A stretch of DNA of 64,000 bases, taken from positions 111,456,941-111,520,940 of the forward strand of contig NC_060246.1 in NCBI RefSeq assembly GCF_921293095.1, read 5' to 3'. The position numbers and the translations under genes were made by a program. Within the stretch, counting starts at the first letter, position 1, and every line of letters begins with the position of its first letter. This document shows, piece after piece, positions 1 to 64,000 of the stretch. Source of the DNA: Ischnura elegans. Taxonomy: Eukaryota; Arthropoda; Insecta; Odonata; Coenagrionidae. The notes beneath the pieces were generated by a model, which was not told the DNA's origin, did not search any database, and worked only from the letters and a program-made list of their open reading frames with translations.

Positions 1-3000
1 ATAGAGTGAGTCTATTCAATCCTAGATATTCTCTTGATGCACATCCCCCCTGCCCTCCTCATCCGAATTTGGAATGGGAAATGGAGAAAAAGAGAGAGAA
101 GAAGGTGACAATAGACTCCAGCATTCCGCAGGGTGCTACAAAAGGGTTGAAAAGTGCATCGCTGCAGGATGAAAGGCAGAAATGCAAAGCGCCCCAAACT
201 ACCCCTGAGATCCCTTGCGGAGAAAAAGCCACATCGAGTGCCTCTCTTGTTCCTTTAGATACTGTTGCACGGAAGCTGACTGCTTTTTTACCCAATGCTA
301 AAATGAGAGACCAGGTTGAGTAAGTGTCTGGTGAGAAGAGAAAGTAGTAAGTAGCATGAGTTAGCTGTGACGAGTTGCGGGCCAATATCCTTCAAAGACA
401 CGATCCAAAAGATATTACCCAATACGTATCCCATTCCGGAAACTATACGAAAACATGTCAAAATCTACCTCAAAGTATCGCTGTAAAGCCAATAACGAAG
501 ATTTACACGTCGATGTAGACTGCTTTACCAGCGACTCAAAGAAGATATCTCGCTGCTATTATCAGCAAAAATTTCTCAAGAGTAACAATACGTTTCATGA
601 TAACAGAGGTAGCTGCTCTCACAAATGAAGGGACGTATGCGTATGAGAAATAGTTTCTTATAGTCTACTGTGATAAAATGGAATTCAATTACGGGTCATC
701 TTTGATCTCTCGCATAATTGATTCGAAAAAAAGCCGTAACTATATGCTTGGACTCAATAGTTAATGCAATTTTTACCACTGCAAATAAATCAGTTGCCAT
801 CGATTCCTACATCGTTCAAATTTTAACTGCTCCAACTTGATTGAAGCAAGGTTGACTACATCCTCTCAATCTCTCCTACGTCATCAATCAATACGTATTC
901 TCTTCGCAGTGGTTCGCAGTCAATTTCCAAAAGTACCAGTCGAGCGTAATTGTAGCCTACTAAAGCAGTTCACCTCGACATGTAGACAAGACGGGCAAAT
1001 TATTAAATTATGATTAATTTCAATACATGAGTACTCAGTATTTCATGCTTAGTCGCTGTGTTATTTCCGGTGCTCCACAGCGACTTTTTCCTCGCGGAAG
1101 CCATATTTTGGTCCTCATATGAATTCCTTTTCACTGCTTCAACTTCTCTTGCATTATTCTGTTCATAGTGGATGTTATCTAAATACTTAATGCGACATTT
1201 TACTATCCAGCTGATGAGAATTTCTGACAGAATAAATTAGCACGTGAAATGTGTAAGTTATCGTCTTATCGATTTCGGTGAGTTTTCAATAGACAGATTT
1301 CATCCACCCTTTAGCGATATTTTTCGGTCCAGGTTTTCTTTAAATACATGAAAACACATTAAACCCATGTAGCATAGAACTCCATCACTCGACTTAACTC
1401 GTAAAATTGTGCCTTGAATACGAGAAAAATTAAACAATAAAAAACTTGGATGCTCCAGTTAATTTTCCAAGCAATTTATTTTCAAATGATGCCAAGGTGG
1501 TCCGGATAGATTTCATTCCTTCTTTTAAATTCTGAATCTCGGTGGTAAAAAGCTGAAAAGGATCGTTCTTTATGCCCGTTTAGTTGGCATTTTCAAAGGA
1601 ATATCCTCTTCTTTTGAGCACTCAGTGTAATTGTGGGTACTTTTGCCTCGCGTGCCTCTCTCTAGAAACCCCCCATGCAGCTTATCGGGCGAATCTCATC
1701 GGTTATAAGTCCTTTCGGGATACGAAGGAAGCCGGCAGGACAGAAAGGTGTGCGCGCACTTGCGTCGTAGAGCGGTGTGGATCCGCGTGATGACAGGCTA
1801 ATTGGCCGGGAGGTCCCACTCACAATAGGATGCCGACAGTTAGGTCTCTCTCCCTCTCACAGGCGATGGAAGAAGAGGAAGATGAGTATCTTCCTCGTGG
1901 GAGCGTCTCTCTATCACGATGTCGACTGACAGGGACTTCGCGGGGTGGAGGGAGAGAAGGGTTGCACATCTTTTGAAAGGGAGGAGGAATAAGGGTTTCG
2001 CTGCCCCTTCGTCTTCAAAAGGGCAATTGGGGTAATGTTTCGATTGCCATCTCGGCGCGTACCAGATGATATTGATTGAGTCGTCTCGCTTCCAGTTCTA
2101 GCATTCACGTTCCCTTTCTGGTATTTTGTCTCCTTAAAATTCAATTTCACGCTCCCATTCTCACGAAAAAAATGACCGGGGACGCAATGCACGGAAGCGT
2201 AATATTGTAGGAACATAACTTGATCTCAGAATATTTTTTAACGGAAAGTTTACTATTTAATTATACTAATGTTTTTCATAGGCATGGCTATTATAATAAT
2301 GCTGGAGTAAGAGAATTACTCTGCATATTTACTGTTGTGAAAGCAAATATAATAATTTTATTACTATCTTCCGTTAATCCCATTCTACCACAAGAAATTG
2401 GAAATTTGGATCATTTTCTTCCGATGAACTGAATACTTTAGAAGATAAACATACACTTTGAGTTCTAATTGCATTTGTTGGATAATCGGATAAAAAAGAA
2501 AGGCATAAATTGGATAATTGGACAAGAGAACGAAATAAATTGTGAAATAAAATAAAATAAAAGGTGGCAATTTCGGAATAGGCCAGGATATTTTCAGTCC
2601 AATGAAGAGGCTCTTGGTAGATATAAAATGTGCTAAAAATCGGGCGGTCGGAACAGTGTGTGTGATGGGGAAAAAGACATGAAACATTCTAGGTATGAAT
2701 GATCGTTATGGCGAACACAAGGGTAAAAGGTTCTTATAGAGGGGTTTTAAAAGGGAGTAGGGAAACAATTCCTGCCGATGAAGGTGATAAGATACAGAGA
2801 GGAGGTAACAAAAAGATATTCAGAACATGGGATCGAAGGCTGAAGAAGTGTGGCATGTTGTGGATGAAAAAATATTGGAGGCGGTGAGGAACTGTATGCC
2901 CTGTCAAGAACCTTGGCAGGTGGTGCTCCGGAGATGGGCATTTGAATAGTTCGGACGAGAGAGGCAAACCCCTTTCGTTTGGATACGGAATTGACAATAT

Positions 3001-4080
3001 GGAGGAGTTATAAGCGAGTAAAGTGTAAAATTCTGAGGCATTTATATCCGTTACGGTGTAGATTGCGCATCGAGGGATTAAGCTTGTTCGCTGAGGAGGT
3101 AGTTCGTAAAATGTATTATTATACCCATATACTCATGTTTATCAGTTATTTTTTTAAGTTTTAGAGATCATATATTAATTAGGATTAAGTGAAAATATAC
3201 AGTGTACTACTAGACTTCTTTCACTGGAGTACTATTAGAAAGCATTTAAGGGTTTTTGGTGAACTTTTGTTGCATATATATGGGAAAAGCACTGCATAAA
3301 ATAGTGAGAGATACTTGAAACTGCAAGGGAAATCGTTTTGAAATAAAAGGCTCATCAGTGAAGGGTGATGTTCATTGCAATGCCATCAAATTGAAAACTC
3401 GATTGAGGGATATGGAGTCTCTTGTCGCAAAGTGTAAGATCGATTTTTTTTAACCCCCATTGTGATTTTTTAAAAGAATTTAATGGCTACATTTTTTATA
3501 TATGCCGTTTAATTTTGCATATTAGAGTAAATATTTTTTTAAATTTCAATGTCATTATCATAGACGGAGGCGCAGACATTAAAATGAATGGAAAGTTAAG
3601 CATTTCTTCCTTAATAATCACCACATCCCTCCCCCTCCCACCGAAGTGAGGAAAAAAATATATAAACCCTGGTATTCTGAATTACGTTAACGAATCATAC
3701 GCGAGGGGATAGCAGTGGCATGAAGTAATACTCCATCTTATGTAATATTATTTGTATACGTTTAAATGCAAATTGTAGTGGGGTGAATATAAGAGAAGGG
3801 GCCGAAAGCCTCCCTCCCCCGAAACTGATCCCTGTATGTGAGTACGCTGTACTTCACCTTCAAATTATAAAATTACATTTTATAATTCTATAGTTTTTCA
3901 TTTGTTTGTAGGCGTTATTCATTTAAATAGTTCATTACGAATTTATTCATTTCAAAGTACTCATTGCTGCAAATGCTATTACTTTCAAATCATACCGTGG
4001 CATTTCCTCCCTGTTTATAATGCTGGTTGAAGTAGAGATGGGGTGATGGAGGTGACCTAATCTCCCACCACATTTAAATC
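1..4080. other. Intergenic, nothing supported
   Basis: Mostly AT-rich. The open frames present (up to about 108 residues, overlapping on both strands near 6-385) have no recognisable domain. I see no RNA gene or clear repeat. Confidence 0.5.
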
Positions 4081-4088
4081 GTTTAATT

Positions 4089-4660
4089 ATGCCGCTTTCT
4101 ATGAGTGCCTACGCGCGCCCATTCGCCGCCCGCCCGCCCGCCGGTGATTTCAATGCCCGCCCGCGCTTCAATGTGACGTGCGAATCCATTGGGCAAACAA
4201 CACGCACTCTCATCCGGACCGCGATCCCACAAAATAAAAAACCCTCTGGCCGGACACACGCCCTCCCGCGCTTCTATTCCATCGGGACGGAACTCCAGAG
4301 AGCTTCCTCCGGTGAGCTACAATCAGCGGGCGCACGCCGACCCTCCTCCACAATCAATCCGATCCGAGGGACACGTGGCGCGCCGTCGTCTTCACTCACT
4401 TGTTTCCGACGCGCTGCGTCCATATTGTGCGGCCGGAACCACCTCCCCACGGGATGCGCTTGTTTAACGGATGGCGGGATCTCGCCCCAAATGCCTCTTC
4501 AATGGAATTAATCTCTATTTGCTTATTCATTCTTCCTCTGCGACGCTCGGCTCTACTCCCGAAATCAATGGTCCTTGCTCCCACTACGGTAGCGATCCCC
4601 GTCAAATCTCTCCTCTCGCCGCTTCGCATCATGCTGGTACTCATGTCCCCTTCTGTTCAC
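4089..4660. other. GC/CpG-rich island 1, no gene recognised
   Basis: It contains CCGCCCGCCCGCCCG and many CpG. Overlapping open frames exist on both strands but none resembles a known protein; open frames are expected by chance in GC-rich DNA. Confidence 0.4.
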
Positions 4661-6779
4661 ATTATACCCACACCATCACGTTGCGGCATCAGATTTTTCA
4701 CCGTCAATGCGATGCTAACTGGCTCATTCCTCCTGAATTTGCTTATGCGAACATCCGATCTTTCAGGGAAACACTGTTTTAATGCTATCGTAACAATCAA
4801 CATATTTCATTGAAGCATTGCGTTTATTGAAGAATAATAAAGGTATAGTATTTGCCCAAGCTTGAACAATTACCATATATTCTAGCGTAAATGATAGCCT
4901 GCGCCTTGCAAATTCCCCTAATGTTCTCATGTTCCTGCGCGCTAGAATGGTATTTCATCAGGTCCATGATCCAACTCTTAATTTTGAAATAAAACGTCGG
5001 CAGAATAGTTTTACTCATTTACACTTCAAATCGCGTAAATCACGGTCTCTTTCGGCTATTATTTAAATTTGCTTCTCAGCAAAGGTAATGAGCCAGGTTA
5101 TCGTATAACATATAGATTTATCTACATGATGCCGAACGAGCTACCTCTTGGGAACTTAGAAGAGGGTATTTTTACATTTCATGCTGCTACATTTCACAGT
5201 GTTTGCTGCCATCACTATGGCTGGTCTTCATGTTTCTAGAATTAGCTCTCACCAATCATCCATTATTCGTTCCATCACTTAAGTATTTGATCCCAGGGTA
5301 TTCAAGGGTACCAACATTCCAAAGGTATGAAAAAACAAAACGTACAAATCCAATAAAGGTGAAGGAGCACTTATTACTCAGCACTTGGTTCATATTGGTG
5401 TCAATATTCGTAAAATTTTGTTTTTAATCAATTATTGACTTTTCATAGATTTTATATGAATTATTTGGAAAATTGGCTAGTTTAAACGGCAATGAAACCT
5501 CCCAAAGTCTAAACCTCACGGGCAAAAGGTTGAAAGTTAGAAAGTTGTTCACATAGAGTACTGCTTTCGAAAAGGCTAATAATTCCTTTCAAAAATTTTT
5601 GATAGAATTTTATTATCGTTTATGTAGCTCCTGATATTAAAATTCGAAGCATGAGGAATGGTGTTGCTTATTTTGAAGATGATCCTTTTGACATTTATTC
5701 ACGGACACCTATGTCACATATTATTTACTGACGCAATCCCATTACTAAATGATTGCATGATGGGTTAAGATAAACTGCTCAACCTATTGGACGTACATGT
5801 TTTAAAATATACTAGAACTTATTTATTTATTTATTTTTAAGGTTTTACCTTTTCTCAGCATTTTCCTTGTGAGTCCACAAAGGCGATGAGAATCAAATGG
5901 TAAAAAATATGTGGTGATCCCATCACATTGCTTAGTATAGTGAACGAACGCAACCTTAAGTTGCATTCTTATCATCACCATCAAGTTGTAAATAGTTTTA
6001 TCGCCGAATCTATAAAAAGATATTCCATTTGAGGTAACTTATTGTATTATTAAGTCAGGTGGAACTTCATGCATTATTTTTTCATTAAGTATCAAAATTT
6101 ATAGGCAAACTTACTTAAGCTCAACTAAAAAAACATCGTCCTATTTAAGGTGGCTCCCTACAACTCCTTACATAATAATTTAAGCGCTGAATCGCTCTTC
6201 TTCGGGGGACATGATTACAGTAAAATAAGATCGAATTTGAAAGTTAGAACAAAATTTATTTATTATTTATTTTTTTATTTTTGGTAGGCCGCCAACATTT
6301 GTGATATCCGCGAAGAAGCCTCCCAAATTCTCAACCCTTGCGCGCGAAAGGGCATGGAACGCCGCTAACGTTCACCGCTTTTGTTCCTTATCCTTAGGAA
6401 GCTGAGGAGTGGTCTACAATTACCCTTGCTTAGTTGAGGGATAATATTTTATGTTGGGCTGGCTTTTAGAAGTTTTTTTATTCTTATGAGGTTTTAGCAT
6501 TTAATAGGATTATTTAACAATGTCTTCGTTATTTATCTATGAAATTTGATTTAAATATACCCATTGCAGCTAAGAGAAATTAACTCCATCCAGTTTTATT
6601 CCAATTTATGATGACGTCAGACTGGAGAAAGTTTTGGTTTTCAATATTTGATTTTGGAGAAAATGAATGTGCTATATTTTTTTTCCAAGCATTAACTTTT
6701 GTTTCATCTACCGAACACCTGAAGTAAAATATATCATAGCCATGCCGCGGGGCCTTATCGAAAGCTTCTTCCTATTTCA

Positions 6780-7680
6780 TGATCACAGCGTCTCCGAGCG
6801 AGCGGAAATTAGGAAGTCTTTGCCGTGCCCGAACAATTGACCCAAGTATCGCTTTAGGATCACCCCTTGACCGCTGGTTGATGAGAAATTGAAGGGAGGA
6901 GATATTAAACATTGGCGCGCGAGTCAGGAGCGCAGTGCGCATGTGCATCGTGGACGTTCGGGAAGCGTTCTTCCATTCGGAGGGTCGGTGGGGTTGCAGC
7001 GCGCACATATATCGCATTAACGAGCGCACAAAAGACTCCACCCGGCAATCTGATACTGTGAGTCTCTCTCGTTCGCCGCAGAGCGCCGACCAAGGACTCC
7101 CTCACAATATGCGATTCAATATTGCCGGGGCTTCGCCACCCTACCATTCCTCTCTCAGCCAAAAGAGCAAATAAGCCCTTCAAAAATGGCTTCCAACTCG
7201 CTGAGCACGCGAGAGAGTGGCCTCGCCTTGAGCGGGACGTAACTTGCGGACGCTAAATCGAAGCGAAGGATGATGGGCACCCGAGATAAAAAAGAAAGAA
7301 AGAGCGAGGCCTGGTAGTGTATCCTTGTGTGTGGGGTTTAGCAGCGTGGAGAGTGGTGGCGGCCCTGTGTGTGTGCATATGTATTCCTTTGGACAAGATG
7401 ATTCGAAGGGGGTGGGACGAGCAAACAGACAGAGGGGAGAGGGGTACACGGTCGACAATATGCTGGACCCTTCCCCTCCGGCCTCCCCATTCACCCTCCT
7501 AGCCTCCCTTGTGTGTATCCCTTTTATATGTGGCACGGGAGGGTAGATGTTCCGCTGGTAGCCCCCTCTTTTCCCCACTCCCCTATCGCTTAGGTGGCAG
7601 AGGGGTGCCCCCTCAAGGCCCGGCCCTGGCAGGAGTCGCCTCTTTCAATTGGGACGGGATTCTCAGCCGATGGGCCCTTA
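6780..7680. other. GC/CpG-rich island 2, no gene recognised
   Basis: A roughly 0.9 kb block richer in G, C and CpG than its flanks. Open frames up to 132 residues on both strands show no family motif. A promoter, enhancer cluster or unrecognised non-coding exon is possible. Confidence 0.4.
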
Positions 7681-8651
7681 ATGCAATTTTTTCACCCCCG
7701 ATTCGAGACAGCATTGAACGCAATCACGATAATTGGATACTATTTGGCGTTACTTGGGAAAACTTTATGATTAAATTAGGGTTTCAGACGCCTGTATTGG
7801 TTGTATAAAATAATATAAATTAATTTACTGATAAATAAAGCCGTAAAATAATACTTCTGACTTGAGTTTCTGTGTTAGCATCAGTTTTAGTCATCGCGTG
7901 ATGTAAATACCCTGATTTCCTTAGTTTAAACTGATTTTCCCAATGCTTCGTTTAACTGTAACTTACTATTCCCTTCACGCAATCTTCAACTTCATTTACC
8001 GTAATTTCACTAATTCCTAAAAACTTATTCTAGTTGACCTCTCATGTAAAAATGATTATTTACTAAAAATTAAATTTTACTTTAATTATTAATAATCAAT
8101 TTTCTCTAATACAACTCACATGGGAATGCAAGGAAGATGTAATTACAAGTTAGGCTAATATTTATAGTCAATGCTTGAAGAATCACTTGAATCTGGTGTG
8201 ACTCATCCTCCCAAGCATCGAATAACTTGCTTCGAATATTTATTTTCCGTATCCTCGTTTTCAAATCATCCTAGTTAACTTTGCAATAGCTTTCTTTGAC
8301 TTACTCCAACAAAATCTGGCAGAAAATCTTCATGAGTCGAAAGTGTAGATGATCCTCCGAAATAATTCCGGGGTGAATATTGTCAAAAACGTTACTAATA
8401 CTAAAAAGTCGTGTAGAAAATGCTAAAATTATGAAGCGACAAATATCTTCATTCGCGAAAATCAACGAGCCGTACATTTTTAATAAAAGAATTGATTTTT
8501 AATAAAATTTGCATTCAACAGTTAAATATATTTGCTAATCAGAATTTAATTCGTGTGATTTGTTACTATTCATATCAAAGTTATATATAGTTGAAAATTT
8601 CCGCATGAATGTAATTACTTGACGAACCAAGGTTTCGGCAAATATTCGGCA

Positions 8652-8708
8652 CCCGGCCCGCATCGCACGGACGAAGGCCCTCCCGGCCCGCACCGCAGAC
8701 CTTCGTCC
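8652..8708. repeat. GC-rich direct and inverted repeat
   Basis: CCCGGCCCGCAYCGCA occurs at 8652-8667 and again 30 bp later at 8682-8697. GGACGAAGG (8669-8677) pairs with CCTTCGTCC (8700-8708). It sits as a sharp GC peak in AT-rich DNA. Confidence 0.6.
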
Positions 8709-9795
8709 GTAGGCGAAGCACTGCCTCAGTCCGTAGCAGTTATAAAAATTGAAAAAATTGCAATAATTCTACTTGTGCTGGAAGTAAATATTTCCATGTA
8801 GAATAATTGAAATCGTACTACCCTTGCCGGATTTTTTTCGTGCCGATATACTAACCGGTTTAGGAGCTTAATTTGTTTTTTTTAATTGTTTAACTGCTCA
8901 TAAATTGTTATAAACTTAAATTAACAAGTTCGTCATTGCATTGAAAATACAATGTCACTTATTAATTGAAAAGGACTTTGTATGGCACTTGAAGATAATG
9001 AAGCTACACCTGACCGAGTTATATCTTCCCCTATGGAGATAAATATAATGGCAATATTTTTAATATTAACGCATAAACATTGCTTGCAATGCGTAAAAAG
9101 TTATTCCAATAACTAAGATTACAATTTCTTCTTCCGATTCATTCTTTTTTATAGAGTGATTATTTTTTTTCAGAGACGTAGGCTAACTAATATTTATAAA
9201 TATAAGCTATGTATAAGATATAATTCTGCAACAACTGCTTTCTTTGCAGCTCTAAGTATCTTTCAGAACTTCTTTTCAATACAAACAAGGAAAGAAACAT
9301 ATATTTGGTAACAGCAAGGAAATGCCCAGCTAAAGGAAATGAAATTTGATAAGGAGGAGTCGAGAAAAATCAGGTCAAAAGGGTCTAGGAAAAGTTTTAA
9401 AAATCAAATCTCCCTCCCAAATCCCAAAATAAAAAGGGAAAGGTGGAAAGAGAAGGCAGAATAGAGTATGTGCACCCGGGAGGTATACGATTGAAATGCA
9501 GTTTATTCGATAAAGTGTATGGTAAATATCATTACTTTCGATTAACAGCATTAATTGTTGCTTAGTTTGTTTAATAATTAATATTTAATATGCATTGTGT
9601 TCGCAACGATATTGAGCAGACGAAAACGCTCATTGATTGGCTCCTCGGTATGTGACGTCATTCTGTTCTATCTCATCAGCGTGCAAAGGTGTTTATCGTG
9701 TTATGATCGTGTTTATGATACAATAAACTACGTGTGCATTGGAAAAAGTTGGTGGATCTGATCTGTGTAAAGGGAAATACGTTTAAGTGCTTATC

Positions 9796-9999
9796 ATGGA
9801 ATCAGGTTTCGTGAAGGTGTCTTCAAATAATATCTCGAAGGTGGATGCTTCCATGATTGACCGTGCTGATTATGTTGGACTATACCTACATGCCTCGGCA
9901 CGAAGTTTTAGTGTTGAACTGGAGCTATTTTGTTGCGTTGCCTCATTCATAATAAAGAGCAATCGACGGGAAACCTCATCGGATATTAGGTCTAAGTGA
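9796..9999 (+). pseudogene. Short ORF resembling the N-terminus of a multi-copy insect YqaJ/SWIM-type protein
   Basis: The ORF starts MESGFVKVSSNNISKVDASMI. This resembles the GFVKV-S-NLPKVD start of a repeated insect protein family with YqaJ-like nuclease domains, as I remember it. After about residue 22 the similarity stops, and the rest (to a stop at 9999) is unfamiliar, so it would be a truncated copy. The AT-rich flanks show no continuation. The assignment rests on memory of a short motif and is weak. Confidence 0.3.
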
Positions 10000-10569
10000 A
10001 TTAAGTAAGATTGTTTACAGTAGGTAATTGGCCAAAAGTTTGTTAGCACGATTCGAAGGTTTACGGAAGTAAAAGTGCCGGTACATAGATAACTATCGAT
10101 ATTTGTATTATTATCATTTCAAATACCGATCATAATTTAATTTATCTATTTAACTATTTTCTATTCTATTATTATGTAACCTACTGACTCGCGAAAAATA
10201 ATTTTTCATATTCAGTTATAGCCCATGGTGACTGGATGAATATCCATAGTTCATTATTTATTTGCCGCTACTGAGCTGGGTTCTTCTTCTTCTGGGCTAT
10301 TTAAAGTTTGAAACGTAAGCACAAATAACTGAAGTTACATTTTGGTCCAGTCTAAGCAGTAATCTGATATTAATTTGGTTAAATGGTTTTCAAACCCACA
10401 TATTTTGGACAAGAAAGCGCACAATGATTCTACCCTATCCGGTGCCTTCCTCAGGACGAGAATATCCAAAAGAGTTCGCAAACCTCAACTCTTTTTGAGC
10501 GATGTAAAAAACATTACGAAACCCGATCTAGGACCTTTGCATAGGATTTTGTAACGTGGAGTACCTACA

Positions 10570-11130
10570 TTAATCTAAGAATGCTGGGGCAAATATCTAA
10601 CGTGGTTGTAGCGCAGGCGAAGAGGGCTTTATACAAAAAGAAGAATCTTCTTACAGCTGAAAATGCCAGCATAGAAATAAGGAAACAATTCATCAGATGC
10701 TACATATGGAGTATGTTTCTCTATGGAAGCGAGGCTTAGACGTTGACAGCAGCAGAGAAGTCAAGAGTGGAAGCATTCGAAATGTGGTGCTACCGAAGAA
10801 TGATGAAGATAAAATGAATTGACCGTGTGCGTAACGAGGAAGTGCTAAGAAGAGTGGGAGAAAAGAGAAACCTCCTAAAAACCTTATGCAGAAGAAGAGA
10901 CAACTTAGTTGGACACATTTTGAGGCACGATGTTCTGATGAAGACAATCGTTGAAGGACTAGTGGAAGGGAAAAAGGGCAAGGGACGGCCCCGAATGAGT
11001 TATATAGGACAGGTTATAAAGATGTAAAAGAGAATAAATATGTAGCAATGAAGAGATTAGCGGATAGGAGAGAGAAATGGAGAGCTGCGTCAAACCAATC
11101 TTAGGATTGTTGACTAATGATGATGATTTT
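10570..11130 (+). mobile_element. 3' end of a non-LTR (LINE) retrotransposon, copy 1
   Basis: Reading plus frames across a few stops gives AKRALYKKKNLLTAENAS, IRKQFIRCYIWSMFLYGSEA, VEAFEMWCYRRMMKI, RVRNEEVLRRV, then RRRDNLVGHILRHD and EGLVEGKKGKGRPR. These are the conserved C-terminal blocks of LINE reverse transcriptases of the type often annotated in insects as craniofacial-development-protein-like. An in-frame TAG replaces the W codon after GSEA, and a further TGA follows MMKIK. It ends in a TGATGATGAT tail at about 11117-11127, the simple repeat typical of the 3' end. It is dead and truncated at its 5' end. Confidence 0.8.
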
Positions 11131-12409
11131 GGGTAGAACATCGGGCGAGTTCTTATTTTGGACCCTTTAGTGACTGCGTCAAATAAATGTAATCGATCTT
11201 AGCTGCAGTTACATAGGTAAATTTGCAGCAAATTGCATTCTAAATTAATGTTGCTACATGGGAGAGTAATCAACATATTTACCAGTTCATTTGTAATCAA
11301 TTTAAATTTTAATTCTTCGAGTGGCTAAAATCTTCCTTGTGCTGCACATTATTAATACTTCATTATTGTCTTTTATGTTCGTATGAGACCTTCGCTCGTC
11401 AGTGATTCAAGACTTCCTTTGGTTGAATTTTGAGTATGCCAAAATAACCTTGGGTTTGCGTTAAATATGTGAGGGTCGCCCTGTGATCAGTTCCTCGCCA
11501 CCCACCCGTCCCTCGTAATCCCTCTCTTTCCTCGTCCCTTCCTCTGTGATGAGGTCCCAAGAGATTTCTCACGCCAGCAAGGGTGGGACCCCAGAACTCT
11601 GACCACGTCCAGTACAATTTCAACTTTCTAGAATGAGCAACGGAGCGAAAACATCGTGGATTTTATCATCACCCGTGCTAAATGGCGATAAAAATGATTT
11701 CATCGAACCCCTACAATTTATTATTTGTTTTCAACCATATATTGCTGAGAAAGCTTGGCAACGCTGGAGGAACGCAGTCAAATGGTCCTTGCGTGACACT
11801 GTTCGGAGGTTTATTTCGTTGCATCGCTTGTAAACTCTTAATTGGGAGCTTTGTGGAAAAATCCACTGTACAAATCACCGTTCGCAAAATGTTTTTTTAA
11901 GTGCAAGCGTCCACGTCCAAGCAAAGAAAATTAAGTGAGCAAGGGGCAAATGAGCTCTTCATAGTGTTTAGCTAAAGTGTTGTGCTGACTAATCTTACCC
12001 CAAAAACTCGCCTCTCCTTGTCTGCTACCCTCATCAATTGCTTTCCTCCAGCTCACGATGCTCATGCGATTAAGATAGACGTGGAAAAGTTTTTAAAATG
12101 TACTGTGGAATGAAACTCTGTTTTTCCTTACCTAAAAACGAAACTAATGTCACGAATATTTTCGGTACAATCTCATTTTCAAGTCTTATTTATTTAATGT
12201 TGCAATAAAATTGTTTTCAAATTGCTATAAAAAATAAAAATTTTACTTTTATTCAACAGTACGTTATAAAAAAGTGCCACCACCTTGGCCGTAGCACCTT
12301 AATTTACATTAAAGACAGGCATTATATGAGGCATTAATGGCTAAAGTCTATGATGAAGGGACGCTAAAATTGCAGACCGAGACCCAATATCCTACTGCCT
12401 GACAGTCAA

Positions 12410-13660
12410 CGTTGTGAATGCAATGCGACCGATCCGAGCGTTGATCTCTCCGGCTGAAGTGGATGAGTGACGAAGTGGGGAGGAAGGCGAGGCGAATCGC
12501 GTTTAGTGGAAATCCATCAATAGGCACGAGTGGGAGAGCTTTGATCGCGTTTAACGCTTGCAATGGCTGTAGAAGGCGTGCACAGAGGAGCCCAAGACCT
12601 ATCGAGAAGAGCGTTCTGTGGGATACTATCCAATACATGGTAAACTAGTATTTCTACAATAAAGCCCACGATAAGGAAACACTGAAAACGCGGAGGCGAC
12701 TGCGACGATGAAATACGCAGATTTCTTCGATGCATTTATACTGAAATTTAATTCCCGATAAAAAGTCATTTCATGAAGCTAACAATAACTCAAGTAAATA
12801 TAATATTTTAAAATGAGAATTTGGATATTGTATTTATCAAAGTACGATCAACCACTGACTATGATTTCAAATTGATGTGTCCATTAGTTTCGATTTTAGA
12901 AGTGCGCAAACTACATGATTGAGCTGAAAGTGCGGAAAATATGTACTATTTCTCTTCTCGGTATATAAACATACCTTTGAAAATCTAATACTCGTATTAT
13001 CGAGTGTTTTCCCGTCATTTAGCTAATTGGAAAGCTACTAGGGTTTTCCAGTGGGCCAATGTTGACATCTTCGCCGACGTTTTAAACAGTTTGGACCATC
13101 GCACGGACCTGGCATGAGCCTTGAAGATGGGAACCGTTTCTTTTTCCTGAACTTTGCAGCGATTTCAACAATAACCCTGTAGAAAACCCGAGTAGCCTTC
13201 AAATAAATTAATACAATGTTTATGTTGCCATCGCCATGGGCCAAATAAAATAAAATTATTTTGATGCACAATACGCTGTAATCGGACGAGCCGTTACATC
13301 ACTTCGGTGTTTCAAACTTGGGTGTTTATACTTATCAAATTGACAGTAGGTGTCCAACGGAGGATTGTATGCATGCACTTTAATTCTCGCAGCTCTCTCT
13401 TTGTTGCTCGTTGGTTCCCTCGACTCCCGCATGGATGCGCTGCCGGCGGGGGCTGCAGGTGGACGCCGCCTCTGGGATGCGTATATCCGCGGACGGGCTG
13501 CCGTAATTTATCGCCCTGTTCCTCCCGCCGTTGCATTGGTCACGCATCTGCCCGCCTCCCTCCACGTAGGCGCAAATGTAATTCTCCGCGTTCATCTCAT
13601 AAAGCAAGCACCGGGATCCGAATCGGGGCGCGTATTTGTTACTAGGGAATTATAAGGTCG
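12410..13660. other. GC/CpG-rich islands 3 and 4, no gene recognised
   Basis: Two islands (12410-12640 and 13400-13660) are separated by AT-rich sequence. No protein family is visible on either strand. Confidence 0.35.
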
Positions 13661-13669
13661 AGTGATGGT

Positions 13670-16600
13670 TCTGCCTGGGTTTTCGGAAGCCAGTGCACTT
13701 CTTTTTCCTCTTTCCGGATCCCTCAGTGAATCGAATGTTTCTTCTCTCAGTGGCGAATCCCCATTTTTTCAGCGACGAAGAGAGGAGGACACTTCCACTT
13801 GATTAGATCCCCAGTGACCGACAGTTGCCTTTAATTCTCGAAAAAGGGTACTTGAGCCCTCATAGTCCATTGAACGCGTGGGATATTCAATTGTATTTCG
13901 CAGAGCATGTGGAAATTGGGCATGACTCATACGTGTAAAATATAGCGTAGTACATCAAGCATTAAATAATCTATTGCTCTATAGAATGCAGCCGACGCAG
14001 ATAATTGAAATGGCGGTATCTTGCGATGCATAAACCACGATACTCTATTGAATATTGTTTTGGTAGCGATATAGGAAACCGGAAATTCTTAAAGAGTTTT
14101 TCATCAAGTCATTAAAATATCTATCATCATTGTTATGTAATGAATAGACTTTAAGACCAGCATAATCATTAAGATGCGAGCATTAATTGTTTCCTGGAGG
14201 CTTAGAAAAGTTAAGAGACCTTGTCTTAACGTTATCATCAATTCTTATCTCCAAACAATGTGGCCCATTATATCACCGTCCTTGCGAAAAAAATATTTCT
14301 GGCCTAGATCCTTGATTGTAACAACTTAAGAAGAAGAACTAAAAAGTCATTTGTTCCAATAGAACCTTCAGGTTGTTGTTTCTCTCTCCCCTGCCCGCTA
14401 GATTTGCCACTGGCTTACGGATGTAGCCTTAGGATATTTCAAGCCCTACCACCGACTGTCTTTGATATTTGAATCCTGTTTCAGCGAATTTAAAGTGATT
14501 TGAAACCTATAAGAAAATACTAAAGTAGTGAACGAGGAAATAAAAATTGCCAGCAAAGCTTCTGCTTCGAAGTCTCGAACTAATACTAATAGCCTTCAAA
14601 TTTGCATGATTACTCCAATAGACCACCGCAACTACTTGACAATGGAGTTTTATAATACATGCGAAGAAACCAACAGTGAAACCCGGGGAAAGTACCCCGT
14701 AAATTCACACGAAATAATCATTGCATTCGACTTAAATCGAAACAGAATGATCAATTTGGCAGTAAAATCTCCCCCCGAGTACATATATCTTCACCCACAA
14801 ACGAAATATTTTCGGTGAGTAACCAAGGAAAACAAAAAGAGTAAGGGAAACTAAAATTTCTCAAGAAGCAGAAGTGGCGCCACGAACTTTGTCCTAAAAC
14901 TTTTGAAAGTGACTGTACATTCGTAGCCAAAATAAAAATTTATTTAAAAATATGCAGAATTAACTTGTAATAAATACACACAGTAATATTTTAATTTTGA
15001 AAGAGCTAAGGAAAGTGCGTTCCGGCTCCGCTAATTTTGCCATGACAGCCCTGCTTGTCGGGTATCCCATGGGGCATTTGCGAAGAGTGCTACCGAAGTT
15101 TCAGGAACCGGTACCGGGAAAATAAGAAAACACTCGGGAATATCAAGGGCTAAAACAACATAAATACTTAACTTAACCGAGCTGTGTGCGATTTTATGTA
15201 GCCCAAAGAAATATCACGTAAGCAATGTGAAACAACTTGGCCATTGCCACCGTCAAAGCGATGTGAAACAGCAACACCATAATTAGGAAATCAGTGAAAA
15301 TTACAAAAATAGGTACCACTTTCGTAAAATAGGATTTTCGTTAGTGATGATAGTTTTCTTGGTTCTTTCACCAAAAAGTTGCCTGGATTCCGGGTATTAA
15401 TGCTGCTACAATTTTTAATCTCCATCTGTCTGTCAGGCCATGCCAGCCTTTTGCATCGAATAAAATTCTCATTGTTCTCCTATGGTCACGGAATGAAGCA
15501 TCAGCAGAAAAACTTTTCAATCCAATTTTTCCCGAAAATTTCCAAGCTTTTATTTTTTATTTTCATCTTGCAAATTTTTTTCTAGTTTGTTACTAGATAA
15601 AAATGGAATATGAATGAACAGCAACTAATGAGCGAAGAAATTTTCGAGAAAGATGGTAAAATGAACGATTTAAAAGTAATGGATGATTCAACATTCTTGC
15701 AGCTTTTGGTTTTTCTCTTGAGACTAGTTAGGATAAAGTAACGTATAAATACTTATAATGTAGAATTTAATTATTTTCAAGAGAAAATATTTAAGCTAAA
15801 CAAGTTAAATGTCCTGAACGGTACGATACCCTGTTCAAAAAGAGGTCAAGCATTTTTGATATTTCACTGTGGCGAAATTTTCAAGTCACTGTCCCAAAGG
15901 TTTCTAAAACCGCCATTAAAATTTATTGCTAATGTTAAATCACTAGTATATCTTAGTCCAAATCACATTGTTCCGGATTAATGAGCTACGCACTTTTTTT
16001 AAATATAGCAACCGCCTCTTTTAATTTTTAAGTAGAACCTCCAATCTGAAAGCCATCCACTCCAGTCTGTCTAAAAGGAATTTGAGTGCTTTCACTCGTA
16101 ATATAAATGAAGGCGATGTGGAAAGAACGAAGTAGTTTGTATTGATTTGGCGGAAATATATAATGATTGAAAAGTATTTTTAATCTCTTAATACCGTGCA
16201 GCTGTTTTTTTCGGTCATTATCCCGTAGCTAAATTGTTTTTTCTACGTAAAGACTAGATCACAGTGAGAAGGTGGAACCGCGATTACTGGGATACCTAGT
16301 ATTTTGGCGGTCATGATAAGGCATGCCCCTTATCGAACTTTTGATCGTGGAAATTACATACTCATGGTTGAAGACTAGTTCATTTCCCTCGTCAACCTGC
16401 GATGTTCCACTAATAATAAGCTATGACAATCATCTTAAATGGATGGATCTTTACGGTGGGAGTGTCCCAAGACTTCGCAAAGATTTGAGCCAGAGACATT
16501 TCCATTCGCATCCTGGCGCTTCGTCTACTAGACTGATACGTACCGTAGTCATACTGATCCTGTCCATAAAGGATGAAATAGAAGACTGACTTTGAGGTGA

Positions 16601-18300
16601 TGAGCGGATTTTTGAAGACACAGACATTTGAAGACATTAGGTGTCGATGTCATCCGAAAACGCTATGAGACTAAATTGAGGAGGAGAGGAAGCCAAATTT
16701 TAGTAGGCACTTCCAATTGGAGCGACTCCACGGCTTTAATCCTCAAAGTACCTTATAAAGCCATCTTTTGAGACGACATAATTTTTCAGTTTTCAATCCC
16801 TTGTCCCTGGTTTCTCCGCGTAGTAATCGTTTTGTTCTCTCAATGAACACTCTTAGTGGCTGTATCGACCAACTCGATACCTATCTCTTATTTTTTTTAA
16901 CTTACTGTTTAAGCATTTCATTGTATTCCAAGTTGGTATTTGCAATGAGGAACCTACTAGTGTACTACTACTAGTAGGTGGGTCATTAGCGTTGCTCCTC
17001 ATCCCTTATTTTTCAATGGTGTCATCTATTTTTTACCATCTTGCGTCCCTTTATAGTTTCACAGAGTATGTTAATTGACTCCTAAATTATGTTTTTCATT
17101 AAACTTCTCAATACCAACCTCTTTTCGCTGCGCTGAGTTCTCTCAATTCATTTATCTCTCATAACAATGTCTAACTAGACTTTCCCATATCATAATATGA
17201 TTTGGCATGTGAAGGTTTATCCCATTGTACACCACGCTATGTATTATTTTAGAAACTCCTTATTTCGATAGCGCATCCATTAGCAAAGTTAGTCTCTTTT
17301 CTGTAGGACTGCACTGTTGCATTCTTCGATTCCATGACTTTGACTCCAATGACGATAGGATTTGGCTCATTGTTTCCTCTTTTCCAATTCCATTTGTATT
17401 CGTTGAACCACCTACTTCTTTGTGCAGGAAAATTGTCGAATTTATCCCTGTATCTTCTATGCCATCGCTTGCCTGTACATAATTCACAAACTCCTCTCTT
17501 TTTTGTCTTTGAAATCAATGATCTACGCCACTAAACAATTTTTCACGCTTCTTGCTTTCACTTTGAATGAATGTAGCTAAATTTTTCAATAATCGAAGCA
17601 CATTATCTCTACTAAATTTTTACCGGTTTGTTAAAATTTGGGAATGTCTTTGTCGCAGTGAGCTCCTGTGTCATAACTATATGATAAAGTACCTTGGAGT
17701 TGAAATATGTGTTTTACCGGTTGAAAATTAAGAAAAAACCATTCGACGACTGAATTCACTATTGGACGATATTTTTGTTGTAATACGTTACCTTATCAGT
17801 AAATGTACGTAGTTGGTGAAATTCAGTGCTGATGAAATGGCTGTCTTTTAAAGTGAGCAGTTGGAGCAGAAGAATAAAGGAAGTTTTTCCACTGCCTGGA
17901 TAAAATCCCTCTTGTGCCCTGTTCATCTAAGAATGCTGCTCTTCTTAGAATGAACGGTGGAGATTTCTTTTATTCATTCACCGTTTGCACGCCGGGCCTT
18001 GAGCAACAAACGAAAGTAAAGAGTGTGGCAATATTGAGAGTTAAACAAGTGGAAGAACTATAGCTCTGATACCATCTTGTCGAAATAGTATGTTTGCACA
18101 TTCCGATTTCCGTGGAAACCCTCCGTAAATAAACGAATTTCGCTCAGATCGGAACGGATTCGCTCCTCGTGCAAGAAAGCGCAGAGGTCTTCATCCATTT
18201 TGTCGTCGACAATGAAATTAGTCAGGGGTTGAACGAGCGGAGACATGTCACTGGAGGAAAAGGAAAATAGTTGGTCCGCCGAGGGGCCCTTAACCCTCCG
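13670..18300. other. Intergenic, nothing supported beyond small palindromes
   Basis: AT-rich. Two short palindromes are visible: CCTACTAGT/ACTAGTAGG at 16953-16978, and GTTCATCTAAGAA paired with TTCTTAGAATGAAC near 17922-17957. An open frame at 18246-18061 on the minus strand (62 residues) looks codon-like but is unrecognised. Confidence 0.4.
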
Positions 18301-18309
18301 ATATCTGCA

Positions 18310-19110
18310 AATTAAGCGGCTTTGCCAGATCTAAAGAGATTTTCGTCCATTGACGCGGAGATTGAGATACAGGGGTAAACACACTCCAAATCCGACGGTG
18401 ATGATCCGGAGCTTTTTAAAAGGCCCTTGCAACGACAGGCAAACAAACTGGCCAAACATCTGCGGTGACGCCGAGGAAGCTCGTGAGCACGCACGCTTTG
18501 TCGTCGAGTTCACGGCGCGGCGATTGTCAACCGAAGTCGTGGCCATTGCGGTCTCCGCCGAGTGCACGGGCCGCGTCACCCGCCCCGCCCCAGGCCTCGT
18601 TCGTCGCCCGAGGCGCTAGCTTTGCCCTCATCCGACTACAACCTTACGAGAGGCTCAGTGGCTGAGAGTATAGCGTGGGGCGGATTGTGTATGTATGCAC
18701 GAACCAGGGAACGGAGTCTGTGAAAAAAAAGAACTCACCTCTTCGCAATTCCTATCGCTGTCGTGAACAAAAAATTTAGATTCCCCAACGCAAATGCAAG
18801 CCTACGTTGGGACAAAGGGGACGGCGGATTAAGGAGTGCGGACGGGAGGAGGTGGAGTCGCGGCCTCCGGCGACATTCGATGGCTGTCCCATCGCGGTGT
18901 GGGAATCCCTTGGCCAACCGTACGAAGCGAAGAGGGATACGGAGTGGAAGGAGGAGGTGGAATGTCGACGCTTTGTCCGCGAGCAAAATTTCAACAGTCG
19001 TGAATGCCAATTTATCCTCTTTTTTTAAGCCCTTTCGTCGCATGGAAGACTCAATTGGAAGGTCCAGACAATGCTTCTATCTCGCCAATACCAGTCCAGA
19101 CAAGAACTTT
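18310..19110. other. GC/CpG-rich island 5, no gene recognised
   Basis: About 0.8 kb with high CpG, including GTAAACA and AACAAAC fork-head-like words. Open frames up to 116 residues lack recognisable domains. Confidence 0.35.
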
Positions 19111-19114
19111 TAAT

Positions 19115-22100
19115 CCGCCGTGATCTCTGAAAAAAAAACTGGAACTCCTTTCCTCCGAGAGGCGAAAAGGAAATATGTGGACTTCTTAGTCAAATATGAC
19201 TTATTATTGGAGAGATTTTTGATGGCAATTCATTGAAAACCCTCATTTTTCTATTAGGACGGCTTCAGAGCTTTTCAAACCGAATGAAAGGAATGCCAGA
19301 TCAATGTTGGAAGGCTATGGCGAAGAAAATGATAATAGCTCGCGCATACGTGAGCTTTTCTTCTCAGGATATTTCCGGAAATTCCCAGAAAGGCAACCAA
19401 TGGAACAACATTATATACCCTATCAAAGACCTCCTCACACATGTCTTTCGCGGAGGCATACTGGATAGTATGTATAGACACCTTTTATTCGTGGAATTTT
19501 ATGGTTCTTGTGCTGTTGATATTAATTTTGTCTGCTGGAAAGCGTTTAATGACCTCCAACACGTTTTGTATCCATTAGTTGAAAAATAAAAAGAATAATC
19601 AATGCATTTGGCATATTAGAAGTAATTTTTAATGCCTTCAAAATGGCATTATCCCAATCTTATATAATTTGAGGCAGCGCACTTTTCCGCATTAGCTGTT
19701 TACCCACGTAATCTGTGTGTACAAAATAGTATTCAAATGTTCCTAAATTTGAGGGCAACAATATGTGCTGTACTCGAAAAATTATCCTCAGTGTTTTAGA
19801 AAATTTTCTTTGTTAAAATTTTATGTGAGAAATTCAATCCAAGCTCAAAAATAAAGAACTCTATTATGAACTTTCATAAAAAATATTGAACCACTCTGTC
19901 TGAATATATGTGACCAGTTTTGGTAATTCGCGAACCCTACACTGTGTTACCAAAGCGGAGTTCAGTGTAAAAGTTACATACGTATATGGGAACGGTAGTG
20001 TTATGCGCAGGAAAAATAAATGAAATAACTTTTCTACCAAACTCTGATCAACTCTCGTTGCTCATTTTGGTGGGATCATTGCCCGTACTGCATACAACGG
20101 CTCACCCGTCGGTCCTTTCGTACATGTTGAAATACGAGTATTAATTATCTTGTATTAATTGTCTCGCATTAATCCCGGTCTATCCTATAGAGATATTGTG
20201 GAATTACTTTTTTCTCCATCTCAAATCATTTTTTTCTATGAGCAGTCATATTTTATGGATATTCCCGAAGAAAAGAAATCCTAATGTCAGTTTAAGTTGG
20301 AAAAAAAACATTGGAATCTCCGAAAGCAGTTATATATTGACTTAGATAATTAGAACAGCTGTTAACCCAGTGAGAGATGGGCTGATACTGTTAGTACCTC
20401 TTCACCTCCCCGTCGATGATTACCTAAGTCAATCTAAAGACCGTTTCCGCATTTTCTATGTGCTCTAACTAAATTTAGGATTATGATTTCCTGTCTTCAG
20501 ACATATTCACTGAGGCCAATTAGCTTAACTGTAAGCATTCTAATCATCGAAAATATTTATTTTAGAGAGCTATTCGGCATTTTCGATCTTTATTATCCTT
20601 TGATATCCTTGGACTGTCCTTTCTTGGTTCGCTCTTTTAATGACTCTATCCCCCTTGAAGCTAATTATTCCTTCTGTCCAGCTCTTCCCGTGATTTCCTT
20701 ATATCTTCCCCAACCTGGTTAATTGCTGGATTTGGTTCGGGAAAATTTCCAGTTCCAGCCGTTGAATGTGGTTGTTTATTTCCTTATGCTAATCCCTTGT
20801 GTATTAATGATGTTTCGCTGTTCTCCCACTTTCTATGATTTTTTCGTCGGCATTTTCCATCCGTTATATCCCTTGGGCTCTAGTTCATGACTTTAGATTC
20901 CTCTATTATTCCTTTTTTACGGTTAAATGTCACAAATTAAGGTCATAAATGGTCTGAATAACCTGGAGTTATTTATTAATTTCTCTGTGCTGTAATTGTT
21001 TGAATACATTGGATATTTTAAGTTGTAATGCGGCAGTTCTGTAATAGCTGTATCTTTATCTTATTTCTTTATCCAATATTCTTAGTCAAAAACTGATTTA
21101 ATTGTTGAAACTTGGAAAATCAGGTCTTTGAATTATCAAATGCAAAGTTTTATATTATATTATAATACAATAGCTTTCAAAACAAAATTGTATTTTTCCC
21201 TTCCTTGTAAAGGAATTTTCAGGGCGCTATGGTTCCGCTTTCAGCATTTTTAAAATATTGTTTTCTGCTTTGTTAATTGTGCAATATGTTATGTTAAAAA
21301 GACAAAATGAAAAGTTGTGTAAAATAAAGTAATACGGTTTTTTTACTATTTCTCACACAGCCTACCTTTTAAATCGACGTGATTTATAGCGTAAGGTGGC
21401 ATATTGTGAAGGGAATTATTGTAACTTTGAAAATACAATTTTAGAATAGTATTTATCAATTATCCTCAAAGAAATCAAATGGTGCAAAACTTCTGGATTA
21501 AGCTTAGCTCGTCAAAATTTCATTATGCCACCTGTATATCGTATGCATGGTAGAATATTTTTAATCTATCTCATACTTTTTTAAAAGTAGAATGTAGGAA
21601 AGTCGTTCTTAGGAAACTCTAGTATCTCTTTTCACTTCTTGACCTCGTATTCTAGATCCTAATTAAAATCACAGTCACCTTAAATAAAATATGATAAAAC
21701 ATATGCATGCATAAATAAGGGCATAAATGTAGGCCAGCCGTTTAAGTTTTTACTCCGTTCTGACGCATGCGAATTAAATATAAGTATGAATGTCGTATTT
21801 TTCATCTCCTTCAACACAGCTACGTCCAAGAGGTGAGAGGAATTATTATTGGTTGCAGGGGCGCATATTGTGTATTTTGATGACACTCCGTCACAATCGG
21901 CAAGAATCATATGGGAAGGAGGACAAAAATAATCAGGGCAAGTCTTGTGGGTTATTGACAAGCCTTTTTTATTCAAAACATTCTCATTTATTGGACCGTT
22001 TACTTCGATTCCTTTGATTTTTAAATCTCGTCCTCACCTCATTGACTACGTCATCATTTCAACTGGTTTAACAGAAGTGATTATGTATATCGTTGAAAAG

Positions 22101-22380
22101 TTTAAGTTTTGTACTCCGCTTGGGATTCTATTCCATTGATTAGCTTACATCTTACGTAACGCTACCCGTTCTCAACTACACTTAGCGATCTTAATCAGCA
22201 CGCTCTATCTCAACGAAAACGCATGGAAGTGTGTTTTATTGGATAAGCTCACGAAAATCGCTTCAAATGTTGCTAAACAGAGGAAAGGAGTCAAATTTTT
22301 CGTTCTGGAAATTATCATGATAAAAAACTTCGCTCACCATGGCAGTCTCGTTTATTTCGGCTTCTCAACAAATGAAAGAT
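19115..22380. other. Intergenic, nothing supported
   Basis: AT-rich spacer. Open frames of up to 118 residues (19233-19589) lack any family motif and have no splice context. Confidence 0.45.
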
Positions 22381-22389
22381 TGCTACTGG

Positions 22390-22990
22390 GGCAAAGGGAA
22401 TGAGAAGGCAAGGGCGTAATATGTATCGCCCAGGGGGTACGCGGCGGTGGCCTTGCGGGCGTTGAAGTCTCCCCCCTTCCCAGGCCGAGCCGGCGGCCAT
22501 CGTGGCCCAAATGACGGGGTGAGGAGCGCATTTCAAAGCAATAACGGGCGGCGCGGAAAACGGGCAATGTTTGCCTTTCGACATATTTCATATAAGACTT
22601 TTTCTCGGCCGCGACTCTTAATACTTTTCATAGCTCAGTTTCATATCTTGTGTATGAGGAGGGATAGGCCGGAGATTTATGTTTGTTTGCTCAGGAGATG
22701 AGCTCCGTGTTTGACGGGCGGAGAGGGGAGGAAGGGGGCTCGATGGAGACGTCTGAAAGGGACTCACACTCGGCTGGCTGACTGCCCTAATTTTTTCCCG
22801 CAGGATATACGGGGAGGGGTTAGGTAGGAGGAGCCAATTACATCCCTGCTCCTAGAACTGGAAGCGAGGCGAGGTTATGGGAGGAGGGGCAGAATTTTGC
22901 TTTCATATTCATTGCCTCGAACGAGCTGTTTGCAATGTGTACCATACATTCATGGCTGCTCGGCCGACAAAAGGGTGCGATGCCACCCTT
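22390..22990. other. GC/CpG-rich island 6, no gene recognised
   Basis: About 0.6 kb including CCGAGCCGGCGGCCATCG. Frames on both strands are open by composition only. No RNA gene or domain recognised. Confidence 0.35.
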
Positions 22991-24867
22991 CAGACACGAC
23001 CAAGTGACCATCCCCTTTCAGTCTTCCGTTCTTCCGTCGCGTGAAGTGTTCCGAGAAAAAGTTGAATGCAGCTCATATTCATTAACCGTTGCATGAGTTC
23101 CAATTATAACCTTTTAATTACTGTATGCGTATTGAAATGAACACTTGCAATTTTCCGAGATAATTTCCTTGCAATTTTTGTGGAAAATTTTTCATTGAAA
23201 AAAATTTCATTTGAACATTTATAATATAAGTGTTTATTTCAAAATGGAAAAAATTCCACTACATCACACTTGAATCTTCGGATTTCATTAACTGCATGAG
23301 TAATTGGAAACCATAGCCCCAAGCAGGGTAGTTATATCTTTTTGATATAATTTTACATGTAGGTACCTATTTTATATCTTACACTTATTTCTCGAAAATT
23401 TTAATATTTTTAATACATATATGATATTTAGTTTGGTAATTTTTATTTGAAAAAGGTCTATCACTTGGTGATACCACTCAAATTCCAAATAGTGGAAATC
23501 ATTTTATCATTCATTTCTAAACTCTACTTTCGCACACTGCCATGAAAAATATTCACTAGCCAAAGTTTGACCAAATACTATTGCTTTACCAGCTGATATT
23601 GCATTGGCATCACCAATTCATCATTAGCTGTGGTATCATATTGTGATTCACAGGGTTATTTTTGAACATCACTTTTACATCATTTGTAGTGCGATCTAAT
23701 TTTTATAGCCCATGATAAATTTGAAATATATGAATCACCAAGTGGATGTAGAAGTAAAATTGATATTGGTGATATAAAATTGATTATTATATTATTATTC
23801 AAGTAATCCACCGATTTAATTATGTTTCCATGGATCATTTAAGAAGTATTCTGGCAGTCACCACTCCCTTAATGGATTTACCTCTTAAATTTAGTGTAAT
23901 GCCCTCTCCCTTTCATTCTTTCTAAAAATTACTATTCTCTTCCTTCCCAAGAGCTACAAAAGAAAAAATACTTTCAACTATTCAACGTCGAGGAAAGAAT
24001 GCATCACATCCCTGATAAATAGAAAGTGGAATCATTTGTCACATCAATTTAATCTTCCGTCAACAGAGCACGAAACAATAATGGGGAACATGCACAATTT
24101 TTAAAAGTACCATATTAATAAGGCCCCTACCTCAAATGTACTCGCCGAAAATATGGCGGATGAATAATCTTTTTATCTGAGTTATGAGTCTTTAAAAACT
24201 AATCTTCATCGGCTGCTTGAAAACACGACGTCATCGGAGCGTGACGTCACGGTACGGTATCCACTGATGACAGACTGAGGAAGTGGAGAGAAAATCGGTC
24301 TATGCATGGGCTCAAACGCAAATTCGGCGAAAATAATAGCTATTTTTACTTCGATATCTTGCATTCAATGCTTTACCGCTCTACTCTCTTAGCGAAGTGA
24401 ATGGTGTACCGTCCGATGACGTCAAAAGGTGTTTCAGGTCACTACACTTCAAGCGCTTTTCATTAGAATTTAATGACGTTTTCGGAATAGAAGGAGAGTT
24501 TTGGCTTATATATTTGGACTCTTGAGAAAATTGTCTATTCAGTGAGACTTACTAGCATGATGAACAAATTTCATGCATGTTCCCCGTTGAACCACATCGT
24601 CATCATCGGATAATATCCTCCATTTTCGTCGTTTTGAATGCGTCGTTACGAACCGAGTTTCGTGGTGATAGTTGTTACGCCGTCGAGGTGTGGCAATTAC
24701 GGTAACGCAAAGGAAATATGGGCTTCTAAGCAGCAACTACCATGCGGACCCCATACTAGCGTATAAGCCGGTCTTGGCTGTGATTGTGACGTTTTTCAAT
24801 CCTGCCGCGCGAATGGTGGGGAAATTCATATTTATCACCAAATTGCCATAGGTATCAAGAAACCTGA

Positions 24868-24921
24868 ATATGGTAGTAGTTCGGTAAGCAATAGGTCCGT
24901 GGTTCGATGCCCGGTCCGGAG
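24868..24921 (+). mobile_element. tRNA-derived SINE head (candidate)
   Basis: GGTTCGATGCC at 24901-24911 fits the Pol III B box exactly and sits in a possible T-arm closed by CCG/CGG. TAGTTCGGTAAGCA upstream resembles a tRNA D-arm/A box. It is not a full cloverleaf and is followed by unrelated sequence, so a SINE head is more likely than a tRNA gene. Confidence 0.4.
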
Positions 24922-25443
24922 GAATATCAATTTCCTATAGCAATAAATTTGAATATCGCCACCGTTCAAGCGGCTGGACTGAAATATCTCACAGCTAAGT
25001 GGTGAAATAAAATATCATTTGAGTCGCGCACATGATTAGAAAAATTGTGCCATTTTACGTGGTGGCATATGCGGGATAAAGTTCTGAGTCAGGGGTACGA
25101 TAATTATTATTAAGTGTTACTAATGGTGCGGAAACCCGAAATACAATGGAAAAAACTATCGCAGAGGAATAGGATTTTCAGCCTTTCGTGAAAAAACCTG
25201 CCTTAAGCGCAGTCACACTCGGACAACATGGGCCTCGCGTAAAGAATTTATTAATCTCTGTGTGTAATCTTATTTGAGATGACCTCTTCTCGACCTCTTC
25301 ATTTATAAATCCATTTAAAATATCGAGTATAGGTCTTTAGTTTGGGTGATAAAAACATTCTTTGCTTACATTTCCGAATTTAATGAATTTCATCTTCAGG
25401 GCTTAGAACATGTTAAATTGATAGCTCATCATGAAGGATCAAG

Positions 25444-26111
25444 AATAGGGTAGTTTCCTTCATCAAAGAAAACAAAAGGCAATAATTGCGATTCGTTACC
25501 CACCATTAGTGTATTCATAATATACAAATTATTTCGTTTTATAAATGCCGGTGTAGACGAATGGCAATGGTCCATTTTTATCCTCATTTGAAAAGGGCCA
25601 GATTGGCGCCCATGCGATGCCACTCCACGAGACGTCACAGGGACCTAGTTTCTATAGGAGAAGATAGGAGTTATACGTCGTCTGAGGTTACCAATGCATG
25701 CATGAGGCGCAGAGCTCAGGGAAACATGTCTTAATAATCACTTATTAAAACTGGCTAAGGTCGGAAAGTTTTCCTCGTTTGATAAGGTATTAATAATCCT
25801 TATTTAAGCCAAGCGCTACCAGGCGGCAGGGCACTAGGCTACCCGCTGGCAGCCTGCGACGTATCAGCGCTAAGCCTCGCCTCAAGGTCACCTCACCGGG
25901 CGGAGGGGGAACCAGAAATACGACGTACGGAGAGATTTCCCATCATTCCTACTAACGCGTCGCGTTTTCGCGCGCTTGAAAATTTTCACTTTTCATTTAA
26001 TCGCGAAAAATAGATATTATCATTTAAAAATCTAAAAGCGTGAAATACGTACTCCAGGAGTAATAATCTTTCGATTAAGGCAATAAAAAAATAATAGGAA
26101 ACCCCCCTATT
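25444..26111. mobile_element. 0.67 kb TIR element, copy A
   Basis: Its ends are AATAGGGTAGTTTCCT and AGGAAACCCCCCTATT, an imperfect terminal inverted repeat. The full length is repeated in opposite orientation at 34658-35324 (668 versus 667 bp, clearly homologous from end to end). It has no coding capacity; the middle is GC-rich with palindromic pieces. It is probably a non-autonomous DNA transposon of unassigned superfamily. Confidence 0.7.
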
Positions 26112-26309
26112 ATGTACCCATGTAACATGTTCTAGCCCTGAGCATGACATCCATTAAATTCCGAAACGTTGGCAAAGCATTAATCACCCAAACTGACGCT
26201 CGATATTTTTAGTAGATAAATAATTATTAATTTCAGCGTTAACTTCCCTGGACTCACTTTCACTAAGAATGGCACAGAACGGTAAAATATGTGCATACTT
26301 AGAAGATGG

Positions 26310-27083
26310 CACAGGCGAAGAGGGCGATTAACCTGAAAAAGAACCTAATTACTGCTGAGAATACTAGCAGGAGCATGCGAGCATAGAAGTAAGGAAGCAG
26401 GGGCACCCCACCCCCCCCCCCCCCCCGAACGCTTAAAAAATGGACAAGATTTTTAATACGGTTATCATTACGTTCGTTATGTCTTGTGTATTACGGAGAA
26501 TCAATCATTTAATTTATTATAAATAACTTTCATATCATAATAAAGAGAATATTTTCCACAGTAATTGTACATATTTTCTTTTTAATCTAAAAAATGAGAA
26601 GACCTATCAGACCCTTGTGCCCCCCCACACCCAGGAAAAAATTGATCCAGGATCGGTCCCTGAGTGGAAGTATTAGAAATGCGGTGCTACCTAAGAATGA
26701 TGAAGATAAAATGGAACGGCCTAGTAAATAACGAGTAAGTACTTAGTAGAGTTGGAGAAGACAGAATTCTTCTAAAAACCGTAAGAAGATGACGAGAGAA
26801 ACTATTCGGCCACTTCATGATAAATGATTTGGCAATTGTCGAAAGAAAATCGGATGGCAATTGGAAAAAATTGTTGAAGGCAATTGTCGAAAGAAAAGTG
26901 GATGTGAAAAAGGGAAAAAGACGGCCCTTGACGATTAACATAAGACAGGTTATTTATAGGGAGTGAAATATAAGAATAACGTAAATATGAAAATATTAGA
27001 AGATTTAGAAAGTTAGTGAAAGAGGAATGGTAAACTGCGTCGAACCAATCTTCGGATTGATGGCTCATGACGATAATGTGCAT
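26310..27083 (+). mobile_element. 3' end of the same LINE family, copy 2, interrupted by a MITE
   Basis: It follows the copy at 10.6-11.1 kb through GCACAGGCGAAGAGGGC, AAGAATGATGAAGATAAAATG and the end CGAACCAATCTTCGGATTG, then decays. It is more diverged than copy 1. A roughly 40-bp stretch with CAATTGTCGAAAGAAAA (26834 and 26882) is duplicated locally. About 85 bp of LINE sequence are replaced at 26396-26665 by an unrelated C-rich insertion. Not functional. Confidence 0.75.
26396..26672. mobile_element. C-rich MITE fragment inside the LINE copy
   Basis: It begins GGGGCACCCC followed by a run of 16 C, has an AT-rich middle, and ends GTGCCCCCCCACACCC then GGATCGGTCCCTG. The G/C-run subterminal ends and AT-rich core match the non-autonomous hAT-like elements elsewhere in this window (52.4-52.9 kb). 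It interrupts the LINE and is therefore younger. Confidence 0.5.
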
Positions 27084-27970
27084 GCTTGGTTTGAATCCTG
27101 AATAGAATGAGAGAGGAAACCAGGGTAATGAGACAAATAGGCGGTTGCCTATTGGCCCAGGTGCGCAAGGGGCCAAAGAGGGGCTCAAGAGTTATTTTTC
27201 CACTTCTCTGGCGATATATTATTATAAGTTTAAAATAAATTTTTTACGTCTTCAAATGAGTTCAATTTTGAAAATTCAACTGTCAAAAGAAAACATAAGC
27301 ATGGATGTCGCTCCTCTCTCTATAGAAGCTCCGTTGCTTGCATGTGCCAGTGGCGCGTCCAGATTTTTTTATGGGAGCCCGTCGTCTGCTCAACCTCGAA
27401 TACCAACGGGTGAGTACTGCTTTAATGAGTTGTTTCTATGTAACATGTTCTGTTTCGATCCGTGGCCTTCTTCTTTAGCTATTTACGATGCAAATTTGAT
27501 GGCCCAAACCCTTTCACAAATGAGTCGGTGAAATCACGAGTTCATGCCAAAATTTTCGCCGCTTTTACGCTATTTTCGGCCTCGAATGGTTTTCTGTTGC
27601 TAAAACCCTTTCGAGCGATTCTGTCCGTCAATCTAAGGTCCTGTTTTCGTGAGAAAATGAACCAGAACTTAAATGACGTCACTAACTCATGAAAAAAGGG
27701 CGGCAACTTATGCGTTTTCTTTTTTCACACCTTCGATAGAGTGGCATAATGGGGATGAATATTTTTTCGCCGCAACACGTACATATTTCTCTTCCATCGA
27801 CCAAATTCATTTAATGAATAGCGTTTTTGAGTCTGTGTGAAGAGGCCCGTTGCTGCCATCATATGAGTACCTATGACTTGCCAGTGGAAGACTAATTTTT
27901 GTTTCTTTAGAGAGTCACGTGGGGGCAGGGTTCTTTTGCCTTCCCCTCCCACCCTCCGGGGGTGCGGTAG

Positions 27971-28022
27971 ATCCCCATAGTTACGCCCCTGCACTCTACG
28001 GCAGTGGCGTAACTATGGGGAT
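27971..28022. repeat. Head-to-head terminal repeats of a MITE family
   Basis: ATCCCCATAGTTACGCCCCTG (27971-27991) is separated by 10 bp from CAGTGGCGTAACTATGGGGAT (28002-28022). These are 21-bp inverted arms with one mismatch. They look like the right end of one element and the left end of another of the same family. Internal similarity between 27690-27790 and 28350-28430 supports two related copies. Confidence 0.5.
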
Positions 28023-28436
28023 AAGGGGATAAATCTCCCCAAAGCATCGGAGAAATAAAAAAAAAATTACGTAAAAATATTGGCTATTTTTGAAATATAA
28101 GAACTGCATCTGCCTGAATTTAAATTTTTAGTGCCATAATGACGTGAGATGCATATTCAGGCATGTCATTTTTCAAAAATTTTCCCGCCCCAGCCCATCT
28201 CATCCCCATCAAAGCATATTCCCGATATTCCCAGTCAAGGTCGGACCTTGTTCCCAGTTCTACTGCTCTACCGAAAGATACCTACCCTAAGTGAAAGGTT
28301 CTTCCTGATCATGTACTTGACAAAAATTCTATAGTGACATTACCAACTTACGAAATTTGACCGGCAACTTCTTCACTTTCTTATTTTAAACTTACTAGAG
28401 AATGGCTGAATGGGGAAGAATTTTTTATGCCATAAC

Positions 28437-28475
28437 CATGGCCTCCTTTATAACGGAGTTATAAAGGAGGCCATG
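28437..28475. repeat. Perfect 18-bp palindrome with 3-base loop
   Basis: CATGGCCTCCTTTATAAC (28437-28454), loop GGA, then its exact reverse complement (28458-28475). It lies inside the second copy of the MITE family above. Perfect arms with so short a loop suggest a recent fold-back duplication. Confidence 0.8.
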
Positions 28476-29707
28476 CCATAACTCATATTAAGTACCTCCC
28501 ATGTACCAATCCTAATAATTAATTGTGATTTTGACTGACTTGACGGTGTCATGGGTGCTCATGAGTCAAAAGTCTCCTCTAGCTCGGCTCATAGGAGGAG
28601 AGCTTTGAGCCAGCGGTAATAACGCATGTCGATGTTTCGGGTTAGGTGCAATAGCTAAGAAGAGTTTTTTCAGCCGCAACGAAACGTGCAATGTCAGACG
28701 AGACAACAGAACCGAAATATACTAATATATGTACTCTATCTGAATGAATGTAAATATCTAACTATGAACTCAAGTAAGACTCAAAAGAATGCCAGGTGAC
28801 GTCGACATCTAGTTACGAGTTTGAAGCAGCTCGTCAGGCTTGCTTTGAATAATGTCAATGCTAACAAACGGATTTCTTTTCCTTGTAAATATATTAATAT
28901 GATATAACATGAAATCACTTCAATGGTTTAAAAATCATGTAAGAGATTCGGGTGTATTAAAATTCGAATATATCGCAGTAATCACGTAAGATTAATCTGG
29001 GAATTTGTAAAATTTCCCTGGAGAAGCTGGAATTATGCATGAAGTTTTCTGCTTTGGCTGGATGCCCTAAATCTGCCGTATTTCAAATATTATGACGGGT
29101 ACCTATTTACAGTGATAATTTTTCATTTTAACGACATCTTTAATAAATTGTTTTCAGATATAAAAACCACTTAAATTTGTCTGAATGTACGAACACTACA
29201 TGGTTGCCTACACGAAATTAGTAGCCTACAATTGATAAATCTCGCCTATGCCGTATTTTATTCGTTTTAACTTCTGCAATTCCATTTATAAGTTACATGT
29301 AAGCATATATATAAGTACATATGTTTATAAGGCATTAAATTATTGCAACACTCACTCCATAACAACAACAACATTGCACTATTTTCTTACCCTCCAAATT
29401 TGTTACTCAACTTTTTTCAGTTTCGAAATCTGCCACTTGACAGTGATGGCACTACTTGCAATAAGAGCAGGAAAGAGCGAAAGAGCCGTTTAGAGCGTAA
29501 GAGCGCAAGAGCGTAGAGTGCACCCTATGGATTGGAACACGGCCAGAGTCGACATTCTTCCAGCATTACTCCATGATAATTTTTTCGAATCGTATTTGCG
29601 CAGACATGCGCAGTAGCGAATGCGGCTGCCCGCCAATATCAACATCAATCAACATCAAGGGGACTCAATTACTATTGTAATATTCGTGATCAACATTATA
29701 AACGGAA

Positions 29708-30342
29708 ATGGCAAAGTCAGAGCGGATGGCTAAGCAGAAGCAGGAAATGTTGTGCAATTTGGTGGTCAAGTACAAGTACGTAATTGAGTGTAAGCGTTCG
29801 GGTGCAGAGTCCGTTTCAAGCAAGGCAAGATGTTGGCAGATAATAATAACTGATGAGTTTAATAATCATGGATGTTTTTAGCCAGGTAAGTCGACATCGT
29901 GTAGAATGATATAATAATAATCGAATAGTCTTTGCTATATAACGATTTCTACGAGATCGGTACTGGAATAGATCTGTAAATCAGTCCAACTGTCTTATCT
30001 TATGATGTATTTTTGTTTTATTTTATTCGTTTAATTTATGAGTTGTTTTTACTTAGCCGTTATATCTTTCACGAAATGTTTCTTTGTATTCCATGTAATT
30101 AGCGCAACTGTAGACAGTTGAGGAAGGCATGGGGCAATATAAAAATGAGGAGGAAAATGGTGCTAGCAGAGGAAGCACGGCGTCAGATGGGTACGTGTGG
30201 AGGACCTTGCCCATCCACGTCAAAAGAGGACACCATTCCAGAGTTGGAAGTCGAAATTTGTCATCAGGTGTTTTCCTCAGAACATCCAAATTGGAGAAGG
30301 ATTAGCCTTAGAATTTTTTATTCTCATACTCCTAACATTTGA
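29708..30342 (+). pseudogene. Myb/SANT-like DNA-binding domain gene, two exons, one-base frameshift
   Basis: Exon 1 (29708-29885) encodes MAKSERMAKQKQEML, then LVVKYKYVIECKRSGAES and KARCWQIIITDEFN. These are the first helices of the Myb/SANT-like (zeste/FSBP type) domain. It ends at a strong CAG|GTAAGT donor. Exon 2 (from 30103, after TTAG) continues with QLRKAWGNIKMRRK and a GTCGGPCPSTS turn, the usual end of this domain. Exon 1 is 178 bases long although exon 2 begins in phase 0. Reading through gives a TAG just before the donor. Removing one T from a run of five would restore GCFSQ joined to RNCRQLRK. Exon 2 may end at 30267 (CAG|GTGTTT) or run to the stop at 30342. It could be a decayed gene, a sequencing error, or a transposon-associated Myb gene; no transposase lies beside it. 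Confidence 0.7.
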
Positions 30343-30344
30343 AC

Positions 30345-31560
30345 TATTGCTCACTGGTGGGACAGTAGTCAAATCATCGTACCATCCATTGCCAATTATA
30401 TGCTTCTTTTAGGAGGTTTTCGCAGTTTCTTTTACCAATAATGTTGTATCTTTCACAAAATGCATGGTCTGAGTCATTTTCCCTCAGTGCAATACTCTTC
30501 CTACTCGGAGTATTATCAAGAATAGTAACCTATGCACCATAAAGCATTAATAAGTCGGGGAATAATTGATCAACAGTCAACATCCTCCAGCCAAAATTTA
30601 AATATACGAAACCATGGAGGCCCTTCTGAGGGGGTGTGGCATTTTTTAGTGTAACCTCCCCCAGAAATTCCTCTAAAAATCCTCTGAACTTATCCACAGA
30701 ACTTCTCCTGCTAAGGATTTTTGCGCAAAGGCCCTTAAACTCAAAGGCTCAGAGATTCTAAATCTCGAAACTCTGCCCTGTGAACCAGCCCAACCTGGAG
30801 ATCAAGACTTACATAGCAAGAATGCTGGAGGGATACCTGCCCTGGAAATCCAGGGAAGTTGGTGCTGAGGCATAAGATTGCAGTCTGGAGTGAGAAGTAC
30901 TCCACTTTGTCCCATCATAACCCTCTCTCCCTCCAAGACCTCATCCTACCAAGTCATTCCCCGCCTTCACTTCCAATGGCTTGCCTGAACCAGTGATCAC
31001 ACCACTATAGCCTGTGTCTCCAACCCAGAAGATAGAGGAGAGGAAACCTGGCGGTACGCTGTTCTCCACCAACCCCTGGTTGGATGACGAGGCGTGTTCC
31101 AGAGTTTCCTGTCAACACGGGCGGTTTGCGGCAAATTGGACTGTGGCCCGTCCGGCGCATGGAAGTACCCCTTCTCTCCTTCGTTATATCTGCCCCTCCA
31201 TGGAGGCATGGAGACAGTGCACTGTGCTTTGTTCCGGCCGCCCTCTTTCTCACAGGCTTTGGTTGTGGTGACATCAGTCAACTTGTGAGAGTGATTCTTG
31301 ACTAATTTTTGATGCTGACAGGCAAAACAGCTTTGTACTTACTTTTCTCATATTGGTTAATTTTCGTTTTGAAGTTATTAGTTACTATCATTGTTGATTA
31401 TTGTAATACATACTTGTGATATTGAAATCTACCATGGAATACTATTTGATTGAACATGACTTGTAATTTTGACGCAATTTTTTCTCTGACTGCTGATTAT
31501 TCTTGTTTTGTGGAGTCTTTCCCTCATCCAGTTAGTGACAGACAACCGGATTTCCCTATG
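30345..31560. other. Intergenic, unassigned repeat-like sequence
   Basis: A moderately GC-rich block at 30600-31300 has overlapping open frames on both strands (up to 94 residues) but nothing recognisable. It may be an old element or a decayed UTR. Confidence 0.35.
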
Positions 31561-31569
31561 TCTGGGCTT

Positions 31570-32260
31570 ATGTTACAAATCTCCAAAATTTAAAAACGTA
31601 CATAACGCCACAGGGGTCTTAGCAAAATGCCAAAACTGCCTCCCATCATCAATGTAACACTTTGCATTGGGCCCAAACCAATGTGTAGAGTTGCTAATGA
31701 CAGTCCTTTGGGAGTGAATACAAGAGAGGAATGAAAATCTACATGTGTTACCAGTGAAAACACCGGATGGGTTATGTTGCGGGTGTAACATTAAAAGACT
31801 AGGGCTGGCAGAGTAAATTCTTATTTCTTCTCTTAAGGCATTTGCAGTGAAGTTTTCTCGGGTTTCACACCGGGACAGGTCCTCCATTTCTCCTTCCAAC
31901 GTTTCGATGAGCAACTCGCCCATCGTCTTCAGGAATCCAATACCAATTCCTCAAAATCTCGGGGTATATATGCATAATACTGAGGTTGAGGGCAGTTCAG
32001 CGTCTCCTGATTGGCTGCCAGTCCCCTCGTATTTTAGGAGGTGGTCCCATATGTGGCTTAAATTATAGCCGCAGTCTCTGTTGATGTTATTTCTGTTTTT
32101 CCTAATCTGAATAATTCTTTTACTACGCGGTCCCAGTATCCATTAGATCGACATAGCAGCTTCGCTTCTTCCCAGTGAATCATATGATTCTCCAGGATGC
32201 TGTGCTCAGCCACTGCCGATTTAGTGAAGGAATGGAATTTTTTAGTCAAATCTCAAGTTG
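31570..32260 (-). mobile_element. Penelope-like element fragment: GIY-YIG end plus hammerhead-like terminal motif
   Basis: On the minus strand, 32249 downward encodes KSAVAEHSILENH and LLCRSNGYWDRVVKE. After a frame change it reads NINRDCGYNLSHIWDHLL. These are the conserved C-terminal blocks of the Penelope GIY-YIG endonuclease. Below it, around 31900-31940, is CTGAAGACGATGGGC...CATCGAAACG, a hammerhead-type CUGANGA/GAAAC core with a short stem between, as found in Penelope terminal repeats. Frameshifts and stops show the element is dead. The reverse transcriptase part is not recognisable upstream. Confidence 0.65.
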
Positions 32261-32477
32261 CATGAGTACAGCATCACAGTCAGCTCCTAAAGCAAATACT
32301 TTTAACGTGCAAGCTTTGAATTGTTTTAACTCATACTACCTCTTTTTTGCCTCTTAGCATCAGTGATGGAAAAAAATTTCTTTACAAAATTTGCAACAAG
32401 TATTTCTGTCACAGCAGAACCTCCTTAAGGAACATGGAATTTTTACACCCTGAGTGCACTTGAGGGGTGCATGGTGT

Positions 32478-32526
32478 GAAGAGTGCTTGGTTGCTGATCA
32501 AAGATTTGTTGGTTCAAACCCTGGTG
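32478..32526 (+). mobile_element. tRNA-derived SINE head (candidate)
   Basis: GGTTCAAACCC at 32511-32521 is an exact Pol III B box, with CCTGG after it. The upstream TGCTTGGTTGCTGATC is only loosely A-box-like. No cloverleaf forms. Confidence 0.35.
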
Positions 32527-33299
32527 AAGCCTTTGGACAGCGGAAAGTAAAATTCTCAATTCTTCCATAGTCTGAATGTGTGAAATTTGCTCAACATAAA
32601 GTTTTACTCGTGGCAAGTCAATGTTTATTCCCCAACTAACATGGTCACGCATGCAATTGTGGTAGCACTTGCAATTACCGGAGTACATGTTTGAAAAAAA
32701 TTCACCCCTTGCCATACATCCTGGAAATAACTTGCATGACATCGTGTATATGTACCTATGCCTTTCAACCTCTAAGTAACCAGCTTCAGCAGGGTCACTA
32801 ACACTTCCCTGGGTCACTTAGTGGGGATTATCCTAACTCCTTTTTTAACGAGGACTCTCATTCATTGTTTTGGTACCAGATCTGAGGTACCTATGGTTCA
32901 AGTTTTTCCTTAAACAAGTATATGTGAGTACGTATATGTACAATTGGCTATGCTCTGTTCTGTCAGTTTCTTTCTCCTTATACTCCCCCTCCTCCATTAG
33001 CAGAGCCCACCTAGTTAATCCAGGCGTTTAATAAAGAGCATTCACCTCCACTTGTTTTAACCCTGCTTCCTCACCCACAAAGATGTTTGGGACCATAATA
33101 TTAATCATAATTCCATTAATTAGACATTAAGTAAATACAATTTGCAATAGTTCTCATCAAAAGAATCTCATTAAAATCAATAAAATTGAATTTTACAAAA
33201 TCACATGGAATAATGGTAGAATATAGTAAAAAATGGCGACTCAAATGTTCTCAAACTCATAAAATTCCTTTTAAGAATGAAAAGCTTTTTGTGAGAATT

Positions 33300-33500
33300 T
33301 GGCAAGGATTACATCTCTGAATTTTTGCAATTGCAAATCCTTCCTGCACATTCTACACCTTTTATTCTTATAATTAATTTTAAACTGTCCCAGTCTTTGA
33401 CCAGGTAACAGTGTGGGACATCTAGGGAATCCTCATCCCTGGTGAAATGGTATTGTATGTTCCTTCTTGTCTCAAGGGAACTTGAAAGTGAAGAGAAGGG
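33300..33500 (-). mobile_element. Decayed C-terminal end of a non-LTR retrotransposon
   Basis: Minus-strand reading gives RNIQYHFTRDEDSLDVPHCYL and a following KNSEM. This resembles the SLDVPHCRL...LWNSLP region near the end of many LINE reverse transcriptases. Only about 50 residues are visible, so the family cannot be named. Confidence 0.35.
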
Positions 33501-33790
33501 GGAGGTGGATAGCAGGCTTAAGTGCTGATGTGAGACAAAAACATTAGTTTGTGTGGTAGGCAAAGGGAAGAAGGTCATTTTTAGGGGTGGGCTCAGTGTA
33601 AAGAATTTTCAGAAATCAAGCATCATGTATTTTATTTTAAATTAATGGAAATGGCTGAATGAAGAACTTTTTTTTCTCATATTAATTTATCTTTCTCATG
33701 CACCTATTGAATTCTTTTAATAAGTGATTTTGGGTTTGAGTGAATGACCTCATTACCACCAGTAATGGGAGTAGAGAACCTCTATATAAA

Positions 33791-34138
33791 GTCTGAATCA
33801 CACGATCATATTTTTCTTCATTTTCAAGTGATCACTCAGAATTGATGGTTGGGCACAATTGTTTTCTGCGATCACTCCAATGATGAGGATTCCCATCACT
33901 TTTTTCATCACTCGGCTGGTCACTGAAACCCCAAATCAGAATGAATGCCTGTATGGAGCGATTTCAGCACAATGTTTGACAATCGTGCGAATGACATGGT
34001 GCTGTGATATTGGAAATGATGCGAGAAGCGACGGCTCAAGGGATCGTATGATTCAGAAAAATGATCACTCGAGCGATCACTTTTTCCTGAAAAGTGATCA
34101 CTCAAGAGGGATGAAACAAACGATCTTATGATTCAGGC
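33791..34138. mobile_element. 348-bp MITE with internal GATCACT repeats
   Basis: The ends GTCTGAATCACACGATC and GATCTTATGATTCAGGC form imperfect inverted repeats, flanked on both sides by TAAA (33787-33790 and 34139-34142), a likely target duplication. GATCACT occurs many times in both orientations inside, suggesting transposase-binding subterminal repeats. No ORF. Confidence 0.6.
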
Positions 34139-34657
34139 TAAAATGCAGGAGAGTTTCCATTGTTATCCGATTTAATGGGTTGGGAGGGTATGATCAATGT
34201 TTCACTTTAAAATATCCAGTAGCTCTATCGAGCGTAATTTCATTGATTCATTCAGACAGTTGATTAGTTGGAGCCATTTCAGAATAAAATGATGTGGCGA
34301 TCAGGAATGGATGGAGGTCATTGTGTGTGTGTGGGGGGGCAGTTCACTACCCTCTGCAACACCTTGTTATTAACAAATGTGTACCTAATTAAGTGTCTGG
34401 AGTCCCATGTGTTTAGAGAAGTGGCTTTTAGATATTCATCAATTATTTTCAAACATTGTTTATTGAACTGATGAAATAAAAACTTCCATTGGAGAGCCAT
34501 CTTGAAGATTGTGACTACGTAGATTTCCGCAGTGTTCAGGTTCCAATTTCTCCATGTTTCCGGTGCGCCGACGCGGTTGCACGCGGACTGAGAAATTATA
34601 AGAAAGGGGGGTGCCCCCCTATTTAGTGGATGGGAAGAACTTCAAAGGAAGCCCTCA

Positions 34658-35324
34658 AATAGGGTGGTTTCCTATTATTTTTTTATTGCCTAAATCGAAA
34701 GATTATTACTACTGGAGAACGTATTTCACGCTTCTAGATTTTTAAATGATGATATCTATTTTTCGCAATTGAATGAAAAGTGAAAATTTTCAAGCGCGCA
34801 AAACCGCGACAGCTAGGTATGAATGCTGGTAAAACTCCGTCTGACGTCGTTCTGGCTCCCGCTGCCACAAGTGAGGTGACCTTGGGGCGAGGCTTTGAGC
34901 ACTGAAACGACACAGGATGCTAGCAGGTAGCAGAGTACCCTGCTAGCTGGTAGCGCTTGGCTTAAATAAGGATTATTAATACCTTATTAAACAAAGAAAA
35001 CTTTCCGACCTTAGCCAGTTCTAATAGGTGATTATTAAGACATGTTTCCCTGAGCTCTGTGCCTCATGCATGCATTGGTAATCTCAGACAATGTAAAACT
35101 CCTATATACTCATATAGAAACTAGGTCCCTGTGACGTCACGTGGAGTGGTATCGCATGGGCGCCAATCTGGCCTTTTTCAAATGAGGATAAAATTGACTA
35201 TTGCCATTTGTCTAAACTGGTATTTCTAAAACCAAATAATTTGTATATTATGAATGCACTAATGGTGGGTAACGAATCGCAATCAATGCCTTTCATTTTC
35301 TTTGATGAAGGAAACTACCCTATT
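34658..35324. mobile_element. 0.67 kb TIR element, copy B (inverted relative to copy A)
   Basis: It starts AATAGGGTGGTTTCCT and ends GGAAACTACCCTATT. Reverse-complementing it aligns with 25444-26111; for example GGTGGGTAACGAATCGCAAT is shared. No clear target-site duplication is seen for either copy. Confidence 0.7.
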
Positions 35325-35840
35325 ACTGGTATAGGACAGGCTTTCACGGTAAGGTCAAAGTTGAGTCTTCCACTTCAACAACAATGAAAGTCAGATTGGT
35401 ATGATAACTAAATTAATTAACAGGGTATTGAACAGTGGGCCTTCAGCTTCACGAGGTGAACAGGAGATTTAAGGTCAAGTGGTTTTCTAAAGCCCTGGCT
35501 CAAGGGTTCTGTTTGTTTTAGAACAATCTTGCGAGCTATTGTTATGCTCTGGAGACTCAAATTTCAGAGTTGCTTTGCTGAACCTGCAGGTATTAATTGA
35601 TTATTCAGCACACCAGTTCCTTCATTTAATATGAACTGGCAAGCTGGAACTAAAATAGACTGAACTGATGCACCAGAAAACCACCAATCATTTATACTCT
35701 TCAACTCCAATTATTAAAAGGTGCATATTCAGTTGCAAAAAAAAACCGGTCATGCACATTTCCATATAGCTTTCATTTCAATCATAACTTGGTGCATTAA
35801 AGAGCAAAAATTCAACAGATGAAAAATCATTTTCACTGAC

Positions 35841-35901
35841 CATAATTCGAACCTGATCTCCTGAATTTTTATCCAGTGTTCTTACAATTGAACTGCCACA
35901 G
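35841..35901 (-). mobile_element. tRNA-derived SINE head
   Basis: On the minus strand TGGCAGTTCAATTGTAAG (A box) is followed at tRNA-like distance by GGTTCGAATTA (B box, last two bases changed). This is a good tRNA half with no intact acceptor stem, so a SINE rather than a tRNA gene. The sequence upstream (35930-36035) is shared with 49550-49630. Confidence 0.5.
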
Positions 35902-37880
35902 TATCTTCTTCTCAGTGGAATTTTGTTGGCTACAAAAGAACTGGCCCCCATATCTTGAATGCATGAAAATTCACCCTGCCCAATTACCTGTGGCTATGAC
36001 TGGAGTGAGCTCTGCCCTCACTAAACTTAGAGCTAAATCACTAAGTGCGTGATAATTATTCATGGCCAAGACAAAAAATTTTGTTCCAGAGCAACTATAA
36101 TCATGACATGATGTCAAGAGCAAAGATGTCATGTGAAAATTTATTAATCATCTTCAAAGATAAAGTTTTATCTTCTAATTGTGAGCAAATAACATCTGCT
36201 GAGTGAATTCCAAAATATTTATCATTCATTCCATAATGAGTTTTTATTGTATTAGCACTGATCACGATACAACAAATACCACCGGGTGACAAAAAATTGA
36301 ATTAGTTCCACGAAGTTTGTTATAAAGAGGTTTGACTGTAGTACGGACCTTCCACCTTTAGCATGTATTTACAAGAGAAAAAAATGCTGGTCAAGAAATT
36401 TCTATTCAGTTCAAAGAGGAAAAATGACGGCAGTATTGAACATCAATGAATTTCATTTGAGACAAATACCACAGGTATATGTGGAAATAAAGAATATGAC
36501 CATGGTGAAGCAGCAGGGCAGCCAGCACCACACAAAATGCATGTTTAAAGATAAACTTGTGATGCTTCACAATCTTTTAATAAACAAAAACCTGGGCTCC
36601 TGCGCCATTTTCTAAATGTGGCCTACCTATGGCCCCAACCGCTGGGATCCTCTGGAAAATCCAGGTGGGTTTTTACGGTTGTTTCAAGATACCCAAGTTC
36701 AAAGTCCTTGACTTTACCCAAACAAAAATCTTCATTTCCCCTGACTCAATAACACCCTCCATTCAATCAAGGCAAAGTACACAAATTTTCCTGGGATTTC
36801 CATATTTTCCTGAGAAATCACTTGGTTTTCCAGAGTGCCATTAAGTCCTAAGCATTAACATTTTAGGGAAAATATGTACTGCTTCTGGAGTATAACAGAC
36901 TCACCACAGCACAGCTCATACAAGGAAAAAAAAAATGACACTGGAATCATCACATTATCCTGATCTTTACAAATATTACTATGGTAGACACTTTACTATC
37001 TCCTCCAAAAGATTCATACCTTAAATATTGTCAACATGACAGTGAATTTCATTCCTAGAAGTACCCCAGATAGAAACAGCAGTGACCTAGAACTGAAATC
37101 CAATGAACTAAGAGTCCTACGAAGTAGTTTCCAAATTTAACCTGTAAGTATGAGACTAATACGAAGGAAGCAACTATTCAAACCGAAAATTCTTTTCATG
37201 GAAAATTATTGGAAGAGGTCCATCCATTGAGAGATTTCCATTTATGTGAAAATGCTCTAATGATTTTTTTCCTTTGCTTTGAGTGCATCACCAGAAATCA
37301 ACATATTGGGCTGCCTGCAGCGTCCGGCAAAAACAATTTTTTAGGACACTCATTGAATTCCACAGGTTTTTATTAAAGATCAAAATTTCCCTTGTAATCC
37401 AGGTTTTCAAGGTTCGCAGACAACCTGGGTAAATAGAAGTCGAAAAAACAAAGCCCTCAGCCAGCTAAGCAAAGCAGACCTTTTTATTCTCATGTTATGG
37501 CAATATTATTCCCTGATGCCAAGGACAAGATTTCCTGGCTTGACATGTTCCACTGACCCATTTCAGATCCTCTGACTTTACCCTGATAATCTTGACCTTC
37601 AGCAACTAAGTTTTTGCTAATGTCAAGTACGACATATGTTTCTAATGACAAAAATGTCAAAATTTTCCATTAAGATACATCAGAAATATGTCATATTTGC
37701 TGCACTGTAAATGGTGGAAAAATTTAGTTTCCGTCATCTTAGGCCAGACGATGAAAGCGGGATGACTTTTAAAGCCACTTTCATAGCAAGTAAATAGAAT
37801 AATTACAGAATCCAGGAAATAATTTTCCCTGAACATAAACATTTCTGCAAACTCATGGAAATCCATTTTCCATGTTTTAA

Positions 37881-38118
37881 GGCCTGTTCACACAATACAT
37901 TAATGCACATAGGTAAATGTCTAATTGTGTGATTGAACGACAGTGGACTACAATGGAACAAGTACAAATGTATTAGGTAATCAAATAAGAACAGGTTTCA
38001 TTTTCTGTCCATGCACTCGCACAGGTTGGGTGGTTACAAGGAGGATCGTGGCATTCATTCTCGTATTCATGCATTAAGATATTAACTTGTGCATGTTAAT
38101 ATACTGTTTAAACAGGCT
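37881..38118. mobile_element. Harbinger-like MITE, copy 1
   Basis: It begins GGCCTGTTCACACAATACATTA and ends TTAATATACTGTTTAAACAGG. It shares both ends and internal blocks (for example CGCACAGGTTGGGTGGT) with the copy at 38764-38987. More diverged; its target duplication is not clear. Confidence 0.6.
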
Positions 38119-38334
38119 GTAAGTTGGTAGAAAAAAGGTTTTCTTATAAATGCACAGGAAACACTAATTATCTTTGGATAAGATATGTGAGGTGGAAGGT
38201 GAGTCAAATCGATAAATCATGATTGTATTACATTCACCTCTGAGGTAAGTATGGGAATGATTAAAAGGTAGTGGTGGAAAATTAGTAGTAAGCATAAATA
38301 AGGTCAGATAATACCTGGGGGAAAAAATTCTCCT

Positions 38335-38400
38335 GGACTGGGAATTGAGTCACAGGCCTTCATTTTTTGTGGCCACAATGCAGGCCACTAACCAGGTTCC
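38335..38400 (-). mobile_element. tRNA-derived SINE head
   Basis: The minus strand has TGGTTAGTGG (A box, 38394-38385) and GACTCAATTCC (B-box-like, 38351-38341). Pairing for a full cloverleaf is absent. The tRNA parent differs from that of the other SINE heads here. Confidence 0.45.
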
Positions 38401-38763
38401 TGCATTTCCGAATTATAGGAGATATTTTACTGACTTTGAAGCACAACTTAGCTGATACTCAGCCAAGTGAAAATGATGGACTTAGTTCTTACTAAGATGA
38501 ACTCCTCCTGGAAGAAGTTAACTTAGATATGAAGACTTTCAAGTATGAAGAAACACTAAAACCTATCAGGGAAGTGCCATTAGTAGCAAAATTGAAAAAC
38601 CTTGTCGTAATAAACTGAAAATTAGTGTCACATCTGAACTACGGACTTATAGCCAAAAGGAAATAAGTAGTCAAACAGGAGAAGAAAAAAATACGAGGGA
38701 GCGCCATTTGTGAAAATGCAATATTTTAGGGTGCATGTTGGTGTCCTCCATCATGAGATCTAA

Positions 38764-38987
38764 AGGCCTGTTTACACGACACATTAACACGTACGAGTTA
38801 ATGTCTGTTTGCATGAATGATTTTTGTGGACCGGAACATATCCAAATCCCTGAACCAAATTAGAACAGGTTCTATTTTCTGTGCATGCATTCGCACAAGT
38901 TGGGTGGTACTACATGGTACATTTTTGCATTTATACATTTACTTAGACATTAACCCGTACATGTTAATGTACCGCATAAACAGGCCT
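38764..38987. mobile_element. Harbinger-like MITE, copy 2
   Basis: About 40-bp inverted ends: AGGCCTGTTTACACG at the left and its counterpart ATAAACAGGCCT at the right, with ACATTAAC/GTTAATGT inside them. TAA flanks both sides (38761-38763 and 38988-38990), the 3-bp target expected of PIF/Harbinger elements. 224 bp, non-coding. Confidence 0.65.
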
Positions 38988-39476
38988 TAAGAAAAGTACT
39001 TATTTTTCATAGCTGAGTCCAGGAAGTAACCACCGAGGATTTACGTTGATGTTGTAACCAGATAATGAAGATGCATTAAGGAAAAAGGTCATCATAATAT
39101 ACAGTAGGTAGTTCATGTTAAAGTTAATAATTAGTCCAAGAGCTAAAAAGCAAGCTCCAAGTTGTACCAAGGGAAATTAGTACAAAGACCTTAAGGAGGT
39201 CTTTTGATGTAAATTTACTGCTTCAACTGACTATTGAAATATAAGACTAAGAGAAGTATAAATTTGTTTTCAATATAAATGAGGTATCTACTCCAATGAC
39301 AAAATACAATGATTTTCAAAGCTTTTGTACGTACAAATACTTCAAGTTAATATAGATAAATACAAACAAAAATCCATTAACATGAAAAGATGATCGTGAC
39401 ATCCTTCCTCGGATAAACTGGATTTTCTAAGCAAAAACGATGTTTTAACATAAGAATTTGAAATTCTTTTAAAACT

Positions 39477-39482
39477 TTTATT
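39477..39482 (-). terminator. Poly(A) signal of ND-PDSW
   Basis: TTTATT on the plus strand reads AATAAA on the minus strand, about 110 bases beyond the stop codon of the complex I subunit gene. It is the only canonical hexamer close enough to end this transcript. Confidence 0.7.
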
Positions 39483-39590
39483 GAATTTTAACAACACTAT
39501 ATACATACGGGCAGTAAACCACTGACAAGAGATAATTTTCTTCGTCTACAAATCTCGATCCCATGACCTTCTACATTAACTTTAAAAAAT

Positions 39591-40567
39591 TCAAGCTCCT
39601 TCGGCAGTTTCTTTATTTCCAGATCCAACTGGTCCGTGTCGACGTTCCCAAATAAGTCTATGTTTCTGCTTCATATAAGCTTCTCGAGCACCTCCGTATC
39701 CTCCTAAATCACCGTCTGTGGTAAATGAGAAAGCGATACACCATTAGAAACCACAAAATAAACATTCAAATTTCAACACCTATAAAGCCAGAATATTGAA
39801 ATAATGAATGCTTTATATTACATACAGCACAACTATCTTCCTAATCCCCAAATCTCGCTCGCGTAACTCGATACGAAACTTTGACACACAACATTTTTGC
39901 GGAAAAGTACGGTAAGCCAATTCTTTATAGATGTTTACATACCGTACACAATTACGGCAGAAACCATAGTACAAGGAAATAACCAAGAGCGACAACTTAC
40001 ATTTGATAAACCAATTTTCCGCTGCTTTTTCATACTGCTCAAGAATTTCTTTACATTTCGCAGGAGCATTTGGACCTTCATATAAGGTACAATCTTCGAA
40101 TCGCATTCTCAATATGTTGAGGACAGACGAATCAACCAATCTAAAATACAGAAAAATAACGAACAAGTCATTGCGAAGTACAATAATTACTAGAAAACAC
40201 AGGAATATGTTTCTATAGTATATATGTACGCAATACAGACGGTAAATATCAATCAAACAAACCTATCTCTTTTGAATTGTAAGTTGGCTTCCATTTGGCA
40301 AACGACATCGTCCGTGTAGCACTGGTCAATTGTTGGTACACGGCGAAACTTCTGATGATACCAGTAGTAAGTGGGACGGTTGGGCTCAACAATTTTTTCT
40401 GTAAATTAAGTTTATTTGCGATGAACAGCATTACTATTTCAGAACTGTGGGGGTCCCTTCATCATAATATCCTTACCGCGAAACCACACCACAGGAGCAT
40501 CTATAACAGAGCCGACTGAGTGGAAAAATCTTGCGAGGGGACTTCTTAAACCTGCATCGTCACCCAT
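39591..40567 (-). CDS. ND-PDSW: NADH dehydrogenase (ubiquinone) 1 beta subcomplex subunit 10 (NDUFB10, PDSW subunit)
   Basis: Four coding exons read on the minus strand: 40567-40477, 40398-40263, 40140-40001 and 39715-39591, all with GT-AG borders and matching phases, giving 163 residues and a stop. The protein follows insect PDSW throughout: SPLARFFHSVG near the N-terminus, KFRRVPTIDQCYTDDVVC at 47-64, RFEDCTLYEGP at 89-99, QYEKAAENWFIK at 111-122 and RLIWERRHGPVGSG at 142-155. Cys57/Cys64 (CX6C) and Cys93/Cys105 (CX11C) are the pairs expected to form disulphides in this accessory subunit, which sits on the intermembrane-space side of the complex I membrane arm. There is no signal peptide or membrane helix, as usual for the family. 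The start is the only upstream in-frame ATG near the conserved N-terminus. It is divergent from RpL3, with start codons 235 bp apart. The sequence looks intact and functional. Confidence 0.96.
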
Positions 40568-40802
40568 CCTGATTTATCGTTGGTTAATATCGCTGAAATT
40601 TCCAATACTTGCCCTAAAATTGGTCTTATGATCAGGATACTACGGCCAAATACGAGGGTGCATAACGCCGCCTTACACAGTTTCTTTGTTTCGATCTTCA
40701 TCTGTTGATATTCCTGACACCTAGCGGCAGATGTTGGTTTCGGTATAAAATCTTTATATCCGGCTGTTACGTGGAAGAAGTCTCTGTCGTTCTCTGTTCG
40801 CC
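40568..40802. promoter_or_regulatory. Shared divergent promoter of ND-PDSW and RpL3
   Basis: The 235 bp between the two start codons must hold both 5' UTRs and both core promoters. On the RpL3 side there is a TATA-like TATAAAAT at 40744-40751. About 30 bp downstream come pyrimidine-rich stretches (GTCTCTGTC, GTTCTCTG) that could be the 5'TOP/TCT-type start typical of ribosomal protein genes. No equivalent TATA element is visible on the ND-PDSW side. The exact start sites are inferred, not seen. Confidence 0.6.
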
Positions 40803-43800
40803 ATGGTGAGTAGACGTTACGTGTATCTCTAGATATTTAATGTTATGTGCGTGCATCCGTTTTTTATTTTAAGATCAGTTTATTACAAGTTTAATGACGT
40901 TTCACTTTCCCAATTATAATTGTTTTCAACTATTTTGGATAATATTGTTTTTTTAACGTCAACTTTGGATGTCACGCCACGTGTGTCGTTACCATGATGA
41001 TTTAGAAAACTTTATCCGATAGGGGTTCCTATCTGAGGATGATATTCTAGGGCGGTCTGAATGATGTAATCTATTCTGTTTTAGTTCTCATGTGTTAGAA
41101 TTGCTCTAATTATTTCCGAATTTCAGTCCCATAGGAAATTCAGCGCGCCCCGCCATGGGTCAATGGGTTTCTATCCTAAGAAGCGATCTCAAAGGCACCG
41201 TGGTAAAGTGAAGGCTTTCCCCAAAGATGATCCTTCGAAACCAGTTCATCTTACTGCCTTTATTGGATATAAAGCTGGAATGACCCATGTGGTCAGGGAA
41301 GCCGATCGACCCGGGTCAAGTAAGTTCACTTACAACGTAATCGCGACTTCTATTCGTCATAATGACGGATGCAATGTAGTAGTTTACAATATTGATGCTG
41401 AAGGTTTTCCACTGCCTCGTGGAACCTTTAAGTGGCTCTGGAGTTGTTTGATTTTGTGCAATTATCCTGCCACGGCATCATAGATCAACCGAGCTGCTCT
41501 TCTCGAGTTGAGTGAGGGTCCAGCATATTCCATTTCCTTTCTGGAGTCCATTGGACTGTTACCAGGGAGGCAAACCATGCTGGATACAATTTTTTGCAGA
41601 ATGTATGGTTCAACTTATTTTCTTGCGTTGTGTGGTTTGACACCACGTGGTCTCAAGGTAGGCTGTTGCGCGGGTGATGGTCGAAGTGAAATTAACTTTT
41701 CGTGTACTTTTGAATTTGTGGGCAGGATAATACTCCCGAATAGCATTAACGTGGGATGGATGAATTCTGGCACGTGGAGCTTCGGAAATTAGGGTATTAC
41801 TTTACAAGAGGTACAATCCGGATTTCGACTTCAAACAATCACTTTCCTACAGTATTTTACCGTTCAGTACCGTTTACTGTAAATTAGTGCCGTTGAATCG
41901 GAAAGAGGTTGGAGTTTCCTACTTGAATTTCTAATTGGCCATGTTCTGTGAATTTCTTGAAGTAAGAGTTGTTTCGCAATCGTTCTCCGGGGATCGAATT
42001 CGGTAATGCCGTGGTGTATTATTTTATTCCAATCTCTTAGAAATGACTCTTGCAATAATATGGGATAGCCAGATTGGGTTAGGCGAGTTTTCATCTTCTA
42101 ACATGTTATTGTACGCGAGCGCGCTTATATGGTTATGATACGTACTCTTTTAAGTGTTTAGTCCCGTGCCACACGGCCTGGTGTTTGGTTTGCGAGGTCT
42201 CACGTAGCTGACTGAACCGTTTTCGTGATTACTGGTTATTATGAAGATCATTTAATTCTAGTAAGCAGATGTAACCACCTTCTCAATGATCGGTGATAGG
42301 GTAGGCATCTCATGTTAAGTGGAATAATGAAAGGTTGTAGTATCAGGAAATAGTGCTTTCCCGGCGAATAGACTTAAATGTTCTCGGGATCGCACCAGGA
42401 CAGGAATTGCATAACTAGCCGTTTCGATGTCCGACACGGCCGTCGTCCTCAGGGACGTGTGGACGATGGCCTAATCGGGCATCGAAACTTAGGCAGTTCG
42501 TGACCCGGTGGCGGTCCGGGTATCATTGTACGAAATTTTGGTATCACTTACGCAAGTATTTTGTTCACTACTTCTGTGAGTTAAGCCACGCGTTTCCATC
42601 TCTTGCATTACCTATATGAATGCAATCCGCTGCAGCATTTCAAGTATCCCTGATGGTTTTTGTTGGTACTTTGGGTTAACGGTGAAACTGATATTTATGG
42701 TTAGCAGAGAAATGCACTCGAAAGCACAGTTCTACCGGAAGTACTGGACTAACGTAAGTTTTACTACTCTTCACATTCTGTCCTCTGGTGAGGCTCGTCT
42801 CGGATCTATTGGTATTTTAATCCCATCTTTTCGTCGTCTTGGATTAGGATGTCTCCTCGCATGTGCTTGAAGTATTTTATGTAAGGCTGAGTGGTCATGA
42901 GTTATATCCAAGAGTTAAAGGGGTGCAGGACCTGCCATTGTCTCAATGCTACATTTCACATCTTCATTGTAGGGCATCAATGTACTAGATAACTCATAAT
43001 ATGTATGGAAAAATGTCATGGGGTTTGATTGTTTAATTTTGCCATATTAACCTGCAATATTTCTTGTGAGTGTAATTGTTTGATGTGTGTAGTCGTAATT
43101 GCTAATGCTACTGCTGATTCATGAGATGGCTATTTTCAGCATTGAGCGTATAGTCAGTTTCAATGTAATCTGTAATAATCTAGGGCGTGGAATTAATTTA
43201 TTGAGAAGTTTTGCTATCAGTAGAAACTTCTTAAACAGATTTATTTATGACTGGTTAAAGAATGTGTTATGTTTGGGAAATTTTAGCAATACTAATTACA
43301 AAAGTTTTACCTGGAGTTCAGGTGGTTGACAGGCATGGTTTCTATGTGGGAGTAGACTCCTTTTAATGCCAATATTTGAGCTTAATTATTGCCCTGAATT
43401 TCTGTCAAGAAGCAGTCATAAATGTCATTGTATCAAGATTAAAAATTATTTAATCATTGCTGGGTCTCCACATTCTATGGTTTTATTCTCTATGTTTAGT
43501 AAAGTATATATCTGAATGGTGACTACTGGAATGTATACTGGTATACTGACTACATCAATGAAATGTTATTGCATTCTGAGGATAGCGGCATGGAAAGTGA
43601 GACCTTTTGGGGCCTCTGGGAAACTTGGTGTAATGTGAAGGTAGAACATCTGGTATTTCATAATATTGCTAGGACAGTTTTCATTTGTTGGGATGGCCGT
43701 ACTGACAGATGTGCATTGCAAACATGATATCGTGTGTCACTATCGTTAAATCTTTGGCCATTGGGTCCTGTATTTGAATCCAGGTCATTGCTGTGACTTT

Positions 43801-46800
43801 CATGTGTGTTGACAATCCAAGAGGCTGGAAATGGGGATACTGTTAACTTTGGCTAAACATCATTTGGGTGTGTAGTGTATTCATTGGAAGCTCTGGCAGT
43901 TGGCTGGTCCGTGGCATCCTCCCTATATTTTTCTATTCTATCTGCTATCTATCTCTTATCTCTGTAGTTCATCCAAAGCTGTTGGCTTGCATTTAACCAA
44001 ATCTGTGCCTTTCTCCAATATTCAGGGAGTCTTAAAATTTCTCCCATTCATTAGTGGCCCACTCAGTTTTTTTTTCCTTCAAATCACCCCAGAATGATTT
44101 TCTATTCTCACTATCATCTTCTCTTCTCCTATGCATCCATTTTACTGTCAAGGTCTGTCCAATTCCAGGTCTTTTTTTGACTTTTCACTATTCACACCAG
44201 TGCATGTTCAGTAATGCTGCGTTGGCCTTATATTGAAAATCTTCATACTCTATCCATTCTGTTGTATAATCTTTGCTGTTGCAAATTCCTTTCATTTTTC
44301 ATCATTGCAGTGAGAAACTTAATAAATGGTAGTCAGAATTAAGATAAAATACTTATTTTGATGGTTATCCCATCATTTATTATTATTAACGTAAACTTTT
44401 TATTTTGCAGAGGTAAACAAGAAGGAAATCGTGGAGGCAGTTACTATACTGGAAGCCCCACCAATGGTCATTGTTGGAATTGTGGGCTACATTGAGACTC
44501 CTCATGGTTTGAGGGGTTTAGTGACTGTGTGGGCTGAACACTTGAGTGAAGAGTGCCGAAGGAGATTTTACAAGAACTGGTATGTTTGTGGTTCATTGAA
44601 TGCTTGTGTGTAATCACTTGGTTATGAGTTGTTTTTTAATTTCTGTCAGCTCTCCTCTCAGCTCTTGGCTGATGAGAGCCACATCCCTGGATGTGGGTTC
44701 ACCCCGTGACAGGGAAGAGGGCTGAGTCTCCGCTCAAGTGATGAGGCTACCCTCTATTTATTTGTTTCTATGAATTCTACAGGTATAAGTGCAAAAAGAA
44801 GGCTTTCACCAAAGCCTCAAAGAAGTGGCAAGATGAACTAGGGCGTAAGCAGATTGATAAAGACCTGGCAAAAATGAAGAGATACTGCAAAGTCATTAGA
44901 GTGATTGCTCATACACAGGTAAGAAGTTTTATAATATAGGTTTTTTAGTGTTAATTTCATGTTGTAGATACTAGAATGTGCTTCCTCAAGCTCATTCGTT
45001 TGGCTAATGGACTCCATAGGATTGGAGCAACCCTGCCTCAGTATCTTATAGTAACTGATGCTTACCTTGACTGAGTGAGCATTGGCACAGCATATTCCAT
45101 AATCTTCAGTAGCTCATTGAGTTATGACCTTGGAGACAAACCATGTTGTGTACATTTTTTGGAATTGCCATAGGAATTTAGTTATGTGGTGGAAATTTTT
45201 TTGGAATTGCAAGGTGGAAATACTTAAATTTCTGTTGAGGAGCAGTAATTTACTTTAGCATGGTTTTTCATGTTGCTATTTTTGTGTTGATGCGTGCAGT
45301 GCCACTAATCATGAGTGGCCTTTGCAAAATCATTCAAATTGTAGAGTACATGTACTTGAAAAGCTTGACTAATTGTATGATGAGGCCAAAAACTATTTTA
45401 TTCCATGTTTCTAAGCAGCCGATAGGAAAATTAAAGAAATAGTTGGTCTTCAGATTTATTGAACCTGTTACTTTAACTAACTAGATTTAATGAAACTGTA
45501 TTGAAGTAATTTTTAGCTACTGAGAATTGTTGTAGAGTTCCTTGCTGATTCCTTTGAGTAATTAGCTGGTTATTGACCTTCATTAGTATGTGCGTTTGAC
45601 ATATAATGAAGAAGCTCAAGTGGCTATATAATGTGAGAAGATGGTATTGATAATGTTGAGTCAGTTTTACACAATCATCATGCCTTTCTCGACTGCTTGC
45701 ATCATTATTTACTGTAGGTAGGTGGAAGTTAGGCATAGCTTTTGTTGTGCGTAAATTGAATTGTTTGTTTGGCAATAATTTAATTCATACCTGTATCAGC
45801 AATACTCTGCACAGAATTCATGCCTTTATTTGTGTACTATTTGAGTCCTGAAAGTTGGCCACTTGAATTTGGCTACTGGTCAAATATTGTTTGAGTGTAC
45901 TGGCTGTTTTTTTGTGAAGTGGTTGGTATTTAGGGGAAATTCAATGTCTGCTTTCGAAGAAAGTGCTTTGATGATGGTCCTGTTTTGTTGGTGGGGTAAT
46001 TAACTTGATGACCAGTGTATTTTATACTGATACCTGATATTGCAGATGAAGTTGTTGAAGAAGCGCCAAAAGAAGGCCCACATCATGGAGATTCAAGTTA
46101 ATGGTGGCACCATCGAACAGAAGGTTGACTGGGCTCGTGAGCATCTCGAGCAGCCTCTGCCAGTGTCTCAAGTGTTTGCTCAGGATGAGATGATTGATGT
46201 CATTGGTGTCACCAAAGGCAAAGGGTACAAAGGTTAGTTTCTGAATATTGCTTTGTTTGTATAAATTTAATGATGAATGCATCGCGCACTGAATTAAATG
46301 TGGATGTTCACATGCTGCCTTCCTACTGACACTTATTTGCAGTTTGCTCCTGCTGCCTGTTGTAAGCCTTGTTTAATTGTGCTAATCTTTCCAGGTGTTA
46401 CATCAAGGTGGCACACAAAGAAGCTGCCTCGCAAGACTCACAAGGGTTTGCGCAAGGTGGCTTGCATTGGTGCATGGCATCCGTCAAGAGTGCAGTTCAC
46501 TGTTGCACGAGCTGGTCAAAAGGGCTATCATCATAGGACTGAGATGAACAAGAAGATTTATCGCATTGGGCAGGGAATTCATACGAAGGATGGCAAGGTA
46601 TGACGAGTTTTTCATTTTGTTTTAATTCTCTGTGCTATTCTCTTTATCCCTTCATTTTTTTCAGTTGGCTTCTTAATGGCTTTGTCATTCCTTACAGCCT
46701 TTAAATTGTTTTATTTCTCTGGTACAGTTGGCCAGCTGTGCTAATTTCATGCCTTTCGTGCCTATCCTGATATGACATCCTCACACAGTACTCATTGTTA

Positions 46801-47613
46801 ACTTCATTTACCCTGTATTAAAAACCAAAGGTTGTCTTACACACAAAAGAGGAAGCTAAATAGTGTCTACCATTTGCCTTTGAAAATCATGCAATAAAGA
46901 GAGGGAAACCAGTGCCTTTTCCCTGAGCCACATGTGAAACTTATTTTTTTACTACAGATTTTTTTCCTTCAACTTATGTAATAATCCCACTATACACACT
47001 GTCCTTTCCGTAAAAGGAAGTGTATTGATTGTATCATTTCAGCCTAATTGGTGTCCACAATGATATTAATGGTTAATCATTTTGATCCACAGGTGGTGAA
47101 GAATAATGCAGCTACTGAGTATGATTTAACTGAGAAAACAATCACTCCCATGGGAGGTTTCCCTCACTATGGTGAGGTTAATAATGACTATGTAATGCTT
47201 AAGGGTTGTTGCATGGGTCCCAAGAAGAGGGTGATCACCTTGAGGAAGGTAATGACTTTTCCCTTCTTTATTTCTTGCCTTATTCACGTGATGATATTAA
47301 TAGAGCCAAGACATTTGAAATATGACTCAATGTGATATTTAATGATAGGACTGATGTTGTTTTATAATTCAACATTTTCTGTTAAGTGGGAAATGGGTGG
47401 TAATGGATTGTTTTTTTCCTCTTTCAGTCACTGCTGACTCATACAAAGAGATCCGCTTTGGAGAAGATCAATCTGAAGTTCATTGATACATCATCCAAAT
47501 TTGGTCATGGTCGCTTCCAAACTGCTGCCGACAAGGCTACCTTCATGGGTCCTCTTAAGAAGGACAGAATCAAGGAAGCTGCAGCAGCTGCGACTGCTAC
47601 AGCTGCATCATAA
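40803..47613 (+). CDS. RpL3: 60S ribosomal protein L3 (uL3)
   Basis: Eight coding exons: 40803-40805 (ATG only), 41127-41319, 44411-44579, 44783-44918, 46046-46232, 46395-46597, 47093-47248 and 47428-47613. All junctions are GT-AG, phases join cleanly, and the total is 410 residues, normal for eukaryotic L3. The protein starts [20 protein letters not shown] and carries the invariant [18 protein letters not shown] segment (230-247), including the His245 that is methylated in human RPL3, then [14 protein letters not shown]. It ends in the Lys/Ala-rich tail usual in insects. L3 is an early-binding 60S protein whose central extension reaches the peptidyl transferase centre. The split just after the initiator ATG is common in ribosomal protein genes. 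Introns 1, 2, 4, 5 and 7 each contain a snoRNA candidate, so the pre-mRNA appears to be a snoRNA host. An AATAAA follows the stop. Confidence 0.98.
40990..41065 (+). ncRNA. C/D-box snoRNA in RpL3 intron 1 (predicted 18S rRNA 2'-O-methylation guide)
   Basis: Box C ATGATGA is at 40994-41000, D' CTGA at 41033-41036, a C'-like ATGATAT at 41039-41045 and box D CTGA at 41057-41060, a 67-nt C-to-D span typical of insects. The ten bases directly before box D (CTAGGGCGGT, 41047-41056) are fully complementary to ACCGCCCUAG of arthropod 18S rRNA as I recall it. By the fifth-nucleotide rule the methylated base would be the C after ACCG. Seven of these pairs would also fit the ACCGCCC near the 18S 3' end that vertebrate U43 targets. 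The flanking terminal stem is weak (only GTTA/TAAT-like pairing). The position inside the first intron of a ribosomal protein gene is classic for such RNAs. Confidence 0.75.
41519..41591 (+). ncRNA. H/ACA-box snoRNA 3' hairpin in RpL3 intron 2
   Basis: The lower stem TCCAGCAT (41519-41526) pairs perfectly with ATGCTGGA (41577-41584) and is followed by T and an ACA box (41586-41588) three bases from the presumed 3' end. The upper stem CCTTTCTGG (41536-41544) pairs with CCAGGGAGG (41562-41570) and is capped by AGTCC/GGACT. Between them is a pocket with left strand ATTCCATTT and right strand CAAACC. The upper stem lies 15 nt from ACA, the canonical distance for pseudouridine guides. The 5' half, starting about 41485, is less clear: CAAC-GAG/CTC-GTTG could be its hairpin, and a good H box is not seen. 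The target RNA is not identified. It has a structural twin in intron 4. Confidence 0.65.
42421..42488. repeat. Inverted duplicate with hammerhead-like core (Penelope-type fragment) in RpL3 intron 2
   Basis: GTTTCGATG...CGTCGTCC at 42421-42448 is repeated in inverted form as GGACGATGG...CATCGAAAC, ending at 42488. On the minus strand the left arm reads CTGAGGA, a GAYG/CATC stem, then GAAAC, followed by GGCTA and GTT. On the plus strand the right arm reads a degraded version of the same, GAAAC, then TTAGGCA and GTT. CUGANGA plus GAAAC is the hammerhead ribozyme core, known from Penelope-like element terminal repeats. An extra C after CUGAGGA and the lack of a visible stem I argue against present activity. 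Confidence 0.5.
45086..45157 (+). ncRNA. H/ACA-box snoRNA 3' hairpin in RpL3 intron 4, paralogue of the intron 2 RNA
   Basis: The lower stem CACAGCAT (45086-45093) pairs with ATGTTGTG (45143-45150), with one G-U pair, then T and an ACA box at 45152-45154. The upper stem TCTTCAG/CTTGGAGA encloses AGCTC/GAGTT. The pocket strands are ATTCCATAA and CAAACC, again 15 nt from ACA. Compared with intron 2, the guide bases ATTCCAT and CAAACC are unchanged while stem bases differ on both sides in ways that keep pairing. A 5' hairpin closed by CTCAGT/ACTGAG (about 45036-45074) is possible. It is most likely a duplicated guide with the same target; the target is unknown to me. Confidence 0.65.
46265..46334 (+). 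ncRNA. C/D-box snoRNA in RpL3 intron 5, U83-type 18S rRNA guide
   Basis: Box C ATGATGA is at 46270-46276, D' CTGA at 46289-46292, a weak C' near 46301-46307 and box D CTGA at 46326-46329. AAAT and ATTT flank the boxes as a short terminal stem. TGCTGCCTTCCT (46313-46324), one base before box D, is complementary over 12 bp to AGGAAGGCAGCA of 18S rRNA, a stretch conserved across eukaryotes. The fifth base upstream of box D selects the A in AGGA. As I recall, vertebrate U83 (SNORD83A/B) uses the same guide in the same register for 18S Am468 and is also encoded in RPL3 introns. The intron is only 162 bp, leaving about 65 bp to the acceptor, as expected for an intronic C/D RNA. Confidence 0.82.
47283..47359 (+). 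ncRNA. Candidate C/D-box snoRNA in RpL3 intron 7, target unknown
   Basis: A perfect box C GTGATGA (47288-47294) and box D CTGA (47351-47354) lie 67 nt apart in a 179-bp intron. A GTGATAT (47332-47338) could be C' and an ATGA just upstream a degenerate D'. The bases before box D (TTTAATGATAGGA) show only short matches to rRNA that I can recall, and the terminal stem is poor. It is weaker than the intron 1 and intron 5 candidates. Support comes mainly from box quality, spacing and the snoRNA-rich host gene. Confidence 0.45.
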
Positions 47614-47627
47614 GTGTATCATTTTTG

Positions 47628-47633
47628 AATAAA
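47628..47633 (+). terminator. Poly(A) signal of RpL3
   Basis: AATAAA lies 15 bases after the TAA stop, so the 3' UTR would be very short, as is normal for ribosomal protein mRNAs. Confidence 0.85.
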
Positions 47634-47639
47634 TGATAT

Positions 47640-50600
47640 TGGCATTGTTAATTGTGGTTTTAATTTACTTCCTCATCTTTTCATATTACAAGGCTAAATT
47701 TTTGCTTCATTGCTGCTCCCTTTGATTGAGAAGATAAGTGCATCAATATGTTCTCATCCAGAAAGAGTTTCTAAGCTAGATGAGGGGGGGTTATCCTGGT
47801 TACGTCAGAGAAACTTATTTTGAGATTTCTTGTGTACTGAGATAGTGATCCGAAGTCATTGTTGGAGGTAGTCTCCTACGGTTGTCTTAGTTCACTTTTT
47901 GCAATGGTCATGGTTATTTCTTGGTGAACCTTTTCCTTTAATGGGGTGTCATGTCCCATAAGAATCAAGGGTAAGGTTGTGGGAAGTGCTTCCAGGTATT
48001 ATGGGTGAATATCTCACACTTCTACTGTGTAAGACATCTTTTAGTTTTCTAGACACTGGCTAATTTTGCAAGGAATCGCCGGAAATTTATTGTTCAACCA
48101 GCTGGTTTCCTCAACTATGGTCAGGGTCATGATGGTACAATGTGGTGCTGATCTTTTCCTTAGATATGTGTCAATTGAGGTGATCACGTGGTCCATTTTC
48201 GGTTTCATCTTCTTTATTGGTCATTTCACTTTCCTTCTCTTATGCACTAAGTTTGTATCACAATCTGGGATCCTGTGAAAGAAGGTATGGGATGACTTAC
48301 AATGTTTGATGATCCAAATGCATACTATGTTCCACAGGGATGTCTGGCAATCTCTGAACTTCATGGTAGCAGTATAGTGTATTGGCTTCTAATGTTTCGG
48401 GTTGGCTTAAATAGGGGCGCAGCTAGGAGTTAAGGATTTGGAGTATTAGGTGTAACTAGTGCTGAGGGTTTTGCGGGGCATGGAATACCTGCTGGGGCAA
48501 GTGGGGGCCCTATCCTAGGATGATTTCTAGGGTAAATGATTAAAAATGGTGAGTCATACGGCTTTGAGGGATATTTCATTGGTCTATAAGAAATATTAGT
48601 AAAATTACCTAAAATAAGTGACCAAGTATATTATAATAATAGACAAAATTGAAAGTGCTCAGGTTGTGTGAATAGTTGTTTTATTTGAGTCATTCTTAAT
48701 AATAGTTTCAAAGTTTGCCACGCTGATATATTTTTATAATGACTTCTCTGAACTCTGGGAGGGGAACTTTATCCCCCAAAACCAACCCATGCTGCACAGT
48801 TGGTCTCAAAAGGGCATTAAATTCATTGGTCACTTCAGGGGACAGCTTGGTAGGATATGGCATTTTTCAGCTACTGGTGGTAATGAAAATTGGTTGATGC
48901 CTGCTGGTGGGTTTTATGAGAGTGGATTGAGGTGTCAGATTTGCTTTTAGGGAGGTTTTATCAATATCATTGGGTGACCTAACTTATCTAATTGCTTGAA
49001 AAAACTGATGACAGGTTTTTTTGTTTAAAATTTACAATAGGTGATATATTTGCCCTGCTACTGCTAAGATATATTTATATAAGTAAATACATTGGTGGGA
49101 GCACAGTGTTTCTAATTTGTATGTCCCTGTAAGATCTAAGTACATATTGGTGGAAGAAAATTATTTTCTTCGTATGCATGTTAAAAATATTGTCACCTTA
49201 ATTGCAAAAACCCTTGCATCAAAATTTACAGTATGTACAGTAATGTTTTCCTGCATACAACATTTAAATTACTGTTTCGGTTATGGAGTTCAATTTTAAA
49301 TACTTTTTTCATTTGTGTTTGAAGTAATTGCATTAAATTAATTTTTGATTTCCAGAGGTTTCATCAATGAGATTATTAAGATCAAGGGAGAGAAATAGTG
49401 TGAAAGTATCCATAGACAGGAGGTGAAAGCTTCCATGCTGGTCACACCCTAGAAATAGTTTCACTGCTCAAGGGAAGTCTGAGGTTATGGTGCCCTAAAA
49501 AACCCTTAAATAAAAGCCTCTCCCAGGCCACAACATGTGAGGTGGTGCCTGGGGAAAGGTACTGGCCCTCAATGTGTAACATGCCAGTAGCTAAGTCTGG
49601 CATGAGCTCTGACCTCATGCCAAACTTAGGATGGAGTGCAGTGGTGCCACCCTGCCTCAGGGTATCGCCACTGCACTCCACGGGGCGTGAGGGGGCCCGA
49701 GCCCCCCAAAATTCATTACTGGTGTGAGGAAAAAAGGTGTCTGGCTTGCCGTTTTTCCCCGAAATATCTAGATATCAAGATTAGAGTTATCAGGGTTCTA
49801 ATGTTGATCATATGGCTCTTCTAAAAAGCTTCAAACTCACTATGTACTTATAAAATTTCTCAGGGGAAGATCACCGGTTTTGGCCCCCCCAATATTTTTT
49901 GTAAGTTGGCATCCCTGAGTGGAGTGAAGAATGTATTGTGACTGTGAGGAGCAAGGAAGGTCTCCTTCGGCAATTGAGGGAATGGAATATGGGAGTGTTA
50001 ATAATTGTACCAGAAGAACGAGATTCTCCTACAAAGGTACACTGATTGGTGCTTATGTTTCCTTGAGTATCTGTAAATTGTGTACATATAGAAATGAGCA
50101 ATGGCTGTCAATTAAATCCTAGGAATCAAGAGAGGGACTGGTATTTCACAATAAGGATTTATAGTGTCCAAATACATTTTGTAACTTTCTTTTGTATTCA
50201 ATCTCCAATACATAATCTAAATCTCTGATATTCCAAACCTCTGTGCTATCCCACTGTCCATTTAAGGCATTAACAATGAGGGTAGAGGTTCATTCTTTCA
50301 CCACCGAACTGTGACTGAAGGAGAGACATTAACACTGCTAGGGGCATTTGGTAAATCTCATGCTGACAAGTCCAGCATAGTGAGATTGGCCACTTGCTAA
50401 TGATAGGAGGAGAAAATCACCATCTTCTCCTTGGCAAATGCAGAATCCAATGGTCTACATGGATGATAACAATTTGCGATTTTTTCCTCTTAGAATTAGT
50501 TTCATTACTTTTTGCCTTTCAGAAAATACAATATGCATATTAAAACTTTGACACCACTGTGTAGGTAAATATATGGATCCCTTTCCGCAGTGAGGGATTA

Positions 50601-51320
50601 ACGGAGGAAGGGAGACAATTTTTAAAAAAATGTGATAGAAAAGGAAATATGGAAGTCATTGTTTGGTGAGTAGGTACTTAAATTGCCAGCTCAACAAATA
50701 ATTTTTAAAGGTAATTGGAGAATATCTAAAAGTCGCATGTCTATGAGCAGTCACATTAACTCTGAGAGGGTTTGCATACCAGTGAGGCACCACAGAAAGT
50801 TCTAATCCCCCTCTCATCTCATAAACCTTAATCCAGCTTTGCCCTTCCCTCTCCCCTTCACTCTGTCCACTTTCCCTTTCTCTATGTTTCACTTTCATTG
50901 AAGACGATCTCACTATGACCGCAAAATGGTGTCATGTTATGACCTAATTTGCAGAGCCAGATTTACCTTAGGGCAAAATAGTTGCAGTTCAAGGGTGGCA
51001 GTTCATTCTGTTACAGCAGTACGTAATGTTTTTATTTTTGAAGTTACTCTTCTTTTTTGTTGAATGAATTAAGGCTAGACATTTTTGGAAAGGGTATTCA
51101 TAAAGATTTTTAGTTGCATAAAAGTTAAACTGTTTCATGTTATTTTACTCTTAGCTGTTTTTCTCTAATTGAATTGTCTATTTTTCCCAAGGTAAAAATT
51201 CAAGCATAAACTTATGCTGTCAGCTATTTATCTGTTCATTCCTTTTTTCTGAACTCTACCTCATGTGAGTGGACCTTATAAAGAGGATGGGGGGTTCAAG
51301 TGAGGAGGGGTGCTCAATGG
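47640..51320. other. Intergenic spacer between RpL3 and nudE
   Basis: No gene recognised. Apart from the hairpin pair at 49.6 kb there are G/C-run fragments (48410-48540, 49680-49900) that look like MITE remnants without definable ends. Confidence 0.4.
49598..49679. repeat. Two adjacent hairpins in a repeat
   Basis: TGGCATGAG/CTCATGCCA (49598-49622, 7-base loop) is followed by GGAGTGCAGTGG/CCACTGCACTCC (49633-49679, 23-base loop). The first hairpin region matches 36001-36033, so this is part of an interspersed repeat. Confidence 0.6.
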
Positions 51321-51325
51321 AGAGG

Positions 51326-51423
51326 TGCCTATAGCATAACTTTTTTAACAGTTGGAATGAAAGTATCAGCATGAAATTGTTGATACTTTTATTCCAACTG
51401 TTGAAAACGTTATGCTTTAGGCA
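51326..51423. ncRNA. Near-perfect 43-bp hairpin (candidate miRNA/hpRNA precursor or tiny fold-back element)
   Basis: The arm 51326-51368 pairs with 51381-51423 across a 12-base loop. 39 of 43 positions are Watson-Crick and two are G-U; the only mismatches are one T-T and one T-C. Arms begin TGCCTATAGCATAAC and end GTTATGCTTTAGGCA. The length suits a Dicer substrate, but no flanking target duplication or expression evidence is available. The transcribed strand is unknown. Confidence 0.45.
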
Positions 51424-51648
51424 GGGATTTTGGCAGTGGTCTGTCATTATCAAGGCATATTCTTGGCTATAAGCATAGGTATTTCCTTGATAATAACATG
51501 ATGGTGTTGTTATAGCTTGGATGGAAAGTAAGTAGGAGGGTAGAAATGTACTTAGTGAATTTTCATTTCCTATTATGTGATTCCTTGAAGTAAAGCCAAA
51601 AGTATAGGAGTCAACCACACATTTGCCCTAAGGAATTAAATGTATATA

Positions 51649-52270
51649 CAGTGGAACTTGGTTATAACAGCATCGGCTGTAACGTCAACTTGGGTTTAAC
51701 GTCACATTTTATTCAGACCAGCCAAAATTGAACATTTTACGTTGTACGAGAACCTGTTTATATCGTCAACAAATATTGCGACGCTCGGGTATAGCGCCAA
51801 AAATTCTGCCGTTCTTAGGTTACAAAAGTGGTAGTGTGATTGTATTATGTTCAAAAGTTCATAGAAACCATGTGTAGAAGAATCATAAGCAAAAACAGGT
51901 CACAAGATGGACGCTGAGCAGGTGACGGGATGCAACTCTTGTTTAATTGGTGTCTGGAGGGAGCGGGGGCTGTCCCGCATACCTGGGTCTTATCCCTTCC
52001 CACCCCTGCATTCTACAAGGTCACTGACACAGGCACTCTGTATTGTATTGTTTGTTTCGTTAGTTATGGTAGATCATCAGTCACATCACTACCTACCTCC
52101 TTGTGAGCATCGTGTATGTTGACAGTTGTTTTACACGTTGTTAGTTGTTTTGTTTGTGCAATGTTAAGTTGTGTCACTCAGATTTAAGGCTGCTTTTTTT
52201 ATAACGTGACTCGGATATAATGTTAAAAATCTTCTGGTCCCTTTGATGACGTCATAACCAAGTTCCACTG
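51649..52270. mobile_element. Pogo/Tigger-like non-autonomous element, 622 bp
   Basis: Termini CAGTGGAACTTGGTTATAAC and GTCATAACCAAGTTCCACTG form a clear inverted repeat flanked by TA on both sides (51647-51648, 52271-52272). The CAG start and TA target are typical of pogo/Tigger. The interior has no transposase and several GTAACGTC/AACGTGAC repeats. Confidence 0.75.
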
Positions 52271-52378
52271 TAATTTCATCCAATGGGAAATTACAACATG
52301 AGAAATTATCTAATAGCATGGAGCTTGCCTTACTCCCAGAACCTTTCCCATTTCATGCACCTCTACCTGGAAGGCATC

Positions 52379-52629
52379 CAGTGGCGGATACAGATGGGGG
52401 GCGCGCGCCCCCCCCTTGCGGGTCCGCATGTATTGCCGAACATTGCAAAACCACAATTGTAACTTTTTTATATCATAAGATGGCATTGTCTTTTACATGT
52501 TTATAATCACTTTAAATAAAATTTTCATATACTCGGCCAGTGACTTGATAATCTTTTATTACGATAAAATTAAAGACAATTCAAGATATGTTGCGCCCCC
52601 CCCTTGAGTTTTTTCTGTATCCGCCACTG
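52379..52629. mobile_element. hAT-type MITE with exact 8-bp target duplication
   Basis: Inverted ends CAGTGGCGGATACAGA and TCTGTATCCGCCACTG are flanked by AAGGCATC on both sides (52371-52378 and 52630-52637). The 8-bp duplication is diagnostic of hAT. Subterminal G/C runs and an AT-rich core, 251 bp. The perfect duplication suggests a recent insertion. Confidence 0.9.
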
Positions 52630-52657
52630 AAGGCATCTGCCTTAACTTACCTTCATT

Positions 52658-52896
52658 CAGGGGGGTCATGGCCCCCCCCCCCCAAATTTTATCATATATT
52701 CTTAAATTTTAATAGTTTTTGCATGCTTGTAAAAATATAAAGGGAGTGATATGCAAGTGAATATAGCTACAAGTCCCAAATGTGAGAAAAATTTGAGTTG
52801 AATTTATAATAGAGCGTAGCACAGCCTGTAAAAATTTTACACTTGAGAACGTCCCCTGGATGGAAAAGTTTGGCAATGATTATGAATCCACCCCTG
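52658..52896. mobile_element. Related G/C-run MITE, 239 bp
   Basis: It begins CAGGGGGGTCATGG with a run of C, and ends AATCCACCCCTG. TCATT flanks both ends (52653-52657, 52897-52901). It is probably another hAT-like member with a partly eroded duplication. Confidence 0.55.
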
Positions 52897-52920
52897 TCAT
52901 TATATTAAATCCATCCTCAC

Positions 52921-52975
52921 CAGTGGCGGATCCAGAGAGGGGCTGGGGGGGCTATAGCCCCTTTCTTGAGTATCC
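52921..52975 (+). mobile_element. 5' end of a third hAT-type MITE
   Basis: CAGTGGCGGATCCAGAG followed by a run of G and CTATAGCCCC is the same terminus as at 52379. No matching right end is found, so the element is truncated. The preceding 8-mer ATCCTCAC recurs at 53065-53072. Confidence 0.45.
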
Positions 52976-53026
52976 AATTTACCCTAGATAAAATGGTAAT
53001 TTTGTTCAGTTCTCAAACATACACAG

Positions 53027-53100
53027 GTGAGGAGAGCCTTGTTCGTATCGTGGATCAGCTGCAGATCCTCACCACACTCATCAACTCCTCGCCCTATCAA
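53027..53100 (+). other. Exon-like GC-rich patch
   Basis: After an acceptor-like ACACAG at 53021-53026 the open frame reads GEESLVRIVDQLQ then ILTTLINSSPYQ. This is codon-like, high-GC sequence unlike its AT-rich surroundings. I do not recognise the protein. No partner exon is seen, so it may be a captured gene fragment or chance. Confidence 0.25.
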
Positions 53101-53569
53101 TTTGATGTTTTAGTTAAACAATTTAATGGATACCTACTTACAATTAGATTAGTACTAAAGCTGTTTGAAATAGAATAGGGTATCGGGTGGCTATCATTTC
53201 CTGTAAGTGTAGCTAGTATGCGTAGTCAATTATTTTACATGTAAGAGGTGCTATAAATATATTTTTGTCCTAATTATAGCCATAGTTGATCACAGTACAT
53301 ACTTTTGAATAAATTAACGGAACCGTGTTGTGTAACTGTATTAGGAACACGTAAATAAATGAGAGAGGGAAATTTTCAAAGGAGGATCGCTTGAGTGATT
53401 AATTAGAATAGCGAATATAAAATCCATTTATAAATAAGCGAGTATTGTGAATTGAAAAATATATTGAGCTCCAGAACATATAATTTTCAAGTAATTTCAA
53501 ATTTACCTCTTGCCGTCTGACAACGACGGTATTTGCTCATCATTTGTTTTTCTTGAATTTGTGACGAAC

Positions 53570-53927
53570 GAAGGGGCCGTTACGTCGTCGCCATTTTAAA
53601 TTTAGGAAAACGTCATCTTCTCCGTCGTCTTTGTTTGTAATCGTTGTATTTCAATTAATTTGCTATGGCGTAAGGTGCTTAGCTCTGTGTAAAAATTGGT
53701 GTGCAGTATTTTAAAACTCCTCAACTATTGGTTTTGGATGATAGTGGTCTCGCTGGACTGAGGGAACAAGACAGTGAAAGTAATCATATTGCTATTTAAG
53801 GACAAGTTCTGGTGACATTTTAATATTTGAAGAAAGTATGTGCTCCAAAGACGGTTAAATTAGGTGTTTCAGTGTTTCGCTGGACATTGACTTGGTGCAC
53901 GTGTAGTGACCTCAACAGTATACAGAA
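53570..53927 (+). promoter_or_regulatory. Probable promoter and 5' UTR region of nudE
   Basis: The 350 bases before the ATG contain CpG-bearing sequence (GTTACGTCGTCG) and a CGCCATTTTA motif resembling a YY1/Pho site around 53580-53600. No TATA box is evident. The start site cannot be read from sequence alone, so the limits are approximate. Confidence 0.35.
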
Positions 53928-56900
53928 ATGGATCAAGTTCCTCAGTTCTCTAGCAAAGACGAAGAAATTCAATATTGGAAATGTTTGGCAATGCAGTACC
54001 AAAAAGGGTATGTAATTGCGCTTCTGTTTTTTGTCACACGTACTTAATTTTTTTTTCAATCGATGACTGTAATGAGATTGTATATGTTAGCGTTTCAGTA
54101 GAAGTAAGTTTGAGATGACCTACTTCGTTGCCCTTCGCTCATGTTTGGCAATCAATTTAGACGTGAAAATGACAAGTATTGTGCAAACACCACATTATTT
54201 GTTATTAGCGTGTATCACTCATTGTGCTAATGGTGTAAAGATTGTACTTCATCTGCTTTAGTGTTACATAGTAAGCCATATTTTGATCTTTTAAGTGTGC
54301 AAGGTACATTCGTCATTTCAAATAAATGGAATTTGAGAAAAGGCATTACTTAACCATTTTTCCTGTTTGAGTTGCTGGGTGTGGCATCAATAATATTATT
54401 AATATCAAAATTATATCTGCTTTTATTTTTCTAGGATGCAAGAGGCGAGAGAGGAGTTAGATGAATTTCAGGAGAATTCTCGTGAGTTGGAACAAGAGCT
54501 GGAAGCTCAATTAGACCAGGTTGACCAGCGTAACAGAGATCTATGTTCTATCAATAATCGTCTTCAGCTAGAACTGGAGGCAACTAGAGATAAACTCGAC
54601 CAAGTGCAAAAGGATACGGAGGCACAAATTTCTGACATCCAAGCACAACTCTCTGGATATCGTAGTAGAGAAGACGAATGGCATAGGTATATTAGGGAGT
54701 TAGAGCAAGCTAACGATGATTTAGAGCGAGCTAAAAGGTAAGAGGGGTTTCTTATGGATTCTATTTGCCTTGTATTTAGTTCTTGATTAACGTCGATTTT
54801 TTATTTTCAGGGCAATGCTTGTGTCAGTTGAAGATTTTGAGTCGAGACTAAATCTAGCTATTGAGCGAAATGCATTCCTTGAATCAGAATTGGACGAGAA
54901 AGAAAGTTTAAGGACAATGGTGCAGAGGCTGAAGGATGAAGCCAGAGGTAATTACCTTTATAATATCATGTTCATTGGTATTAAAGTTCCTACTTAATTC
55001 TTAGTCCAGTGCACTGCTCTCCTTAGGAGGCAGACAATCGGAAAATATGGATTTTCTTTTTGGTGGTAATTGTAATTGATGCAAAATAGGTTATATATAT
55101 GTTTGATGCATTTGTGCTTAAGGCAGTGTTAAGCCCTTGATATATGGTAAATAATAATTTATGATTGAATTTGTGAATTTACAAATGCAGCATGTAACAG
55201 CCCAACTTTATGTTTGACTGGAATATACAGCGTGCTCTAATTTGGTTCAAGCATTTGTGCACTATCTCTTCCTGTCATTAGAAATTGTTCATGCATTCAC
55301 ATATTAATATGCATGGGTTATTGTATCTTGAAACCAGGCCTTGAGATAATAATAAATTTCTAGAAAATGTAGCTTTTCATGACCAGAGTATGCATTGACT
55401 GCAACGAGGAAGCTTCATAGGTATATGTCATGCTTTCTGTTGGTGTTAGCATTCATTCCGAAGGAAATGAGGCACTTGACTGTTTCTTCAGACATCCATC
55501 TGTCTAATTGCCTGAGGCCCATAGGAGAATAGGGGTTGTCTCATGTCTGCCTCTTTGGAGTTCATCTCCTCTGAGGAAATGGGTGTAACAACAATCATTT
55601 TAAAACAAGGATGTCAATAACATTATTAATATATTTCTCCAAGGTGGCAACATATTTAGGAAGAGAAAATTTGCGGTTTCTTTTAGCATATTTTCCTTAT
55701 TTCTCGGCTATATGCTCAAAAACTCAATCTTTTTAGTACATAGAATGTAATTAAGTATATGGTAATAATGTCTTTCACTTAGGCAACATGCTCTAACCCA
55801 TCCCAAGACCCAGCCCACCTAGAAATTCCACTTCTTCCCAATATCCAAAATTCAGGCACAAAATTTCCATTCCGTTAGCATGATCAACAACCATAGTAAC
55901 AGGTGTAACATTGAAGATTCATGGCAAAGTGAAACTCACCTCTAACCCTGCCATCTGGTGGCCAAATTGGGAAACTCTCAGTCTGTGGGGTTTTGAGTTC
56001 ACTTCAGTGAAAGAAAATGACTTAAAGGTTTTATTTTTTAACAGTAATATCCATAAAATTACATATGCATATACCTACTGGGTAGCAACTTAAGCATCTG
56101 AAAAACTTGAAATCAATGAGAAGTGATCAAAAAATAGTTGATCTGGTGGTACCTGAAAGTGTACATATATATACCTTACATTTCATTATTCATTATATTG
56201 TACTATATTCACTTCATGTCTGCGAGTGAGCTTTTGTGAGAGCCTGGACACAATCGGAAGGCTTCGCTAATGTGGTTGTGGTAGTACTGAGGGGGAGAGG
56301 AGGAGTGAACTTAATGTCACCAAATGTACATAGCCACCCTGCTTAGTCCCGAAAAATGTGTGAGTCATGGTTGGCCACAGTTATTTGGCCCCGGCACCAA
56401 GACAACAGACCTACTCAATTGGAAGATATAGATGATAATCCTTTCACAGAAGCCCCATGACATTGTTAGCTACCATACTGAATTAGGCATTTTTGGTGAA
56501 AGGCATACTCAAAGGCATAAAAGGAGAACGCATGAGGTTTGGCTACACTGCTCCATGAGCAGATCCATTATGTTAACTCGATGGAGGTCTGAGAGCGACT
56601 GACTGAGGCCACGCCTGACGTTTGCTGATTGGTAAAGGGAAAGTCACTTGTCGAGAAACTTTCCAGCCCCTCACCCCCTCTTGCTTTGGTCACATCAGCT
56701 CACCCACAAAGATAAAATGAACGGAGAATAGATTTGATTAATTACTATTTGAGAATGTTGGTATAACGGTGGATAGTATCAGAAGTGGTTATATTTATTT
56801 TTTTATTCTTACTGATCCATTTGCCTAGTGCATGAAACCGCCTACATTAGTGTGTGCTTAGCTTTGATTCAAGCCTTCCCTACTTGCTTCTTCGTTTGTT

Positions 56901-59900
56901 ACCACTTCTCTCATTACTCCCTTTCCACTGACCATAGTTCATTCCATTTCACACCCGTTCCTTTAATTTGCTCTTCCCCTTCACACCTCTTATCCCCCTT
57001 GGCCTCAACTGATCCTGACGATGAAACTAGACAAAATAAAAGAATATATATTGCTTTTGAAAACTCCTCTCTCTCTTGGACATATTATCTGGAATTCCTT
57101 ATAGCAATTTTTTTCTGTATTCATCATCATCACTCCTGCAGCCTTCTCTTTAATTTAATTGATGGCTTTCTCTATGTGAACAGTAGAAATTACGGCTAGT
57201 TCATGTTTTCATCCAGTCTTTTTTTTATTCTTGGTTATGGATTTACCTTGTGATTTGAAATAGAAAGCTAAGATTTAAATATAATGCTAAAATTATGTGT
57301 TTTAGGCAGGAAATCCAATGGCCAATTAAGGTATGAAGTAAAAATATCTCTGGATATGTTTTTTTCCATTTTGTAGGGCAATCATCAATATGGGGGTAAT
57401 AGGTGTTAACGTGCGAGGGGCTGAGCTAGATGAGTTTTGACCAAACAATAGAAAAGTTTGTGTGGGAGAAAATGTTACCTTCCATCTTTAATAGGCATTA
57501 GGTTTTCCTGACTTCAGACAGTCTTCTCCGATTTGTAGCTCATAATAGTTATTGTTCAGTGGTTTTAATATTATCTTTTTTATTTCTTAGATATGAAGCA
57601 GGAGCTTCAAGTCCGGGAGAGAGACGTCCCTGAGGAAAAATGCATAGATCGAGGGAGGAGTAATGGAATAGATTCTAACAAATTCACCGTAGAGATGGAG
57701 ACTCAGACAGCAATGGGTTCTCCTCTCAAAAGTAAGTAGGAAGTTTACATGGAATTGCTGTGAATTTTAACTCTTAAGGCTCTGAATTGCTTTAATGTTA
57801 GAATTTGAAATCAAGTTCTTCAACAGACTGAAAATATCAAAAGTCATCTATCATCATGAATTCAAAATTTAAGGAAAATAAAACATTTAATTTTCAATTT
57901 ACCTATTACCTGAAAAAACATTGTTTCTCCCCAAGTTTTTTTTCTTAATTATAGTAATGGAAAAATGAATGACAGGGAGTATTTCCTGCTTTGTGAATGG
58001 AAATTAATTGCACCCATCAGTTATCGAATATTTACATGATACAAATCTTAGATTAGTTAGGAGGTAAGAAATATGTGTTCACACAGCTTATAATGTTAAT
58101 TATAATTATGACTAGATGTGTGAACATGATCTATTATAATGCAACATATTGTTTTGATTTTGTTTTTTAACATTTTTATTTTTTTAGAATTTGGTAAAAC
58201 TTAAATTCTGCAGATTTGGACTTATTGTTGAACTGAGGTATGCAGTCATGTAAACTGCCAGTTTTAAGGCAGACGGAGTTTGTTGTTTGATTTTTGCATC
58301 AGCGTCTTTGAATAAATCATGCTTGAAATAAAAATATGTCAAGAATGCAAACAAAGTTACCTTTAAATCTAGGTGCATATGATGATAGTAACTTGCCAAT
58401 GGGCAGAATTTCAAATATTTGAAGTTCAACCACTCATCACTTTGATTGCAAAAAATTACCTCAGTGTCAGTTGATGAATATTTTATATCTGGCAAGTTTC
58501 ATGTTTAAATGAAACTTGGTTTGCATGAGAGACTCACTGTGTTGTGGTGCACTTTTTCTGCTACATTGTAGTATGTATAACCTTAGCATATGTAAATAGA
58601 TAGATTATATTGAAGTCTTGAAATGTATTCAGCCCTTACTTGTTAGGTCTTATTTGCAGGGCTCCCACTCAACTGTGTAAACCTTAAAACCGTGAATAAG
58701 CAGTAAATTTCGTCTTCTTTGAAAAAACTGGAAAAGGCCGTGAATTTCATCATATAACCTTAAAAATCTCTCAAACTTGATTTTGGAACTACAATTGAAA
58801 GAGCAAAAGAAAAATTGATATGTTGATCATGTTTCAAGGTCAGTCATGCGCAGACACTGTCCACGCATTTATCTGCACACGAGTGTACGAAGCGCAATTA
58901 TTGGTCTGTGTGCCATAATGACACATTGGCCTTAAGCCTGTACCAAAGCCAGGAGACTGGTAACCAAAGAGTTCATTAACCCCGGCAAAAATTCAGACAA
59001 TTCTTAATTTCCCTGGCACCCTGATCCCTCCACAACCTTTAGCGGGAGCTGAATTTTGCCAATGATATGTGATGTCATGAGAGGTAGCACTTTCATTGCT
59101 GCATTTGTATTCACAGCGTCTGTCTTGTTAAATTTTTATTTAACCTGCGGCCGATGATCGTTACGCAATCAATATTTCTGCCTAAAATGGTTTATCTAAA
59201 AACCGTGAATTTGACGACATCTAGACTGAAAACCTGGAAAAAGTCGTGAATTTTATATTTTAGGTTGAGTGGGAACCATGTACACCCATGTCTCATATAG
59301 CGCAATTTTGATTAGCGCAATTTCGATATAGCGCAAATTCGTTCCTCGGGGAAACATTGCAACGCAGTGTAGCCTAATCAAAAATCTTAAACGCTCTTGT
59401 GATAAAACGTGAACTTGCGCTAAGTACACATAAAATTTCTATCATTTTACGCATATTAATATTATTGCTTGCCTCAAATCTTCTTTTTTGTTTATATATT
59501 AATCGAAATCCATTGCTGTGCAATAGCCAAAAGTATTACTCGTCATTGGGTCCAGATAGCCAGCCTACTGAAGTAATTTATCTCGTATGATTAACAGAAT
59601 GAGTTAATTTAGATCATTAATTAAGCGTGGAGCTAGTGGGAATGAGTTTTTTTAAGCAATACTGGTTGAGACGTAATTTTTGCCGTCATAGGTTATCGGG
59701 CGATTGACTTCCAGGTAGAGGGTCTACGCTAAAGCCTTCAAGGTCATCGGTATTCACGGGGGAGAAATGGAGCGGTGGCCAAGTTGCGCATGAATAGCAT
59801 CAACATATAAGAGGGTCCCCTATAGAGTCTCAAACACAATAGCTTCGTTCCCTCCCCGCAGTCGTAGGCCCTCTGCGTCTCAAGAATGCAGTTCAGCAGT

Positions 59901-62639
59901 AGAAGGTGATTTCGATAGAGCCATGCAGAGTAAAAACCAAGAGAAAATGGCAAAAAATAGGAATGCGGGTAGAAAAATCAAGAAGATATCAAGGAAAACC
60001 ATAAACCTAGAAGATAAATTGAAAGAGGTAAATTGCTTTGAAAATGGAGAACGTCAAAGCGATATTGCGCGGAAGTTTAAACTCACGATGCCTTATTCTG
60101 AATAAAGACGAAGTTAAAACATCAGTGACCTCAGCCGCACCAACTTCAACCAAGCGGTCTACACATACGGAAAGTTAATAGTGAATCAGTTCAAAAAGAC
60201 GAGAGTGGTAATCGCTCCGAGACATTTAGTGAAAGCTCCGGTTGGTTCCAGAATTTAAACGGCAAGCAGGTATTTTCAGTGCGGCGATATCAGGTGAATC
60301 TGCAAGTGTTGATAACGCAGTCACCACAACATTTTCTGATGAACTCCAAGCTGTGATTGAAAGTGGCTATTTTCCCCCTCAACTAGTTTTTAGTGTAGAC
60401 GAGACGATATTCTTTTGGAAAAGAATGCATTCTCGTTCATTCATTTTCAGGGAAGGAAAACCTGGGTCAGATTTCAAGGCATTTAAAGACTGTTTCACGT
60501 AGCTGCTAATGACTCGGAGGACTTCAAATTAAAATGATTTATCATTCATAAACTCCGCTAGCTATGAAATGGCATTCAAAGTAGCATTTGCCTGCCTCTT
60601 TGATGAGCGACAAAAGGGCCTGGGTTACACAATAGTTGTTTTTAGACTGGTTTGAAAAATCGTCAACTGCCGGCAATGCATTACGAACCCCTGAGATAGC
60701 AGATGTTAGCCTACCCGCACGACAGGAGGGAATTTCAAAAGCACGTAAGAATTTTTTTTAACGTGAATAAAAGTCTTCAAATGCGTGCATACTATCTTTA
60801 AAGATGTTTTAAACTATAAACATTTATATAAATAATGTTTTCGAAGGCTATTTATGGGAATGTATATGTTTTAGAGGAAATTCAATACCCAAGACCTATG
60901 CTACCAGGAACGCATCCCTATCTTCCCAATGTTAAAACGCTCTCGTACAACGCAAATTCGTATAGCGCAAAGACCCCAAGGAACGCATCCCTTGCGCTAT
61001 ACGAGACATGGGTGTATTAGGTAAGTACATAGTAAATGTACTTACCAAATAAGAACAACAAGTCAAAAAATTAATAACTGCAGTAGAAATCTTTAATGAC
61101 AGGAGCTGAAGATCCTCAGAAAATAATTTGTTATAATTAGGGATGGTTGGATCGGATACCTTGGATCCAAATATTCGTGGATATTGCCCTTCATCAGGTA
61201 CATCAGATCTAAAGTCACGGAAGACATCGGATCTGGATCCGAAATTTTGAATAATGGCTTTGGTGAATGCAACGTGCAATAAGGGTGGAAAGAGTTCCAA
61301 TTCTATCTTCGAATGCGCCGTTGCATGCGATTCTTGTCCTACTCATGAACCATTTTGTTTGAAAGTTCTTGCAGAGGTTACGTAGGAGAATTTCAGCCAT
61401 GGATAAAAATAGCAAAATAGCCCCTTTGAAACCACTTCTGGTTTTTACCAATTTTAACTGTATTTTCATTGAAGCTACCCATCATATTGTTTTCTGTAAC
61501 ACTGCAATGATATAGCCATGACCTATACCGTTCAACAATGGGCATTTCATATTTAAGTGGTACTTCTTGCATTTTGCTTGTGTAGTTCCGTAGACAAATA
61601 ATTTTTTGGGCGTGATGCCTTAAGTGTGCCATCTTGATATTTTGTATGCATGTAGTAAAATGTATGAGCAATAACATATATTTTTATGAAAAAAATTGAA
61701 GGGGAGTGTTTTGAGATATTCAAGGTCAAAGGTCAAGGTCAATGACCTCGAGTATTGAAATTATTATAAAGAGGCCATGCTGTATATCAATGTAAAGCCC
61801 TACATATTACCTTTCCAAAAACATAAGTTTCATTTTTCTACCTTGGATAGAACCGGAATTATAGTCATTTTCCTTTAGAGAGACACGCTGAAATTTCGAC
61901 AAATTCACAACATTTGCGGACCTGTAACTTTTGTCAAAATCATCATATACCTCTACAAATTGGTATTTTTCCATCACTTACCAGTACCATTGAATGCACC
62001 AAATTTGAAAGAAATCTGACATGGTCGGGTTGAAAATGTCACTTTTCTGTGTTGAATTGACGTGGAATTACCCATAGATATTATGGAGTATCACCACTTA
62101 TGCCTGGTTTCACTGCCACCCATTACACAATCACGGCTTAATATTTGATAGACAGTTGACCGTCGCTATGTGCATGCTATTACGGGTTGCCATACAGATA
62201 TCCAGGTTCTGAGATTGAGCAATACTTTGCAACCTGGCTGGTTGTAATTTATTGTCCTCTAGCTGTACCGAATAATGATTGCTAAAAATCTTGAGAATTA
62301 TGACTGGGTCTTAATAGTCCTGAAGGTTACGACTTTTCCTGGTATATTGGCTGGTAGCATGGTCATAATCCCATTCAGAATAGCAGCCTTGGTCTTTTAT
62401 CCTAACGTGACATCTGTGGCTGTAAAACTTTGCAGCCTTTCTTCATGTCATCTTGTCTTGAAAGTAATGGTTGCATTCATTATTAGTTATGTTAATGATT
62501 GCTATTGTTTCATTGATGTAAATTATGCCTTATTCTGCTTACAGCTACTCACAATAATGCATCAAATTCATCACCTCTTACACCATCTGCAAGAATATCA
62601 ACCATGAACATCGTTGGTGATCTTATTCGTAAAACTGGG
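53928..62639 (+). CDS. nudE: nudE neurodevelopment protein (NDE1/NDEL1 family), 5' part; continues beyond the window
   Basis: Five coding exons are present: 53928-54007, 54435-54737, 54811-54947, 57591-57731 and 62545-62639, with GT-AG borders and matching phases, giving the first 252 residues. The reading frame is still open at a GGG-gtaagt donor, so the C-terminal part lies outside. The product begins [18 protein letters not shown] and has the long N-terminal coiled coil of NudE proteins. [15 protein letters not shown] (114-128) and [14 protein letters not shown] (146-159), the nearly invariant LIS1-binding stretch, are followed by RLKDEAR and by [11 protein letters not shown] at the end. 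NudE proteins tether LIS1 and cytoplasmic dynein and act in nuclear migration and mitosis. Intron 3 is 2.6 kb. Intron 4 is 4.8 kb and holds hAT-like and Tigger elements. The start ATG matches the family N-terminus and is preceded by a GC-poor 5' region. Confidence 0.95.
58657..59280. mobile_element. hAT-like element in nudE intron 4
   Basis: Ends CAGGGCTCCCACTCAAC and GTTGAGTGGGAACCATG form inverted repeats (14 of 17 positions). AAACCGTGAAT-type motifs recur near both ends. No ORF and no target duplication. Its right end directly abuts the TA target of the Tigger element, so the Tigger probably inserted at its edge. Confidence 0.5.
59283..61014 (+). mobile_element. Tigger/pogo DNA transposon, decayed, in nudE intron 4
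   Basis: Inverted ends CACCCATGTCTCATATAGCG and CGCTATACGAGACATGGGTG are flanked by TA on both sides (59281-59282, 61015-61016). The 1.73 kb element contains pieces of a transposase: a CENP-B-type helix-turn-helix ([20 protein letters not shown], then [10 protein letters not shown]) at about 59983-60083 and a DDE region ([33 protein letters not shown]) at 60242-60502. Stops and frameshifts separate them and the later catalytic residues are lost, so it is inactive. It is in the same orientation as nudE. Confidence 0.85.
61721..61748. promoter_or_regulatory. Nuclear-receptor half-site cluster in nudE intron 4
   Basis: Three AGGTCA copies (61723, 61730 and 61736) are followed by TGACCT (61743-61748). 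Together they form a DR1, a DR0 and a perfect IR1 (AGGTCA-A-TGACCT, the ideal ecdysone receptor/USP spacing), plus two TCAAGGTCA Ftz-F1/ERR-type sites. Function is inferred only; it could be part of an unrecognised repeat. Confidence 0.4.
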
Positions 62640-64000
62640 GTAAGTGGCTTAGTATGCATGCTTCCTCAGTCCATCCAAAGAATTATGTACATGGTAATTT
62701 AATGCTTGTGTGCTGCAGTGGTATGTAATTCATTGTTATTATAGTATGTTTTACTGGGTATAATAATCAAATCATGTTTTCCAGTCATAGGACACATTAT
62801 CCGATTATGTGGTACTAAAATTTATGTTTGTATTGGTCAGGAAAATGCTTTCAAAATACACGAACAATATTTTGCTGTATATATTTAATGGTGCCCCAGG
62901 AGAACCTTATGAAAATCTATGCAGACAATAGTGTGAAATCAACCCTACCAATGTTGTGTGCTAGTATTCTTCCTTCTTGTGCCATGTTTCCTTTTATAAA
63001 ATCATTTCTCTTTCTCTTGGCTTTCTCTCATAGTATACATTGTTTATTTGCTTTTGATAATTTGTTGTAAATGTTTACCTCCCTCACTGTTATTGTGTAT
63101 ATATTTTTTGTGAAATGAGTTGGTAAATTTGTCATAGTTAAGCATGATTGCTTCACAGGAAGGATTTTGGTCCTTGCACCGGTAAAAGCCTCGTGGAAAC
63201 TGCTTTAACAGATTGGGAACGAGCCTTGGTAATTTTCTGGTGGTGCGTTATTGTCATCATTATTTCAGTGAACATGCCCAATTCTCCTTGATCTTAGTTC
63301 ATGCATTGAATGAGCATCAGTTAAAATGAGTAGCTAGTAGCTGAAAATACAGGTTGACTAAATCCTTAATTTTTCAATCCAAATTCGTGAAGGCTTTTTG
63401 CATCCTTAGTGTTTCAGTAGTATTGATACCGAAGAGTTTTCACAGTATTCAATCGAGGATGTTAGGTTCCTTGTCATATTTTGGCAAAGAAACAACTTTG
63501 TGAATCAGCTTGTTTGAGAATTGCAGTTTACCTTTTTAGCAATTGTAATCCCAGTAGTCACATCCAAGTAAAATTTAATGCAACTCACAATTATCCGGCT
63601 CCTAATCATCTGATATGGATATCTGATGGGATATTTTCTCCTCCTTAGATGGATATTTTCTCCCCCTAAGTTGTAAAAATTTCGAAGGAAATATGTACGG
63701 CAAAAATAATGTAACTCTCATAATATCTAGATTTATATCAATTAAATGAGTTAAAATATGTATTATGGGAGTATGTAGGAAATATTTCTGTTGTGATTAT
63801 GAGAACTTATGGAAAATAGTGTGAACTAAGAGATTAAAATTGAATATGTAATGCTAAATTGGAAGGTGCATCAGAATCGGGTGGTATTGTGTAAAATTAT
63901 AGGTGTTTTGTACCAAGAACTATTAAATTCTTAGCTTTTATAGTTACTGAGTGTTCTCAGAAGAATATCTGCCCGGAATGTTTATGATGCCAATGCTAAC

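Follow-up and report, generated by a model that had tools for sequence, protein, structure and literature searches.

Two diverged candidate U17/snR30 (SNORA73) snoRNAs in RpL3 introns 2 and 4 of Ischnura elegans

The window analyzed here, a stretch of 64,000 nt from Ischnura elegans NC_060246.1, contains the gene of the ribosomal protein RpL3 (uL3), whose coding region on the plus strand (40803..47613) comprises eight exons (40803-40805, 41127-41319, 44411-44579, 44783-44918, 46046-46232, 46395-46597, 47093-47248 and 47428-47613) and encodes 410 amino acids. The splice junctions were read by hand from the sequence and the joined frame is open. As best PDB matches of the 410-residue product the 60S L3 chains 6xu6_CB and 4v6w_CB were obtained (E about 2e-242), which we take to be Drosophila structures. 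Intron 2 (41320-44410) and intron 4 (44919-46045) each host one of the two RNAs described in the following. Directly upstream of RpL3 and in opposite orientation lies an ORF with an NDUFB10 domain (39816-40256, minus strand; Pfam PF10249, E 7.3e-11), representing the gene of a complex I subunit. A coiled-coil ORF is found at 54436-54738 on the plus strand; its Tropomyosin score of 23.8 bits is under the Pfam cut-off of 38.6, and it presumably resembles NudE.

U17/snR30/SNORA73 has long been known to help build the small ribosomal subunit, SNORA73 being U17, the animal snR30. Comparison of the whole window with Rfam unveiled a single match at gathering level, namely SNORA73 in RpL3 intron 2 (copy 1, 41392..41591, plus strand), which scored 75.5 bits against RF00045 and thus 1.5 bits above the gathering score of 74. 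A search of the region 40500-47500 at a permissive threshold returned, as second match by E-value, a copy in intron 4 (copy 2, 44965..45157, plus strand) with 45.2 bits (E 9.1e-9 in 7,001 bases), which is under the gathering score; the third match had an E-value of 0.091. Both copies cover the model completely (positions 1-219 of 219), corresponding to lengths of 200 nt for copy 1 and 193 nt for copy 2. The initial annotation had proposed paralogous H/ACA RNAs in these two introns, and both of its hairpins, 3.6 kb apart, are indeed present with their structure kept. Both hairpins form the 3' halves of longer RNAs (193-200 nt) that also comprise a 5' domain and an H box, and a transcript of 130-150 nt, as expected at that time, would be too short.

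An H box of the form ANANNA and an ACA box with a spacing of 15 nt (published: 14-16 nt from the pocket top) were found in both copies, all elements lying on the plus strand. The H box of copy 1 (AGATCA, 41482..41487) is located 3' of the 5' domain stem and that of copy 2 reads ATAGTA (45048..45053). In the minimum-energy fold of copy 2 the H box is unpaired and followed by an internal hairpin (45055-45085), and in that of copy 1 the corresponding internal hairpin extends into the H box, whose final three bases are paired. The pocket of the 3' hairpin is formed by ATATTCCAT (41525..41533 in copy 1, with the same letters at 45092..45100 in copy 2) and by a strand containing AAACCAT (41572..41578 and, again with identical letters, 45138..45144); the ACA boxes (41586..41588 and 45152..45154) follow 15 nt past the start of CAAACC. 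As already noticed in the initial annotation, ATTCCAT, CAAACC and the distance to ACA are common to both hairpins; this paired pattern has two occurrences in the window and none in 100 dinucleotide shuffles.

These strands can be compared with the m1 and m2 motifs of U17 as tabulated for 14 organisms in a review (PMC7601244), where m1 AUAUUCCUA and m2 AAACCAU are listed for most of the organisms. The m2 motif of both copies is the m2 of all 14 rows of that table. The m1 motif of both copies reads AUAUUCCAU, the first seven of its nine letters being those of the vertebrate form published there, and it ends with CAU, versus CUA, CUU or CUG in the table (PMC7601244).

The lower stem below the pocket pairs TCCAGCAT with ATGCTGGA in copy 1 (41519-41526/41577-41584) and CACAGCAT with ATGTTGTG in copy 2 (45086-45093/45143-45150), both on the plus strand. 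Between the copies two of the eight lower-stem pairs have both partners replaced without loss of pairing, one is altered on one side and five are unchanged. For the complete 3' hairpin, counted on the predicted fold of copy 1, the 22 pairs divide into six with two-sided changes, two with one-sided changes, 12 invariant ones and two which are broken in one copy. Of the 43 cells, 41 (95.3%) are paired, compared to 34.9-46.5% when the partners are slid by 1-3 columns. The initial annotation had regarded the lower-stem changes as strong evidence for a selected RNA structure; the covariation itself was found as described, and its weight may be rated as moderate, because 14 of 500 letter shuffles equalled the observed values and the comparison comprises two sequences. 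Furthermore, the 3' hairpins fold more stably than their shuffles, with z -3.8 for copy 1 (0/300 shuffles as stable) and z -2.3 for copy 2 (6/300), and the same holds for the 5' domains (z -4.2 with 0/300 for copy 1 and z -2.8 with 4/300 for copy 2). A covariance model built from the two 3' hairpins gave five matches in the window, which were the two input copies and three others with E-values of at least 1.8.

Alignment of the two copies along their whole length gives 112 identities in 195 positions (57%), with 39/85 in the 5' domain, 19/35 between the domains and 54/75 in the 3' hairpin. The sole significant similarity of introns 2 and 4 (41466-41594 versus 45032-45160, E 1.7e-11; next best E 0.098) corresponds to the 3' part of the RNA and stops three bases beyond the 3' end of each copy.

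From these sequence features, the two RNAs are almost certainly U17/snR30 (SNORA73) box H/ACA snoRNAs, and would represent diverged paralogues from RpL3 introns 2 and 4. They share with RF00045 the full-length covariance match, m1 and m2, the H and ACA boxes and the 15-nt spacing, and judged by their letters the pocket strands ATATTCCAT and CAAACCAT are U17 m1 and m2 as given in the review (PMC7601244). Against this assignment speak the score of copy 2 under the gathering level together with its 5' domain (39/85 identical to copy 1), the margin of only 1.5 bits for copy 1 together with the paired last three bases of its H box, and the m1 end CAU, which is outside the forms of the review's table (PMC7601244). 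The initial annotation had instead suspected guides that may be undescribed. Read as undescribed pseudouridylation guides, the RNAs would address the canonical target GGUUUG-U-N-AUGGAAU, and their H/ACA architecture, pocket and 15-nt spacing are those of modification guides. This reading is highly improbable, since both copies match SNORA73 over the full length (copy 1 above the gathering score) and the pocket strands are identical to the m1 and m2 of the review (PMC7601244). Besides, the target sequence (GGTTTG-T-N-ATGGAAT) found at best a match with 4 mismatches in 14 positions, and its canonical order within 80 nt was present in none of three rRNA-bearing loci, to which the scan was confined and in which 18S is covered, 28S extends to model position 1,889 of 3,401 and 4,589 of the 7,089 bases of one locus (L001) are N. 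Within these three loci a canonical target was rejected; the complements are near each other there solely in the inverse order of U17. The target had been unplaceable because a canonical guide was assumed, whereas m1 and m2 of U17 pair basally in the pocket, in inverse order and without pseudouridylation.

As described in the corresponding section of the review, m1 and m2 of U17 pair with rm1 and rm2 in expansion segment 6 (ES6) of the 18S rRNA (PMC7601244). In yeast, which provides an independent comparison, rm1 is located at 801-806 and rm2 at 836-841, and the construct printed in the respective study reads GGAATA at rm1 and TGGTTT at rm2, the complements of TATTCC and AAACCA (PMC9176245); the m1 of the window lengthens the yeast rm1 duplex to 8 bp (799-806). 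At ES6 of yeast and of all three other eukaryotic 18S sequences considered, each of them from outside this species, rm1 lies upstream of rm2. In the three rRNA-bearing loci (L001, L002 and L003) two tandem ATGGAATA, the complement of TATTCCAT, begin 28-37 nt upstream of TGGTTT; the loci were found with a pattern derived from the ES6 region, so that the presence of GGAATA, of the second ATGGAATA and of TGGTTT follows from the pattern itself. Within these loci the two complements (ATGGAATA and TGGTTT) occur within 80 nt of each other nowhere but at ES6, in either order. The first GGAATA is preceded by AT in all three, which fits the m1 of the window and gives it an 8-bp complement there, and TAGGAATA, the complement of the vertebrate m1, is absent from them. 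Insect 18S has GCATGGAATAATGG as well, and human 18S has GCTAGGAATAATGG. If these letters are right, the difference at the end of m1, CAU versus CUA, would be compensatory between snoRNA and rRNA. The three loci are contigs in bacterial metagenome-assembled genomes that bear eukaryotic rRNA, apparently by contamination of the bins; scans of viral contigs contained no 18S.

Having weighed the family assignment, it has to be considered whether both copies work. Copy 2 could be a decaying duplicate of a working copy 1, in line with its lower score (45.2 versus 75.5 bits), the weaker folding of its 3' hairpin (z -2.3 versus -3.8) and its diverged 5' domain. Its m1, m2, H box, ACA box and spacing are all intact though, 41/43 hairpin cells pair with six two-sided changes, and introns 2 and 4 are otherwise without significant similarity; a neutral copy diverged to this degree (112/195) would be expected to carry broken motifs. 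We consider such a decay unlikely, and take copy 2 to be probably working because its tested motifs are preserved together with nearly all of its pairing. Going further, the copies might be two old, structurally distinct U17 isoforms in one ribosomal protein gene, whose 5' domains would have different contacts or expression and whose m1 would have co-evolved with an AUG-type rm1 over 8 bp. In this case the pairing could perhaps use either register of the two tandem ATGGAATA in ES6, and in the second one copy 1 would reach 9 bp; this more elaborate scenario is likewise rather improbable.

An intronic position in a ribosomal protein host and two copies per host have counterparts among known U17 RNAs. 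According to the review, human U17a and U17b lie in two introns of one host, Xenopus U17 occupies all six introns of S8, and human U17 measures 207 nt, which is near the 200 and 193 nt found here (PMC7601244). The host differs, being RpL3 here versus U17HG in human and S8 in Xenopus (PMC7601244), as does the m1 end CAU of both copies. Furthermore, the copies of the window are 57% identical (112/195), unlike SNORA73A and SNORA73B, for which 97% is stated (PMC8410784). A host with multiple copies is thus ordinary, because human U17a/U17b and Xenopus S8 have multiple copies as well, and it is the degree of divergence between the copies which is the unusual part. Among the titles and abstracts listed from the open-licence literature, none describes an insect U17 or a U17 within introns of RpL3, and U17, snR30, SNORA73 and RpL3 do not occur in the main text of a study on Drosophila snoRNA expression (PMC13228274). 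For the fly, 27 cytoplasmic ribosomal protein genes with snoRNAs in their introns are reported in a passage which does not name RpL3 (PMC2246290), and the relevant passages on chicken (PMC2653536) and sponges (PMC3412847) contain nothing bearing on U17 in RPL3.

Other introns of RpL3 gave matches to further snoRNAs, all on the plus strand and under the gathering scores of their families. In intron 1 a box C/D candidate resembling snoU43 (40994-41064; 30.7 bits, gathering 45, E 0.14) exhibits a C box ATGATGA and a D box CTGA, and its 10-nt guide CTAGGGCGGT is complementary to ACCGCCCTAG in the 18S of L001 and L003 (L002 holds the first part of 18S only). Human SNORD43 is likewise described as residing in RPL3 (PMC6466398). 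A box C/D candidate in intron 7 (47281-47358; 31.7 bits, gathering 60, E 0.77) resembles Drosophila snoMe28S-A3420, and its other half carries a 12-nt complement (AGACATTTGAAA) to the 18S in L002. The very weak match to snoU83B in intron 5 (46261-46336; 19.1 bits, gathering 35, E 3) has probably arisen by chance; human U83A/B are placed in RPL3 introns 5 and 7 in the passage concerned (PMC3412847).

For the U17 copies a mode of action can be proposed in analogy to yeast. There, as described in the parts of the study relevant here, snR30, together with Cbf5-Gar1-Nop10-Nhp2, binds the pre-18S subdomain that contains ES6 and prevents a premature formation of the mature ES6 by rm1 and rm2 (PMC12095548). 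It also helps to recruit Krr1, Utp23 and Kri1, and integration into the 90S is blocked by it up to its release (PMC12095548). We infer that this mechanism would apply to both copies in the RpL3 introns. From its introns 2 and 4 the RpL3 pre-mRNA would thus give rise to RNAs trimmed to about 193-200 nt, to which the H/ACA core proteins would bind. With m1 and m2, located at the base of the 3' hairpin pocket, each RNA would clamp rm1 and rm2 of ES6 in the pre-rRNA and hold this region in an immature fold, as for yeast snR30. The clamp would thereby aid the recruitment of assembly factors and permit the early 18S cleavages, without any pseudouridine being made. Like canonical H/ACA guides, the RNAs have hairpin, pocket and H/ACA boxes and would presumably share the core proteins; unlike in these guides, the rRNA pairing of U17 is basal in the pocket and directs no modification (PMC7601244, PMC12095548). 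By this analogy, both copies are predicted to be expressed, processed and bound by proteins, and to act on the 18S of the species itself.

The annotation of U17 within introns of RpL3 is new, well supported and ordinary in kind, and mildly new are the m1 ending with CAU and the identity of only 57% between the copies. What had appeared as an unknown guide would be U17, a snoRNA needed for early 18S processing, placed in RpL3, and the Rfam cut-off misses copy 2 although its functional motifs are kept. Compared with the vertebrate form, the m1 variant AUAUUCCAU is a better fit to an AUG-type 18S, and may offer a small natural test of the pairing rule between m1 and rm1.
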